The notes under the pieces are model-generated. The model was not told where the DNA came from. It did no database searches and saw nothing but the letters and a program-made list of their open reading frames with translations. 64,000 bases of DNA from Sulfurifustis variabilis (GTDB taxonomy: Bacteria; Pseudomonadota; Gammaproteobacteria; Acidiferrobacterales; Sulfurifustaceae), in contig NZ_AP014936.1 of assembly GCF_002355415.1 (NCBI RefSeq), positions 992,001 through 1,056,000 of the forward strand. Direction: 5' to 3'. The number at the start of each line of letters is the position of its first letter. Position 1 is the stretch's first letter. Below are positions 1-64,000 of the stretch, piece by piece. A program made the translations under genes and the position numbers.

Positions 1-168
1 ACGCTCATCGTCGTCGCAGTGGCGTTTCACCTCTATTGCGGCACGGTGCTCATCACCTTCATGCAGCGCCGCAACCGCCGCGGCCGCGTCTACTACCGCG
101 CGCTGAGCCAGGTGCCGCTCGTGCTCCTCGCGGTCATCGTGTTTCTGGCGGCGGCGAAGCCGATTTGA
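1..168 (+). CDS. HemJ/CopD-family membrane protein, C-terminal fragment
   Basis: Only the last 55 codons lie in the window, read in frame 1 to a TGA. The piece has a transmembrane segment ending in FHLYCG, a basic loop (RRNRRGRVYYR) and a second hydrophobic segment ending in AAAKPI. That layout resembles the C-terminus of the HemJ (UPF0093, protoporphyrinogen IX oxidase-like) and CopD families, which end in a basic loop, an NEVP-like turn and a VVKPF tail. The NE of that turn is SQ here. The family call is by pattern only. The last 35 bases overlap the 3' end of the convergent DUF2231 gene. Confidence 0.5.
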   Translation, partial: TLIVVAVAFHLYCGTVLITFMQRRNRRGRVYYRALSQVPLVLLAVIVFLAAAKPI

Positions 169-691
169 CGGCCTCCTCGGCGAGGCGCTGCTTCTCCTCT
201 TCCTCGATGTAGCTCCCGATAAGGTGACGGAACGTGAGCTTGCCGCCGAGCCAGCCGGTGAAGGCGAGCAGCGCCGCGGTGTCGAACGAGAGGACGAGTC
301 CCCACGGCAGCACGGGTGCCGCCGTGTCCTCCCAGCGCCAGAGGAGGTTGGCGGTGGCGAGCGAGATCACGGCGATCGCGGCGAGAAAATGGCTCCAGGC
401 ACCGACCTGCTGGCGCGCGTAGCGGATGGTCAGAAAATCCGTGAACCCCGAGAGCGCGGCGAGCAGCCCGCCCGCGAGCCCTCCGGCGATCAGCCAGAAG
501 GCGCCGCGCGCCCAGAACGGATCGCCGGTCCACCAGAAGGCGAGGTCGGCACCGAGCGCGCCGTAGAGCAGCCCTATCGGAAAATTCACGAAGATCGGGT
601 GGATCGGGTGGTTGGCGATTGCGGCCGTGCTCGGCACGCGTTTCTGCTCGATCGCCTTTTCCACCCGCCGTTGGCTGACTTTCTCCGCCAT
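134..691 (-). CDS. DUF2231 family membrane protein
   Basis: The 185-residue protein starts at ATG. After a basic N-terminus it has the family signature NHPIHPIFVNFPIGL, followed by about four transmembrane helices (residues 35-55, 65-85, 100-115, 130-150) and a charged Glu-rich tail. DUF2231 proteins are inner-membrane proteins of unknown function, often found near cytochrome or heme genes. The gene lies 7 bp downstream of the oxidase subunit I-III gene on the same strand, so it is probably the last gene of that operon. An accessory role in the oxidase or heme metabolism is inference from position only. Confidence 0.8.
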   Translation of the reverse strand: MAEKVSQRRVEKAIEQKRVPSTAAIANHPIHPIFVNFPIGLLYGALGADLAFWWTGDPFWARGAFWLIAGGLAGGLLAALSGFTDFLTIRYARQQVGAWSHFLAAIAVISLATANLLWRWEDTAAPVLPWGLVLSFDTAALLAFTGWLGGKLTFRHLIGSYIEEEEKQRLAEEAVKSASPPPETR

Positions 692-698
692 GGTGTCC

Positions 699-3185
699 TC
701 AGAGCAGGCGCGGCCCGAGGTGGATCACCGCGACGCCGACGGCGCCCACCGCCACCGTGTAATGCCAGTAGAGGGCGAGGAGGTGCGCGCCGAGTGGCCG
801 CTCGGCCGACGCGAGGCCGCGGCGCGCCCGCAGCCAGACGAAACCGGCCATCAGCACGGCGGCGGCGACGTGCAGCCCGACGAATACGGCGTGCGCATGG
901 ACCAGCGCGGGATACACGTGCTCGGTCACGGCCGCCGGCCAGGCGCGCAGCGCGGCGAACTCGAGGACGGCGAAGCCGAGCGCGAGCAGCATCGCCGCAG
1001 GCAGCCCGATGGCGAGGCGCGCCGGCCGCGGGTCGTGCCCGCTCCAGGCGATGACGCCGCTGCTCGCAAGGAGCAGGACGACGGCGAGCGCGGGCAGCGC
1101 CAGCGGGAGCGGCGGGTAGTTCCGGGGAGGCCACTCGGGCGAAACCGTCCAGAGGAAGAGGTACGCAAAGACGAGCGAGACCAGGAGCGTCGCGTCGGCG
1201 AGTAGCCCGATGGTGAGGGCCCACCATCCCGGCGACTTGCGCGTCGGGCCGTGCGTCGGCACACGCAGGTTGTGGCCCACGTCCATCGTGCCGATCGGCG
1301 TCCGGTCGGTATCCCAGAGCCAGTACACGAACACCCCGACGGTCATGGCGGCGCCGACGAGCGCGAGTCCGTACAGCTTCGCCAGCGCACCGATGAAGAA
1401 GACGGCGAGCGCGAGCGCGGCGTAAAGCGGGACCCAGCTCGAGCTCGGCAGATGCAGGACGCGCTCCGGCTCGGCGTTCAGCACGCCGGTCGCGAGCGTA
1501 TGGCGGTCGCCGGCGCTCGTCTCCGCGAGCAGACCTTCGCCGCGCTCGAGCTGCCCGGGAAGGTCGAGCTGCTCCCAGAGCGGGTCGCGGCCCTCGATGC
1601 GGGGGAGGCTCGCGAAGGTGTACGTCGGGGCGGGCGTGCGCAGGCTCCATTCGAGCGAGCCGGCGTTCCAGGGGTTCGTGCCCGTGCGCTCGCCGTGGCG
1701 CAGGTGCAGGATCACGTCGATGAGAAACACGGCGAAACCTGCGGTCAGAATGAAGCCGCCCACCGTCGAAAGCGCATTGAGGTACTCCCACCCGAGACCT
1801 TCGGGATACGTGTAGACCCGGCGCGGCATGCCGATCAGGCCCGTGAGGTGCATCGGCAGGAACGTGACGTTGAAGCCGATGAAGAGCAGCCAGAACGCCC
1901 AGCGCCCGAGCACCGGGAGCATCTTCCTCCCGGAATGGAGCGGCAGCCAGTAATAGATCCCCGCAAGCAGCGGGAACACCATGCCGCCGATGAGCACGTA
2001 GTGGAAGTGCGCGACCACGAAGTGCGTGTCGTGCACCTGCCAGTCGAACGGCACGAGCGCGACCATCACGCCCGTGAGCCCGCCGAGCACGAAGATGAAG
2101 AGGAAGCCGAGGATGTAGAGCAGCGGCACCGAGAGCACCGGCCGGCCGCGCCACAAGGTCGCGATCCACGCGAACACCTGGATCCCGCTCGGGATCGCGA
2201 CCGCCATGCTCGCGGCGGAGAAGAAGCTGAGCGCGAGCAGCGGGATGCCGGTCGCGAACATGTGGTGCACCCAGAGCCCGAAGCTGATGAAGCCGGTGCC
2301 GATGACGGCGAGCACGATCCAGGTGTAACCCGCGATCGGCGTGCGCGCGAAGGTCGGCAGGACCATGCTCACGATGCCGGTCGCCGGCAGGAAGATGATG
2401 TAGACCTCGGGGTGGCCGAAGATCCAGAAGAAGTGCTGCCACAGAAGCGGATCGCCGCCGCGGGCCGTGTCGTAGAACGGGATGCCGAACGCGCGCTCGA
2501 TCTCGAGCAGAAGCCCGCCGAGGATCAACGGCGGGAAGCCGAACACGATCATGAACGCGGTGACGAGCATGACCCAGGCGAAGATCGGCATGCGGTCGAT
2601 CGACATCCCCGGTGCGCGCGTCTTGAGGATGGCGACGATCAGCTCGATCGCCGCGAGCACGGCGGAGACCTCGACGAAGGTGATGCCGAGCAGCCAGAAG
2701 TCGGCGTTGATGCCCGCCGAGTACGGCTTGCTGTTGAGCGGGACGTACATGAACCAGCCGCCGTCCGGTACCGCGTCGAACACGAAGCTCGAGTAGAGCA
2801 GCAGTCCGCCGAAGGCGTAGCACCAGTAGGTGAAGGCGCCGAGCCGCGGGAACGGCAGGTCGCGCGCGCCGATCATCTTCGGAAGGAGATACACCGCGAG
2901 GCCTTCGACCATCGGCACGGCGAACAGGAACATCATCGTCGTGCCGTGCATGGTGAAGAGCTCGTTGTAGGTCGCGTAGTCGACCGACGCGCGCTCGGCC
3001 CAGGCGAGCTGCGCGCGCATCACCATCGCGAGCAGCCCGCCGACGGCGAAGAACACGAAGCCCGTGGCGATGTAGCGCGTGCCCACCGCCGTGTGGTTCA
3101 CGGCGCTGAGCTGGCCGAACCCGGGCGGCGCCCGCCAGATGTCGTGCAGGCGATCGTGCAGCTGGTCGGCCGCCGTGGCGCTCAT
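699..3185 (-). CDS. ctaD: cytochrome c oxidase subunit I-III fusion (caa3 type)
   Basis: This 828-residue protein is the catalytic subunit of a heme-copper terminal oxidase in the inner membrane. Residues 1 to about 560 are subunit I. They carry the A1-type motif GHPEVY near residue 270 (cross-linked His-Tyr and proton-channel Glu), the CuB histidines in WVHHMF and the heme ligands in AHFHYV. From about residue 640 the chain continues into a subunit III-like part (SPGWWALTIGLLADATLL, then about five helices). A I-III fusion is known in caa3-type oxidases. The ATG overlaps the subunit II stop as ATGA, so the two are translationally coupled. No separate subunit III or IV is nearby. Confidence 0.93.
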   Translation of the reverse strand: MSATAADQLHDRLHDIWRAPPGFGQLSAVNHTAVGTRYIATGFVFFAVGGLLAMVMRAQLAWAERASVDYATYNELFTMHGTTMMFLFAVPMVEGLAVYLLPKMIGARDLPFPRLGAFTYWCYAFGGLLLYSSFVFDAVPDGGWFMYVPLNSKPYSAGINADFWLLGITFVEVSAVLAAIELIVAILKTRAPGMSIDRMPIFAWVMLVTAFMIVFGFPPLILGGLLLEIERAFGIPFYDTARGGDPLLWQHFFWIFGHPEVYIIFLPATGIVSMVLPTFARTPIAGYTWIVLAVIGTGFISFGLWVHHMFATGIPLLALSFFSAASMAVAIPSGIQVFAWIATLWRGRPVLSVPLLYILGFLFIFVLGGLTGVMVALVPFDWQVHDTHFVVAHFHYVLIGGMVFPLLAGIYYWLPLHSGRKMLPVLGRWAFWLLFIGFNVTFLPMHLTGLIGMPRRVYTYPEGLGWEYLNALSTVGGFILTAGFAVFLIDVILHLRHGERTGTNPWNAGSLEWSLRTPAPTYTFASLPRIEGRDPLWEQLDLPGQLERGEGLLAETSAGDRHTLATGVLNAEPERVLHLPSSSWVPLYAALALAVFFIGALAKLYGLALVGAAMTVGVFVYWLWDTDRTPIGTMDVGHNLRVPTHGPTRKSPGWWALTIGLLADATLLVSLVFAYLFLWTVSPEWPPRNYPPLPLALPALAVVLLLASSGVIAWSGHDPRPARLAIGLPAAMLLALGFAVLEFAALRAWPAAVTEHVYPALVHAHAVFVGLHVAAAVLMAGFVWLRARRGLASAERPLGAHLLALYWHYTVAVGAVGVAVIHLGPRLL

Positions 3186-4201
3186 TCGAGGCCCTCGAGG
3201 AAGGCGACGAGGCTCGCGCGCGTCTTGGCATCGACGTGCCTGAACGAAGGCATCCGCGTGCCGGGCTTGAATGCCGGGGCATCCGCGACCCAGGCGGCCA
3301 GGGTCGGTCGGTTGTTCCCGAGCGTCGCGCCCGCGAGGGTATAGCGCCGAGCGACGTGGGTGAGATCCGGCCCGACACGCCCGCCCGGCGCGAGACCGCG
3401 GACCGTGTGGCATTCGGGGCAGCCGAGCTTGGCGAAGGCGGCGAAGCCCTGCGTTCGCTCGGCGGTGGCCGGAGCGACCGCGTCGCGGCGCTGATGCGCG
3501 CGCCAGCGCTCGAAATCGGCTTCGGGCTCCGCAATCACGAGCAAGGCCATGCGGGCGTGCTGCGCACCGCAGAATTCCGCGCATTGACCGCGGAACACGC
3601 CGGGGCGGTCGGCCCGCAGCCATTGGACGTTCGTGCTGCCCGGCATCATGTCGATCTTGCCGGCCAGGCTCGGCACCCAGAAGCTGTGAATCACGTCCGC
3701 GCTCGTGACCCGCATTTCGACGGTGCGTCCGACCGGGATGTGGATCTCGTTGGCCGTCACCGCGCCCTCCCCCTCGTAGCGGATCTCCCACCACCACTGG
3801 TGCCCGACGACCTCGACGCGGAGCGCGGCCTCCGCGCCCGGCGGCCGCGTCGTGCCGCTCACGTGAAAGCCGTAGAGCAGGAGCGCCGAGAGCACCACCA
3901 CCGGGAAGACGACGCCCCCGCCGACGATCAACGTCCCCGGCCGGACGTGCCCGCGTCGATCGGGCGCGCGGAAGACGGCATAAAGCGCGAGCGCCACGAC
4001 GAGTGACAGGATGACCGCGCTCCCGGCGAAGAGGATCCACCATGTCTGCGCGAGGCTCGCCGCCACCGGCCCCTGCGGATTCAGCGCGGACTGCGCCCCG
4101 CCGCAGCCGGCGAGCAGCGCCGTGGCGAGCGCGAGCGGGCCCGGCGCCGGCGCGCCGCGCCGCGGCAGGAGAGTGACTTGGTCGTTGGCGCCGTGCGGCA
4201 C
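3182..4201 (-). CDS. coxB: cytochrome c oxidase subunit II with fused cytochrome c
   Basis: Subunit II carries the CuA electron-entry site of the oxidase. The protein shows a lipoprotein-type leader (ALATALLAGC), two transmembrane helices, a cupredoxin domain with the CuA motif GQCAEFCGAQHARM, and a C-terminal cytochrome c domain with CPECH. This fusion marks a caa3-type enzyme. I chose the GTG at 4201, which gives 339 residues and a 29-residue leader. The frame is also open to a TTG at 4297, and the upstream extension has no signal-like character. The gene is followed directly by the subunit I-III fusion. Confidence 0.9.
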   Translation of the reverse strand: MPHGANDQVTLLPRRGAPAPGPLALATALLAGCGGAQSALNPQGPVAASLAQTWWILFAGSAVILSLVVALALYAVFRAPDRRGHVRPGTLIVGGGVVFPVVVLSALLLYGFHVSGTTRPPGAEAALRVEVVGHQWWWEIRYEGEGAVTANEIHIPVGRTVEMRVTSADVIHSFWVPSLAGKIDMMPGSTNVQWLRADRPGVFRGQCAEFCGAQHARMALLVIAEPEADFERWRAHQRRDAVAPATAERTQGFAAFAKLGCPECHTVRGLAPGGRVGPDLTHVARRYTLAGATLGNNRPTLAAWVADAPAFKPGTRMPSFRHVDAKTRASLVAFLEGLE

Positions 4202-4386
4202 GGATCCTTGTGCGACGGATGGTGTTGCGAAGACGCGCGTCCCCGTCGACGCACTATAACGCGCGAGGCCCGGGCGGCAATCCGGGGCCGGCCGCAATAG
4301 CAGCGAGGCGTGCAGGGAGAAGGCCCGGGGTTGTGTCCGTCGTTGACCGGGGCGACACTCCGGTTTCCTTCCGGTGGTGCCCCGAG

Positions 4387-4653
4387 ATGAAGTGTCGACC
4401 GGGATGCGGCGCCTGCTGCATCGCGCCCTCGATTTCCTCCCCGATACCGGGCATGCCGCACGGCAAGCCCGCCGGCGTGCGATGCGTGCAGCTCACGGAC
4501 GACAACCGCTGCCGCCTCTACGGACGTCCCGAGCGCCCGCGCGTGTGCGCCCGGTTCGCGCCGGCCATCGATTCCTGCGGGGATTCGGCCGCCGAGGCGC
4601 TCGCCCTCCTCGCGCGGTGGGAGCGCGCGACCGCGCGCCGATCCGGCCGCTAG
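4387..4653 (+). CDS. YkgJ-family cysteine cluster protein
   Basis: This 88-residue protein begins at ATG with MKCRPGCGACC and has further conserved cysteines (CVQL, CRLY, CARF, SCGD). That pattern matches the YkgJ/DUF3109-type zinc- or iron-binding cysteine cluster family, whose members are small and have no established function. The frame is open upstream, but the conserved part starts at this ATG. The 3' end overlaps the convergent kinase gene by 4 bp. It is divergent from coxB, with 185 bp between the chosen starts. Confidence 0.8.
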   Translation: MKCRPGCGACCIAPSISSPIPGMPHGKPAGVRCVQLTDDNRCRLYGRPERPRVCARFAPAIDSCGDSAAEALALLARWERATARRSGR

Positions 4654-5738
4654 GCCCTGGCGAGCCCGGCGACGAGCGCGCGAAGCGGCTTCCCGTTGCG
4701 CTCGATGTCCTCGAGCAGGCGGAACTGCGCGAGCGCGCGGTGCAGGTTCTGGCCGCGCCAGGCGGTGCGGAAGTACACGTCGCCCTGGAGGTGATCGGTG
4801 AGGAAGCGCAGCCCGAGCTCGAACGGGAGCAGGCGGATGGCGTCGTAGAGCAGGGCGGTTTCCTCCCGCGCGAGAAACCCGCGCGCCTCCGTCAGGTAGC
4901 CTTCGAGCAGCGCGCGCGCGATGTCGAGATCGAAGCGCACGGCGTCGAGCGCCTCGGGCGACTCGCCGGCGGGATTGGCGCACGAGCGCAGGCAGTCGCC
5001 GATGTCGTGGTGCACCAGCCCCGGCTGGACGGTGTCGAGGTCGATCAGGCTCACGACGCGGCGGCCGCTCGCGTCGAACAGAAAGTTGTTGAGCTTGGGG
5101 TCGCCGTGGACGGCGCGCACGGCGAGAAGCCCCGCGCGGCGCGCCCGTTCGAGCACGCCGGCCAGCTCGCGCCGTTCCGCGACGAAGGCGAAGCCGCGGC
5201 GCAGCTCCGCGCTGTCGACCGGGTGGCCGGCCGCGGCCTGCTCGAACCGGGCGAGGCAGGCGGGCGTGTCGTGGAAGCCGGGCAGCGTCACGTGCAGCCG
5301 CTCGGGCGGGAGATCGTGCAGCAACGCGTGGAAGAGGCCGAGCGCGGCGCCGACCTGCCCGGCCTGCGAGTCGTTTTCGATCGTGTCGTAGCTGCGTGTC
5401 CGGTCGAGATATTCGAGCGCGCGCCAGAAGCCGCCGTCGGCGTCGGTGACGAAGTCGCGCCCGTCGGCGGCGGGAACGAGCGCCGGCAGGCGCAGGCGAT
5501 CCGCGCTTCCCGTCCGCGCGCGACGGGCCGCGAGATGATCGGAAAGCGTGCGCGCGTTCGCGACGATGTGCTCCGGGTGGGGGAAGACCCGGCCGTTGAT
5601 GCGCTGCAGGAGCAGGCGCCGGCCGCTCGCCAGGCGCACCACGTAGGTGTCGTTGATCAGGCCGTGCCCGTGGCGGTCGACGCCGAGGATCGCCTCGCCG
5701 CCCGCGAACGCGGTCGACGCGAAGGCCTCAGGCGACAT
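4650..5738 (-). CDS. NahK-like sugar kinase (APH/choline kinase fold)
   Basis: The 362-residue protein has the aminoglycoside phosphotransferase/choline-kinase fold. A glycine-rich N-terminal region (GHGLINDTYVV) is followed by the catalytic HGDPKLNNFLFD loop near residue 225 and the metal-binding IDLDTVQPGL motif with D-I-G-D. IDLDT-x-x-PG is typical of N-acetylhexosamine 1-kinase (NahK) relatives, which phosphorylate the anomeric carbon of free amino sugars. The substrate here is not shown by sequence. It starts at ATG and lies divergently from recC. No neighbouring sugar-nucleotide gene supports a pathway. Confidence 0.75.
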   Translation of the reverse strand: MSPEAFASTAFAGGEAILGVDRHGHGLINDTYVVRLASGRRLLLQRINGRVFPHPEHIVANARTLSDHLAARRARTGSADRLRLPALVPAADGRDFVTDADGGFWRALEYLDRTRSYDTIENDSQAGQVGAALGLFHALLHDLPPERLHVTLPGFHDTPACLARFEQAAAGHPVDSAELRRGFAFVAERRELAGVLERARRAGLLAVRAVHGDPKLNNFLFDASGRRVVSLIDLDTVQPGLVHHDIGDCLRSCANPAGESPEALDAVRFDLDIARALLEGYLTEARGFLAREETALLYDAIRLLPFELGLRFLTDHLQGDVYFRTAWRGQNLHRALAQFRLLEDIERNGKPLRALVAGLARA

Positions 5739-5808
5739 CGGGCGTGCCGCGTCCGGCGGGGGCGACGAGCGGAGGGCGCCGCGCGCGCAAAGACAGGTCG
5801 CCGTCCTT

Positions 5809-5835
5809 TTGCCCCTGCCGTGAATTCCGTATAGT
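5809..5835 (+). promoter_or_regulatory. possible sigma-70 promoter of recCBD
   Basis: A TTGCCC box (5809-5814) and a TATAGT box (5830-5835), 15 bp apart, lie about 90 bp upstream of the recC ATG in a 188-bp divergent intergenic region. The -10 is good, but the -35 and the spacing are weak, so this is a tentative call. Confidence 0.25.
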
Positions 5836-5926
5836 TGCCGCGGACATAAATCGCATTCTACGCCGCGGCCTCGGGCGGCGCCTCGTCGCCCGCCCCGAGC
5901 CGACGAGGAACGCCGCAGCCGGTTCG

Positions 5927-8900
5927 ATGCTCCACGTCTTCCACAGCAACCGACTCGAGGAGCTCGCCGAGGAGCTCGCGGCCACGCTCGCGCGCCCGGT
6001 GGCCGGCCCGCTCGCGCCCGAGATCGTCGTCGTGCAGAACCAGGCGATGGGCCGCTGGGTGGCGCTCACCCTCGCGTGCCGCTTCGGGGTGTGCGCGAAC
6101 CTGAAGACGCCGTTTCCGGCGGCCTTCGTCTGGGACGCCATGCGCGACGTGCTCGGGGATCTGCCGACGACGTCGCCGTTCGCCCCCGATGTCCTGACCT
6201 GGCGCGTCATGCAGTGGCTCGGCGAGCACCGGCACGACGACGCCTTCCGCGAGCTCGCGCACTATCTCGCGGACGGCGACGACGAAAAGCGCTACCAGCT
6301 CGCCGAACGCATCGCCGCGACCTTCGATCAGTACCTCGTCTACCGGCCGGACTGGATCCGCGCGTGGGAGGGCGGCGAAGGGACGCATTGGCAGGCGCGC
6401 CTGTGGCGCGACCTGACGCGCGTCTCGCGCGCCCACTGGGTGCGTCTGCTCGACCGCCAGCGCGCGGCGCTCGAAGGCGGCGACGCCGCACGCGCGCTGC
6501 CGCCGCGGGTCTCGCTCTTCGCGCTGCCTTCGCTCTCGCCGGGCTACCTCGACGTGATCCGCGGCCTGGCCGGCGTGATCGAGGTCCACCTGTTCCTCCT
6601 CAATCCCTGCCGGGAGCACTGGGGCGAGATCGTCTCGGAGCGCGAGGCGGGGCGGCGGGCCGGCGGACGCAAGCCCGAGACGCTGTACCTCGAATCCGGC
6701 AACCCGCTGCTCGCCTCGCTCGGCAGCCACGCGCGCGACTTCATGGACATGGTGCAGGAGCTCAACGGGACGCAGCGCGAGCGCTTCGTCGATCCGGGCG
6801 AGGACACCCTGCTGCACTGCCTGCAGCACGATGTGCTGACGCTCGCGGACCGCGGGGCCGCGCCGACCCCGCTCGCGCCGGACGACGGGTCGCTCCAGGT
6901 GCACGTCTGCCACTCGGCGATGCGCGAAATCGAGGTGCTGCACGACCGGCTGCTCGGGCTCTTCGCCGATCGGCCCGCGCTCCGCCCCTCGGACGTGGTC
7001 GTGATGACGCCCGACATCGACGCCTACGCTCCTTATATAGAGGCGGTGTTCGCGACCGGACCGGCCGAGCGGCGCATCCCGTTCGCCATCGCCGAGCGCA
7101 GCCCGCTCGCCGAGAGCCTGCTGGTCGAGACCTTCTTCGCGCTGCTCGAGCTTCCCGACACCCGTTTCGACGCGAACCGCGTGCTCGCGCTGCTCGAGGC
7201 GCCGGCGGTGCAGCGGCGGTTCGGCCTGACGGAGGACGATCTCGAGCTCATCGAGGAATGGGTCCGCGCGACGGGCATCCGCTGGGGGATCGACGGCGCG
7301 GCGCGCGCCCGCCTGGGGCTGCCCGCCACCGACGGCCATACGTGGCGCGCGGGCCTCGCGCGCCTGCTGCTGGGCTACGCGCTGCCCACCGGGGAGCGCG
7401 CGCTCTTCGAAGGCGTGCTGCCCTACGACGACATCGAAGGGAGCCAGGCACAGGCGCTCGGGAAACTCCACGCCTTTCTCGACGCGCTCTTCGCGCTCGA
7501 CGCGCTTCGCGACGCGCGTCGGGACGTCGCCCGATGGGGCGAGGTCCTGGGCGACCTCCTCACGCGTTTCTTCGAGCCGCAGGACGCGGACGAGGAGGCG
7601 ATGCGGGTCCTGCGCGAGGCGATCGGGGGCTTCGTCGGCACCGCCGCCCACGCGCAGTACCGGGAGGACGTACCGCTCGATCTCGTGCGCGCCGGTCTGC
7701 GGCGCGCGCTGTCGGCCGAGGCGGTGCGCCTGCGCGGGCTGGCCGGCGGCGTCACCTTCTGCGGCATGGCGCCGTTTCGCACCGTCCCGTTCGAGGTCGT
7801 GTGTCTCGTCGGCATGAACGACGGCAGCTTTCCGCGCCCGCACCGCCCGCTCGGCTTCGATCTCATGGCCAAGGACCGCCGCCGCGGCGACCGCTCCCGG
7901 CGCGACGAGGACCGTTATCTCTTTCTCGAAGCGCTGCTCTCCGCGCGCCACTGTCTCTACGTGAGCTATACGGGCCGCAGCATTCGCGACAACAGTCTGA
8001 TCCCGCCGTCGGTGCTCGTGAGCGAGCTGCTCGATTACCTCCGCCAGGGTTTCGGCTCGGACACGCGCGAGCGGGTGGTCACCGAGCACCCGCTGCAGGC
8101 CTTCAGCCAACGCTACTTCCGGGCGGGCGGCGCGCTCTACAGCTACTCCGCGGAGCTCGCCGAGGCGAGCCGTTTGTGCCTGCGCGAGCGCGCGCCGCCG
8201 CCGCCGTTCGCGGGCCAGGCGCTGGCGGAGACGGAGCCGGCGCCTCCCCGCGTCGAGCTCGAGGAGCTCGTGCGCTTCTTGCGCAATCCGGCGCGCTACC
8301 TGCTGCGCCGGCGCCTCGGGCTCCAGCTCGACGAAGGCGACGCGCCGCTCGAGACGCGCGAGCCGTTCGCGCTGGAACGCCCCTGGGAACTGCGCGAGCG
8401 CCTGCTCGCCATGACGCTCGAGGGCCGGTCCGGCGAAGCGCCCGCGCTGCTCGCGGCGCGCGGCGACCTGCCGCACGGCAACCCCGGCCGCGCGCTGCTC
8501 GATCAGGAGCAGGAGCGCATCGCGGGTCTCGCGCGCCGGATCGAGGCGCTGCATCCCGCCGGTCGTGAGGACGTCTGGGTCGATCTCGCGCTCGGCGAGC
8601 GGCAGCTGAGCGGCTGGCTCCGCGGCGTAACGGGCGCCGGGCTGTACGCGTACCGGCCGGTCGAGGAGGCGGGGGCGCACGATCGCCTCACGCTCTGGGT
8701 CCATCACCTCGCGCTCGACGCCGTGCGCCCGGGAAGCGAGAGCCTGTTCGTCGCGCGCAACGAGGTGCTGCGGCTGCGCCCGGTGGCGGAGCCGCGCGCC
8801 GTTCTCGCCGCGCTCCTCGATCTCTTCCATACCGGCCAGCGCCGGCCGCTGCCGTTCTTTCCGAGGACGAGCCTCGCCTTCGTCGACCCGGGCGGTCGCG

Positions 8901-9084
8901 ATCCGCGCGCGGCGGCGCGGGCGCAATGGGAAGGCGAGCGCTACGGCAATGGAAACGGCTACGCGGGGGAGGGGAGGCAGCCGTATTATGCGCTCGCCTT
9001 CCGCGGCATCGAGCCGCTCGACGACGAGTTCGAGCGCGTGGCCCGGGCGGTGTACGGGCCGATGCGCGAGCACGAGGTGCGCGG

Positions 9085-9088
<4 letters not shown>
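5927..9088 (+). CDS. recC: RecBCD enzyme subunit RecC
   Basis: RecC is the Chi-recognition subunit of the RecBCD helicase-nuclease, which processes double-strand breaks. The 1053-residue protein starts at ATG with MLHVFHSNRLEEL, the usual RecC start (a single F-x-S-N-R-x-E motif). It contains QNQAMGRWVAL, typical of the family, and the GMNDGSFPR motif near residue 630. It is a little shorter than the E. coli protein (about 1120). The frame is open further upstream, but nothing there resembles RecC. The stop overlaps the recB GTG as GTGA, and recD follows in the same way, so the three subunits form one coupled operon. Confidence 0.95.
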
Positions 9089-12641
<3,553 letters not shown>

Positions 12642-12645
<4 letters not shown>

Positions 12646-14462
12646 GCGACCGGCTCGAATCCCTGCGCGAGCGTCTCGCTCTCACGGAGCTCGATCTGCA
12701 CTTCGCGCGCTTCCTGGCCGCGCTCGACGGACGCGGCGACGAGGACGTCGCGCTCGCGGCGTGCCTCGTGAGCCAGGCGACCGGGAGCGGGCACGTGTGT
12801 CTCGATCTCCGAGAGTGGACCGGCGAGGTGGCGCCCAGCCTCGGTGTCGGCATCCCCGCGCTTGCGCGCTGGATCGCGGCGCTGCGCGCGAGCCGGGTGG
12901 TGGGGCGGCCCGGCGAGATGCGCCCGCTCGTGCTGGACGAGGGCGACCGCCTCTATCTCCACCGCTACTGGGACTACGAGCGCACGCTCGCGCTCGAGCT
13001 CGGGCGCCGGGCGGAGCCGGCGGAGGACGTCGACGAAGACCGGTTGCGCGACGGTCTCGATCGCCTGTTTCCGCGGCGCGAGCCCGGCACGGACTGGCAG
13101 AAGGTGGCGGCGGCGGTGGCGGTGCTGCGCCGGCTCTGCGTGATCTCCGGCGGCCCGGGTACCGGCAAGACCACGACGGTGGTGCGCATCCTCGCGCTCC
13201 TGCTCGCGCAACGGGCAGGCGCCGCCCGCGCGCCCGCGCTCGCGCTCGCCGCCCCGACCGGCAAGGCGGCCGCGCGCATGCAGGATGCGGTGCGCGCGGC
13301 GAAGCAGTCGCTCGAGCTTGCGCCCGGGATCGCGCAGGCCATCCCGGAAGAGGCGGCGACACTGCACCGGCTGCTCGGCGCGCGGCCGGGCTCGTCGTAT
13401 TTCCGCCATCATCGCGATAACCCCCTGCCGTTCGACGTGGTCGTGGTCGACGAGGCCTCGATGGTCGATCAGGCGCTGATGACCAAGCTCGCGTCGGCCC
13501 TCCCGCCCTCGGCCCGCCTGATTCTGCTCGGCGACAAGGATCAGCTCGCGTCGGTCGAGTCCGGTGCGGTGCTCGCCGACCTCTGCGGCGGCGCGGTGGG
13601 CTGCTCGCCGCCCTTCGCCGCCCGGATCGAGCGGGTGACCGGCGAGGCGATCGCGACCGCGCCGACCGGGCCCGCGCTGCGCGACTCGATCGTCCATCTG
13701 CGACGCAGTTACCGCTTCGGGCGCGAGAGCGGCATCGGTCGGCTGGCCGAGCTCGTGCGTACCGGCGAAGGCGACGCGGCGCTGGCGCTGCTCGAGAGCG
13801 GGGAATGCCCCGATCTCGCGTGGCGTCCGATCGAGTCGCCGGAGGCGCTCGCCCGTGCGGCGGGCACCGAGCTTGCGGTGCGCTTCAGCGGCTACCTCGC
13901 CGAGGTGCAGGCGCAGCACCCGCTCGAAGACGCGCTCGCCGCGTTCAACGCCTTCCGGGTGCTGTGCGCGCACCGCACCGGGCCGTCGGGCGCGGTGACG
14001 CTCAACCGGCTCATCGAGCACGGCCTGCGCGCACGACGGCTCGCGGACACGAGGCGCCCCTGGTACCCGGGGCGGCCGGTCATGGTCGCGCGCAACGATT
14101 ACAACCTGCGGCTGTACAACGGCGATGTGGGGATCGCCGTGCGGGACGCGCAGGGCGAGAGCGTGGTCTTCGCGCAGCCCGACCACGGCGTGCGCCGGCT
14201 CGCGCCGTCGCGTCTGCCCGAGCACGAGACGGTGTACGCCATGACCGTGCACAAGGCGCAAGGGTCCGAGTTCGACGCCGTGCTGCTCGTGCTGCCCGGC
14301 GAGGTATCGCGGGCGGTGAGCCGCGAGCTGGTCTACACCGCGATCACCCGCGCCCGTTCGCGCATCGAGATCTGGGGCGCGCCGGCGGTGTTCCGCGCCG
14401 GGGTGGGACGGCGCGTGCAGCGGTCCTCGGGACTGCGCGACCGGCTTTGGAAAGACGGATGA
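12642..14462 (+). CDS. recD: RecBCD enzyme subunit RecD
   Basis: RecD is the 5'-3' helicase of RecBCD. The 606-residue protein has Walker A (GGPGTGKTTT) near residue 170, Walker B with VVDEASMVDQALM near 268, and the C-terminal motif MTVHKAQGSEFD followed by YTAITRAR. The length matches proteobacterial RecD of the RecBCD type. The GTG start overlaps the recB stop, completing the C-B-D order. A 48-bp gap separates it from the convergent hypothetical gene. Confidence 0.95.
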
Positions 14463-14510
14463 GGGCGTCTCGCACTCATCGACCGGGCCGTTATCGATTT
14501 CGACGCGCTT

Positions 14511-14888
14511 TCACCTGATGACCACCGACAGGCCCGACCACGGTCCCGCCGCCGCACGCAGGCCTTCCGCGATCCCCGCGTCGTCGAATCGGCCGTAGGC
14601 TTGCGAGTTGTCCCAAAGCTCGAGGGCGCCCTTCGCCTGTTCCAGCCGAAAGCGCCCGCCGCCGACCACTTTCAGCCCCGGGTGATCGACCCGCAGCGCC
14701 TGGCCGTCCCAGCGGCAGGCGATGCCTCGCTCGTCCAGGAAGCGCTCCAGTATCTGGCTGTGGTAGCCGTGCTGATTGGAAGGGGCGAACACCAGGTGCT
14801 CGACCCCGTCGAGCACGAGCTGCAGGAACTTGCCCTGGCAATCCCGCCCGCCCGGGCAGTACGAGGTGACGACGAGGGGCGCCGACAT
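14511..14888 (-). CDS. conserved-looking protein of unknown function
   Basis: The 125-residue protein starts at ATG with MSAPLVVTSYCPGGRDCQGK. It has no signal peptide or membrane segment and is predicted soluble. I do not recognise a family. The mixed, non-repetitive composition and the good coding character (few low-complexity Arg/Ala runs, unlike shadow frames) support a real gene. It is convergent with recD and divergent from the Rho-N-like gene. A link to RecBCD cannot be claimed from position. Confidence 0.6.
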   Translation of the reverse strand: MSAPLVVTSYCPGGRDCQGKFLQLVLDGVEHLVFAPSNQHGYHSQILERFLDERGIACRWDGQALRVDHPGLKVVGGGRFRLEQAKGALELWDNSQAYGRFDDAGIAEGLRAAAGPWSGLSVVIR

Positions 14889-14971
14889 CGCGAAATCTTA
14901 GCCGGGCAGGGACGGTGACCGCGAGCGGGGGATTGCGGTAGTTTAAGGGCACCTTACGACGGAGGGCATCC

Positions 14972-15298
14972 ATGGCGGACTACACGTACGAGGACCTGAA
15001 GGGTAAGACGCTCGCGGAACTGCGCGAGATCGCGGCCGGCATCGAGCACGAGGCGGTGCAGGGCTACACGCAGCTCAACAAGGACCATCTGCTTCCGGCG
15101 ATCTGCAAGGCGCTCGGCATCGACACGCACGAGCATCACCACGTGGTCGGTCTCGACAAGATGGCGGTCAAGGCGCGCATCCGGGAGCTCAAGAAGCAGC
15201 GCGACGCGATCCTCGCCTCTCAGGACCGGTCCGGGCTCAAGCCCATCCTTCGCCAGATTCACGCGCTCAAGCGGGACATGCGCCGCGCGACGGTCTAG
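14972..15298 (+). CDS. Rho-N/SAP-like domain small protein
   Basis: The 108-residue protein starts at ATG behind a good GGAGGG ribosome site. Residues 6-50 (LKGKTLAELREIAAG, then HLLPAICKALGI) have the helix pattern of the Rho N-terminal/SAP-like fold, which binds nucleic acid. A second half rich in Lys and Arg (KMAVKARIRELKKQRDAI) looks helical and could form a coiled coil. Small proteins of this type are conserved in proteobacteria, with no defined role. Nucleic-acid binding is inference from the fold pattern. Confidence 0.7.
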   Translation: MADYTYEDLKGKTLAELREIAAGIEHEAVQGYTQLNKDHLLPAICKALGIDTHEHHHVVGLDKMAVKARIRELKKQRDAILASQDRSGLKPILRQIHALKRDMRRATV

Positions 15299-15372
15299 CG
15301 CCGGCGGCGTTGCCGGCGGAGAGGCCGCGCGGCATCATGGTTCGGTGTCAGGGAATGCGGACGGAGGGAACC

Positions 15373-15537
15373 ATGCCGACCTATGAATACCGCTGTGAAA
15401 AGTGCGGACAGAAATTCGAGCGCAGCGAGGGGCTTTCCGAGCACGGATCGGCCCGACCGCGCTGCCCCAAGTGCGGCAGCGAGCGCGTGGCGCAGGTGTT
15501 GACCCCGTTCTATGCGAGAACCTCCAGGAAGAGCTGA
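15373..15537 (+). CDS. FmdB-type zinc ribbon protein
   Basis: A 54-residue protein with two CxxC pairs (CEKCGQKF and CPKCGSER) preceded by MPTYEYRC. This is the classic FmdB/CxxC_CXXC_SSSS regulatory zinc-ribbon layout. The ATG is set by a GGAGGG site 6 bases upstream. The function of stand-alone members is not established. A small basic reading frame follows after one base. Confidence 0.85.
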   Translation: MPTYEYRCEKCGQKFERSEGLSEHGSARPRCPKCGSERVAQVLTPFYARTSRKS

Positions 15538-15538
15538 C

Positions 15539-15679
15539 GTGAAGCGCACCGCCGGAACCGCGCCCAGGACGCCGCGAAAGCTCGGGAACGAGCTCCTCGC
15601 CAGGCGCAACCGCCGCATCGCGAACCAGACACGCAAAGTGCTGGGCCGGCACTACGCCGCGAAGTACCGCGTGCGCTGA
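15539..15679 (+). CDS. possible small basic protein (46 aa)
   Basis: A GTG-started frame of 46 codons begins one base after the zinc-ribbon stop. Its product is very basic (about one third Arg or Lys), with RTPRKLGNELLARRNRR near the N-terminus and HYAAKYRVR at the end. The spacing suggests translational coupling with the upstream gene. I know no family for it, and the Arg content could simply reflect GC-rich DNA, so the call is weak. Confidence 0.3.
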   Translation: MKRTAGTAPRTPRKLGNELLARRNRRIANQTRKVLGRHYAAKYRVR

Positions 15680-15751
15680 AGCGGCGCGACCTTCGCGCCG
15701 CACGGGTATTCCGTGCGCGCAACCGTCCGCACGGGTAGGGATGGCATCGCC

Positions 15752-16247
15752 ATGCCCATGGAACAGCCGACGGATGACCTGGCGCAGGTGCTGTCCGATT
15801 CCTGGGAACTGCTCGCGCGCGGTTTGCGCGACCCGCATTCCGGTTTGTCTTCTTCGATGCCGCCGCCGAAACGCAACTGCGCATCCGCGCGGAGGTGCGC
15901 CTGCGCGACGACGGCGATTTCGCGCGCTCGGGCTGGCAGGAGCGGCGGCCCGAAGAGCGCCGACTCTTTCTCACCGAACGTCCTCCGGGCACCGCGGCGC
16001 CCGCGCCGACGACGGGCGTGGCCGCCGATGCCGACGTCGGGCCGCGCGCGGAGGAGGGCCGCACGCCTCCCCGGACCTTCGTGGTCCTGGAGGCCTCGTG
16101 GTCCGTCTCGACGGGCTGCAGGTCTCCTTCGAATGGGATGAGGCCGGCGCCCTGCGCGCGCTGGCTCTACCCGTAGAGAGCGGTTGCCCTGCTCGTCGCC
16201 CGTCGTCCGACCGGCGGGTTCGCCGGACACGAGGCGCTGAGGGATAA
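15752..16247 (+). pseudogene. decayed pyridoxamine-phosphate-oxidase-like flavoprotein
   Basis: Three frames must be joined to follow one protein. Frame 2 from the ATG at 15752 gives DDLAQVLSDSWELLARGLRDPHS, matching the start of the Pyridox_oxase_2 (Alr4036-like) family. Near 15840 the match jumps to frame 1 (FRFVFFDAAAETQLRIRAEV, then WQERRPEERRLFLTERPPG). Near 16090 it jumps to frame 0 (VVRLDGLQVSFEW, then ALALPVE). About 45-50 residues expected between the first two parts are missing, including the flavin-contacting strands. A deletion with a frameshift plus a second frameshift points to a dead gene. Sequencing errors could explain the frame changes but not the missing block. Confidence 0.65.
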
Positions 16248-16257
16248 TGGCGCCGCC

Positions 16258-17220
16258 ATGCGACCGATCGGCTTACGGCGTCCGCCGCACTGCTTGATAC
16301 GGACCTCGTTCGGGCGCCGCTTCGCGCAACTCCTCGCGCTCGGCGCCGCCGCCGCGCTGCTCGCCGGCTGCGCGAGCCTCACGGTCGCCTACAACCGCCT
16401 CCATTGGTGGGCTCCGCTCTACGCCCAGAACTACGTCAGCCTGAACATGAGCCAGCGCGCGCAGCTTCGGCGCGAGGTTGCGGCGTTGCGCGACTGGCAC
16501 TGCAGCACCCAGCTCGCGGAGTACGCGGAGTGGGCGGGTGGCTTGGCGCACGAGCTCCGCGCGGGCGATCTCCACTACGGCCGCATCGACGCGCTATACG
16601 GGCAGGTGCGGTCCGCCTGGTTCGGCCTCTCCGCCGCGGCCAGCCATCGGGCGGCCCGCCTTCTCCTCGCGCTCTCGCCCAGGCAGGTCGATCAGCTGTT
16701 CGACGAGCTCGAAAAGGACAACCGCGCCTTCGAGCGCAAGTACGTCATGCGCGCGGCGGTGGAGGCCGAGGCGCGGTACGCCGAGCGGATGGAGAAGCAG
16801 CTGCGCGACTGGATCGGCAATCTCACCGGCGCGCAGCGCCGCGCCGTGGCGGACTGGAGCCGCGAGATCCAGCCGATCGGAGCGGACCGCCTGGCGGCCC
16901 GTCGCCTGTGGCAGGCCGAGCTCCGCCGCTCTCTGCGCGAGCGCCGGGAGCCGGCCGTGTTCCACACCGAGGTTCGCCGGCTCTTCCTGAGCCCGGAGTC
17001 GCTGTGGGGAGACGAACACGAGGAGGTTCGCTCGCGCTATCGCGAGAGCCTGGTGGCGCTGCTCAGCCGCATCGCGGACAGCCTGACGACCGAGCAGCGG
17101 GAACTGCTCGTTGCCCGCGCGACCGCCTGGCAGCGCGACTTCGAGCGCATGGCCTGTCGAAGCAAGGGTTCGCTGCACGCCGCCGCGGACAGCGCGCCCG
17201 CTGTCCAGGCGCTCAACTGA
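16258..17220 (+). CDS. DUF6279 family lipoprotein
   Basis: The 320-residue protein has an N-terminal signal with a lipobox (ALLAGC) near residue 39, followed by SLTVAYNRLHWW, typical of DUF6279 lipoproteins. The rest is helical and charged. Function is unknown. The ATG at 16258 gives a rather long leader. A TTG at 16294 would give a 26-residue leader and is an alternative start. A GATAAT box 10 bp upstream of the ATG could serve as -10, which would make the downstream TTG more likely. Confidence 0.75.
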   Translation: MRPIGLRRPPHCLIRTSFGRRFAQLLALGAAAALLAGCASLTVAYNRLHWWAPLYAQNYVSLNMSQRAQLRREVAALRDWHCSTQLAEYAEWAGGLAHELRAGDLHYGRIDALYGQVRSAWFGLSAAASHRAARLLLALSPRQVDQLFDELEKDNRAFERKYVMRAAVEAEARYAERMEKQLRDWIGNLTGAQRRAVADWSREIQPIGADRLAARRLWQAELRRSLRERREPAVFHTEVRRLFLSPESLWGDEHEEVRSRYRESLVALLSRIADSLTTEQRELLVARATAWQRDFERMACRSKGSLHAAADSAPAVQALN

Positions 17221-17224
17221 GCGC

Positions 17225-17560
17225 GTGGATACCGACGCGCCCTCGGGCGCCACGGCGCCGCCCGGAGCCCCTCCCTCTGTGATCACGAACGTCTCCCTGG
17301 CGCCCGAGCGACCGGTTGCCGACTGCCGCGAAGCGATGGCGCTCGCGAACGCCCAGGCGGGCGCTCGCCTCGGTGCATACATGCTGCTGTCGTGGTACGA
17401 CCGCGACCGCGATTTCGAGGCGCCGGCCCACGCGAGCGAGTGCCACCTCGACTCGGCCGTGCCGGGGTACGTCGATTACGGGGTCCATCACGGTGCGACA
17501 CTCAAGGTGGAGAACGGCCGGTTCGTGTTCTTCTACCGTCCCGTGGATCCGGAGTCGTAG
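17225..17560 (+). CDS. AF1514/DUF5619-like small protein
   Basis: The 111-residue product from the GTG at 17225 has a Pro/Ala-rich start and a conserved-looking core (YMLLSWYDRDRDFEAP, then HASECH, then VDYGVHHGATLKVENG and FVFFYRP). This core resembles my memory of the AF1514/DUF5619 family, whose members are near 95 residues and have no known function. The GTG at 17279 would give 93 residues and may be the true start. The gene follows the lipoprotein gene by 4 bp. Confidence 0.6.
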   Translation: MDTDAPSGATAPPGAPPSVITNVSLAPERPVADCREAMALANAQAGARLGAYMLLSWYDRDRDFEAPAHASECHLDSAVPGYVDYGVHHGATLKVENGRFVFFYRPVDPES

Positions 17561-17712
17561 CTCGACCGTTTCTCTTGTATCGGGCGCGGCGTATGATGGC
17601 GCGTCGGGTGGAAGTCGGCGCCGCCCGGCCGCGACCTCTTCCGCAACAAAGCGCCGGACGTGGCGCCTGTCGTCATGCGGTGCCCGCTTTCGAAACAAAA
17701 GGAGCTTGGGGA

Positions 17713-18039
17713 ATGAAACTCTTCGTGGGAAATCTGTCGCGCGACGTGACGGACGAGGACCTGCGTCAGGCCTTCGCCGCTTTTGGGAGGGTAACGAGCG
17801 CGACCGTCGTGAAGGACAAGTTCACCGGCGAGGGCCGCGGCTTCGGATTCGTGGAAATGGAGGCGCGTGCGGAGGCCCAGGCCGCCATACAGGGACTCAA
17901 CGGCAAGGATCTCAAAGGTCGCCGCATGAACGTCGACGAGGCGCGGCCGTCGCGCACCGGGGGCGGGGAGCGCGGCGGCGGTGGAGGCTTCGGGAACCGC
18001 CCGCGCGGCGGCGGCGGGGGCGGAGGTTGGCGCCGCTAA
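17713..18039 (+). CDS. RRM-domain RNA-binding protein with Gly-rich tail
   Basis: The 108-residue protein is one RNA recognition motif (residues 1-78) with RNP2 (LFVGNL) and RNP1 (GRGFGFVEM), followed by a 25-residue RG/G-rich tail. Bacterial single-RRM proteins (Rbp type) bind RNA and are often cold- or stress-induced. A 152-base stretch upstream holds no gene and could be a 5' leader. The ATG follows GGAGCTTGGGGA. A second RRM gene on the other strand lies 600 bp away, with a small gene between them. Confidence 0.9.
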   Translation: MKLFVGNLSRDVTDEDLRQAFAAFGRVTSATVVKDKFTGEGRGFGFVEMEARAEAQAAIQGLNGKDLKGRRMNVDEARPSRTGGGERGGGGGFGNRPRGGGGGGGWRR

Positions 18040-18076
18040 GCGAACCGGGGGCCCCGGTCCTGGGCGCCCGGTTTGC
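18040..18076. terminator. hairpin filling a convergent intergenic gap
   Basis: The 37 bases between two convergent stop codons begin with GCGAACCGGG and end with CCCGGTTTGC. These pair along 10 positions with one G-T pair. No T-run follows, so this is at best a bidirectional transcript-end hairpin. Confidence 0.35.
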
Positions 18077-18340
18077 TCAGGTGACTTTCTTCCGCCGAGG
18101 CGACCAGACCGACTGAGAGCTCGCCTGGCGCGTGTTGATCTGCTCCGCGCAGCGTTTCGCGTACGCGACGACGTCCTTGAGTGAGCCGCGGCGCTGTCCG
18201 GTGATCGTGGAACGTCCGTTCCGGAGCACGTAGCGGTACCAGCTCTGCCCGTCTCCCCCTTCCGGCATGGACGTCTTTTCCACGCGTTCGAGCACAAACA
18301 GGCTGACGCGGGTGGGGGCGTTGATGGGGTCGAGGTTCAT
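18077..18340 (-). CDS. small basic protein of unknown function
   Basis: The 87-residue protein starts at ATG (MNLDPINAPTRVSLFVLERV). It has a predicted beta-rich first half, then a helix (LKDVVAYAKRCAEQINTR), and ends in a basic RRKK tail. I do not recognise a family. It lies 36 bp downstream of the second RRM gene on the same strand, so it is probably co-transcribed with it. A role in RNA metabolism would be guilt by association. Confidence 0.6.
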   Translation of the reverse strand: MNLDPINAPTRVSLFVLERVEKTSMPEGGDGQSWYRYVLRNGRSTITGQRRGSLKDVVAYAKRCAEQINTRQASSQSVWSPRRKKVT

Positions 18341-18376
18341 AGGCGGTTTCCCGTCTGCAGTTGATGAAATCGTTCG

Positions 18377-18643
18377 TCAGTGACTGCGGCCGCGCCGCTC
18401 GCGAGACGGACGCTCTTCGTTGACCTTGAGCGGTCTCCCCTTGAACAGGGAACCGTTCAGGGCGGCCATTGCCGCCCGGGCCTCGTGTCCTTCCATTTCG
18501 ATGAACGCAAAGCCCCTGCAGCGGCCCGTAAAGACGTCGGAGGCCACCCGAATGGAACGGACGCGGCCGTGCTGCGAGAAGAGCTCGACGAGGTCCTGTT
18601 CGCGCGTCTCGGGCGCCAGGTTGCCGACGTACATCTTTCTCAT
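18377..18643 (-). CDS. RRM-domain RNA-binding protein
   Basis: An 88-residue single-RRM protein starting at ATG, with RNP2 (MYVGNL) and RNP1 (CRGFAFIEM) and a short Arg-rich tail (SRERRGRSH) in place of the Gly-rich tail of its neighbour. It is preceded by 254 bases without a gene, long enough for a regulated leader of the kind seen in cold-shock genes. The two RRM proteins differ across most positions, so they are paralogues rather than a recent duplication. Confidence 0.88.
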   Translation of the reverse strand: MRKMYVGNLAPETREQDLVELFSQHGRVRSIRVASDVFTGRCRGFAFIEMEGHEARAAMAALNGSLFKGRPLKVNEERPSRERRGRSH

Positions 18644-18897
18644 GAGGGCCTCCGTAGCCGGCGGGAAGCAAACCTGCCGCCGCAGCGGAGAACGCGCGCG
18701 AACGAGCTTGCATCGCCGGGTGTCTGCGGCTGAACCGCTCGGACAGAGCCCGGGCAGGGTGAAACAGCCGTTTACCGGTGCGTCGCCGCCACTTCGGTGA
18801 CTCCGGGCGGGGCGCGGGGTCGGTCAGAGGACGTGCGCCGTGGCGCACGACGGATCGAAGTGCGGACTATACCACAGGTTGGGAGCCGATTGAGGGC

Positions 18898-20013
18898 CTA
18901 TTCCGGCCGATAGGAGGTTTTAGGTGCGGCCGGCCCGGTCCGGGTCGTTCCCGAGGCCCGGGTCTGCGCCCAGTACTGATCGCGCGCGTGAACCCCGACG
19001 TCCGGATGATCCGTGAAGAAGCCGTCGATGCCGGCCGCGAGGAAAACCCTGATCTCGGCGCCGGCATCGCCCCGTTGGGTCGAAGGCGCACCCCGCCTGG
19101 CTTCGGCAGGGAGAAAGGCGTTTTCCGCGCGGAAGGTGTAGGGATGGACGACGAGGCCGGCGGCGTGGGCGTGCGCGACCAGCTCGGTGGCGCCCTCCGG
19201 GTGCAATCCCGCGCCGGGCGGGAGGACCAGACGCTTGTCGGGTCCCACGCCGTCGGCGTACCGGGCGATTTCCGACAGGCCGGCGCGCGTAGCCATTTGG
19301 CGGTACTCGAGAGAACCGCCGGCCGCCTCGATGTCGTAGGGCCTGCCTTCCGCCGCGAGGAGTTGCACGAGCCGGAGGCCGGTCATCCCCCGGAGGCGCT
19401 TCAGGTTTGCGGTTTCGAACGACTGGATATAGACGGGATCGTTCCGCGTCGCGTACCCCTTTTCGGCCAGGGCGCGCACGAGCGGTTCCTCCATCGCGAG
19501 GCCGAGACCCGCGAAATGCGTCGGGTGCTTGGTTTCAGGGTAGAGACCGACCCGCCTTCCGGTAACCCTTTCGATGCCGCGCGCCAGCTCGATGATCTCC
19601 GCAAGCGTCGGTATCTCGAACTGGCCGTCGAAGCGGGCGTTCGCCGGACGTACGTCCGGGATCCGTTCGATCGCCCGCAGCCGCTTGATTTCCGCAAGGG
19701 TGAAGTCCTCGCTGAACCAGCCCGTCGCCTCGCGGCCGTCGACCGTCTTCGTCGTGCGACGCGGCGCGAACTCGGGGCGGTTCGCGACGTCGGTGGTGAG
19801 GTCCAGGACGTTGTCGTGGCGCGCGACCAGATGACCGTCCCGAGTCATGACCAGGTCGGGCTCGATAAAGTCGGCGCCCTGGAAGAGGGCGACCGCATAG
19901 GCCGCAAGCGTGTGCTCCGGCACGTAGCCGCTCGCCCCGCGGTGCGCGATGACGACCGGCCTGTCCGGATCGATGGGGCGCACGAGCGGGCCGTCAGCGT
20001 TTGCCCCGGTCAA
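18898..20013 (-). CDS. glycerophosphodiester phosphodiesterase (GlpQ-like)
   Basis: This enzyme class hydrolyses glycerophosphodiesters to glycerol-3-phosphate and an alcohol. The 371-residue protein shows the GDPD motifs AHRGASGYVPEHTLAAY (catalytic His), DFIEPDLVMTRDG (metal ligands) and ARHDNVLDLTTDV, then YPETKHP and GFFTDHPD, all in TIM-barrel order. GlpQ proteins are usually periplasmic, but no signal peptide is visible. The only start before the catalytic motif that keeps the N-terminus is TTG at 20013, and the open upstream codons are not hydrophobic. It may be cytosolic or have an altered N-terminus. Confidence 0.88.
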   Translation of the reverse strand: MTGANADGPLVRPIDPDRPVVIAHRGASGYVPEHTLAAYAVALFQGADFIEPDLVMTRDGHLVARHDNVLDLTTDVANRPEFAPRRTTKTVDGREATGWFSEDFTLAEIKRLRAIERIPDVRPANARFDGQFEIPTLAEIIELARGIERVTGRRVGLYPETKHPTHFAGLGLAMEEPLVRALAEKGYATRNDPVYIQSFETANLKRLRGMTGLRLVQLLAAEGRPYDIEAAGGSLEYRQMATRAGLSEIARYADGVGPDKRLVLPPGAGLHPEGATELVAHAHAAGLVVHPYTFRAENAFLPAEARRGAPSTQRGDAGAEIRVFLAAGIDGFFTDHPDVGVHARDQYWAQTRASGTTRTGPAAPKTSYRPE

Positions 20014-20097
20014 GGCACGTAGTCGCGCGGCACGTGGGAATGCATCCGGCCGTCCCCCGGTCCGTGTGCGGCATTTCGGAGGGCGGCATGCGTCCCG

Positions 20098-20955
20098 TCA
20101 GGTTGAAGCGGATCCCGCCGGCCGGCGGGCAAGTCGACCCTGGCGGTAGTCCTCGATCGCCTGGCGGATGTCGGCGTCGCTCGTCATCACGAAGGGACCG
20201 TACTGGACGATCGGCTCGCCGATCGGGCGACCGGCGACGAGGATGAACCGGGCCCCCGACTCTTCGGTCACTATCTCGAGGTCGTCGCCCCCGCCGAAGA
20301 CGGCCAGCGCATGCGCCGGCAGCCGGGTATCGTCGGAGCGGGCCTCGCCCTCGAACACGTACGCGAACACGGTGGCGTCGGCCGCCACCGCGTGGCGGAA
20401 CGCGCTCCCGCTCGCGAGCGACACGTCGAGATACTGGATGTCCGTATGCGGGTCGACGATCGGACCGCGGCGGTCCCCGTGCGCTCCGGCGATGAGCCTG
20501 ATCCGCTGCCCGTTCTCTTCGACCACGGGAATGCGTTCGGCGGGCACGTCCTGGTACTCGGGGTCGCTCATCTTCTCCGCGGCGGGCAGATTGATCCAGA
20601 GCTGGAAACCGCGCATCAGGCCGGCGGTCTGCTGCGGCATTTCCGAGTGGATCACGCCACTCGCCGCCTTCATCCACTGGATGCCGCCCGAGCGCAGGTC
20701 GCCGCGATTGCCCATGCTGTCCCGGTGGAGCATGTGGCCGTCGATCATGTAAGTGAGGGTGATGAACCCGCGGTGCGGGTGGTCGGGAAACCCGGCGATG
20801 TACTCGTCGGGGTCGTTGCTGCCGAAGTGGTCGAGCATGAGGAAGGGATCGAGATGGCGCAGCCGCGGGGTGCCGATGGTGCGGCGCACGGTCACGCCCG
20901 CGCCTTCGTCTAGCGCGGCGGCGGGAAGCAGAAGGCGGACACTGCGCGAGGCCAT
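20098..20955 (-). CDS. pirin family protein
   Basis: The 285-residue bicupin protein starts at ATG. The N-terminal cupin has the iron-site pattern HPHRGFITLTYMIDG, then a later His (HRDSMG) and SGVIHSEMPQ. A second cupin domain follows, ending in GPFVMTSDADIRQAIEDYRQG. Bacterial pirins are metal-binding; some have quercetinase activity and others modulate metabolic enzymes. Sequence cannot separate these roles. It is divergent from gshA, with 60 bp between starts. Confidence 0.92.
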   Translation of the reverse strand: MASRSVRLLLPAAALDEGAGVTVRRTIGTPRLRHLDPFLMLDHFGSNDPDEYIAGFPDHPHRGFITLTYMIDGHMLHRDSMGNRGDLRSGGIQWMKAASGVIHSEMPQQTAGLMRGFQLWINLPAAEKMSDPEYQDVPAERIPVVEENGQRIRLIAGAHGDRRGPIVDPHTDIQYLDVSLASGSAFRHAVAADATVFAYVFEGEARSDDTRLPAHALAVFGGGDDLEIVTEESGARFILVAGRPIGEPIVQYGPFVMTSDADIRQAIEDYRQGRLARRPAGSAST

Positions 20956-21015
20956 GCGTTTCCTCCGGTGCGACAATCTAATCCCATTCCATGGACGGCG
21001 AAAAGGGCGCGTACA

Positions 21016-22626
21016 ATGCCGAAAACAGAGACGTCTTTCGTGCAAACGGAACTCGAGCGGCGGCTCGCGCGCCTGGAGGATGCCGGCGCCCGGCTCGCGG
21101 GCGGGAGCAAGGGCATCGAGAAGGAAAGCCTGCGGATCACGCCGGCGGGCGAGATCGCCCGGACGCCGCACCCGGCGGGCCTCGGCTCCGCGCTGACCCA
21201 CCCCTACATCACCACCGATTTCTCGGAGGCGCTCCCGGAGCTGCGCACGCCGCCGCTCGCCGACACGGCGGCGGTGCTGGCGTTTCTCGACGAGCTCCAC
21301 CGCGCCGTCTACGCCGGTCTGGGAGACGAGCTGCTCTGGGCGGCGAGCATGCCGTGCCGTGTGCGCGGCGACGAGAGCATCCCGATCGCGCAGTACGGGA
21401 CGTCGAACGTCGGCCGCATGAAGCGCGTGTACCGCCTGGGGCTCGCGCATCGGTACGGCCGGGCGATGCAGGCGATCGCCGGCGTGCACTTCAACTACTC
21501 CCTGCCCGACGCCTTCTGGCCGCTATACCGGACGGCCGAGGGCGACACGCGGCCGCTGCCCGAGTTCGTCGCGGACCGGTACTTCGCCCTCGTGCGCAAC
21601 TTCCAGCGCGTCGGCTGGCTCGTGTGCTACCTGTTCGGCGCCTCGCCGGCGATCGATCGCTCCTTCCTCGGCGGTTGTCGCGACGGCCTCGCCTCCCTCG
21701 ACGCGGGGACCTGCTTCGCGCCGCACGCGACGTCGCTGCGCATGAGCGACATCGGTTACACCAACAAGGCGCAGGCGGGCCTCGCGATCTCCTACGACAG
21801 TCTCTCGGCGTACGTGGAGACCCTCTGCCGCGCCACGCGCACGCCATACCCCGAGTTCGAGCGTATCGGCGTCGTCGTCGACGGCGAGTACCGCCAGCTC
21901 AACGCGCACGTGCTCCAGATCGAGAACGAGTTCTACAGCGCCATCCGCCCGAAGCAGCCGATCCGCCCGGGCGAGAAGCCGACGCTCGCGCTCGCGCGCC
22001 GCGGCGTGCGCTACGTCGAGGTGCGCTCGCTCGACGTGAACCCGTACGAGCCGCTCGGCGTGAGCGAGCCCGAGCTGCGCTTCCTCGAGGCGCTGCTGAT
22101 CGGCTGCCTCCTGGCCGACAGCCCGGTGATCGCCGCGGCGGAGCGGGACGAGATCGAGCACAACCAGCAGGCGGTGACGCGACGCGGGCGCGAGGCGGGC
22201 CTCCGGCTCCGGCGCGGAGCGGGGACGATCGCGCTCGCGGACTGGGCGCTCGAAACGCTCGAGGCCATCCGGCCGGTGTGCGCCCGGCTCGACGCCGAGG
22301 CCGGGAGCGGGGCTTACGTGCGGGCGCTCGAGTCGCAGATCGAGCGCGTGCGCCGACCCGAGACCACGGTGTCGGCGCGCCTGCTGGAGGAGATGCGTGC
22401 CGAAGGCCGCGGTTTCTGCGCGATGGGCATGCGCCTCTCGGGCGAGCACGCGGCGGCCTTTCGCTCACGCCCGCTGGAGGAGGCGCGTCGGCTGCACTAC
22501 GAGGGGCTGGCGGCGCAGTCCGTCTCCCGCCAGTCGGAGCTCGAGGCGGCGGACCGGATCGGCTTCGAGGAGTACCTGGCGCGCTACTTCGCGCAGGATC
22601 TGGCGTGCCCGGCGGCTACTTCCTGA
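21016..22626 (+). CDS. gshA: glutamate-cysteine ligase, type 1
   Basis: GshA makes gamma-glutamylcysteine, the first step of glutathione synthesis. The 536-residue protein has GGSKGIEKESLRI near the start, TDFSEALPEL, GVHFNYSLPD and RSLDVNPYEPLG, all characteristic of the type 1 (E. coli-like, about 518 residues) family. I used the ATG at 21016; the frame is open to 20968 with unrelated residues. No gshB is in the window. Confidence 0.95.
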   Translation: MPKTETSFVQTELERRLARLEDAGARLAGGSKGIEKESLRITPAGEIARTPHPAGLGSALTHPYITTDFSEALPELRTPPLADTAAVLAFLDELHRAVYAGLGDELLWAASMPCRVRGDESIPIAQYGTSNVGRMKRVYRLGLAHRYGRAMQAIAGVHFNYSLPDAFWPLYRTAEGDTRPLPEFVADRYFALVRNFQRVGWLVCYLFGASPAIDRSFLGGCRDGLASLDAGTCFAPHATSLRMSDIGYTNKAQAGLAISYDSLSAYVETLCRATRTPYPEFERIGVVVDGEYRQLNAHVLQIENEFYSAIRPKQPIRPGEKPTLALARRGVRYVEVRSLDVNPYEPLGVSEPELRFLEALLIGCLLADSPVIAAAERDEIEHNQQAVTRRGREAGLRLRRGAGTIALADWALETLEAIRPVCARLDAEAGSGAYVRALESQIERVRRPETTVSARLLEEMRAEGRGFCAMGMRLSGEHAAAFRSRPLEEARRLHYEGLAAQSVSRQSELEAADRIGFEEYLARYFAQDLACPAATS

Positions 22627-22668
22627 ATTCCTCTCCGCGGGAAGCGGGTCCCTCGCGGGGCGGGGAGC

Positions 22669-23661
22669 CTAGGACGCGCTGGCGAGCGTGCGCCGGTGCT
22701 TGGCGGCGGCCTGCTGGGTCTTGAGCAGCCAGTCGCGGATGCGGCTCGAGTCGCCGTACTTGCTCAGCTTGCCCCAGGAATTGAGCAGGACGATCGTGAG
22801 CGGGCGGTCGGCGATCTGCGCGCGCATGACGAGGCAGTTCCCCGCGTCGGACGTGTAACCCGTCTTGCTGAGCGCGATGTCCCAGCGGTCGCTGCGCACG
22901 AGGCGGTTGGTGTTGACGAAGCCGACCGGACGTCCGGTCCGGAGATCGGTCAGCTGGAAGGTGGGCGTGGTGGAAAGCTCCGCGATGAGCGGGTAGCGCT
23001 CCACCGCGGTGGCGAGGCGCGCGAGATCGGCCGCCGTCGAGACGTTGCCGCTGTGCAGGCCGCTCGAGTCGGCGAACCGGCTGTGCGCCATGCCGAGCGC
23101 GCGCGCCTTGGCATTCATCGCGTCGATCATCGCGCCGGTGCCGCCCGGGTAGGTGCGCGCGAGGGCGGCCGCCGCGCGGTTGTCGGAGGCGGCGAGCGCG
23201 GCGTGGAGCGCATCGCGACGGGTGAGCACCGTGCCGAAGCGCAGCCGGGAACCCGAGCCGCGCAGACGGTCGCGGTCGTCCCGCGTGATCTCGATCGGTT
23301 CGTCCATCGGCAGTCGGGCGTCGAGGAGCACCATCGCGGTCATGAGCTTCGTGAGGGACGCGATCGGTCGCGGCTGATCGACGTTGCGCTCGTAGAGGGG
23401 GATGCCGTCGTACTCGTCCAGGATGAGCGCGACCCCCGAGCGCAGCGCGAGCCGCTCCGGCCGGCCGATCTCGATGAGCTCGGCCGCGCTCACGAACGCG
23501 GGCGGGCGCGTGGCGGCCGGCTTCGGTGCCTCGGCATTCGCCGGCGGGCTTTCCTCGGCGACGGCGGGCGTGAAGGCCGACGTGTCCGACAGGAAAACGG
23601 AAAGGCCGATCGCCAGACCGACGGCGGCCCAGAGGGCTCCCAGTTCTTTGGTTCGCGACAT
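22669..23661 (-). CDS. pbpG: PBP7-like D-Ala-D-Ala endopeptidase (S11)
   Basis: This periplasmic serine peptidase acts on peptidoglycan cross-links. The 330-residue protein has an N-terminal signal segment (LWAAVGLAIGLSVFL), then SxxK as ASLTK (serine near residue 103), SDN near 160 and KTG near 267. This is the full triad of S11 penicillin-binding proteins. Length fits PbpG/PBP7 rather than DacA, which has an extra C-terminal domain. The ATG has no clear ribosome-binding site. The gene is convergent with gshA. Confidence 0.87.
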   Translation of the reverse strand: MSRTKELGALWAAVGLAIGLSVFLSDTSAFTPAVAEESPPANAEAPKPAATRPPAFVSAAELIEIGRPERLALRSGVALILDEYDGIPLYERNVDQPRPIASLTKLMTAMVLLDARLPMDEPIEITRDDRDRLRGSGSRLRFGTVLTRRDALHAALAASDNRAAAALARTYPGGTGAMIDAMNAKARALGMAHSRFADSSGLHSGNVSTAADLARLATAVERYPLIAELSTTPTFQLTDLRTGRPVGFVNTNRLVRSDRWDIALSKTGYTSDAGNCLVMRAQIADRPLTIVLLNSWGKLSKYGDSSRIRDWLLKTQQAAAKHRRTLASAS

Positions 23662-23858
23662 TTATTATTGGGTCTAGAGCGCGCTGATCCCGTAATAGTA
23701 GTAGCTGTACGGCGCACGTGCGGCCCGTATGCGCAGGAGAGAGGTTAAGGGAGAGAGACGGCGGTCCGGGGACCGCAGGTCGGGCGGGCGAAGACGCTCG
23801 GCGGGGGTCGATCAGGAACGGTGAGCGGGGCGAAAAGCGCGGGGCCGGTCGGGTGCGA

Positions 23859-25898
23859 TCAGGATTCCTCGCTCGGGCGGTACTGTTTCGCGAGCTTCTG
23901 CTGGAGGGCCGGCGGCACCGGTTCGTAGTGGCTGGACTCCATCCCGTAGGCGCCTTCGCCGCCGGTGAGCGACTTGAGGCGCGAGGCGTAGTCGCTCATC
24001 TCGCCGAGCGGCACGAGGGCGGACACGGCCACCATCCCGCCCGCCTGCGGCTGGGTGTCGTTGATGCGGCCGCGGCGCTGGGCGAGGTCGCCGGTGATGT
24101 CGCCCACCTTCTCGCCCGGCACCGTCACCTCGACCCGCACGATCGGTTCGAGCAGGATCGGCCCCGCCTTGAGGAAGGCGTCGAGCACCGCCTTGCGGCC
24201 GGCGGTGATGAACGAGACCTCCTGCGAATCCACCGGATGGTGCTTCCCGCCGTGCACGACCACGCGCACGTCCTCGATCGGGTAGCCCGCGAGCGAGCCC
24301 GCGGCGAGCGCCTGGCGCACCCCTTTCTCGACCGCCGGGATGAACTGATTCGGGATCGCCCCGCCCACGACCCGGTCCACGAACTCGAAACCGGCGCCGC
24401 GCGGCAGCGGCTCGATGCGCAGGAACACCTCGCCGAACTGCCCCGCGCCGCCGGTCTGCTTCTTGTGGCGGTGGTGGCCCTCGGCCGCGCGCGTGACCGT
24501 CTCGCGATAGGGGATGGCCGGCGGGTGCGTCTTCACCTCGACGTGATAGCGCTTCGCGATGCGCTCGAGCGCGATGCGCAGGTGCAGCTCGCCCATCGCG
24601 CGCAGAACGAGCTCGTGCGCGGAGCGCTCGAGCACGAGGCAGGGATCCTCCCCGGTGAGCTTGTCGAGGGCGTCGAAGAGCTTCTGCTCGTCGCCGCGGG
24701 TCGCGGCCTCGATCGCGATGCCAACCATCGGCGCCGGCAGCTTGCCGAGCGCCGGCCGTACGCCGTCCTCGTCGTGGGAGTTGTGCAGGATCGCGTCGAG
24801 ATGGATCTCGTCGATCTTCCCGACCGCGCGGATGTCGCCCGGCACGCCGTCCTCGCACTCGAGGTACTGCTTGCCCTGCAGCCGGAACAGGTGCCCCACC
24901 TTGAACGGCTTGCGCCCCTCGTCGACGAAAAGCTGCGTGTCCTTGTCGATCACGCCCTGGTGGATGCGAAACACGCCCAGCTTGCCGACGTAGGGGTCGT
25001 GCGTCACCTTGAAGACGTGCGCGAGGATGTGCTGCGGGTCGGCGACGGGCTCCGGGTGGATCTCCGCGCCTTCGCCGCGCTTGAGATCGCGGAACGGGTG
25101 CGGGTTGCCCTCGAGCGGATTGGGCGCGAGCTCGGCCAGGACCTCGAGCAGCTCCTCGATCCCCGCGCCGGTGCGCGCCGACGTGAAACAGACGGGCGTG
25201 AGGTGACCCTCGCGCAGCGCCTTCTCGAAGGGGTCGTGCAGTTTCGCGGGCTCGATGTCGCCCTGGGCCAGGTAGTCGTCCATGAGGCGCTCGTCCAGCT
25301 CCACGACCTGATCGACGACGGCCGTGTGCGCCGTGCGCGCCGACGAGAAGCGCGTCTCGGCCGAGGCATGGAAGAAGCAGTCGACGACCCGCTCACCGTC
25401 CCTGGCCGGCAGGTTGAGCGGCAGGCACTCGCGGCCGAAGACATCGTGGATCTCGTCGAGCAGGCGCGGAAGGTTCGAGTCCGCCGCGTCGATCTTGTTG
25501 ACGATGATCATGCGGCAGAAGCGGTTCGCCGCGGCCCACTCCATCACGCGCCGCGTCACCGACTCGATGCCGGTCTGCGCGTTCACGACGACGGCGATGG
25601 TCTCGACCGCGGGCAGCGCGGCGAACGTGTGCCCGAGAAAATCGGGAAGGCCGGGCGTGTCGATGAGGTTGAGGTGGCGGCCGTGGTAATCGCATCCGAC
25701 CACGGCCGCGCTTAAGGAGTGGCGGTAGTCCCGTTCCTCCGGGTCGAAGTCGCAGACCGTCGTGCCCTTCTCGACGCTGCCCGGGCTCGACACCGCACCG
25801 GCCCGGTGCAGCAGGGCCTCGACGAGCGTCGTCTTGCCGGCCGCCGCGTGCCCGACCAGCGCGATGTTGCGGATGTCCTCGGTGCGGTACGCGCCCAT
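23859..25898 (-). CDS. elongation factor G-like GTPase (EF-G2 type)
   Basis: The 679-residue protein has the EF-G domain plan with G1 (GHAAAGKTTL), G3 (DTPGLPDF) and G4 (NKIDAAD). The switch I region reads EERDYRHSLSAAVV where translocating EF-G has an RGITI motif, which marks the EF-G-like paralogue group (PRK12740-type). It is not next to rpsL, rpsG or tuf, as a main fusA usually is. Members of this group lack proven translocase activity, and some have ribosome-associated roles. The ATG at 25898 is supported by GAGGGAC just upstream. Confidence 0.85.
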   Translation of the reverse strand: MGAYRTEDIRNIALVGHAAAGKTTLVEALLHRAGAVSSPGSVEKGTTVCDFDPEERDYRHSLSAAVVGCDYHGRHLNLIDTPGLPDFLGHTFAALPAVETIAVVVNAQTGIESVTRRVMEWAAANRFCRMIIVNKIDAADSNLPRLLDEIHDVFGRECLPLNLPARDGERVVDCFFHASAETRFSSARTAHTAVVDQVVELDERLMDDYLAQGDIEPAKLHDPFEKALREGHLTPVCFTSARTGAGIEELLEVLAELAPNPLEGNPHPFRDLKRGEGAEIHPEPVADPQHILAHVFKVTHDPYVGKLGVFRIHQGVIDKDTQLFVDEGRKPFKVGHLFRLQGKQYLECEDGVPGDIRAVGKIDEIHLDAILHNSHDEDGVRPALGKLPAPMVGIAIEAATRGDEQKLFDALDKLTGEDPCLVLERSAHELVLRAMGELHLRIALERIAKRYHVEVKTHPPAIPYRETVTRAAEGHHRHKKQTGGAGQFGEVFLRIEPLPRGAGFEFVDRVVGGAIPNQFIPAVEKGVRQALAAGSLAGYPIEDVRVVVHGGKHHPVDSQEVSFITAGRKAVLDAFLKAGPILLEPIVRVEVTVPGEKVGDITGDLAQRRGRINDTQPQAGGMVAVSALVPLGEMSDYASRLKSLTGGEGAYGMESSHYEPVPPALQQKLAKQYRPSEES

Positions 25899-25989
25899 GT
25901 CCCTCCTTCGCCCGCCCCGCGCCGGAGCCCCTCCTCGCAACGCGGGCTGTCCTGCACCTCCTCGCATTTTACTCCGCGGCGTCGCCGCG

Positions 25990-28140
25990 TCACGCGGAAG
26001 CGCGGCGAAGGAGAAAGCAGTGATGAATTCGCGGGTTGCGCTCGAAGTCTTTCGGAATCGTGCGTCGCGTGATGTCCTCGATCTCGAGGCCGGAAAGCGC
26101 GTCGCGGTCGAGCTTGAAGCGCCGCAGGTTCGTGGAAAAAACGAGGAGCCCTCCGGGGGCGAGGAGGCGCGCGGTGTCGCGCAGGAGCGGGACGTGGTCG
26201 CGCTGCACGTCGAGCGTGCCCTCCATGCGCTTGGAACGCGAGAACGTGGGCGGATCGAGAAAAACGAGGTCGTAGCGCCGGTCGCGGTTCGTCTCCAGCC
26301 ACCCGAGTACGTCGGCCTGGACGAGCTCGTGCGGGCCGCGCGCGAGGCCGTTGAGGTCGAAGTTGCGCCGCGCCCAGTCGAGATAGGTGCGCGACATGTC
26401 TACCGTGGTCGTCGCCGCCGCGCCGCCGATCGCCGCGTGCACCGTGGCGGTGCCCGTGTAGCCGAAGAGGTTCAGGAAGCGCTTGCCGGCGGCGAGGCCG
26501 CGCAGCATCTCGCGCGTCGCGCGGTGGTCGAGAAAGAGACCGGTGTCGAGGTAGTCGGTGAAGTTGACGAGAAAGCGGCACGGACCTTCGCGCACCTCGT
26601 GGAACTCGCCGCTCTCCGCCTGCTTCTCGTACTGCGACCCGCGCCGCTGCCGTTCGCGGACCTTGAAGAACATCTGAGCGGGCTCGATCGCGAGTACCTC
26701 GGGGATCACGGCCAGCGCCTCCTTCAGGCGCCGCTCCGCCTTGCGCGGATCGAGGGTGAGCGGAGGCGCGTACTCCTGCACATGCACGTAGCGCCGATCG
26801 GACTCGTAGACGTCGATCGCGAGGTTGTACTCGTGCAGGTCGGCGTCGTAGACGCGGTAGCAGCCGATGTCCTGTCGCCTGGCCCAGCGCCCGAAGTGCC
26901 GCAGGTCCTTGCGCAGGCGGTTGGCGAACATGTCGGCGCCGGCGCCCGCCTCGGCGGCCGTCTCGCGGCCGCGGACGAACCGTTCGTCCCTGATGTCGAA
27001 GTGCAGCAGCCGGCACTCGATGGCGCCGTTCCAGAGCGTGTGCATGCGGTGCGCGCGCAGGCCCATGTGCTTGCCGAGATCGGGGTTGCCCGTGAACACC
27101 GCCGCCGCCCAGCCGCCGTAGCAGCGCTTGAGCGCGTCGCCGAGCTCGGCGTAGAGCGCGGGCAGCTCGCGCAGGTCGCCGAGGCGCTCGCCGTAGGGCG
27201 GGTTGGCGACGACCAGGCCCGTCGAAACGGTCTCCGCGCGGCAGTCGGCAAGACTCCTTCGCTCGATCTCGATACGACCCGTGAGGCCGGCACGGGTGAC
27301 GTTGATGCGGGCCGCCTTCACCGCGGCGGCGTCGTGGTCGTAACCGCGGATCGGGGGCAGGCGCTCGAGCCCCGCCGCGCGTCGCTCGCGCGCCTCGTCG
27401 AGCAGCGCCCGCCAGACATCCGGGTCGTGGCCGCGCCAGCCGAGGAAGCCGAAGTAATCCCGCGCGAGCCCCGGCGCGATGTCGGCGGCGAGGAGCGCGG
27501 CTTCGATCGGCAGCGTGCCCGAGCCGCACATGGGATCGACGAGCGCGTCGCCGCGCGCGGCGAGCTCCGGCCAGCGCGCGCGCAGCAGGATCGCCGCCGC
27601 GAGGTTCTCCTTGAGCGGCGCCGCGACGCCCTCGGCGCGATGACCGCGCCGATGCAGGGCCTCACCGGCGAGATCGACGCTCACCGTCGCGGCGTCGCGA
27701 TGGAGGTAAACGTTCACGCGGAGGTCGGGGCGCGCCGTGTCGACGGACGGCCGCACGCCGAACCGCGCGCGGAACTGGTCCACCATGGCGTCCTTGACCT
27801 TGAGCGCGGCGTAGCGCGAATGGGTGATCGCGGAGTCGGAGACGTTCAGGTCGACGGCGAGCGTGCCTTCCGGGCGCAGGTGCTCGTTCCAGTCGACGGT
27901 CAGCACGCCTTCGTAAAGCGCCTCGGGGGAGGGCGCGTCGAAGCCGGTGATCGGCAGGAGGATGCGCGAGGCGAGGCGCGACCAGAGGCAGGCGCGGTAG
28001 GCGGTCGCGAGAGGGCCGGCGAAGGCGACGCCGGCGCGGGTCTCGCGCACGTCCGCGGCGCCGAGGGCGCGCAGCTCCTCGACCAGCAGACCCTCGAGGC
28101 CTTTGGCGCAGGGCGCGAAGAAGCGCGAAAGGGCGGACAT
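25990..28140 (-). CDS. rlmKL: 23S rRNA m2G2445/m7G2069 methyltransferase
   Basis: RlmKL modifies 23S rRNA at G2445 and G2069. The 716-residue protein begins with a THUMP-type domain, then the first methyltransferase (DPMCGSGTLPIEAAL near 180, ANPPYGERLG near 305). The second methyltransferase occupies about residues 430-716 (FLNLFGYTGTATVHAA, then VFLDPPTFSRS). Both catalytic NPPY/DPPT-type motifs are present. The length matches the fused gammaproteobacterial enzyme. It starts at ATG and is divergent from the DUF411 gene. Confidence 0.95.
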   Translation of the reverse strand: MSALSRFFAPCAKGLEGLLVEELRALGAADVRETRAGVAFAGPLATAYRACLWSRLASRILLPITGFDAPSPEALYEGVLTVDWNEHLRPEGTLAVDLNVSDSAITHSRYAALKVKDAMVDQFRARFGVRPSVDTARPDLRVNVYLHRDAATVSVDLAGEALHRRGHRAEGVAAPLKENLAAAILLRARWPELAARGDALVDPMCGSGTLPIEAALLAADIAPGLARDYFGFLGWRGHDPDVWRALLDEARERRAAGLERLPPIRGYDHDAAAVKAARINVTRAGLTGRIEIERRSLADCRAETVSTGLVVANPPYGERLGDLRELPALYAELGDALKRCYGGWAAAVFTGNPDLGKHMGLRAHRMHTLWNGAIECRLLHFDIRDERFVRGRETAAEAGAGADMFANRLRKDLRHFGRWARRQDIGCYRVYDADLHEYNLAIDVYESDRRYVHVQEYAPPLTLDPRKAERRLKEALAVIPEVLAIEPAQMFFKVRERQRRGSQYEKQAESGEFHEVREGPCRFLVNFTDYLDTGLFLDHRATREMLRGLAAGKRFLNLFGYTGTATVHAAIGGAAATTTVDMSRTYLDWARRNFDLNGLARGPHELVQADVLGWLETNRDRRYDLVFLDPPTFSRSKRMEGTLDVQRDHVPLLRDTARLLAPGGLLVFSTNLRRFKLDRDALSGLEIEDITRRTIPKDFERNPRIHHCFLLRRASA

Positions 28141-28252
28141 GGGAGGCGCGTTGTAGCCGAACCGGCGTCGCAGGGCAATCGATCGGCGCTGCCGGTGGTT
28201 CGGTCTGCGCCCGTTGCGCCATAATGGGGCCTCACGCCCGAGGAGAAGGGAA

Positions 28253-28705
28253 ATGCGCGCGTCGGCCCGTTACGGTCTCATGGTCCTCCTGCTGGGGTTC
28301 GCGGGCGGGATCGTCTTCTGGTCCGTGCAGGGGTCGGCGGGCGAGGTGACGGTCTACAAGTCGCCGACATGCGGTTGCTGCAAGGAGTGGGTGAAGCACC
28401 TCGAGGCGAACGGCTTCGAGGTCACGACCCGGGACGTCGGCGACGTCACGCCGCAGAAGGCGAAGCACGGCGTACGCCCCGAGCTCGCTTCCTGTCATAC
28501 TGCGCTGGTGGACGGGTACGTGGTCGAGGGCCATGTGCCCGCGGCCGATCTGAAGCGGCTGCTCCGGGAGCGTCCGGCGGTGAAAGGGCTTTCCGTTCCC
28601 GGCATGCCCATGGGGTCGCCGGGCATGGAAGGCCCCTACAAGGAACGGTACGACGTGCTGACCTTCGACGACGCCGGCCGCACGACCGTGTACGCCCGCC
28701 ACTAG
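28253..28705 (+). CDS. DUF411 family exported metal-binding protein
   Basis: The 150-residue protein has an N-terminal membrane anchor or signal (YGLMVLLLGFAGGIVFW) and the DUF411 signature VYKSPTCGCCKEWVKHL. The CGCC motif is suited to copper binding, and DUF411 genes often accompany copper-handling genes. Later conserved parts are ELASCHTALVDGYVVEGHVP and GLSVPGMPMGSPGME. The start is set by AGGAGAAGGG just upstream. No copper pump or oxidase gene is adjacent, so a copper role is inferred from the family only. Confidence 0.85.
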   Translation: MRASARYGLMVLLLGFAGGIVFWSVQGSAGEVTVYKSPTCGCCKEWVKHLEANGFEVTTRDVGDVTPQKAKHGVRPELASCHTALVDGYVVEGHVPAADLKRLLRERPAVKGLSVPGMPMGSPGMEGPYKERYDVLTFDDAGRTTVYARH

Positions 28706-28861
28706 CGGCACCCGGCCAGAGGCGTTCCGAGGACTTTCGCGGTTCGCGGGCGCCGCGCTCGAACCGCTTTCCGGAAACCCCTTCACGGCGTGGCATCGGA
28801 CCGGTTTGCGGCCGCGCGCGATGCTCGCCGAGAATGGCGCTTGCAAGGAGAGCCGCGCCGG

Positions 28862-29911
28862 ATGGATCCGCTGCCCGTATCCTTCACCCGCAAAGTCCTC
28901 ATCGCCAGCGCGATCTCGCTCGCGGTGGTGCTCGGCGTCTGGTTCCTGTTCCACACCGCTCAGATCGTGCTGCTGTTCTACGTCGGCGTGCTGCTCGCCC
29001 TCGTGCTGCACGCGGGCGCGGGGGTGCTCGGCCGTTACCTCCGCATTCCCGGCGTCTGGTCGCTCGTCGCCTTTCTTCTCCTCCTCGTAGCGGCGTTCTG
29101 GCTGGTCGGGCGCCTGCTCGCGCCGCCGGTGGCCGATCAGCTGAACCAGCTCGGGGACCAGCTGCCGGAAGCGGTCGAGCGTCTCGAAGAACGGGCGCGC
29201 CAGTACCCGCTGGTGCGCCGCGCGCTCGATCAGCTGCCCGGCGCCGTCGAGACCGTGCAGCAGACGGACTGGCTCGCCGGCGTGCGCGGGCTCTTCTCGG
29301 TCACGGCCGCCGTCCTGACGGGCGTCGCGGTGTTTCTCGCCGTCGGGATCTACCTCGCCGCCGACCCGGCGGCATACACCCACGTCCTGGTGCAGCTCTT
29401 TCCGGTCGCGCGCCGGCGGCGCATCGCGGCGGTGCTCGAGCGCCTGGGTCATGTGCTTCGCATGTGGCTGCTCGGCCGTGCCCTCGGGATGACCTTCGTG
29501 GGCATGCTCACCGCGATCGGACTGTTCGCTCTGGACATGCCGCTCGCGCTCGCGCTCGGCCTCATCGCGGGTCTGCTCGACTTTATCCCCAACATCGGGC
29601 CGCTGCTCGCCGCCGTGCCGGCGCTGCTGATCGCCCTGATGGAGGGTCCCACCCTCGCGCTTTACGTGGCTGCGCTCTATCTCGGAATCCAGGCGCTCGA
29701 AGGGTATCTGATCGTCCCGCTCATCGAGCAGAAGGTGGTGCGCATCGCGCCGGCGCTCAACGTCATCGGCCAGATTCTGCTCACCGTGATGTTCGGCTTT
29801 CTCGGCCTCTTGCTCGCGACGCCGCTCATCGTCATGCTAATGGTTCTCGTCCAGGAGCTTTACATCAAGGACGTGCTCGAAGCCGGCCGATCCCGTCCCG
29901 AACCCGGCTGA
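28862..29911 (+). CDS. AI-2E family transporter
   Basis: A 349-residue inner-membrane protein starting at ATG. It has two N-terminal helices (residues 10-30 and 37-55), a helix near 65-80, a soluble loop rich in charged residues (about 90-140), and four or more C-terminal helices. It carries GLLDFIPNIGPLLAAVPA and EGYLIVPLIEQKVVRIAP, typical of the AI-2E/PerM permease family. The substrate is unknown; family members include AI-2 exporters and Na+/H+ antiporters. A small DUF3775 gene follows after 34 bp. Confidence 0.87.
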   Translation: MDPLPVSFTRKVLIASAISLAVVLGVWFLFHTAQIVLLFYVGVLLALVLHAGAGVLGRYLRIPGVWSLVAFLLLLVAAFWLVGRLLAPPVADQLNQLGDQLPEAVERLEERARQYPLVRRALDQLPGAVETVQQTDWLAGVRGLFSVTAAVLTGVAVFLAVGIYLAADPAAYTHVLVQLFPVARRRRIAAVLERLGHVLRMWLLGRALGMTFVGMLTAIGLFALDMPLALALGLIAGLLDFIPNIGPLLAAVPALLIALMEGPTLALYVAALYLGIQALEGYLIVPLIEQKVVRIAPALNVIGQILLTVMFGFLGLLLATPLIVMLMVLVQELYIKDVLEAGRSRPEPG

Positions 29912-29945
29912 CGCGGGACCGTCCACTGCCCAGGAACGGACAACC

Positions 29946-30332
29946 ATGCTCGACCTCAATCCCGAAACGGTCTGCCGCATCGTCGACAAGGCCCACGAGT
30001 TCCACGCGAAGGAGCAGGTGGTGATTCCGGAGGAGCCCGCCAATCCCTCGGGCGACTGGGCGCGTCAGGTGCTCGCGGATCACGTGGACGATCCCACCTA
30101 CCGCGAGCTCAAGAGCATGATCGAGGACCTGGAGCCCGACCAGCAGGTTTCGCTGGTGGCGCTCATGTGGCTGGGGCGCGGGGACTACGACGAGAGCGAG
30201 TGGAGCGACGCGCTCGCGCAGGCGCGCGACGGCTGGACCGAGCACACGGCGGATTACGTGATCGCCACCCCGCTCGTCGCCGATTACCTCGAGGAAGGGC
30301 TCGCCGCGCTCGGTTACTCCTGCGAGGAGTGA
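29946..30332 (+). CDS. DUF3775 domain protein
   Basis: The 128-residue acidic soluble protein starts at ATG. Its sequence (MLDLNPETVCRIVDKAHEF, then SLVALMWLGRGDYDESEW, then YLEEGLAALGYSCEE) matches the DUF3775 pattern of small acidic helical proteins. Function is unknown. It ends 1 bp from the convergent sirtuin gene and probably shares a transcript with the permease upstream. Confidence 0.8.
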   Translation: MLDLNPETVCRIVDKAHEFHAKEQVVIPEEPANPSGDWARQVLADHVDDPTYRELKSMIEDLEPDQQVSLVALMWLGRGDYDESEWSDALAQARDGWTEHTADYVIATPLVADYLEEGLAALGYSCEE

Positions 30333-30333
30333 G

Positions 30334-31188
30334 TCACGGCGCGAGCCGCGCGGCGAGCGCGGGCAGGATCTCGGTGCACGAGGCCGACGTCTTCAGCGTC
30401 AGCTCGTCGTCCGCGCGCGTGCGTCCGAGGTTGACCGCCGCCAGCGGCATCCCGCGCTCGCGCGCGGCGCGGCAGAACCGGTAGCCGGAATACACCATCA
30501 GCGACGAGCCGACGACGAGCAGGGCGTCGCAGCCGGCCAGCGCCCGGTGCGCTTCCGCCACCCGCTCCGCCGGCACGCATTCGCCGAAGAACACGACGGC
30601 CGGCTTGAGCGTTCCGCCGCACGACTCGCACGCCGGGACGCGGAAATCGTCGAACGTTTCCTCGAGCAGCGCGTCGCCGTCGGGACCCGCCGCCGTGGCC
30701 ACCCGGGCGCGGCCCGGATTGAGCGCGCGCAGGCGCTCCTGCAGGTCGCTCCGCGCCGTTCGCTCGCCGCAATCCAGGCACTCGACGGCATCGAGCCGCC
30801 CGTGCAGGTCGATGACGGCCCGGCTGCCGGCCTGCTGGTGCAGACCGTCCACGTTCTGGGTGACGAGGGCGCGGACGAAACCGGCGGTCTCCAGGCGCGC
30901 GAGCGCGTCATGGGCGGCGTTGGCGCGAGCACGGGCCAGGCGCTCCCACCCGGTCAGGCTGCGCGCCCAGTAGCGGCGGCGCGCCGATTCGTGGCCGACG
31001 AACTCCCGATAGTAGGTCGGCGGACGGTGTTTCCAGGCGCCGTCCGCGTCCCGGTAGTCCGGGATGCCCGAATCCGTGCTGCAGCCGGCTCCGGTCAGCA
31101 CGAACAGCCGCGGATACCGCGCCACGAAGCGGGCGAGCGCGGCGATCGCTTCATCGTGCGGAAACATCGGCGGGTCGGCGACGGCCAT
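30334..31188 (-). CDS. Sir2-family NAD-dependent deacylase
   Basis: Sirtuins remove acyl groups from lysine using NAD. The 284-residue protein shows TGAGCSTDSGIPDYRD near residue 32 (NAD loop), TQNVDGLHQQAGS near 112, the catalytic His in DLHGRL, and zinc cysteines in CLDCGERT and CESCGGTL. GSSLMVYSGYRF follows. The layout resembles SIRT4-like class II sirtuins, which often act as lipoamidases or weak deacylases. The ATG start is clear. The DM13 gene lies 6 bp upstream on the same strand. Confidence 0.92.
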   Translation of the reverse strand: MAVADPPMFPHDEAIAALARFVARYPRLFVLTGAGCSTDSGIPDYRDADGAWKHRPPTYYREFVGHESARRRYWARSLTGWERLARARANAAHDALARLETAGFVRALVTQNVDGLHQQAGSRAVIDLHGRLDAVECLDCGERTARSDLQERLRALNPGRARVATAAGPDGDALLEETFDDFRVPACESCGGTLKPAVVFFGECVPAERVAEAHRALAGCDALLVVGSSLMVYSGYRFCRAARERGMPLAAVNLGRTRADDELTLKTSASCTEILPALAARLAP

Positions 31189-31194
31189 CGCGGG

Positions 31195-31683
31195 CTACTG
31201 CGCGTAGCGCAGACTGGCCGGCGCGATCAGCACGCTGAACTGCTCGCACCAGATCACGACGCTCCCGTATCCGGCGAGATCGACTCCGGCGGGGATCGGG
31301 TAGTTCTGGCTGCCCTTGAAGGCGCGCAGGCGGCCGAGATCGACGAACATGGTCTGCGTCACGTCGGCCGCGGTGCGCACCTCGGGTTTCGGAACGAGAT
31401 ACACGTGGTACTTCGGCCCCGGCCCGACCTCGAAGCTCGGCTCGAGGTGCACCAGGTCGGCGTACACCTTCACCTCGCCCTTCCCGTAGTGGATCGGGTC
31501 GGACGGGTTTACGTGTATGAAACTGCCGGTGGCCACCAGATCCCGGGACTCGGGCCGATCCACCTGCTCGCTCGCGACGATGTCAGCGAGAAAGAGATAG
31601 GGATAGACGAAGATACCGAGCACGAAGCCGCCGAACCCGCCGAGCAGGCCGCCCACGAGGAACGTGTACACGAACTTGCGCAT
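31195..31683 (-). CDS. DM13-domain membrane-anchored protein
   Basis: The 162-residue protein begins with a transmembrane segment containing a GG-rich stretch (FLVGGLLGGFGGFVLG). A DM13 domain follows from about residue 45 and ends with the conserved cysteine motif VVIWCEQFSVLIAPASL. DM13 domains are predicted to work in electron transfer with a reactive cysteine in the periplasm or outside the cell. I set the start at the ATG at 31683; the frame is open further up, but the anchor begins here. It sits between DUF1244 and the sirtuin gene on the same strand. Confidence 0.83.
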   Translation of the reverse strand: MRKFVYTFLVGGLLGGFGGFVLGIFVYPYLFLADIVASEQVDRPESRDLVATGSFIHVNPSDPIHYGKGEVKVYADLVHLEPSFEVGPGPKYHVYLVPKPEVRTAADVTQTMFVDLGRLRAFKGSQNYPIPAGVDLAGYGSVVIWCEQFSVLIAPASLRYAQ

Positions 31684-31718
31684 GCGACGTCGACCCGGCG
31701 GAGGGAAAACCCGGGCCG

Positions 31719-32039
31719 CTAGCCCTGATGGCCGCTGACGTACGCGTGCAGCGGCCTGGTCTCCTCGAACTTCCGCTGCTGCTCCGCGCTCGCCTCCTTC
31801 TGGTATTTCTTCTTCCATTCGCCGTAGGGCATGCCGTACACGGCTTCGCGCGCCTGGTCGTAGTTCATGTCGATGCCGCGTTCCTTCGCCGCCGCCATGT
31901 ACCACTTCGAGAGGCAGTTGCGGCAGAAACCGGCGAGGTTCATGAGGTCGATGTTCTGCACGTCGGTGCGGCGCTGGAGGTGCGCGACCAGGCCGCGGAA
32001 CGCGGCGGCCTCGAGCTCGATGCGGGTGCGGTCGTCCAT
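31719..32039 (-). CDS. DUF1244 family protein
   Basis: The 106-residue protein starts at ATG and contains NLAGFCRNCLSKWYMAAA and YGMPYGEWKKKYQ, the conserved core of DUF1244, a small helical fold widespread in proteobacteria. The FCRNC cysteines could bind metal. No function is established. It leads a possible operon with the DM13 and sirtuin genes (gaps of 35 and 11 bp). Confidence 0.88.
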   Translation of the reverse strand: MDDRTRIELEAAAFRGLVAHLQRRTDVQNIDLMNLAGFCRNCLSKWYMAAAKERGIDMNYDQAREAVYGMPYGEWKKKYQKEASAEQQRKFEETRPLHAYVSGHQG

Positions 32040-32615
32040 GCGGTTTCTCCGCGAGGTGGATTGCAGGAGAGCATAACAACGGCTCAGTGCGATTTCATCG
32101 CTATGATTGTCGCTCTGCGGCTACCTGAAGCCCCCTAACTGCTCGAGTCGCCTGCGACGCTGTAATGCGCGGGGTTCCGCCCCCGCACGACGGGCTACTT
32201 TCTTTGCGCGGCCAAAGAAAGTAGCCAAAGAAAGGCCGCCCCGAATGGCGCGAAAGCCCCCGCCCCTCGCTGCCTCGCGCTTGGAGGTCGCCAGACGGCG
32301 CATCCATGCGCCGGCTGGACGACCGACCGGCATCCCTGCCGGTCGCCCTTCGGGCTCGCGGCGCTCGGAGCGCTCGGTGCGGGCGCGCCATACGGGGACC
32401 CAACGGCAACAGCACTTCCGTCCCAGGCTGGGGTGAGGTTGAGGTTTCGGGTCCCCGTTGATCTCGCCGAGCACCGGAGCCTGTCCCGGGAGAGTCACGC
32501 GAGAGGTGTTCGAGCGCCCGTCGCGCGGGCGCGGAACCGCGCGGATTACACGTCGTGAAGTGACTCGAGCCCTAATCACCATTGCCCGATCGGATGAGAC
32601 GCCGCCCGACAAACG
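32040..32615. other. 576-bp gap with a hairpin-rich element
   Basis: No credible gene fits here. The frames that stay open are rich in Arg and Pro and run across the hairpins. The part near 32080-32110 may hold the promoter of the DUF1244 gene. The middle holds the hairpin cluster listed separately. The part from 32440 to 32615 shows nothing I can name before the pckA stop codon. Confidence 0.6.
32195..32343. repeat. cluster of three perfect hairpins, repeat-like element
   Basis: Hairpin 1 has 12-base arms CTACTTTCTTTG (32195-32206) and CAAAGAAAGTAG (32213-32224). Hairpin 2 has 7-base arms GGCGCAT and ATGCGCC (32297-32312). Hairpin 3 has arms ACCGGCA and TGCCGGT (32326-32343). Loops 2 and 3 both centre on TCC. 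Hairpin 1 is followed by a second AAAGAAAG copy. The pattern resembles hairpin-rich intergenic repeats common in gammaproteobacterial genomes, but only one copy is in this window. Confidence 0.65.
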
Positions 32616-34226
32616 TCACGCCACTCTCGGGCTCGCCGCCCGCACCTCCGGCGCGACCTTCGCCTCGTACACCTTGAACTGCTCGTTGAAGCGGGACGCG
32701 AGCATGCGGGCCTGGGCGTCGTAGGCGGCCTTGTCCATCCAGGTGTTGCGCGGATCGAGGACCTCGCTCGGTACGCCGGGGCACTCGGTCGGCATCTCCA
32801 GACCGAATACCGGATGGCGCTTCGTCGGCGCGTCCGAAAGCCGACCGCCCAGGGCGGCGTGCACCATGGCGCGCGTGTGCGCGATGCTGATGCGCTTGCC
32901 GACGCCGTACGCGCCGCCGGTCCAGCCGGTGTTCACGAGCCAGACGCTCGGGGCGTGGCGATCGATGCGGTCGCCGAGGAGCTCGGCGTAGCGCTGGGGG
33001 TAGAGCGGCATGAACGGCGCGCCGTAGCAGGTGCTGAAGTTCGGCACCGGCTCGGTCACTCCCTTCTCGGTGCCCGCGACCTTCGCCGTGTAGCCGAGGA
33101 GGAAGTGGTAGAGCGCCTGCGCGCGCGTGAGCCTGGAGATCGGCGGCAGCACGCCGAAGGCGTCGGCGGTGAGAAACACGACGTGACGCGGATGCCCTCC
33201 GCGGCCCTCGCGCGTCGCGTTCGGGATGTGCGAGATGGGGTACGCGCCGCGCGTGTTCTCGGTGAGCGAGTCGTCGTCGAGGTCGAGACGGCGCATCACC
33301 GTGTCGACGGTGACGTTCTCGAGCACCGTGCCGAAGCGCCGCGTGGTGGCGTAGATCTCGGGTTCGGCCTTGGGCGAGAGCCGGATCATCTTCGCGTAGC
33401 AGCCTCCCTCGAAGTTGAACACGCCCTCGTCGCTCCAGCCGTGCTCGTCGTCGCCGATCAGCGTGCGCGTGGTGTCGGCCGAGAGCGTGGTCTTGCCGGT
33501 CCCGGAGAGGCCGAAGAAGATCGCGACCTCGCCCCGGTCGTTCATGTTCGCGGCGCAGTGCATCGGCAGCACGTCGCGGAAGGGCATGAGGTAGTTCATC
33601 ACCGTGAAGATCGACTTCTTGATCTCGCCCGCGTAGCTCGTGCCGCCGATGAGCACGAGGCGCTCGGCGAAGTTGACGATGATGAAGGTCTCCGAGTTCG
33701 TGCCGTCCTTCTCCGGGATCGCGTGGAAGCGGGGCGCGTCGATGACGGTGAACTCCGGAACGTGTCGCGCCAGCTCCTCGGCCGACGCCTGCCGGAACAG
33801 GTTGCGCGCGAACAGACTGTGCCAGGCGTACTCGGTGATCACCCGGATCGGCAACCGGTAGCGGGGGTCGGCGCCCGCGAAGCAGTCCTGCACGAAAACC
33901 TCCTTCATCTGCAGGTAGGAGGCCAGCCGGTCGTGCAGGCGCTCGAAGCGTTCGGGCGGGAACGGGCGGTTGATCTTGCCCCAGGCGACGTGCTGTTCGC
34001 TCGACGGCTCGCGCACGACGAACTTGTCGTTCGCGGAGCGCCCGGTGTGATGGCCCGTGCGGACGACGAGCGGGCCGAGGTGCGCGAGCAGACCCTCGCG
34101 CCGGCGCACCGCCTGCTCGTAAAGCGCCGCGGTCGTGAGGTTCCACCAGACGTCGCTGAGGTTGTGGAGCCGGTGGTGATCGAGGCCGTGATGGCTGTGG
34201 CTCTCGCCGACGTGCTCGTGCTGCAT
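32616..34226 (-). CDS. pckA: phosphoenolpyruvate carboxykinase (ATP)
   Basis: PckA converts oxaloacetate to phosphoenolpyruvate, the entry step of gluconeogenesis. The 536-residue protein has [14 protein letters not shown] near 56, [19 protein letters not shown] near 200 (substrate-binding), the kinase-1a P-loop [13 protein letters not shown] near 240, and NFEGGCYAK. This is the ATP-type rather than the GTP-type enzyme. A His-rich N-terminus ([16 protein letters not shown]) is unusual and could bind metal, but this is inference. It starts at ATG. Confidence 0.95.
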
Positions 34227-34313
34227 GGCGTCCTCCGTGGTTGGCCGTCTCTTCCGGGCGAGTGGCGCGCCGCGGCGGGGACAGGCCTTCGTGTTGGGCC
34301 GCGTGCCGCGCGA

Positions 34314-35222
34314 TCAGGTCGCTACGCCCACGGACCGGAGCACGGCCATGGGGCCGCATTGTTCGACCCGGCGGAGCTCATCCCTGTTCCGGAGGAAGAG
34401 CGATCCGGCGAAGCCCAGCGCATTGACCGAGACGGTCTCGAAGCGCTCCCGCGAGCGCGGCACGAGGAGCATCCACTCGCGGGCGACGAGCAGGTTATAG
34501 GGTGCGCCCTGCCGTTCCTGGCCGTCAATGCGGCGCACGGAAATACCCGCCTCTTCGAGCAGGCGACGATAGAGTCCCTGGAGGAGGGAGGTGGACTGCG
34601 CGGGCGCATCGAGCGCCGAAGCATCCAGGCGGACCCAGGCGTGGCGGAAAGGGAGTCGGGGAACGCGCCGGATCCGTCCGGGTTCTCCCGGCGCGAACAC
34701 CGCTTCCACCGGGACGGCCGGCCCCGCGTCGGCGAGCGGCAACGGCACGACCTGGAGGTGCTTGTGCGGCTGGCTCGCGCCCGCCGTCTCGCCGCCGTTG
34801 TAGAACCCGAGGCCGGGCCCCTGCGCCAGGCACGCCGCGAGCGCGGCGAAATCGCGGTCGTCGAGAAGCGACTCCTGGTGCTCGAAGGCCCGCGTGACGA
34901 CGAGCAGGTGATGCTCGATGACATTGAACTTGTTGAGCAGGCAGACGTGGGTGTCGGAAACGTCGGCCACGTAGAGGTCGGGGTCGTAGGGCAGGAAGGG
35001 GTTGGCCGCCGGCGGCGAGACGCCCTCTCGCCGCCGGAGGTCCTCGTCCTTTCGCCCGAGGCTCGACACCACCCGCAGCTGAAAACCGACGCCGCCGTCC
35101 GCACGAGTCAGCGACTCGGTCTCGACGGGTCGGAGGGCGCCGCGCGCCAGCGCCCGTCGCGCGCGCTCGCGCGCGGCGGGCCACAGCGTCCCGGGCGGAA
35201 GAGGCGTACGCGATTCGGCCAC
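34314..35222 (-). CDS. ATP adenylyltransferase (Ap4A phosphorylase)-like protein
   Basis: The 302-residue protein has the HIT-like phosphorylase fold. HLLVVTRAFEHQESLL is followed by GFYNGGETAGASQPHKHLQVVPLP, with the H-x-H-x-Q catalytic signature of Ap4A phosphorylases. These enzymes split diadenosine tetraphosphate, a stress nucleotide, with phosphate. The start is GTG at 35222. It lies 87 bp upstream of pckA on the same strand. Function as Ap4A phosphorylase is likely, but the substrate is not proven. Confidence 0.85.
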   Translation of the reverse strand: MAESRTPLPPGTLWPAARERARRALARGALRPVETESLTRADGGVGFQLRVVSSLGRKDEDLRRREGVSPPAANPFLPYDPDLYVADVSDTHVCLLNKFNVIEHHLLVVTRAFEHQESLLDDRDFAALAACLAQGPGLGFYNGGETAGASQPHKHLQVVPLPLADAGPAVPVEAVFAPGEPGRIRRVPRLPFRHAWVRLDASALDAPAQSTSLLQGLYRRLLEEAGISVRRIDGQERQGAPYNLLVAREWMLLVPRSRERFETVSVNALGFAGSLFLRNRDELRRVEQCGPMAVLRSVGVAT

Positions 35223-35386
35223 GGACTAATGATAGGCCGGCCCGCTTGTGGCAGCATTAGACGAGGAAGCGCACAGCGGCGGCGGTTCGAGCGTCGGCGA
35301 GTCACCCTGGCGATCGCCGACTTCGCCGCGCGTCGCGGCCACGAGGCCTTGTCGCGGCGGTCGAGCGCTCTGCCGAGGAGAAAGTG

Positions 35387-35629
35387 ATGCAAGGTTACCA
35401 TCTGGATCCCGAGGGAGGCGTTGCCCAGGAACACTACGCCGTGATCTACGCGCCGCGGCGCGAGCGCGGGCGCTTTGCCGAGGAGTGCGTGGAGGTCATG
35501 GCGTCGGAGGCCGATGCCCGGTCGGCGGCCGAGCCGGACAAAAAGCGTTATGCCGCCAAGGTCGTGGGACCCGCCCGGTCTTCCGAGGGCTTTCGCCTCT
35601 ATTACCTCGTGTGCTGGCTGGACGAGTGA
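35387..35629 (+). CDS. small protein of unknown function
   Basis: The 80-residue protein starts at ATG behind GAGGAG with 6-base spacing (a GTG three bases earlier is possible). It contains MQGYHLDPEGG, then YAVIYAPRRERGRFAEECVEVM, and ends with FRLYYLVCWLDE. I do not recognise a family. The alternating hydrophobic pattern suggests a small beta-rich domain. It lies 192 bp upstream of the cold-shock gene on the same strand. Confidence 0.6.
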   Translation: MQGYHLDPEGGVAQEHYAVIYAPRRERGRFAEECVEVMASEADARSAAEPDKKRYAAKVVGPARSSEGFRLYYLVCWLDE

Positions 35630-35821
35630 CGCGCGCGTCGCCTTTGGCGCGGAAAAATTGTGATGGCATTTCGCAAAACGCTCGCGTAAGCTTTTTCGCG
35701 CGACTGCAGTCAGTCCTCGTGAGTTCGGAAGTTCCTCCGGTTCTCGGCAGTACTCCCGCAAACGCACGCGCAGGAACGCGCTGCAGCCCAGACCCCTCAT
35801 ATCGTTCCGGAGGCATCCGCG

Positions 35822-36022
35822 ATGAAAGGCACCGTCAAGTGGTTCAACGAGAGCAAGGGCTTCGGTTTCATCCAGCCGGCGGAAGGCGGCAAGGACGTGT
35901 TCGTCCATTACTCCGCCATTCGCACGAACGGCTTCAAGACGCTCACGGAAGGACAGGCCGTGACCTACGACATCGAGCAGACGCCCAAGGGCCCGGCGGC
36001 CGTCAACGTCCAGCCGGCCTGA
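35822..36022 (+). CDS. cold-shock domain protein
   Basis: The 66-residue CspA-family protein has [17 protein letters not shown] and the RNP motifs KGFGFI and VFVHYSAI. It binds single-stranded RNA and melts structure. The 192 bp upstream hold no gene and could form the long structured leader typical of csp mRNAs. A strong intrinsic terminator follows 22 bp after the stop. It is probably monocistronic. Confidence 0.93.
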
Positions 36023-36044
36023 TCGCTCTTCCCCGCCTTTCCGG

Positions 36045-36076
36045 AACCCCGCCGCGCCGCGGCGGGGTTTCTTTTT
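36045..36076 (+). terminator. intrinsic terminator of the cold-shock gene
   Basis: A perfect 11-bp stem, AACCCCGCCGC (36045-36055) with GCGGCGGGGTT (36059-36069), has a 3-base loop and is followed by TCTTTTT. This is a textbook Rho-independent terminator. Confidence 0.9.
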
Positions 36077-36144
36077 CCCGCCGTCCGCCGCGCGGCTGAT
36101 AAGATAGCGGCGCCACCCCGGCGCCGTTCGGATACCGATAACGC

Positions 36145-37005
36145 ATGAAACCCAAAGACGCACCCGCCATGGCCACACCCGACCATCCCTCGATCGAGCG
36201 CCGCCGCAACGCGGTCAAGGCGTACGAGAACGAGGGCTTCCTCAACAGCCGGGACGCCCGGGCGCTCCGCATCCTGGCCGAGTACCTCGAGCCGAACAGC
36301 CGCTTCGCGCATTACCGCGTCGACGACACGATCGTCTTCATGGGATCGGCGCGGTTCATCTCGCGCGAGGACGCCGAGCGCGAGGTCGCGGAGGCCGAGG
36401 CGGGACGCGGCGATTCCGCGCGCGCGAAGCAGCGGCTCGCGATGTCGGTCTACTACGAAGCGGCGCGCGAGCTCGCGCATCGTCTGACCGACTGGTCCAA
36501 GCAGCTGAACGACGAGGACCGGCGCTTCGTCGTGTGCACGGGCGGCGGGCCCGGGATCATGGAGGCGGCGAACCGGGGGGCCTCCGAGGCGCGCGGCATG
36601 AACGTGGGCCTCACGATCTCGATCCCGGTCGAGGAGTTCGACAACCGCTACGTGACCCGCGAGCTGTCGTTCCACTTCCACTACTTCTTCATGCGCAAGT
36701 TCTGGTTCGCGTACCTGGCCAAGGCGGTGATCGTGTTCCCCGGCGGGTTCGGGACGCTCGACGAGCTGTTCGAGGTGCTGACGCTCCTGCAGACGCGCAA
36801 GATCCGCAAGCATCTGCCCGTCGTGCTCTTCGGCACCGGGTACTGGAACGAGGTGATCAACTTCGACGCGCTCGTGCGCTCCGGCACGATCAACGCCGAG
36901 GACCTGGATCTCTTCTTCCGCACCGACTCGGTCGACGAGGCTTACGAGTACGTGGTGAACCAGCTGAGCAAGTACTCGATGCAGGAGCCGGGCGCGATAC
37001 TCTAG
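36145..37005 (+). CDS. LOG-family (TIGR00730-like) nucleotide phosphoribohydrolase
   Basis: The 286-residue protein has the LOG motif VFPGGFGTLDELFE near residue 195 (PGGxGT) and a preceding CTGGGPGIMEAANRGA nucleotide site near residue 131. LOG enzymes release the free base from nucleoside 5'-monophosphates. The longer length and the N-terminal extension of about 60 residues resemble bacterial decarboxylase-like members whose substrate is uncertain. It starts at ATG. The AT-rich dyad repeat follows the stop directly. Confidence 0.85.
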   Translation: MKPKDAPAMATPDHPSIERRRNAVKAYENEGFLNSRDARALRILAEYLEPNSRFAHYRVDDTIVFMGSARFISREDAEREVAEAEAGRGDSARAKQRLAMSVYYEAARELAHRLTDWSKQLNDEDRRFVVCTGGGPGIMEAANRGASEARGMNVGLTISIPVEEFDNRYVTRELSFHFHYFFMRKFWFAYLAKAVIVFPGGFGTLDELFEVLTLLQTRKIRKHLPVVLFGTGYWNEVINFDALVRSGTINAEDLDLFFRTDSVDEAYEYVVNQLSKYSMQEPGAIL

Positions 37006-37012
37006 AAAGGCA

Positions 37013-37100
37013 ATGTTGAATTTTGAATTCTGAATGTTGAATGTCGGTGCGCGCGCAGCGCGCCTCAGTGATTCAACATTAAGCATTAAACATTCAAAAT
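37013..37100. repeat. AT-rich dyad repeat, copy 1
   Basis: An 88-base AT-rich block in GC-rich DNA. The left arm (37013-37043) is built of TTGAAT/TGTTGAAT units. The right arm (37071-37100) reads ATTCAACATTAAGCATTAAAC and then ATTCAAAAT. The arms are near-complementary and flank a GC-rich core (GTGCGCGCGCAGCGCGC). A second copy with the same arms and a similar core lies at 52394-52475. Confidence 0.75.
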
Positions 37101-37115
37101 CGCGGTTGCCATGCC

Positions 37116-38906
37116 ATGCACGGTCCGGTCCTTCGAATCGCGCGTACCCTGACGCTCCCGCTCGGGCGGCTTTCCGAGCGCCTCGGCAACCGCTTCTACA
37201 TCGGGCTGGCCGTGGTCCTCGCTGCGGCGTTCGCGTGGGCGATCCTCGCGGGCCACACGGGCGGCCTCAAGAATCGGGCGTACGACGCCATCATGAAGAG
37301 CCGCTTCAACGTGCCGGCGGCCGATCCGGACATCGTGCTGGTCGACATCGACGAGGCGAGCCTCGCGGCCATGGCACCGCAGTACGGGCGATGGCCGTGG
37401 CCGCGCAGCGTCATGGCGGAGCTGGTCGAAGGGCTCGCTCGCCAGGGTTCCGGCGCGATCGTTTTCGACATCACCTTCAGCGACCCCGACGTTTTCCAGA
37501 TCGAGGCGGACCGTTACTTCCGGGAGGTCGCGGCGGGAACCCCGAGCACCTTCTTCCCGATGATCCGGCTCAACCCGGAGAACGATCCGCTGAGCGGGCT
37601 CCGCCTCGCCGAGATCCCCGGCGTCGTGCCTCTCGACCCGTCGGCCCCGGCGGAGGCGACGGTCGCGATGGTCGTTCCGTACTTCCTCGACGCGCTCGAC
37701 GGCCGGCGCCTCGGCACGAACAACCTGTACGCCGACGAGGACGGCATCGCCCGGCGCTACCACGTCCACCGCGACGTCCGCGGCTGGCGCATCTATTCGC
37801 TGCCCGCGAACGTCGTCGCCGCCCTCGGCGGCGCGGTCCCCGGGCAGACCGATATCCTGCTCAACTGGCGCGGACGTCCGCCGGCGTTTCGCACGGTGAG
37901 CTTCGCGCCGCTCTACGCCGACCTCCTCAAGCAGAAACGCGAGCGCCCCGAAAACGAGTTCGCGGGAAAGATCGTCGTGATCGGCTCGACCGCGCCCTCG
38001 CTGTTCGACCTCAAGCCGACGTCCGTCGCGCGCGATCATCCCGGGCTCGAGATCCTGGCGACCGGCATCGACAACCTCAAGAACGGCGATTACCTCACCG
38101 AGCTGCCGGGGGCCGTGTACGTGGTCGTGACGATGCTGGGACTCGCGCTGCTCGCGGCCGCCTTCGTGTACAACGCGGACTACCGCCTGGTCCGGTCCCT
38201 GTTCACGCTCGTCCAGACCGGTTTCATCGTCGTCACGTACCTGTTTCTCAACTACTCGACGGTCTTCGTCGACCTCACCGTGCCGTTCACGGCGGGCCTC
38301 GCCTACTTCTTCGTCGCCAGCACCTACGGCATGGCGCTGACGCTCCGGCGGAACGGCGATCCCCTGTTCTCGACCGCGCTCGACACGGGTCGCGAGTGCC
38401 AGGTGCTGTTCCTGGTCGCGCGGTTCGGCGGGACGCACGCCGGCGCGAGGCGCCGGGTGCAGGCGGCGCTGTCGCGGCAGCTCGGCCTCACGCGCTACGG
38501 CGCGGCGGCGACCCGCCTCTTCAAGTCGGCGCCGCTCCTGCACGATCTGTATCGGGACGCGGCGCTCTACTACTGGCTCGTCGGCCCCGAAGCGACCCGT
38601 CCGGCGATCGAGGACCTGTTCCGGATGGTGACGCGCACGTTTGCGCGCCAGCCGCGCGAGCGCCGCGAAGCGGCCGGCCTCGTGCTCGCGCTGCACACCG
38701 CGCGCTTCACCGTCGACGCCGAGGGCCGCTGGCGCGATCAGGGCAAGCGCAGGTTCGTGGATGCGCTCGCGCAGGTGGACGGCGCGGGACCGACGGTGCG
38801 CCTCGATCCCGCCTTCGTGGCGCTGTGCCGCGAGCAGGGCAAGGAACTTCCGCCCGTCTTCGACGTTCCGACGGAAGAACGGGAGCCGCGCGTCCCACCG
38901 ATATAG
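37116..38906 (+). CDS. CHASE2-domain membrane protein, unknown C-terminus
   Basis: The 596-residue protein starts at ATG. One helix (about 27-44) is followed by an extracellular CHASE2 domain (about 50-325: DIVLVDIDEASLAAM, RWPWPRSVMAELVEGL, IVFDITFSDPD). Three helices follow at about 330-410. The 185-residue cytoplasmic tail has no GGDEF, kinase or adenylate cyclase motif, whereas CHASE2 normally feeds such an output domain. The tail is helical (LFLVARFGGTHAGARRR, ALYYWLVGPEATRPAIEDLF) and unrecognised. It begins a tight run of five genes. Confidence 0.82.
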   Translation: MHGPVLRIARTLTLPLGRLSERLGNRFYIGLAVVLAAAFAWAILAGHTGGLKNRAYDAIMKSRFNVPAADPDIVLVDIDEASLAAMAPQYGRWPWPRSVMAELVEGLARQGSGAIVFDITFSDPDVFQIEADRYFREVAAGTPSTFFPMIRLNPENDPLSGLRLAEIPGVVPLDPSAPAEATVAMVVPYFLDALDGRRLGTNNLYADEDGIARRYHVHRDVRGWRIYSLPANVVAALGGAVPGQTDILLNWRGRPPAFRTVSFAPLYADLLKQKRERPENEFAGKIVVIGSTAPSLFDLKPTSVARDHPGLEILATGIDNLKNGDYLTELPGAVYVVVTMLGLALLAAAFVYNADYRLVRSLFTLVQTGFIVVTYLFLNYSTVFVDLTVPFTAGLAYFFVASTYGMALTLRRNGDPLFSTALDTGRECQVLFLVARFGGTHAGARRRVQAALSRQLGLTRYGAAATRLFKSAPLLHDLYRDAALYYWLVGPEATRPAIEDLFRMVTRTFARQPRERREAAGLVLALHTARFTVDAEGRWRDQGKRRFVDALAQVDGAGPTVRLDPAFVALCREQGKELPPVFDVPTEEREPRVPPI

Positions 38907-38916
38907 AATGGTCGCC

Positions 38917-39591
38917 ATGAGGAAGCCGTCCAGGAACCGTCTCGTTCACGCGCTCGTCGCCGCGCTGCTGGCGGCCGGATGCGGCAGCGAAGCGCCGCCG
39001 AAGCCCGCGACCTCCGCGCCGACGTCACCGGCGCCGGCCGCGCCGGACGACGCGCCCGCGTCGGGCACCGCGAAAACGGGAGGTGCCCCGTCGCCCGCCA
39101 AAAGCGTCCCGCCGGCGACGGACGGTGCGGCAGGATCCGCGAAGATGGCGCCGACCTCCGGTACCGTGCTCCGCGAAACCGAGCTCAAGGACAAACCCTT
39201 CGTCGACGCCGGGACCGTGCGCAAGCTTCCGCCGAAGACCGCGCTCGTCATCGTCGACCGGCAGTCCGGCTGGCTGCGCGTCAGCGTCGCGGGCCAGCAG
39301 GGCTGGGTGCGGCTGCTCCACGTGAGCAGCGGTCCCCCCGGGAGCGGGGCCAGCCAGCAGGAGCTGGAGTCGTTCGCGAAGCTCGCGACCGGGCGCGCGG
39401 GGACCGGCAACGTGGTCGCGACCACCGGCATCCGCGGCCTCGACGAGGAGCAGCTCAAGACCGCGCAGCCCGATCCCGAGGAGCTCGAGAAGCTCGAGAG
39501 CTACGGCGTGACCCGCCAGCAGGCCGCCGAGTACGCGCGACGGCACAAGCTCGAGGCGCGCAAGGTCGCGCACCTGGCGGCGCCGAAGTGA
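38917..39591 (+). CDS. SH3-domain putative lipoprotein
   Basis: The 224-residue protein has a leader ending in ALLAAGC (lipobox-like), then a Pro/Ala/Thr-rich linker to about residue 90. A bacterial SH3-like domain covers about 90-145 (LRETELKDKPFVDAGTVRKLP, SGWLRVSVAGQQGWVRLLHV). A helical C-terminal part ends with YGVTRQQAAEYARRHKLEAR. Bacterial SH3 domains bind peptidoglycan or peptides. An ATG at 38908 is also possible. It lies 10 bp after the CHASE2 gene and 8 bp before the M48 gene. Confidence 0.78.
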   Translation: MRKPSRNRLVHALVAALLAAGCGSEAPPKPATSAPTSPAPAAPDDAPASGTAKTGGAPSPAKSVPPATDGAAGSAKMAPTSGTVLRETELKDKPFVDAGTVRKLPPKTALVIVDRQSGWLRVSVAGQQGWVRLLHVSSGPPGSGASQQELESFAKLATGRAGTGNVVATTGIRGLDEEQLKTAQPDPEELEKLESYGVTRQQAAEYARRHKLEARKVAHLAAPK

Positions 39592-39599
39592 GCGGGACC

Positions 39600-40418
39600 A
39601 TGATGCGGCGCCCGGCGATCCTGCTCCTCGTCCTGCTCGCGGGCACGCAGGTGGCCGCAGCCGCCGACAGCCTGCGTTCCAAACTCACCGAACGTCTCTC
39701 CGAATCGCAGCGCATGCTGCTCGCGGTCACGGAGGAGGACGAAATCGCCGTCGGCCGGCGGGTCGCGGCCAACCTGCTCGGTGTCGCCCCGCTCGTGAAG
39801 GACGACAAGCTCCAGCGCTACGTGAACACCGTTGGCCGCTGGGTGGCGGCGCAGAGCAGCCGGCCGGACCTGCCGTGGCGCTTCGGCGTGGTCGAGTCGG
39901 CGGACGTCAACGCGTTCGCCGGGCCCGGCGGCTATATCCTGGTCACGCGCGGCCTCTATGCCTCGTTGAGCGACGAGTCGGAGCTCGCCGGCGTGCTCGC
40001 GCACGAGATCGCGCACGTGATCGAGCGCCACCACATCGAGCTCATGCGCAAGACGACGCTCATCGAGGAGGGTCGCAAGGCGCTGGAGAAGCAGGTGGGC
40101 GACAAGGAGGAACTGGTGCGCAGGCTCGTGGGCAGCGGTGCGCAGATCTTCGCGCGCCGGCTCGACCAGGCGGCGGAGTTCGAGGCGGACCGCAAGGGCG
40201 TCGTGCTCGCCGCGCGCGCCGGGTATGGCCCCTACGGGCTGCCGGCCGTGCTCCAGAAGATCGGAAGCGTGGCGAAGTCCGACGACCGGGTGCAGCTGCT
40301 CTTCAAGACGCATCCGCCCGTCGAGGAACGGCTGCGCATGCTGGACCGGGTCATGGGCGCCGAGTTTCTCCGTTACGAGCGGCCCGGAGCGGGCGGTGCC
40401 CTGGCGCCCCTCAGATGA
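39600..40418 (+). CDS. M48-family periplasmic metalloprotease
   Basis: The 272-residue protein has a signal peptide ([15 protein letters not shown]), a zinc HExxH motif as HEIAH (H135, H139) and a third ligand at E195 in EFEADRKG. There is no TPR tail, so it resembles LoiP/YcaL rather than BepA. Such proteases handle misfolded outer-membrane or lipoprotein substrates. The gene starts 8 bp after the SH3 lipoprotein gene and is followed after 7 bp by the exonuclease gene. Confidence 0.88.
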
Positions 40419-40425
40419 GACGGGC

Positions 40426-41001
40426 ATGAACCGGGAACCCGAGATCTACGTGAGCACCGACATCGAGGCGGACGGGCCGATTCCCGGTCCGCACTCGATG
40501 CTGAGCCTCGCGTCGGCGGCCTACCTCGCCGACGGAACGCTGCTCGGCACCTATACCGCGAACCTGGAGACGCTTCCGGGCGCCGGCCCGGACGAGCGCA
40601 CGATGGCGTGGTGGCGCGGCTTCCCCGACGCCTGGGCCGCGTGCCGCCGGGAGACGCGCGCGCCCGAGCACGTGATGCGCGACTACCTCGGCTGGCTGAA
40701 GACGCTGTCCGGGCGCCTGGTGTTCGTCGGCTGGCCCGCCTCCTGGGATTTCATGTGGGTCTACTGGTACCTGGTTCGCTTCACCGGCGAGCGACCGTTT
40801 CGCGAGAACGCGCTCGACGTGCGCTCGTACGCCATGGGCATGCGCAAGACGGAGTTTCGGCAGACCTCGCGCACGTATCTTCCGAAGCGCTGGTTCGACG
40901 AGAGCATGCCGCACACGCACGTCGCGCTCGACGACGCGCGCGAGCAGGGGACGATGTTCCTCAACATGCACGCCGAGAACCTCAAGGGGCCGGCCAAATG
41001 A
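40426..41001 (+). CDS. DEDDh 3'-5' exonuclease-like protein
   Basis: The 191-residue protein starts at ATG. It has STDIEADGP (D12 and E14, the first DEDD residues) and ends with [13 protein letters not shown], which supplies the DEDDh-type His and Asp. Between them lie [17 protein letters not shown] and [12 protein letters not shown]. The fold is that of RNase D/ExoX-type exonucleases, but the substrate (RNA or DNA) is not known. It is an unusual neighbour for the exported proteins on either side. Confidence 0.8.
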
Positions 41002-41693
41002 AGCGCCGCGTCGCGGGCTTCGCCTGGCTGGTCGTGCTGGCGCTCACCACGGCCTGCGCGCCGCCGCCCGCCGTGGGCGCGGGGGCCGAGCCCGCCGTCA
41101 ACGAGCCGTACCGCGACCCGGATTACGAGTCGTGGGTGCAGCGTTTCGAGCGCCCGGGCCGCGAGGTCTACGACCGGCGCCTCGACATCCTCCAGGCGAG
41201 CGGAGTCGCGCCGGGCATGACGGTCGCCGACATCGGCGCCGGCACGGGGCTGTTCGTGCGCCTGTTCGCGAAAGAGGTGGGACCGGCCGGCAAGGTGTAC
41301 GCGGTCGATATCTCGAAGAACTTCATCGACAACGTGCTGCGCACGGCACGCGAGCAGGGACTCGCGAACGTCACCGGCATCGTGAACACCCAGACGGACA
41401 CGAAGCTGCCCGCGCAGTCGGTCGACCTCGCTTTCAGCTCGGACGCCTACCACCACTTCGAGCACCCGCGCGAGATGCTGTCCTCGATTCATCGCGCGCT
41501 GAAGCCCGGCGGCCGGCTCGTCGTGATCGACTTCCGGCGCGAGCCCGGCAGGAGCTCCGCGTGGGTGCTCGGGCACGTGCGGCTCGGCAGGGACGAGGCC
41601 GTCCGCGAGATCGAGGCGGCCGGCTTCCGCCTGATCGAGGACCGGGACTTCCTGCGGGAGAACTACTTCCTGAAGTTCGAGAAGGCCGGCTGA
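40998..41693 (+). CDS. exported or lipid-anchored SAM-dependent methyltransferase
   Basis: The 231-residue protein overlaps the exonuclease stop as ATGA. A leader ends with VLALTTAC, a lipobox-like site at about residue 20. It is followed by a class I methyltransferase domain with motif [16 protein letters not shown] near residue 77 and the Asp/Glu region [18 protein letters not shown] is normally cytosolic, so a periplasmic methyltransferase is odd. The leader could instead act as a simple membrane anchor. Related proteins with a leader are known in proteobacteria. Confidence 0.78.
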
Positions 41694-41730
41694 GCGGCGC
41701 CTCCTGCCGGCGCGCCCAGCCGGCAATACG

Positions 41731-41928
41731 TCACGCCGCGGCGCGCGGGGCGTCCTTCAGCATGCGCCGCAGCGTTTCGCGGAACTCGGGCGTGTCTTCG
41801 TGACCGTGCACGCTCACCGCGTGCTGCACGGCGGCTTCGAGCAGCTCGTCCTCGGAGTCGGCATAAATGGCGATCGAGCAGTTCATCTCGCTCGGGTACT
41901 CGCGACAGTCGATGTACTTCCTGGCCAT
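41731..41928 (-). CDS. DUF1059 family small protein
   Basis: The 65-residue protein starts at ATG with MARKYIDCREYPSEMNCSIAI and has the DUF1059 core (DCREYP, then AVQHAVSVHGHEDTPEFRE). DUF1059 is a short domain with two conserved cysteines and no known function. It is convergent with the methyltransferase gene. Confidence 0.85.
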   Translation of the reverse strand: MARKYIDCREYPSEMNCSIAIYADSEDELLEAAVQHAVSVHGHEDTPEFRETLRRMLKDAPRAAA

Positions 41929-42074
41929 GGCTCCCTCCTCGCTGGGTGAGGGTTGAAGGTGGGGAAGCTCGACCCGGCCCCCCGGGTCGCCCGATCAATC
42001 TGCCACTCCCGTTCCGGCGAGGCAACGCGCGCGTCCAAGTTTCCCTTTCCTGCAACCGTTCCGGGGACTTCTAA

Positions 42075-42515
42075 CTACAGGCGAAGGGGTTTGACGGCGG
42101 CCTCCATCCACCCGTCGGTACGCCGCCAGTCCACGCTCGGGTCGTCCACGTAGAGCTCGACCTCGTTGCCGTCCGGATCGCGGAGGTAGAGACTCTGGCT
42201 CACGGTATGATCGGACGCGCCGTCGAGCGCCACGCCCGCGCGCTCGATCCGTTCCTTCGTCGCGCGCAGCGCGTCCAGCGAATCCCCGATCTTCCAGCCC
42301 ACGTGGTAGAGCCCGAGGCGCCGGCCCCGGGACGGCCCGGGCGCGTCGCCGATCTCGATCAGCAGCAGCTCGTGGTGCGTGCGCCCGCCGGTGAGCATGG
42401 CGGCGCGCCCGCCGAAGAGCTCGCCGACGACGTTCAGCCCGACGACGTCGCGGTAGAAGGCGACGGATCGCCCGAGGTTCCTCACGTAGAAGACCACATG
42501 CCCGAGTTCCGTCAT
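42075..42515 (-). CDS. VOC-family (glyoxalase-like) protein
   Basis: The 146-residue protein starts at ATG with TELGHVVFYVRNLGRSVAFYRDVVGL, the vicinal-oxygen-chelate beta-alpha-beta start. It has metal-binding candidates H6, H49 and the C-terminal EVELY glutamate (DPDGNEVELYVDDPS). The family includes glyoxalases, dioxygenases and antibiotic-resistance proteins; no specific substrate is indicated. It stands alone, 115 bp from the pyrophosphatase gene. Confidence 0.85.
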   Translation of the reverse strand: MTELGHVVFYVRNLGRSVAFYRDVVGLNVVGELFGGRAAMLTGGRTHHELLLIEIGDAPGPSRGRRLGLYHVGWKIGDSLDALRATKERIERAGVALDGASDHTVSQSLYLRDPDGNEVELYVDDPSVDWRRTDGWMEAAVKPLRL

Positions 42516-42630
42516 CTCCGCGCTCCTCGTTTGGAAAGCCGGTTCAACGTGTCGAGTTCGAAGTCGAAGGGTCGCGCTTCGCGCGCGCTCGTCGACCATC
42601 GCCCGACGCCTTGCTCTTATCAATTGCCTT

Positions 42631-43179
42631 TCAGAAGCAGGGCTTGACCGCCGCGTCGCGGAAACGCTCCACGGCCGACACGATCTCCGCGTGCGCGTCC
42701 TCGGCCGGGCCCCATCCCTGCACCCGCACCCACTTGCCCGGCTCGAGGTCCTTGTAGTGCTCGAAGAAGTGCGCGATCTGCGCGATGAGGGTCGGCGTCA
42801 TGTCGCCCGGCGCGCGCACTTCCCGGTAGAGCTGGCAGAGCCGGTCGACGGGAACGGCGAGCACCTTCGAGTCCGGGCCGGCCTCGTCCACCATCTTCAG
42901 CAGGCCGACCGGCCGGCAGCGGATCACCGAGCCGCTGATCAGCGGGACCGGCGTGACGACGAGGACGTCGACCGGGTCGCCGTCCTCCGACAGCGTGTGC
43001 GGCACGTAGCCGTAGTTGCACGGGTAGTGCATCGCCGTGTTCATGAACCGGTCCACGAACATGGCGCCGGTGGCCTTGTCGACCTCGTACTTCACCGGTT
43101 CTCCGTGGGCGGGGATCTCGATGATCACGTTGACGTCGCGGGGGACGTCCGCTCCCGAGCTTACGCGGTCCAGGTTCAC
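42631..43179 (-). CDS. ppa: inorganic pyrophosphatase
   Basis: This soluble family I enzyme hydrolyses pyrophosphate and drives biosynthetic reactions. The 182-residue protein shows the signature [11 protein letters not shown] near residue 65, plus [12 protein letters not shown] and [14 protein letters not shown]. Length matches bacterial hexameric Ppa (about 175). The start is GTG. Confidence 0.95.
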
Positions 43180-43257
43180 AGCCGGTCCTCCGTACGGACG
43201 TTGCCCGGTACGCGGGGCGGTCGCGTGGCGAGGCGCACGGGCGCCGGCCCGCGCGGA

Positions 43258-43881
43258 TCACCGCAGGTCGACGGGCAACGGGCCGAACCGGATGCGATCG
43301 TTCGTATCGGCGTCCGTGAGGCCCACGCGCACGCTCAGTACGTCGTCGCCTTGAAACAGGCGGGTGACGTTCCAGTACCGGTCGGGGGACCGGTCGTCGA
43401 CCCGCGCCACCGGAAAGTAGAGCAGGCCCCGCACGGTCGCGCCCGGACCGATCCCCGTCTGCTGGAACGAGGAAGTGACGACGTACTCGTCGATGCTTCG
43501 TTCCGCCCTTCCCGGCAGTCCGGTGTTCTCGCGCTTGATCGTGTCGATGACCGTCTCCAGCGGCAGCGGATCGATGACGTCACGATCGCGCACCAGGAGG
43601 ATGTCCGCGGGGCCGGTCACGAGGCGGCGGGACCCGTGGTTCGACACGATCACGTGTATCGGCAGGATGCCGGCGCGCCGCAGATTCGTGGCGAAGTACT
43701 GCTCGGTGCGCGTTGCGCTGTCGAGGGGATCGATCGCGACGGTCACGCCGGCGCGGGTCTGGGCAACCGGGTAAAGATCCGCCTCGCGTTCTGCGAGGGG
43801 GCGGAGCCGCGTCGTGTCCGGGGAGGCGCAGGCGGTCAGGAGGACCGCCCCCGCGAGCGCCAATGCCATCACTTTGCTCAT
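43258..43881 (-). CDS. lipoprotein of unknown function
   Basis: The 207-residue protein starts at ATG and has a signal with the lipobox LLTAC near residue 18, followed by ASPDTTRLRPLAE. The mature part is beta-rich (VTVAIDPLDSATRTEQYF, then ILPIHVIVSNHGSRRL). No family is recognised with confidence. It lies 78 bp downstream of ppa and 75 bp upstream of the putA stop, on the same strand. Confidence 0.65.
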   Translation of the reverse strand: MSKVMALALAGAVLLTACASPDTTRLRPLAEREADLYPVAQTRAGVTVAIDPLDSATRTEQYFATNLRRAGILPIHVIVSNHGSRRLVTGPADILLVRDRDVIDPLPLETVIDTIKRENTGLPGRAERSIDEYVVTSSFQQTGIGPGATVRGLLYFPVARVDDRSPDRYWNVTRLFQGDDVLSVRVGLTDADTNDRIRFGPLPVDLR

Positions 43882-43956
43882 TGCCAATGAAGCCGCCGGG
43901 ACTAAACGCTAAGACAGCCGTCGGCGCGACGATGTTTCACGTCCGCGCCGACGCTC

Positions 43957-46900
43957 TCAGTCCTCGAGGGACAGGAGGTCCGTGTTGCCGCCCACGGAAG
44001 CGGTGTTCACCGTCACCGCGCGCTCGACCGCGAAACGACGCAGGTAATGCGGACCGCCGGCCTTGGGGCCGGTGCCCGAGAGTCCCTCGCCCCCGAACGG
44101 CTGCACGCCCACCACGGCGCCGATCATGTTCCGGTTCACGTAGACGTTGCCGGCCCGCGCGCGCTCGCGCACGCGTTGCCAGGTCGACTCGATGCGGCTG
44201 TGCACGCCGAGCGTCAGCCCGTAACCCGTCGCGTTCACCGCGTCGATCACGCGGTCGAGCGCGCCGCCCTCGTAGCGTATGACGTGCAGGATCGGCCCGA
44301 AGACCTCGCGGTCCAGGCGATCGAGTCGATCGAGCTCGAACACGCGCGGCGCGAAGAAGGAACCGTGCTCGGTGCCCGGCGGGAGGCTCATTTCCCGGAG
44401 AACGCGTGCGTCCGCGCGCATGCGCGAGTCGTGCGGCAGCAACGCGCGCACGGCGTCGTCGTCGATCACCGGGCCGATGTCGGTCGAGAGGCGCACCGGA
44501 TCGCCGATCGTGAGCTCGCCCATGGCGTCCGCGAGGAGGTCGAGCACGCGGTCGGCGATATCGGTCTGCACGAACAGGACACGAAGCGCCGAGCAGCGCT
44601 GCCCGGCGCTGTCGAAGGCCGAGGCGATGACATCGGGCACGAGCTGCTCGGCGAGCGCGGAGCTGTCGGCGATAAGGGCGTTCTGCCCGCCGGTCTCCGC
44701 GATCAGCGGGACGATGGCGCTTCGCCGCTCCGCCAGCCGTTGCTGCAGGGTCCAGGCGGTCTCCGTCGAACCGGTGAAGGCGACGCCGGCGAGGCGCGGG
44801 TCGGCGAGCAGGGCGTTTCCGAGCCGGCCGCCCGACCCCGGGAGGAAGTGCAGCACGTCGGCGGGAATCCCCGCGCCGTGAAGGAGGCGGATCACGTGCG
44901 CCGCGGCGAGCGGTGTCTGGCGGGCCGGCTTGGCGACGACGGCGTTGCCGGCGGCGAGCGCGGCGGCGACCTGGCCGGTGAAGATCGCGACCGGGAAGTT
45001 CCACGGGCTGATGCACGCGAAGACCCCGCGGCCCCGGAGCCACAGCTCGTTCGATTCGCCGGTCGGGCCGGGCAGGCGCTCCGGCGCGGCGAACTCCCGC
45101 CGGGCGCGCGCGGCGTAGTAGCGGCAGGCGTCGACGGCCTCGCGCACCTCGGCAACGGCGTCGGCGAGGGTGCGTCCGCCTTCCCGCACGATCAAACCGG
45201 CGAGCTCGGGCATCGCCGCCTCGAGCGCCTCGCCGGCCGCGTCGAGCCGTTCGGCGCGGGCGGCGCCTCCACTACTGTCCCAGGCCGGCTGCGCGTCCGC
45301 CGCGAGCCCGAACGCCTCCGGCACGAGCGCGGCATCCGCCTCGCGCACGAGGCCGATCGTCTCTCTGCGGTCCGACGGGTTACGGATCTCGCGCTCGGGC
45401 CCGCCGACCTCGCGTCCGCCGACGACCGCGGTCGCGCGCCACGGCCGCTCGCGCGCGCGAACGAGCGCGTCGTCCAGCGCGCTCAGCGCGTCGGGATCGG
45501 CGAGGTCCAGGCCCCGGCTGTTCGTACGTTCCGGCGCATAGAGCGCGACGGGCAGGGGGATGCGCGGGTGCGCGAGCGCGTCGGCGTCGCGCAGGCGCGC
45601 GACCGGGTCGACCACGAGGCGCTCGACCGGAAGGCGCGGGTCGGCGAGCCGATGGATGAAGGAGGTGTTGGCGGCGTTCTCGAGCAGCCGCCGGACGAGG
45701 TACGGCAGCAGCTCCTCGTGGCTGCCGACCGGGGCGTACACGCGCAACGCGAACTCCGCGCCGGTTTCGGCGAGCGCCTCGTAAACCGCCTCGCCCATGC
45801 CGTGCAGGCGCTGGAACTCGAAGCCGTGCCGGTTCCCCGCGGCCTCGAGCACGTAGGCGATCGTGTAGGCGTCGTGCGTCGCGAGCTGCGGGTAGAAGCG
45901 GTCCGGATTCGCGAGCAGATAGCGCGCGCAGGCAAGATAGCAGACGTCGGTGCCGTGCTTGCGCGTGTAGACCGGGTAGCCGTCGAGCCCGAGCTGCTGC
46001 GCGCGCTTGATTTCGCCGTCCCAGTACGCGCCCTTCACGAGGCGCACCGGCATGCGCCGGCGATGTTGCCGCCCGAGTTCCGCGAGCCACGCGAGCACGG
46101 CGGGCGCGCGCTTCTGGTAGGCCTGCACCGCGAGACCCAGGCCCTCCCAGCCGGACAGCGAGGCGTCGGCGTACGCCGCCTCGTACGCGTCGAGCGTGAG
46201 CTCCAGGCGGTCGGCTTCCTCCGCGTCGATGGTGAGCTGCAGGCCCGCGTCGCGCGCCTCCCGCGCGAGGGCGAGCAGGCGCGGCACCAGCTCGGCCAGC
46301 ACGCGCTTGCGCTGTGCGTGCTCGAAGCGCGGATGCAGCGCGGACAGCTTCACCGAGACGCCGGGCGCGGCGAGCGGATCGGCGACGCCCCGGGAAGAGG
46401 CCGCGACGGCCGCGACGGCCTCGCGGTAGGCATCGAAGTAGCGCTCCACGTCGCGCGGCCCGCGCGCGGCCTCGCCGAGGCAATCGTACGAGTACCGCAC
46501 CCCTTCGCCGTCCGGGCGGCGGCGCAGCGCATCGCGGATTCCGGCGCCGGCGACGAAGTGACGCGCGAGCAGGCCCATCGCCTGGAGCAGCGCGCGGCGC
46601 GCGAGGTTCTCGCCGAGGCGCGCGGCGAGACGCCGGAGCACCGCGGCCGGCGTCTGCCCGGCGCCGGCGGAAAGGTGCGCGAGACGGCCGGTGAGGAGCA
46701 GTCCCCAGGTGGAGGCGTTGACGAACACCGAGCGGTCGCGCCCGAGGTGCGCGTCCCACTGTCCGCGCGCGAGCTTGTCGCGGATGAGCCGCTCCTGCGT
46801 CGGGGCGTCCGGGATGCGCAGCAGCGCCTCCGCGAGGCACATGAGCAGCACGCCTTCATCGGTCGAGAGGTCGTACTCGTCGAACAGGCCCTCGATGCCG

Positions 46901-47100
46901 TCGGCGCGCCCGAGCCGGGCCCGTGCGGCGCCTGCGAGAGTGCGGGCGCGCTCGAGGACCGTATGCGCACGCGTTTCGTCCAGCGCGGCGCGGTCGAGGA
47001 GGGGCGCGAGCGCCTCGGCCTCGCCGCGGCGGTGCAGATTGCGGATGGCGCGGCGGGCAGGGGAGGGCGAGGGAAGCGGCGCGTCGAACAGGAGCGTCAT
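43957..47100 (-). CDS. putA: bifunctional proline dehydrogenase/P5C dehydrogenase
   Basis: PutA oxidises proline to glutamate in two steps. The 1047-residue protein has the proline dehydrogenase barrel (about 150-470; LVKGAYWDGEIKRAQQLGLDGY) and the aldehyde dehydrogenase domain (about 520-1010). The latter shows ACISPWNFPVAIF, NAVVAKPARQTPLAA, the Glu in ETGGQNALI near 801 and the catalytic Cys in GQRCSALRVLF near 835. It lacks an N-terminal DNA-binding RHH domain and the long C-terminal tail of trifunctional PutA (about 1300), so it is a minimal bifunctional enzyme. The ATG overlaps the msrA stop as ATGA. Confidence 0.95.
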   Translation of the reverse strand: MTLLFDAPLPSPSPARRAIRNLHRRGEAEALAPLLDRAALDETRAHTVLERARTLAGAARARLGRADGIEGLFDEYDLSTDEGVLLMCLAEALLRIPDAPTQERLIRDKLARGQWDAHLGRDRSVFVNASTWGLLLTGRLAHLSAGAGQTPAAVLRRLAARLGENLARRALLQAMGLLARHFVAGAGIRDALRRRPDGEGVRYSYDCLGEAARGPRDVERYFDAYREAVAAVAASSRGVADPLAAPGVSVKLSALHPRFEHAQRKRVLAELVPRLLALAREARDAGLQLTIDAEEADRLELTLDAYEAAYADASLSGWEGLGLAVQAYQKRAPAVLAWLAELGRQHRRRMPVRLVKGAYWDGEIKRAQQLGLDGYPVYTRKHGTDVCYLACARYLLANPDRFYPQLATHDAYTIAYVLEAAGNRHGFEFQRLHGMGEAVYEALAETGAEFALRVYAPVGSHEELLPYLVRRLLENAANTSFIHRLADPRLPVERLVVDPVARLRDADALAHPRIPLPVALYAPERTNSRGLDLADPDALSALDDALVRARERPWRATAVVGGREVGGPEREIRNPSDRRETIGLVREADAALVPEAFGLAADAQPAWDSSGGAARAERLDAAGEALEAAMPELAGLIVREGGRTLADAVAEVREAVDACRYYAARARREFAAPERLPGPTGESNELWLRGRGVFACISPWNFPVAIFTGQVAAALAAGNAVVAKPARQTPLAAAHVIRLLHGAGIPADVLHFLPGSGGRLGNALLADPRLAGVAFTGSTETAWTLQQRLAERRSAIVPLIAETGGQNALIADSSALAEQLVPDVIASAFDSAGQRCSALRVLFVQTDIADRVLDLLADAMGELTIGDPVRLSTDIGPVIDDDAVRALLPHDSRMRADARVLREMSLPPGTEHGSFFAPRVFELDRLDRLDREVFGPILHVIRYEGGALDRVIDAVNATGYGLTLGVHSRIESTWQRVRERARAGNVYVNRNMIGAVVGVQPFGGEGLSGTGPKAGGPHYLRRFAVERAVTVNTASVGGNTDLLSLED

Positions 47101-47702
47101 TGCGGCTCGCTGCGGCCCCACACCTTTTCGAGTTGCCTGTCGCGTCCGCAGGTATAGCGGTAGAACTTGTAGCGGACGGGGTTCTTCACATAGTAGTCCT
47201 GGTGGTACTCCTCGGCCGCATAGAATGCGGCTGCCGGTCGCAGCGGCGTCACGATCGGGTGAGGGAAGCGGGCCGCGATCGCCTCCTTCGATCGCTCCGC
47301 GGCCCTTCGCTGGGACTCGTCGTGGTAGAAGATCGCGGTGGCGTACTGCTCGCCCCGGTCGCAGAACTGACCGCCGGGATCGAAGGGGTCGACGTTCATC
47401 CAGTACACCTCGAGGAGCCGCTCGTAGCTGATCTTCCGCGGGTCGTAGAGGATCTGCACCGCTTCGACATGACCGGTGCCGCCGAGTGAGACCTCCTTGT
47501 ACGTGGGGTCGGGTTTCGCGCCGCCCGTGTAGCCGGAGGTGGTGGACACCACGCCGTCGAGCGCGTCGAACGGCGGCTCCATGCACCAGAAACATCCTCC
47601 GGCAAACGTCGCCTTCGCGAGCGGCGCCTCGTCCCCCGGGCCGGCGAATGCGGCGCCCGTCATCAGGACGAGCAGCGCAATACCGAGTGTCGATGCGCGC
47701 AC
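47097..47702 (-). CDS. msrA: peptide methionine sulfoxide reductase MsrA, exported
   Basis: MsrA repairs methionine-S-sulfoxide. The 201-residue protein starts at GTG (47702) behind AAGGAGGAGGG and has a signal-like leader (TLGIALLVLMTGAAFA). The catalytic motif is GGCFWCMEPPF with C37 and C40, followed by SGYTGG and a late Cys in TCGRD. The leader suggests a periplasmic enzyme. The stop overlaps the putA start. The second msrA gene is divergent, with 116 bp between starts. Confidence 0.9.
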   Translation of the reverse strand: MRASTLGIALLVLMTGAAFAGPGDEAPLAKATFAGGCFWCMEPPFDALDGVVSTTSGYTGGAKPDPTYKEVSLGGTGHVEAVQILYDPRKISYERLLEVYWMNVDPFDPGGQFCDRGEQYATAIFYHDESQRRAAERSKEAIAARFPHPIVTPLRPAAAFYAAEEYHQDYYVKNPVRYKFYRYTCGRDRQLEKVWGRSEPQ

Positions 47703-47818
47703 GGAAAACCCTCCTCCTTGTCGGACTCCTGGTATGACCGCGCCGGGCCCCGCAGGTTGCGGTGGAAGCGGCGCTCCCCGCTGAGGCACACTAGCACGAT
47801 CGCCAGAGGAGATGAGCC

Positions 47819-48472
47819 ATGTTCGGATGGCAGAAGAAAGCGATGCCGCGCCCGGAAGACGCGCTCCCCGGCCGCGCCGAAGCGATGCCCGTTCCCGAAC
47901 GGCACCACGTCAGCGGCAACCGCATCGTCCCGCCGTTTCCCGACGGCACGGCGCTCGCGCTGTTCGGCATGGGGTGCTTCTGGGGCGCCGAAAAGGCGTT
48001 CTGGGGGCTTCCGGGCGTGTACAGCACGGCGGTCGGCTACGCGGGCGGCTACACCCCCAACCCGACCTATCGGGAGGTGTGTACGGGGCGCACCGGGCAC
48101 AACGAGGTCGTCCGCGTCGTCTTCGACCCGGAGCGCGTGAGCTACGAGGAACTGCTCAAGGTCTTCTGGGAGTCGCACGACCCGACTCAGGGCATGCGCC
48201 AGGGCAACGATGTCGGCACGCAGTACCGTTCCGGCATCTACGTCTACGACGCGGAGCAGAAGCGCGCCGCGCTCGAATCGAAGGAACGCTATGAGCGGGA
48301 GCTGATGCGGGCCGGATACGGATCGACCACGACCGAGATCGTGGACGCACCCGAGTTCTACTACGCCGAGGACTACCACCAGCAGTACCTCGCGAAGAAC
48401 CCGGCCGGCTACTGCGGCCTCGGAGGGACCGGCGTGAGCTGTCCGGCCGGCCTGGCGGTCGAGCGTCGCTAG
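47819..48472 (+). CDS. msrA: peptide methionine sulfoxide reductase MsrA, E. coli type
   Basis: The 217-residue protein starts at ATG behind AGAGGAG. Its active site is [13 protein letters not shown] with C53, and the C-terminus has [13 protein letters not shown], matching the two resolving cysteines of E. coli MsrA. It has no signal peptide, so it is cytosolic. It differs from its divergent neighbour in the second residue of the active site (GCFWG versus GCFWC), so the pair probably uses different recycling chemistry. A universal stress gene follows after 1 bp. Confidence 0.93.
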
Positions 48473-48473
48473 C

Positions 48474-48926
48474 GTGTACCGCCGCATCCTCGTCCCGGTC
48501 GACGGCAGCGAACCGTCGAACGCGGCGATCCGGCACGCCGTCGGCCTCGCCGGCACCCAGGGCGCGCAGGTTCAGTTCGTCTACGTCGTCGATACCGTGA
48601 CCTTCGCGCGCCAGATGCGGACCGCGCGCATGAACGTGGAGCCGATGTACGAGGCGGCCCGTCAGCACGGACGGGAGATCCTCGCCGCGGCGGAAGGCAG
48701 CGCGCGCGAGGCCGGCGTGTCGACCGAGTCGAAGCTGATCGAGTTGCGGCGGGAGAGCGATCGCGTGGCGGACGGGATCGTGGCGCAGGCGGAAGCCTGG
48801 CCGGCGGACCTGGTCGTGATCGGAAGCCACGGGCGTCGCGGCCTGGATCGCTTCGTCCTCGGGAGCGTCGCCGAATCCGTGATGCGCCGGGCGGCAACGC
48901 CCGTGCTGCTGCTCCGGGCCGGCTAG
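48474..48926 (+). CDS. universal stress protein, UspA family
   Basis: The 150-residue protein starts at GTG, one base after the msrA stop. It has the Usp fold with RILVPVDGSEPSNAAIRHAV and the ATP-binding GSHGRRGLDRFVLGSVAESVMRR (G-x2-G-x9-G-S motif), so it belongs to the nucleotide-binding subgroup. It is probably co-transcribed with the cytosolic msrA, linking it to oxidative stress. Its 3' end overlaps the convergent response regulator gene by 4 bp. Confidence 0.9.
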   Translation: MYRRILVPVDGSEPSNAAIRHAVGLAGTQGAQVQFVYVVDTVTFARQMRTARMNVEPMYEAARQHGREILAAAEGSAREAGVSTESKLIELRRESDRVADGIVAQAEAWPADLVVIGSHGRRGLDRFVLGSVAESVMRRAATPVLLLRAG

Positions 48927-49675
48927 CCCGCGCTCTTCGCCTGGCGCTGGGCGGCGTGCGCCGCCGCGATGCGCTGCTGGAACACCGCGATCTCCCGGTC
49001 CATGCCGAGCCCGAACTTCGCGTTACAGTACTTGAGCAGCGGCAGGAAGCGCAGCACCAGGGCGAGCGCGTGGGGGGCGATCGTGGCGGTCTTGAGCCCC
49101 CGCAGAATGTCGAGCCCCGCATCGATCTGCTCGAGGGCGCTCTCGACGGTACCCGCCGTCGTGTCCGCGACCATGATCGGCACGACGTTCGTCGCGGGTT
49201 TCTCGACGGGCGCGCCGGGGCTCTGCGTCGTGATCGGCAGCGCCTCCCGCCGGGCCTCGCTCAGCTGAGCGCGCACGCATGCGCTCAGCTGGTCGGCATT
49301 GAAGGGCTTCAGGATGAAATCGTTGGCGCCGCACGCGTACGCGCGTTCCCGGGTGATCTCGTCCTCGGCGCTCGTGATGACGATGATCGGCACCTCCCGC
49401 AGGCCGGGGTCCTCGACCCCCCTCACCTTGCAGATCAGGCTGTAGCCGTCCATTTCCGGCATCTGGATGTCGCTGATGACGACCTCGATGCGGCTGTTCT
49501 GGCGGAGCATGCGCCAGCCGGCCTGGCCGTCGCCGGCCTCCAGCACATGGTATTGCCCGCCCAGGACGTGAATGATGCTCTTGCGCACCACCCGCGAGTC
49601 GTCGACCACGAGTATCCAGGGCCGGCCGTCGTCCTGGGGAGCGGAGTTGGGCGATTGGCTGTTTTCGGCGTTCAT
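48923..49675 (-). CDS. response regulator with novel C-terminal domain
   Basis: The 250-residue protein starts at ATG. Its receiver domain (about 20-135) has VVDDSRVVRKSI, the phosphoacceptor D69 in VISDIQMPEMDG, and K123 in ILKPF. The last 100 residues (TAGTVESALEQIDAGLDILRG, then LALVLRFLPLLKYCNAKFGLG) look helical and match no output domain I know. It is divergent from a GGDEF-EAL gene, with 120 bp between starts, and may work with it. Confidence 0.85.
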   Translation of the reverse strand: MNAENSQSPNSAPQDDGRPWILVVDDSRVVRKSIIHVLGGQYHVLEAGDGQAGWRMLRQNSRIEVVISDIQMPEMDGYSLICKVRGVEDPGLREVPIIVITSAEDEITRERAYACGANDFILKPFNADQLSACVRAQLSEARREALPITTQSPGAPVEKPATNVVPIMVADTTAGTVESALEQIDAGLDILRGLKTATIAPHALALVLRFLPLLKYCNAKFGLGMDREIAVFQQRIAAAHAAQRQAKSAG

Positions 49676-49767
49676 GGACACGCTCTGGTATTTCGCTCAG
49701 CTTCCTGGTGCAAATTACAGGCCAGGTTTGTAAAGTTTCCCGACAAAAGCCTTGAAAAATGGGACTT

Positions 49768-49783
49768 TGGCACCCTAGTTGCA
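49768..49783 (+). promoter_or_regulatory. sigma-54-like -24/-12 promoter
   Basis: TGGCACCCTAGTTGCA matches the sigma-54 consensus (TGGCAC, 5 bases, TTGCA) with the exact 10-base spacing between GG and GC. The predicted start of transcription is about 49794, two bases before the ATG of the GGDEF-EAL gene. That would be a leaderless transcript, and no ribosome-binding site precedes the ATG. Confidence 0.55.
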
Positions 49784-49795
49784 CCATAACGTGCC

Positions 49796-51850
49796 ATGGT
49801 CCGCCTCAGCCGCGCGTACTCGTTCGCCAGCTTCGTCGGGATCGCCATCGTCGCGATCGCCCTCAGCTGGTTCTACCGCAACCTCGCGGTCGAGGCGCTC
49901 GTGCAGTACCAGACGCTCTCGAACGTCGAGCTCACCCGCACGGTCGCGAACACCCTCTGGCCGCGCTACGCGGATTTCATCGCGAACGCCGGCCGGATCC
50001 CGGTCGAGCACCTCGCGACCCAGCCCGAGATCGCGCGCCTGGCCTCCGAGCTCGAGCAGAAGCTCTACGAGGTCAATGTCACGAAGGTGAAGATCTACAA
50101 CATGTACGGTCTCACCGTCTTCTCGACGGACGCGCGGCAGATCGGCGAGAACAAGCAGGACAACCCGGGCTTCCGCAAGGCGCGCAACGGCGAGACCGCG
50201 AGCGACCTCGTGTTCCGCGACCACTACTCGCCGTCCGAGGACGAAGTGGAGCGGCGCAACCTGCTTTCGTCCTACGTCCCCATACGGCCGACCGACGATG
50301 GCCCGGTGGAAGGCGTGTTCGAGGTCTACGTGGACGTCACCGCGCTCCTCGACGACATCGCGCGCACCGAGCGCACCGTCCTGGCCGGCGTGGTCGGGGT
50401 GCTGCTCGTGCTCTACCTCTTTCTCTACGCCATCGTCCGGCGCGCGGATCGCCTCCTCGAGCAGCACGAGGACGAGGAGCGCAAGGCACAGCAGGAGCGC
50501 ATCCGGCATCTCGCGTACCACGACGCGCTCACCGGTCTGCCGAACCGCGCGCTCTTCAAGGACCGCCTTCAGCACGCGGTCGATCTCGCCCAGCGGGAAG
50601 GCGCCATGATCGGCGTGATGTTCATCGATCTCGACCGCTTCAAGGTGATCAACGACAGCCTCGGGCACGAGCGCGGGGACCGGGTGCTGGTCGAGGCCGC
50701 TGCGCGGATTCGCGGCGCCATGCGCACGTCGGACACGGCCTGCCGCATCGGCGGAGACGAGTTCGTGGTGATCCTCGAGCGGCTCGCGTCGGCCGACGAA
50801 GCGGCGCGCGTCGCCGGCCGGCTGCTCGAGGAGTTCGCCCGGCCCATGGACGTCGGCGCGCGGGAGCTCGTCGTCTCCCCGAGCATCGGCATCGCGGTCT
50901 ACCCGGGACCGACCCGCGAGGTGGACCGCCTGCTGAAGGACGCGGACGCCGCGATGCACGGGGCGAAGGAGATGGGCCGCAACCGGTATCTCTTCTATAC
51001 CGAGGAGCTGAACGCGCGCGTGCAGGAGACGCTCGAGTACGAGCTCGGCCTGCGGCAGGCGCTCGCACGGGACGAGTTCACGCTTCACTACCAGCCGCGC
51101 GTGGACGTTCAGAGCGGACGCGTGGTGAGCGTCGAGGCGCTGCTGCGCTGGCGCCATCCGGCGCGCGGCATCGTGCTGCCGGACCACTTCATCCGCCTGC
51201 TCGAGGACACGGGCATGATCACGCCGGTCGGCGAGTGGGTCGTGCGCCAGGCGTGCCGGCAGTGCCGCGAATGGCATCTCGCCGGCCACGACGGGGTGCG
51301 CGTCGCGGTCAACATCTCGCTGCTGCAGTTCCGGTCCAACTCGCTCGTGTACGCGGTGCGGCGCGCGCTGACGGAGGCGGGTCTCGCGCCGCAGTTCCTG
51401 GAGCTCGAGCTGACCGAAACCGTGCTCGCGGACGACATGGGCCAGGTGCTCGCGCAGCTCCGCGAGCTGCGCGGAGCGGGGGTGCAGATCTCGATCGACG
51501 ACTTCGGCACCGGTTATTCGGCGCTGAGCTACCTGACGCAGTTTCCGGTGGACTACCTCAAGATCGACCGCTCCTTCATCCAGGGTGTCGGTCTCAGGGA
51601 GGACCATGCGGCGATCACGCGGGCGATCGCGGCGATGGCGCGCAGCCTCCATCTCGGGGTGATCGGCGAAGGCGTGGAGACATCCGAGCAGATGCGCTTC
51701 CTTCAGGGTATCGGCTGCAACGTGATGCAGGGCGACCTCTTCAGCCCGCCGGTCGCGGCCGAGCACAGCGCCGACATGCTCGCCATCGACATGCTCGCGG
51801 CCGCGGACACGCGGACGCCGCGCGGACGCCGTCGACGAGCCGAAGCGTAA
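49796..51850 (+). CDS. membrane-anchored GGDEF-EAL cyclic-di-GMP protein
   Basis: The 684-residue protein has a helix at about 9-27, a periplasmic sensor region (about 30-195), a second helix (about 196-216), GGDEF (about 240-400) and EAL (about 410-660). GGDEF is intact at residues 319-323. The EAL part shows EALLRW from E447, ELTETVLADD, DDFGTGYSALSYL and GEGVET, so both synthesis and breakdown of c-di-GMP look possible. QGDLFS replaces the usual QGYLFS. It is the target of the sigma-54-like promoter. Confidence 0.92.
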   Translation: MVRLSRAYSFASFVGIAIVAIALSWFYRNLAVEALVQYQTLSNVELTRTVANTLWPRYADFIANAGRIPVEHLATQPEIARLASELEQKLYEVNVTKVKIYNMYGLTVFSTDARQIGENKQDNPGFRKARNGETASDLVFRDHYSPSEDEVERRNLLSSYVPIRPTDDGPVEGVFEVYVDVTALLDDIARTERTVLAGVVGVLLVLYLFLYAIVRRADRLLEQHEDEERKAQQERIRHLAYHDALTGLPNRALFKDRLQHAVDLAQREGAMIGVMFIDLDRFKVINDSLGHERGDRVLVEAAARIRGAMRTSDTACRIGGDEFVVILERLASADEAARVAGRLLEEFARPMDVGARELVVSPSIGIAVYPGPTREVDRLLKDADAAMHGAKEMGRNRYLFYTEELNARVQETLEYELGLRQALARDEFTLHYQPRVDVQSGRVVSVEALLRWRHPARGIVLPDHFIRLLEDTGMITPVGEWVVRQACRQCREWHLAGHDGVRVAVNISLLQFRSNSLVYAVRRALTEAGLAPQFLELELTETVLADDMGQVLAQLRELRGAGVQISIDDFGTGYSALSYLTQFPVDYLKIDRSFIQGVGLREDHAAITRAIAAMARSLHLGVIGEGVETSEQMRFLQGIGCNVMQGDLFSPPVAAEHSADMLAIDMLAAADTRTPRGRRRRAEA

Positions 51851-51851
51851 G

Positions 51852-52391
51852 TCAGCGGGGCGGCAGATCGAACTCGAGCAGCTCGCCGTTCTCGAAACGG
51901 AGCGCGAGCATCGCCTCGTCGGTCAGATGGCGGAAGTAGGCCGCTGCGGCGCGCAGCGTCTCCTCGTGTCCGACGATCAGCACCCGTTCGTCCCGCTGGG
52001 TCCCCAGCCAGCCGAAGAAACGAAAGACACGCGCCCGATGCTCGGCGAGCGTCTCGCCGCCGTCGAGGCGCGTATGGAGGGGATCGCGCGCGATGGCCGC
52101 ATACAGGTCGGCGACCGGGCGACCGTCGAGCCCCGTCCGCCAGTCGTTGAGGTCCCGATGCGCGGCGACCGGGACACCGTGATCGCGGTTGACGACGTCC
52201 GCGGTCTCGCGCGTGCGCGGCAGCTCCGAGGTCAGGATACGGTCCAGCCTGACGTCCCGCAGCCGGTTCGCCGCCGCAGCCGCCTGTTCGAGACCGAGCG
52301 GCGTCAGCCGCACCTCGGGCGTCGGTGAGTCGTTGCACAGACCAAGAACGTTGTAATTGGTCTGGCCGTGACGCAACAAGTAAAGCTTCAA
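51852..52391 (-). CDS. histidine phosphatase family protein
   Basis: The 179-residue protein has the RHG motif at residues 7-9 (MKLYLLRHGQTNYN) and the second catalytic His in VGHEETLRAAA. The family includes phosphoglycerate mutases, CobC-like and other phosphatases. Because RHG is so near the N-terminus, the start must be the TTG at 52391, which has no clear ribosome site. The AT-rich dyad repeat ends three bases upstream of it. The gene ends 1 bp from the GGDEF-EAL gene. Confidence 0.85.
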   Translation of the reverse strand: MKLYLLRHGQTNYNVLGLCNDSPTPEVRLTPLGLEQAAAAANRLRDVRLDRILTSELPRTRETADVVNRDHGVPVAAHRDLNDWRTGLDGRPVADLYAAIARDPLHTRLDGGETLAEHRARVFRFFGWLGTQRDERVLIVGHEETLRAAAAYFRHLTDEAMLALRFENGELLEFDLPPR

Positions 52392-52393
52392 TC

Positions 52394-52475
52394 TTGAATG
52401 TCGAGTTTAATGTTGAATTGAAGTGCGCGGGAGCGCGCTCCCTATTCAACATTAAACATTAAGCATTCAAAATTT
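52394..52475. repeat. AT-rich dyad repeat, copy 2
   Basis: The left arm (52394-52420) is TTGAATGTCGAGTTTAATG followed by TTGAATTG. The right arm (52444-52475) is ATTCAACATTAAACATTAAGC followed by ATTCAAAATTT. The core is GC-rich (GTGCGCGGGAGCGCGC). The arms and core match copy 1 at 37013-37100, with the internal TTAAGC and TTAAAC units in swapped order. It lies between the phosphatase and spoVR. Confidence 0.75.
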
Positions 52476-52481
52476 CTTTAC

Positions 52482-53912
52482 TCAGTTCTTGATTCGCTCG
52501 AAGCCGGACTCGGTGCGGGAGAACGTGACCGACGCGTCCTTGAGGCGGGTTTCGAGCAGCACCGGCCGGCCCCAGAGCTGGTACAGGTAACCCATCGTCT
52601 TCTCGACGTACTCCATTTCGAGGTCACGCCCGTCGTGCTCGTGGCGGAGGAGCAGGGCCCGGTTGTGGCGGTAGTCGGCGTCGACGATGCGAATCACGGG
52701 CACGGTGCCCATCCCCACGTTGCGGAGCAACGTCTGCTTGATCGTCATCCAGTGCTCCTCGTCCGCGACCTGCGAGACGACGAGCTTGTCGCGCTCGCGC
52801 TTGTACTCGAACATATGGAGCTCTTCCATGAGCTCCCGCGTCAGGAATCGGCGCAGGAACGAAATGTCGCGGTCGGTTTCCCGCACCTCGAAGAGCTTTT
52901 CGCGCGCGCCCTTTTCCGGAGGGCCGTGCCGGCGGACCTCCTCGTCGGTCGGGGCCGAATAACGGCGCTCGATGTCGTGCCAGACCTTGAAACCGAGGTG
53001 ATACGGGTTCACGGACCCCTTGTGCGGGCGGACCACCTGGTTGTGGTGCACCAGGAACTCGAGATAGAGGTCCTCGGGCAGGTCGATCGAGTTCATGATC
53101 CGGTGGTGCCAGTAGCTCGCCCAGCCCTCGTTCATGATCTTGGTCTCGATCTGGGGCAGGAAGTACTGGGTCTGCGCGTGGACGATCCGAAGCAGGTCGC
53201 GCTGCCATTCGGTCAGGTACGGGTTGTGCTCGGCGATGAACAGGAGCAGATCCTCTTCCGGATCGATGGGTACGCGGTTGAGGTTCGGCTCCTTGTACTC
53301 CGGCCGCTTGTGGATCGCCTCGTAGGGATCGTGCGGCGGCACGGCGTCGGCGAGCGCCCGGTCGCGCTGCTCGTCCAGGGTGAGCTTGCGGATCGCCGTG
53401 TCGCGCCGCGTCTGCATCGAGAGCGCGTGCGCGGCGTCGAGCGTCTCCTCCACCTTCTGCTGGCCGATGGAAGGATCCTCGAGATAGTGCCGGATGCGGT
53501 CGGCGTGCAGCTTGAACAGGCTGATCGTGAGCTCCGGGCGCGTGTCGCGGAACATGAAGTTGTTCCGGAAGAAGTCGTTGTGCCCGTAGACGTGCGCGAT
53601 GGTGAGGACCTGCAGGCAGAGCGAGTTGTCGCGCATCAGGTAGGCGAGCGACGGGTTCGCGTTGATCACCATCTCGTAGGGCAGGCCCGAGACGCCGTAG
53701 TCGTACAGCGTCTTGAGCTTCTCGTAGGCCTTGCCGAAGGACCAGTGCGGATACTGCGCCGGCATCCCGTGGTAGGCCATGTAACCGAGCATGTGCTCCT
53801 GGTCGCACACGTCGAACTCCTGCGGAAAGCAGGAGAGACCGTACTCCTCCGCCTTCTCGCGGATGCGCTCGTCCCAGTACTCGAGATCCTTCAGCGTCCA
53901 GGTGCGGCTCAT
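52482..53912 (-). CDS. spoVR: SpoVR family protein
   Basis: The 476-residue soluble protein starts at ATG (MSRTWTLKDLEYWDERI). It has the SpoVR signature regions HMLGYMAYHGMPAQYPHWSFGK, LTIAHVYGHNDFFRNN and ETKIMNEGWASYWHHRIM. E. coli YcgB is the homologue. Function is unknown, but it belongs to a stress operon with prkA and yeaH in proteobacteria and to a sporulation role in Bacillus. The ATG overlaps the yeaH stop. Confidence 0.95.
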   Translation of the reverse strand: MSRTWTLKDLEYWDERIREKAEEYGLSCFPQEFDVCDQEHMLGYMAYHGMPAQYPHWSFGKAYEKLKTLYDYGVSGLPYEMVINANPSLAYLMRDNSLCLQVLTIAHVYGHNDFFRNNFMFRDTRPELTISLFKLHADRIRHYLEDPSIGQQKVEETLDAAHALSMQTRRDTAIRKLTLDEQRDRALADAVPPHDPYEAIHKRPEYKEPNLNRVPIDPEEDLLLFIAEHNPYLTEWQRDLLRIVHAQTQYFLPQIETKIMNEGWASYWHHRIMNSIDLPEDLYLEFLVHHNQVVRPHKGSVNPYHLGFKVWHDIERRYSAPTDEEVRRHGPPEKGAREKLFEVRETDRDISFLRRFLTRELMEELHMFEYKRERDKLVVSQVADEEHWMTIKQTLLRNVGMGTVPVIRIVDADYRHNRALLLRHEHDGRDLEMEYVEKTMGYLYQLWGRPVLLETRLKDASVTFSRTESGFERIKN

Positions 53913-55102
53913 GTCGGCTGCTCGGCCGGCTCCGTCTCGCGCTCGCGCGAGAGAAACTCCTTGAAGCTCGGCCAGATGTGCTCCTTGCTCTCGATCACCA
54001 GGCTGTGGAAGTTCGGCGCGCGGATCTGGTCGAACACGTCGAGCAGCGAGTTGCCGTAGGAGCCCGAGTTCAGCGGCTTGATCTCGCCGTAGCCGAAGAG
54101 GTTGCACACGGCGCACAGCTCGCGGGCCGCCTTGATCGCCGTGCTGTTGTCCTCCATCCAGTTGTCGCCGTCCGAGCAGTGGAAGGCGTAGATGTTCCAG
54201 TGCTCGGGATGGTAGCGGTCCCGGATGACCTCCAGCGCCTTGTTGTAGCCCGAGGAGATCATGGTACCGCCCGACTCGCCCTTGCTGAAGAACTCCTCCT
54301 CGCTCACCTCGCGCGCCTGCGCGTCATGCGCGATGAAGACCACTTCGACGTGGTTGTAGCGGGTCTTGACGAACCGGTAGAGCAGGAAGAAGAAGCTGCG
54401 CGCCAGGTACTTCTTCATCGTGTCCATCGAGCCGGAGGTGTCCATGATGCACAGCACGACGGCGTTCGACTGCGGGCGCACGTCGCGGACCAGGCGCCGG
54501 TATTTCAGGTCGTCGCGATGGAACGGGAAGCGCGTATCCTCGAGAGCCGCGGTGCGGCCGCCGCGCGACGCGACCGCCCGCCGGATCCGGGCAATCGCCG
54601 TGCGCCGCTTGTCGAGGTGCGTGCGCACGCCGACCTTGCGGAAACCCTTGCGCTTGCGTGTGGCCTCGACCTCGATCTCGCGAAGGTTCTTGCGCTCCAT
54701 GTTCGGGAGGTCGAGGTCCTCGAACATGATGTCGATCAGTTCCTCGAGGGCGATGTCGGTCTCGTAGTAGTCGACGCCCGGCTGGTGTCCGGCCGGACCG
54801 ACGCCCTGGCCTTCCTCCTCCGCATCGCCGATCACCTGGCCCGGCTGCGTGTCGCCGGTGCCGGTGCCCACTCCCGGCGCGTTGTCGCCGTAGACGAAGC
54901 GGTACTCGCGCACGCCGCGCAGCGGGATCTTGACGATCTTCTCCCGGCTCTGCCCGATGATGGACTCCTCCGCGATGATATCGGCGATGTTCTCGCGGAT
55001 CGCCTCGCGCACCTTCTGGCGATGCCGCGACCGGTCCCGCGCGCTGCGATCGGACCGCAGCGTGTCGGCCTCGACGTGGGGGCGAAAGACGGCTTTTTGC
55101 AT
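53909..55102 (-). CDS. yeaH: YeaH/YhbH family (DUF444) VWA-like protein
   Basis: The 397-residue protein starts at ATG. Its N-terminal half is charged. The C-terminal half holds a von Willebrand factor A-type domain with a MIDAS motif DTSGSMDTM near residue 225 and FFFLLYRFVKTRYNHVEVVFIAHDA. YeaH partners the PrkA kinase in the conserved prkA-yeaH-spoVR cluster. The ATG follows 13 bp after the prkA stop. Confidence 0.93.
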   Translation of the reverse strand: MQKAVFRPHVEADTLRSDRSARDRSRHRQKVREAIRENIADIIAEESIIGQSREKIVKIPLRGVREYRFVYGDNAPGVGTGTGDTQPGQVIGDAEEEGQGVGPAGHQPGVDYYETDIALEELIDIMFEDLDLPNMERKNLREIEVEATRKRKGFRKVGVRTHLDKRRTAIARIRRAVASRGGRTAALEDTRFPFHRDDLKYRRLVRDVRPQSNAVVLCIMDTSGSMDTMKKYLARSFFFLLYRFVKTRYNHVEVVFIAHDAQAREVSEEEFFSKGESGGTMISSGYNKALEVIRDRYHPEHWNIYAFHCSDGDNWMEDNSTAIKAARELCAVCNLFGYGEIKPLNSGSYGNSLLDVFDQIRAPNFHSLVIESKEHIWPSFKEFLSRERETEPAEQPT

Positions 55103-55115
55103 CGGTTTCTGCGGG

Positions 55116-57047
55116 TCAATCCTTCCAGAGGTTGTTGGCGGCGTACTTCAGGACGACCTCCGCGGAGTACTCGTTGTAGCCGCGCTCGAGCAGCCCATGG
55201 ACCAGGTCGTTGTACTTCTTGATCTGCTCCTCGTCGCGCGTGCGCGCCTTGGTGATGATGCGGCTCATCTCGCGCACGGAGCTCATCAGCTTGCGCTCGA
55301 TCGCCTCCTTGAGCGGCTCGTACGACTTGTAGCTCACCCGCTCGCCGCGGCGGCTCTTGGCCCACAAATATGCCATGACCTCCTGGCGGAAACCCTGCGC
55401 GGAGGAGCCGACCACGGCGATCTGCTCCTCGACCGATTTCAGGAAACCTTCGTCCGGCTGCAGCTCCTCGCCGGTGTTGCGGTCCTTGACCCGTGTCTTG
55501 TTGACGTAGGCCTCGGCGTGGTCGAGGTAGTTCTGGAACAGCGTTTCCGCTTGCTCCTCGAAGGAGTACACGAACGCCTTCGTGATCTCCTTTTCCAGCA
55601 TCTCGAGGTAGACCTTGTGCAGCGTGTCCTGCAGGATCTCGAGGTAGTGCTTCTTGGTGTCGTCCGCGATGTCCGCGGCCTTGAGCATGCGGATCAGCGA
55701 CTCGCGCACGCTGATCGGCGTGATGCCCTGCGGGTTCTCGGTGAGCGCGTTGTCGATCGCCTTCATGATGAAACGCGGGCTGATGCCGAACATGCCTTCG
55801 CGGCGCGCGTCGTCCTGGAGCTCGCGCACGTTGGCGCGCACCGTCTTGCCCTTCTCGACGACCTCTTCGCTGTTGTACAGCCGCAGCTTGGTCATGAGGT
55901 CGCACTTGTTCGTGGGCTCGAGCCGGCTCAGGATCGCGAACATCGCCGCGATCTCGAGCGTGTGGGGCGCGATGTGCGCGCGAAACTCGGACTGGTCGAG
56001 GAGCTTCTGGTAGATCTTCATCTCCTCGGTGAGCCGCAGGTTATACGGCACCTTGACCATGACGATGCGGTCGAGGATGGCCTCGTTGGTGGGGTCGCCG
56101 CGGAAACGCTGCCACTCGGCCTCGTTCGAGTGGGCCACGATGCTGGTGTCGACGTAGACCGTGCCGTGCCGGCCGGGCGCGGGGATGAACTTCTCCTGCG
56201 TGGCCGTGATCATCGTGTGCAGGTACTCGGGCTCGTTCTTGAAGACCTCGATGAACTCGGTCATGCCCCGGTTGCCGACGTTGAACGCGCCGTTCAGGTC
56301 GAGCGCGCGCGGATCGCCTTCCGAGAAGGTGTCCAGCTTCGAGATGTCGACCGAGCCGATCAGGACCGACGTGTCCTGGTTGTTCGGGTCGACGGGAGGG
56401 ACGACGCCCACGCCGCGGCGCTCGTGCCGCGAGAAGGGGACGGTCGTGATCGGCACGTCCTCGTAGCGCCCCTGGAACTCCTCCTTCAGCCGATAGCGGC
56501 ACACCGGGCAGAGCTCGCCTTCGATGTGCACGTTGAGCGTCTTCTCGAACTCGGGCCGCAGGTGCTTGGGGATCAGGTGCAGCGGTTCCTCGGCCATCGG
56601 GCAGCCCTCGATGGCGAGGACGGGTGAACCCTCTTCGAGCCCGCGCTTGAGTCGCTCGATGAGCGAGCTCTTGCCCGCGCCGACGGGGCCCATGAGATAA
56701 AGCACCTGGCGCGACTCTTCGCCGTGGAGCGACGCCGAGTGGAAGTACCGCACGAGCTGCGCGACCGTGCGCTCGATGCCGAAGAACTCTTCGTTGAAGA
56801 AGGGATAGATCTTGATGGGCTCGTCCCCGAAGAGGCGCTTCAGCTTCGGGTCGTCGGATTCGGTCACTTCGCGAACGCCCTTGGCGAGGATCGCCTCGTA
56901 GACACGGGCGTGGGCCAGCTTCGCGAGGGAGGGATCTGCTTTGACCTTGTCGAGATACTCGAGAAACGTGCCGCGCCATTCGAGGCTCTGGCGGTTGGCG
57001 CGGTCCTTCTCGATCAGGTCGGAAAACGCGGACGTCGGTTGAGGCAT
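55116..57047 (-). CDS. prkA: PrkA family serine protein kinase (YeaG)
   Basis: The 643-residue protein has an N-terminal AAA-like domain with Walker A GPVGAGKSS near residue 119, a zinc-like CPVCRYRLKEEF, and a C-terminal kinase-like domain. The known length is about 640. PrkA is linked to nutrient stress and is the first gene of the operon. I used the ATG at 57047, set by AGGAG 6 bases upstream. The frame is open much further, but the extra residues are low complexity. A TATAAT box lies 95 bp upstream. Confidence 0.95.
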   Translation of the reverse strand: MPQPTSAFSDLIEKDRANRQSLEWRGTFLEYLDKVKADPSLAKLAHARVYEAILAKGVREVTESDDPKLKRLFGDEPIKIYPFFNEEFFGIERTVAQLVRYFHSASLHGEESRQVLYLMGPVGAGKSSLIERLKRGLEEGSPVLAIEGCPMAEEPLHLIPKHLRPEFEKTLNVHIEGELCPVCRYRLKEEFQGRYEDVPITTVPFSRHERRGVGVVPPVDPNNQDTSVLIGSVDISKLDTFSEGDPRALDLNGAFNVGNRGMTEFIEVFKNEPEYLHTMITATQEKFIPAPGRHGTVYVDTSIVAHSNEAEWQRFRGDPTNEAILDRIVMVKVPYNLRLTEEMKIYQKLLDQSEFRAHIAPHTLEIAAMFAILSRLEPTNKCDLMTKLRLYNSEEVVEKGKTVRANVRELQDDARREGMFGISPRFIMKAIDNALTENPQGITPISVRESLIRMLKAADIADDTKKHYLEILQDTLHKVYLEMLEKEITKAFVYSFEEQAETLFQNYLDHAEAYVNKTRVKDRNTGEELQPDEGFLKSVEEQIAVVGSSAQGFRQEVMAYLWAKSRRGERVSYKSYEPLKEAIERKLMSSVREMSRIITKARTRDEEQIKKYNDLVHGLLERGYNEYSAEVVLKYAANNLWKD

Positions 57048-57641
57048 GATGAAAGCTCCTCCGTGGTCTCGTTGTCGGACTACATCGTCATCGCTCGATC
57101 TCCGGTTCTTATTTTTGCGCTCACGGGTAACTGCAATTTCATTATAACGTGTCCGCAAGACGCCCGCGTAACGCGCAATGCCGGGGCACACTGATCCAGG
57201 TAAGTCAAGGGCGAGCGTCGGGAAGTTTCCGGAGCTCCTTCGGCGGAGCACCCGAGGCGTTTCCCGCCGACTTCCGAGCGACGCGCATCGCCCGCCCCAC
57301 CGAGCTGCGCGCGCTCGCCCCGGCACGCGCCATTCGAAACGCCGACCTCGAAATTGGACCACGACGCGCGCCTCCGGTTCGTGCAAGGCGCACCGAAGCG
57401 GCCTTCCGCGCGGCACGCGCGGGTTTTGACGCAATGGGGAGTGCCCCCTAGTCGCTGCCATGGGCACGGCGAACACTTCTGCGGTAAGTTCCGCGAGACG
57501 ACGCGCCGAGGTTCCCAACGCTGCGGCGCCTCGGCAGGCGAACGTGCTCGACGAGCGGAGACGGAAATGGCAGCAGGACGGGACGATTGCCAACGGATGC
57601 GTCGCGTGACGGGTGCGGGCCTGCGCGGCGCTGTCGGGGCC
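57048..57641. other. 594-bp intergenic region upstream of prkA
   Basis: The side near prkA holds the leader and the TATAAT box. From about 57180 to 57640 I see no recognisable gene, repeat or terminator. The open frames are Arg/Ala/Pro-rich and overlap each other. Confidence 0.5.
57142..57147 (-). promoter_or_regulatory. -10 box of the prkA operon
   Basis: On the minus strand this reads TATAAT, 95 bases upstream of the prkA ATG. No good -35 box lies at 16-18 bp. A strong -10 with a weak -35 fits a stress-sigma (RpoS-type) promoter, as known for E. coli yeaGH, but this is inference. Confidence 0.4.
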
Positions 57642-57953
57642 ATGGAACCTGCGGAGCCGCTGTGGCAACGGGTGCCGACCCGCGACGAGCACGGTCAGCT
57701 GCTCTCCGACTTCATGATGATCATCCCGGGTCTGCGCGCGAGACCTCCCCACCTCATCGACCGCGCGGTGGCGGCGATCGAGGACGTGCTGCTCCACTAT
57801 CGACGGGTCGTCGTCTTCGCCGACCTGAACCTCCGGTTGAACGTGCTCTGGGTCAGCGTGCGGCCGCGTCCCGGAATATGCCTCGAGCTTCCTGCCGCCA
57901 TTGCCTTGCGCGTGCCCGAAGCCAAGCTCGTCGCGCACAAGTCGGGGCGCTGA
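57642..57953 (+). CDS. conserved small protein of unknown function
   Basis: The 103-residue protein from the ATG at 57642 has an ordered sequence (HGQLLSDFMMIIPGLRARP, DRAVAAIEDVLLHYRRVVVFADLN, LNVLWVSVRPRPGICLELPAAI, RVPEAKLVAHK) with good hydrophobic periodicity. Similar small proteins seem to occur in other gammaproteobacteria, but no function is known. The frame is open upstream, but that part is low complexity, so I start here. It is divergent from prkA. Confidence 0.65.
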   Translation: MEPAEPLWQRVPTRDEHGQLLSDFMMIIPGLRARPPHLIDRAVAAIEDVLLHYRRVVVFADLNLRLNVLWVSVRPRPGICLELPAAIALRVPEAKLVAHKSGR

Positions 57954-58068
57954 TAACACTGCCGCATTAGCCCGGATTGACAGGCGTTCGGCGCGCGACC
58001 GACCATGAAAGGGGACCTGACCGCTCGGGAATTCCCCGGATCGGCGGCACGGCGGAGGCGGGGACGCC

Positions 58069-59625
58069 ATGCTGTTACGCGACGTCGTCGAGACCTCCGC
58101 CCGGGTCGGCGCGAGCGCCGGCCGTCTGGACAAGGTGGCGGCGCTGGCCGAGCTCCTGGCCCGTCTGCCACCCGCCGAGGCGCCCATTGCGATCGGCTAC
58201 CTCACCGGCCGCCTTCCCCAGGGGCGCATCGGCATCGGCGGGTCCCTGCTGGCGTGCGCGCGCAGCAGGCCGGCCGCCACCGCCTCGCTGACGCTCACGG
58301 AGGTCGACCGCGCCTTCCGGTTGCTGTCCCAAACGAAAGGCGCGGGGTCGACCTCGAGCCGACGGGAGGCGCTCGCGGGTCTGTACCGTCGTGCGACCGC
58401 CGAGGAACAGTCGTTTCTCGAGCGGCTCGTCGTGGGGGAGCTTCGGCAGGGCGCACTGGAGGGCGTGATGCTGGATGCAGTGGCCGCGGCGACGGGTATT
58501 GCCAGCGCCGAGTTGCGGGCGGCCGCCATGCTCGCCGGCGACCTGCCGACGGTCGCGTCGGTCGCGCTCGCGGAGGGCCGCGCGGGGCTGTCCCGATTCG
58601 GGTTGCGGCTCTTCACGCCGGTCAAACCGATGCTGGCACAACCCGTCGCGGACCTGGCGGAGGCCCTCGGCACCCTCGGGACGGCCGCCCTCGAGTACAA
58701 GCTGGACGGGGCCCGCGTGCAGGTGCACAAGGCGGGGAACGAGGTCCGGGTCTACAGCCGCCGCCTGAACGACGTGACGGATTCGGTGCCGGAAGTCGTC
58801 GAGGCGGCGCGAGACCTGCCGGCCGACCGGCTGGTGCTCGACGGGGAGACGATCGCCCTGACTCCCTCCGGGCGCCCGCAACCGTTCCAGCTCACGATGC
58901 GCCGGTTCGGGCGCCGGTTCGAGGTCGAGCGTCTTCGGGCCGAGCTTCCGCTCGCCGTCTTCTTCTTCGACTGCCTGCATCGGGACGGGGAAGACCTGGT
59001 CGCACGATCGACGGCCGACCGCTTCGGCGTCCTGGCGTCCGTCGTGCCGCCGGGGCGACGCGTCGAACGTGCCGTGACGTCCGAGCCCGGCGAGGCGGAG
59101 GCGTTTCTCATGGACGCGCTCGCGCGCGGACACGAGGGCGTCATGGCCAAGTCGCTCTCCGCGCCTTACATGGCCGGCGCGCGCGGAAGCGGATGGCTCA
59201 AGATCAAGCGCGCGCACACGCTGGACCTCGTCGTGCTGGCGGCGGAGTGGGGACACGGCCGGCGCCGCGGCTGGCTCAGCAACCTGCATCTCGGCGCCCG
59301 CGACCCGGCGAGCGGCGGGTACGTCATGCTCGGCAAGACGTTCAAGGGCATGACGGACGAGGCGCTCGCCTGGCAGACCGGAAGGCTGCTGGCGCTCGCT
59401 GAACGCCGCGACCGCGATGCCGTGTACGTCAGGCCGGCGCTCGTCGTGGAGGTCGCGTTCAACGACGTGCAGGCGAGCCCGCAGTACCCGGCCGGGCTCG
59501 CCCTGCGCTTCGCGCGCGTGAAGGCCTATCGTCCGGACAAGACGCCGGAGGAAGCCGATACGGTCGAAACGGTCCGGCGCCTCTACGCCCGCCAGACGAG
59601 CGCGCCCGCGGAGCGGACGCCGTGA
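58069..59625 (+). CDS. ATP-dependent DNA ligase (LigB type)
   Basis: The 518-residue protein has the archaeal/mycobacterial LigB plan: a helical DNA-binding domain (about 1-190), the adenylation domain with motif I EYKLDGARVQVHK (nucleotidyl-lysine K211), RLNDVTDSVPE, DGETIAL and KIKRAHTLDLVVLAAEWGHG, and an OB-fold end. The lysine and surrounding motifs are intact. Bacteria use NAD-dependent LigA for replication, so this is a repair-type second ligase. No ligase-associated exonuclease or helicase gene is next to it. The PagL-like gene overlaps its stop as GTGA. Confidence 0.93.
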   Translation: MLLRDVVETSARVGASAGRLDKVAALAELLARLPPAEAPIAIGYLTGRLPQGRIGIGGSLLACARSRPAATASLTLTEVDRAFRLLSQTKGAGSTSSRREALAGLYRRATAEEQSFLERLVVGELRQGALEGVMLDAVAAATGIASAELRAAAMLAGDLPTVASVALAEGRAGLSRFGLRLFTPVKPMLAQPVADLAEALGTLGTAALEYKLDGARVQVHKAGNEVRVYSRRLNDVTDSVPEVVEAARDLPADRLVLDGETIALTPSGRPQPFQLTMRRFGRRFEVERLRAELPLAVFFFDCLHRDGEDLVARSTADRFGVLASVVPPGRRVERAVTSEPGEAEAFLMDALARGHEGVMAKSLSAPYMAGARGSGWLKIKRAHTLDLVVLAAEWGHGRRRGWLSNLHLGARDPASGGYVMLGKTFKGMTDEALAWQTGRLLALAERRDRDAVYVRPALVVEVAFNDVQASPQYPAGLALRFARVKAYRPDKTPEEADTVETVRRLYARQTSAPAERTP

Positions 59626-60096
59626 GGCGCGGGTGCGGGAAAACCCTCGCGGGCGGACGGGCGCGAAGGGGCCGCGTCCTGGCGGCCGTCGTCGCGCTGC
59701 TTCCCGGTGGGACGTGGGCCGATTCGTACGCCGGCATCGGTTTCGGCGTGGTGCATACGAACGGCACGGCGTATCACGTGGCGACGAACGTGTACCGGGA
59801 TTTCGAGCTGCACTTCAGCTCGTGGAACGGGGACGATCACTCGCAGGGCGTGGGCGTCGGCTACCGGTGGAACGCGCGGCACGGTTTGAGCGCCGTGCTG
59901 GGGTTCGCGTACCTGGGCCGGATCTCGGACAACCTTCTGCGCCATGCGGACGCCTACATCGAGGTGCGTTGGCGCTTTCTCGATCGCTACTCCTGTCAGC
60001 TGAGCCACTACTCGACGATCGGCGACGACCGCGGAGAGAACCTGTTTCTCTGCGGCCTCCACGTCGACTGGGATCTCGCCGGCGGGGTCGGCCGGC

Positions 60097-60116
<20 letters not shown>
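59622..60116 (+). CDS. PagL-like outer-membrane protein
   Basis: The 164-residue protein starts at GTG, overlapping the ligase stop. A basic N-terminus with a signal (RVLAAVVALLPGGTWA) is followed by aromatic beta strands (YAGIGFGVVHTNGTAYHV, HFSSWNGDD) of a small beta-barrel. LSHYSTIGDDRGEN carries H129, S131 and E139, like the His-Ser-Glu of PagL lipid A 3-O-deacylases, though the Ser-Glu spacing is shorter than in PagL. Deacylase activity is therefore uncertain. The last 20 bp overlap the convergent lon gene. Confidence 0.55.
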
Positions 60117-62541
<2,425 letters not shown>

Positions 62542-62543
62542 TG

Positions 62544-62936
62544 TCATCCTTTGCGCAGGCTGATCGCGAGGCAGCCGTTCGCGAGCTCCTGGCGATCGGT
62601 CTCGTAGACGCCGGGCGGCAGCTCGATCAGCCGCTCGAAGCGGCCGTGCGGAATCTCGAGGCGTTGGATGGTCGCCGCCCGCAACAGGGCGGGCAGCGGC
62701 CGGATGCCCGTCACGCGCAGCACGCCGCCTTCCAGGTCGATCTGGATCTGCTCCGGCGGGACGCCGGGCAGCGCGACCAGCACGATCAGCCCGATGTCGG
62801 TCTCGAATATGTCCACCGGCGGCTCCCAGGCCGGACCGCGCCCGGAGACCGTGCACTGGAAGAACTGCCGGTGCAGGCGCTCCGCGCGCTCGACGACCTG
62901 CACCGCCTCCGCCCACATCCAGCTCCGATACCGCAC
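62544..62936 (-). CDS. small heat-shock protein (Hsp20/alpha-crystallin)
   Basis: The 130-residue protein has the alpha-crystallin domain (about 38-130): PPVDIFETDIGLIVLVALPGV, then GGVLRVTGIRPLP, then GRFERLIELPPGV and ANGCLAISLRKG. Hsp20 proteins hold unfolded clients. The GTG start is supported by GAGGAG 6 bases upstream. Adjacent to lon, it suggests a joint protein quality-control unit. Confidence 0.88.
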   Translation of the reverse strand: MRYRSWMWAEAVQVVERAERLHRQFFQCTVSGRGPAWEPPVDIFETDIGLIVLVALPGVPPEQIQIDLEGGVLRVTGIRPLPALLRAATIQRLEIPHGRFERLIELPPGVYETDRQELANGCLAISLRKG

Positions 62937-63009
62937 GCCGCGCTCCTCGTGATCCGTAAAGGTGCCTAGACTAAGCTGCGTTGCACGACGAGGGCAACCA
63001 CCGCAGACG

Positions 63010-64000
63010 TCAGCCCCCGGGCGGCGCGAAGGCCGCGAGTCGCCTGAGGGCTTGGCGTTTCTCGCCCGCGTCGACGGCGGCGCGCCCGAGCGCGTCGTGC
63101 AGCACCGCGATCGTGCGGTCGTACGTCTCGCGATCGACCGCGTAGGGCGTTCCGTCCTTGCCGCCGTGTGCGAAGGAGAAGCGCGCCGGGTCCCGCGTGC
63201 TCGCCGGGCTGCCGTAAATCAGCTCGGCGATGAGGGCGAGCGCCCGGAGCGTCTTCGCGCCGACGCCCGGAACGGCGAGCAGCGCGGCGAAATCGGCGGG
63301 CGCGCGCTCGTAGGTGCTGACCAGTATCTTGTGCAGGTAGCGCGGATCGATGTCCGCCGACGCGACCGGGTGCCGGCCGGGCAGCACGAGCGTCGGAAGC
63401 CGTTCGACGACGCGCGCGACGTCGCGGTCCGGCGTGCGCGCGAGCTCGGCGATCGCCGCTCGGCTCCCGTCGCTTTCCGCCGCGACGAGGTTCAGCACCT
63501 CGCCGCGCCGGTCGCAGCACACGGCCGCGTGCGGCTCGTTCACGAAGCTCTCGACGCGGCTGCCGAGCCAGTGATAGCGGCGCGCCGTGCCTTCGCCGTC
63601 GTTGAGCCCCTGCTGCACGACGCACCAGCGCCCGTTCCGGGTGAAGAAGAAGCTGTGGTGATAGAGCTCGTAGCCGTCCTGCACGGCCGCGCTGTCGACC
63701 TTCGCCGCCAGCCGGCTTGCCTGGACGAGCGCGTCGGGTGCGCGCGCGAGGCGCACGCACGCCGCTTCGATCTCGCCCGGCGTGCGCCGCGACGCGGCGC
63801 CCTTACCGCCTGCGGCGTAGAGGCCGAGCTCCTGCTCGAGTCCCTTCACGCCTTCCTTGATCGCGCCGCAGGTCGTCGTGGTGACGCCGCTCGAGTGCCA
63901 GTCGAAGCCGAGCACGCAGCCGAGGGCCTGGAACCAGTAGGGATCGGAAAGCCGCGCGAGCACTTCGTCCGGGCCGTGCTCGTCGACCACGTGGCAGACG
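63010..64000 (-). CDS. DUF763 domain protein, N-terminus beyond window
   Basis: The visible 330 residues read through the window edge; the internal GTG at 63990 is not the true start. The sequence has DPYWFQALGCVLGFDWHSSGVTTTTCGAIKEG near the edge and ELYHHSFFFTRNGRWCVVQQGL, typical of DUF763. It also has a helix-hairpin-helix-like LLAVPGVGAKTLRALALIAELIYG, which suggests nucleic-acid binding. The function of DUF763 is unknown, and members are common in archaea and thermophiles. It is on the same strand as hsp20 and lon, 73 bp upstream of hsp20. Confidence 0.85.
   Translation of the reverse strand, partial: VCHVVDEHGPDEVLARLSDPYWFQALGCVLGFDWHSSGVTTTTCGAIKEGVKGLEQELGLYAAGGKGAASRRTPGEIEAACVRLARAPDALVQASRLAAKVDSAAVQDGYELYHHSFFFTRNGRWCVVQQGLNDGEGTARRYHWLGSRVESFVNEPHAAVCCDRRGEVLNLVAAESDGSRAAIAELARTPDRDVARVVERLPTLVLPGRHPVASADIDPRYLHKILVSTYERAPADFAALLAVPGVGAKTLRALALIAELIYGSPASTRDPARFSFAHGGKDGTPYAVDRETYDRTIAVLHDALGRAAVDAGEKRQALRRLAAFAPPGG

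Follow-up and report, generated by a model that had tools for sequence, protein, structure and literature searches.

The CHASE2, SH3 and M48 genes of the sulfur-oxidising bacterium Sulfurifustis variabilis belong to a three-gene unit that is found in Pseudomonadota and Nitrospirota and in which the usual output of the CHASE2 protein is a class III nucleotide cyclase. In a derived clade that includes Sulfurifustis, the cyclase-type domain of the CHASE2 protein has persisted under purifying selection without its catalytic residues. The analyzed stretch of 64,000 nucleotides (the window) carries this unit at the head of a five-gene run, which is composite, the three-gene envelope-sensing unit being followed by two unrelated neighbours.

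The five genes (Table 1) lie on one strand with gaps of 10, 8 and 7 bp and one ATGA overlap, as described in the initial annotation and borne out by the coordinates of the open reading frames. An alternative start of the SH3 gene at 38908 would leave a gap of 1 bp after the CHASE2 gene. A promoter scan returned no sites against 0.3 expected, and terminator-like sites numbered 3 against 2.8 expected, counts at which both are uninformative. No Rfam family matched within the window at gathering score. The palindrome between the LOG and CHASE2 genes has a related copy at about 52405-52485.

Table 1. Positions of the features in the window, with the evidence for each
Feature	Coordinates	Strand	Evidence or remark
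Conserved ORF (81 aa) belonging to the LOG-exonuclease neighbourhood	35384..35629	+	relatives' loci
LOG / lysine-decarboxylase-like protein	36145..37005	+	left-hand neighbour of the trio
Imperfect palindrome	37010..37103	.	arms of 33 nt with 82% complementarity; lies between the LOG and CHASE2 genes
CHASE2 receptor	37116..38906	+	596 aa; Pfam CHASE2, AF2 models, VIA-align, catalytic columns
Predicted C-terminal pseudocyclase domain (residues 403-596, modelled separately)	38322..38903	+	AF2, VIA-align, catalytic columns
Exported SH3 protein	38917..39591	+	signal peptide and possible lipobox (AAGC) read by eye; a motif around ATTGIRG is conserved at the C-terminus
M48 zinc metalloprotease	39600..40418	+	Pfam; signal peptide by eye
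DEDDh-type 3'-5' exonuclease	40426..41001	+	solved-structure match; catalytic residues
Class I methyltransferase	40998..41693	+	Pfam; N-terminal export signal by eye

The CHASE2, SH3 and M48 genes of the window are adjacent and have the same order and strand as the trio elsewhere. A complete trio with a cyclase domain was present at 20 of the 40 class loci inspected (the SH3 protein was seen by profile alone in 7 of the 20), and one further class locus was cut before M48. In Nitrospirota, CHASE2, cyclase and M48 surrounded the SH3 match at 17 of 30 inspected loci. None of these 37 loci (20 class, 17 Nitrospirota) contributed to the SH3 profile. SH3 and M48 occurred without CHASE2 at 16 of the 40 class loci. 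The inspected loci were a non-random choice made by score and profile coverage. Of the genomes with SH3 matches, the own genome apart, the inspection covered 40 of 85 in the class sample, 30 of 35 in Nitrospirota and 11 of 65 others in the phylum sample. An envelope-sensing set of the kind first proposed does exist, and it comprises three genes (CHASE2, SH3 and M48), not five. Among the matches listed in a literature search with limited coverage of subscription journals, no description of this trio was found.

Taken alone, the SH3 protein of the window is a weak match (Pfam SH3_4, E 0.066; no match at E 0.01); it is the exception among ten aligned members, the other nine of which match Pfam SH3_3. 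Its annotation as an SH3 lipoprotein holds for the SH3 part through these nine members; the lipobox was read by eye, and the Cys at its position is absent in at least four relatives (L033, L048, L050 and L052); lipidation is accordingly not a constant feature. The M48 zinc protease was correctly recognized, with a Pfam Peptidase_M48 match of E 9.9e-30 and a zinc site, HExxH plus a distal Glu (H135, E136, H139, E193), that is invariant in 10 of 10 sequences. The NCBIfam BepA model matches residues 42-150 of this protein (E 2.9e-30), and its equivalog cut-off is not reached (105.5 bits vs 570).

The CHASE2 domain (Pfam PF05226, E 1.7e-46) covers residues 41-348 of its protein, which comprises an N-terminal transmembrane segment, the periplasmic CHASE2 domain, three helices read as transmembrane segments, and a cytoplasmic C-terminal domain (C-domain, about residues 420-575). 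The C-terminus has no match in Pfam, including Guanylate_cyc, or in NCBIfam, and to this extent the sensor indeed lacks a known output domain; the predicted structure, however, has a cyclase-type fold. The AF2 model of the C-domain has a mean pLDDT of 86.8 and a pTM of 0.81. Among the matches listed by VIA-align, which re-aligns only the top 1000 of Foldseek, all 50 for the full-length model are class III cyclases (Z 8.1-9.6); for the C-domain, such cyclases account for 42 of 50 (Z 7.8-9.7). This fold belongs to a predicted model and is weak in Foldseek, and the highest Z of 9.7 is moderate, since best values of 7-8 are common for unmatched models. An hhalign comparison of 12 pseudo C-domains with 6 cyclase domains was not significant (P 0.12 over 30 columns), and the cyclase relation therefore draws its support from fold, context and tree; neither Foldseek nor hhalign proves it by itself.

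Six alignment columns, which we take to be the two metal-binding Asp, the substrate residues, and the transition-state Asn and Arg, read R D D R A G in the window protein vs D K D T N R in every one of the 29 relatives that carry a cyclase. The MAFFT alignment behind these columns spans very diverged sequences, and because the 29 owe their label to tblastn matches with intact cyclases, the set is biased towards intact ones. Only the second Asp of the catalytic set is kept in the window C-domain, and none of 16 pseudo members keeps all six residues. In the CHASE2 tree, the pseudo members group as a single clade (15 rows, support 100/100) nested in a clade of 30 rows, the remaining 15 of which are cyclase-bearing. 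The M48 proteins of the pseudo trios fall within one clade of 9 (100/99) in their own tree; roots were placed at the midpoint. The trees and the residue table took in CHASE2 ORFs longer than 500 aa, which excluded L087 and L117 (and L046, from the residue table only); L037 and L043, which gave no full ORF, are absent from both.

Pfam Guanylate_cyc matches were obtained in four trio relatives (E 2.8e-26 to 1.3e-32), and no match to PF00211, the class III cyclase family, was found in four genomes with the pseudo form, namely Sulfurifustis (G000), G004, G008 and G012. Of the 14 genomes of the family that have the pseudo form, 11 show no SH3 or M48 gene beside it, the downstream side being cut in 2 of the 11. 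A heterodimer with an intact CHASE2 cyclase was also considered for Sulfurifustis; it was dropped because the only other CHASE2 match of the genome, in which PF00211 is unmatched, is a CHASE2-Ser/Thr kinase and not a cyclase.

The model, its structural neighbours, the catalytic columns, the nested clade and dN/dS together speak most for a class III cyclase domain that has degenerated as the C-terminus of the window CHASE2 protein. This C-terminus could instead be a degenerate GGDEF domain, a c-di-GMP receptor like PelD through which the trio would feed c-di-GMP signalling. A GGDEF-containing protein is the best Foldseek match (E 1.1e-3), class III cyclases not coming first, and GGDEF and PelD chains account for 8 of the 50 matches listed by VIA-align for the C-domain (Z 7.7-8.3). 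Class III cyclases nevertheless rank higher in VIA-align, and all 29 homologous CHASE2 proteins scored, labelled by tblastn to cyclases, carry a class III cyclase at this place, which makes a GGDEF origin unlikely. Loss of the catalytic set might also mark a decaying, functionless remnant, with only CHASE2 and its membrane parts, or only SH3 and M48, of any importance. Over 15 pairs, dN is higher in the C-domain than in the CHASE2 part by a factor of 1.4 to 3.4, which fits such decay, but omega (dN/dS) is only 0.10-0.28 over 15 pairs, which are of stand-alone pseudo copies (no SH3 or M48 beside) and in many of which dS exceeds 1. Furthermore, 13 of 14 family matches have no internal stop and the 14th takes in its normal stop, two matches being cut by contig ends, and the pseudo form persists in Nitrospirota and G654 as well. 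Decay is accordingly improbable, and the degenerate cyclase remains the preferred reading: the sensor of the Sulfurifustis lineage seems to have lost the signal-making active site and kept the fold. The term pseudocyclase was not found in the literature among the matches listed.

The run as a whole had been taken for one functional operon, in which CHASE2 senses and the SH3 protein, protease, exonuclease and methyltransferase respond together. The last two genes are largely what they were called. The Pfam match of the exonuclease (Rv2179c-like, E 0.0029) stays under the cut-off, but the protein matches the solved 3'-5' exonuclease 7t2s (E 5e-15); D12, E14, D108, H165 and D170, assigned to the DEDDh motifs by eye, are invariant in 3 of 3 sequences, which upholds the DEDDh label. 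The methyltransferase matches Pfam Methyltransf_31 (E 4.4e-20), its export signal being read by eye only. Tight spacing on one strand favours a five-gene operon, as do the adjacency of exonuclease and methyltransferase in G006 and G007 and the cohesion of four genes in a sister genus. This genus is the only other one in which at least four of the five were found together (CHASE2-SH3-M48-exonuclease in G008; split over two contigs in G012), and all five occur together only in the S. variabilis genome among the stretches read. Against the operon, the exonuclease is present in 15 of 59 other relatives and lies beside the trio in only 2; in the remaining 13 the stretch read is free of trio genes (upstream side of G009 cut by a contig end). 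Likewise, the methyltransferase is present in 6 of 40 others, none with a trio gene in the stretch read (1.5 kb on each side in G020), and clustering of the ORFs lying up to 5 kb from 53 loci (trios or SH3-M48 pairs) gave no further neighbour common to more than 5 loci. LOG directly adjoins the exonuclease in five other genomes (G024, G029, G033, G037 and G043), and the trio stands between the two in Sulfurifustis and G008, with G012 consistent. The exonuclease and methyltransferase therefore belong to the LOG neighbourhood and are neighbours of the trio, not parts of it; joint function of all five genes is hardly to be expected.

The explanation that probably accounts for the whole combines the conserved trio, a catalytically dead and constrained cyclase-type domain, and a composite run with LOG-neighbourhood genes, to which a proposed signalling scheme is added. 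In the periplasm, the exported SH3 protein and the M48 protease would monitor components of the envelope or process them, and CHASE2 would relay the state of the envelope across the inner membrane. The cytoplasmic pseudocyclase would make no cyclic nucleotide and might signal by nucleotide binding or by docking of a protein partner; a receptor or docking role is the most likely use of this dead domain. We suggest more tentatively that a former class III cyclase now serves as a non-catalytic receptor or docking domain, in cells where no class III cyclase is detectable. If so, an envelope second-messenger pathway would have been rewired to a different output with its periplasmic input unchanged, and the trio might constitute an undescribed cross-phylum envelope signalling system.

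The ligands of CHASE2 domains are described as largely unknown in the accessible part of one report (PMC5192318). That CHASE2 cyclases recur in two phyla together with an M48 protease and an exported SH3 protein provides concrete candidates for the input side, and the dead-cyclase clade offers a natural experiment separating sensing from cyclic-nucleotide output. The run also illustrates that tight one-strand spacing can join unrelated gene sets, 2 of the 5 genes here being synteny neighbours. Among known systems, the BiofilmReg operon of Burkholderia contaminans, consisting of a response regulator, a LysM-FecR protein, a CHASE2 histidine kinase and DUF4136, likewise places a CHASE2 sensor beside an exported protein with a peptidoglycan-binding-type domain; its output is a histidine kinase and its partner LysM-FecR, and no M48 protease is mentioned in the accessible text (PMC5192318). 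Periplasmic M48 proteases of the BepA / LoiP type share the M48 domain with a signal peptide, but the NCBIfam BepA model has a length of 483 vs 272 aa for the Sulfurifustis protein. The extra part of BepA is a TPR domain. PelD, a degenerate GGDEF receptor, resembles the C-domain in keeping a cyclase-type fold as a signalling domain (VIA-align Z 7.7-8.0, some entries with c-di-GMP bound); it differs in its GGDEF lineage and is not known to have a CHASE2 or SH3-M48 context. The cyclases CyaD1, CyaD2 and CyaK of Sinorhizobium meliloti belong to class III. According to the accessible part of the source, they are CHASE2 cyclases with envelope input via the outer-membrane protein NsrA (PMC13001267), and they share with the trio a CHASE2 sensor, a class III-type adenylate/guanylate cyclase and an envelope input. 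The trio differs in its SH3 protein and M48 protease, which that part of the source does not mention for S. meliloti (PMC13001267), and in the catalytically degenerate cyclase of Sulfurifustis.

The reading frames, spacing and strand proposed for the five genes by the initial annotation are borne out by ORF reading of the window. CHASE2, M48 and the methyltransferase are each backed by a Pfam match, and all 10 M48 sequences compared retain the zinc site. The window protein by itself matches SH3 weakly, but the other 9 of the 10 family members match SH3_3. The exonuclease assignment is supported by a solved homologue (7t2s) and by DEDDh residues conserved in three of three sequences. The single five-gene system that had been suggested is not supported; instead, the evidence supports a three-gene unit, CHASE2-SH3-M48, with a derived, apparently non-catalytic output.

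In relatives, these three genes are repeatedly found together. A profile of the SH3 family (10 sequences) matched 86 of 369 genomes of the class, including S. variabilis, and 40 loci from the 85 others, selected for score and coverage, were read with roughly 5 kb of flank on either side as far as the contig reached. Twenty of the 40, spread over 14 families, contain a CHASE2 protein with a cyclase domain, an SH3 match and M48, in that order; catalytic residues were checked in 18, and SH3 was detected by the profile only in seven. SH3-M48 without CHASE2 occurs in 16 loci (in L114 with SH3 by profile only), two have neither gene beside the SH3 match, and in two the contig ends, once before M48 in a further CHASE2-cyclase locus and once before CHASE2 could appear. 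Pairs without CHASE2 (L092, L094-L097, L099-L101, L103-L106, L109, L114, L116) belong to several families and have diverse, unrelated neighbours. Among 198 Nitrospirota genomes (the phylum of the Nitrospirae MAG G422, itself included), 35 matched and 30 loci were read with 1.5 kb flanks: CHASE2, cyclase and M48 flank the SH3 match in 17, the catalytically degenerate (pseudo) form occurs in two (L157, L158), one CHASE2 protein (L159) has a C-terminus matching neither query, one locus is cut, one consists of just SH3-M48, and in eight the other genes are all missing. In a sample of 299 Pseudomonadota genomes, 66 matched. Eleven other loci inspected there comprise a pseudo trio in another class (G654), cyclase trios in G862 and G662, seven with M48 adjoining SH3 and no CHASE2 in the stretch read, and G820, whose order SH3-M48-CHASE2-cyclase is unlike that of the trio. 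No further neighbour is common to more than 5 of the 53 trio and SH3-M48 loci examined.

The predicted fold of the output domain resembles that of class III cyclases. CHASE2 proteins of four relatives carry a C-terminal Guanylate_cyc domain (Pfam, E 2.8e-26 to 1.3e-32); the window protein has no such match, and hhalign of the pseudo domain against cyclases gave no significant match. Predicted alone from 13 sequences, the domain reached a mean pLDDT of 86.8 and a pTM of 0.81. With VIA-align, which re-aligned Foldseek's top 1000, class III cyclases made up all 50 matches listed for the full-length model (Z 8.1-9.6) and 42 of 50 for the domain model (Z 7.8-9.7), where GGDEF or PelD chains (Z 7.7-8.3) account for the remaining eight. 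Foldseek itself was weaker, ranking a GGDEF-containing protein first (E 1.1e-3). All 29 cyclases, which had been assigned by their similarity to intact ones, carry D K D T N R at six catalytic columns; in an alignment that is uncertain at such distance, the 16 pseudo sequences (including Nitrospirota L188, matching neither query) keep the second Asp in 10, Lys and Asn in one each, and the first Asp, Thr and Arg in none.

In a tree of CHASE2 and the membrane part (44 rows), the 15 pseudo sequences form one clade (support 100/100), nested under midpoint rooting in a 30-row clade (100/99) whose other 15 members bear cyclases. The M48 proteins of pseudo trios all fall in one 9-row clade (100/99), so the trio has largely been inherited as a unit. 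This clade also holds M48 of a cut locus (G429) and of G820, whose CHASE2 is distant and long-branched; G820 is a possible partner swap. Six Sulfuricaulis-type genomes, each with a stand-alone copy, gave 15 pairs, many with dS >1, in which omega was 0.10-0.28 for the C-domain vs 0.10-0.18 for CHASE2, and C-domain dN was 1.4 to 3.4 times that of CHASE2. The low omega and higher dN point to a domain under constraint, but looser.

Searched against 57 genomes of the order, a profile of the pseudocyclase domain matched 14, all of them from a single family with 20 genomes; among the 369 genomes sampled from the class, its only matches were S. variabilis and S. limicola. It lies beside SH3-M48 in three of the 14 (S. 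variabilis, G008, G012); neither gene was found in the stretch read in the other 11, two of which are cut downstream. In S. limicola, about 770 kb separate the pseudocyclase CHASE2 from an SH3-M48 pair whose M48 clusters with those of cyclase-type trios; no class III cyclase (PF00211) was matched, so a cyclase-bearing CHASE2 seems to have been lost. Of 21 genomes searched, S. variabilis, S. limicola, G008 and G012 (89% complete) had no PF00211 match, and G001, G006, G009 and G011 had one or more. The pseudo form is present in each of these eight genomes and thus does not depend on a class III partner in the same cell. S. variabilis has another CHASE2 protein, a Ser/Thr kinase.

Coordinates of the features discussed
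Feature	Location	Strand
Window	992001-1056000 of the single 3,958,814-bp contig	
81-aa ORF	35384..35629	+
LOG (lysine-decarboxylase-like gene)	36145..37005	+
Palindrome, between LOG and CHASE2	37010-37103	
Palindrome, second copy	about 52405-52485	
G820, locus with a different gene order	L245 2131-5794	
S. limicola SH3-M48 pair	L084 5383-7077	
S. limicola pseudocyclase CHASE2	L036 8735-10546	
S. variabilis CHASE2-Ser/Thr kinase, 846 aa	L002 1429-3969 (G000:C1 near 156.9 kb)	

The window reads 81-aa ORF, cold-shock gene, LOG, trio, exonuclease, methyltransferase. The exonuclease is present in 15 of 59 other relatives. It is directly adjacent to LOG in G024, G029, G033, G037 and G043, close to it in reverse order in G001 and G009, and adjoins the 81-aa ORF in G003, G006, G007 and G041; in G008 and, spread over two contigs, in G012, LOG and exonuclease are separated by the trio. 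None of LOG, the 81-aa ORF and the trio was found at the exonuclease of G002 and G020. The methyltransferase, present in 6 of 40 other relatives, adjoins the exonuclease in G006 and G007 and the 81-aa ORF in G002; in all six, the stretch read contains no gene of the trio. As these neighbourhoods occur elsewhere without the trio, the window order is best read as a trio placed inside an older neighbourhood, a direction of change that we infer. The window holds two copies of an imperfect palindrome of roughly 90 bp whose arms are AT-rich and whose core is GC; its arm pattern has a chance expectation of 0.00, and the element could be a dispersed repeat or a bidirectional terminator.

Class III cyclases are dimers, bacterial SH3 domains commonly recognise cell-wall material, and M48 proteases of this type target outer-membrane proteins. 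Export signals, recognised by eye, are supported together with the recurrent partnership, the intact protease site, the sensor architecture, the loss of cyclase residues and purifying selection. SH3 and M48 might report on or process envelope components, CHASE2 would relay envelope state, and the dead cyclase domain could work by binding. No description of the trio was found in literature searches covering CHASE2 with M48, SH3, peptidase, cyclase or FecR. Published parallels are the CHASE2 cyclases of S. meliloti, with input via an outer-membrane protein (PMC13001267), and, in Burkholderia, an operon in which a CHASE2 kinase is paired with a LysM-FecR protein (PMC5192318).
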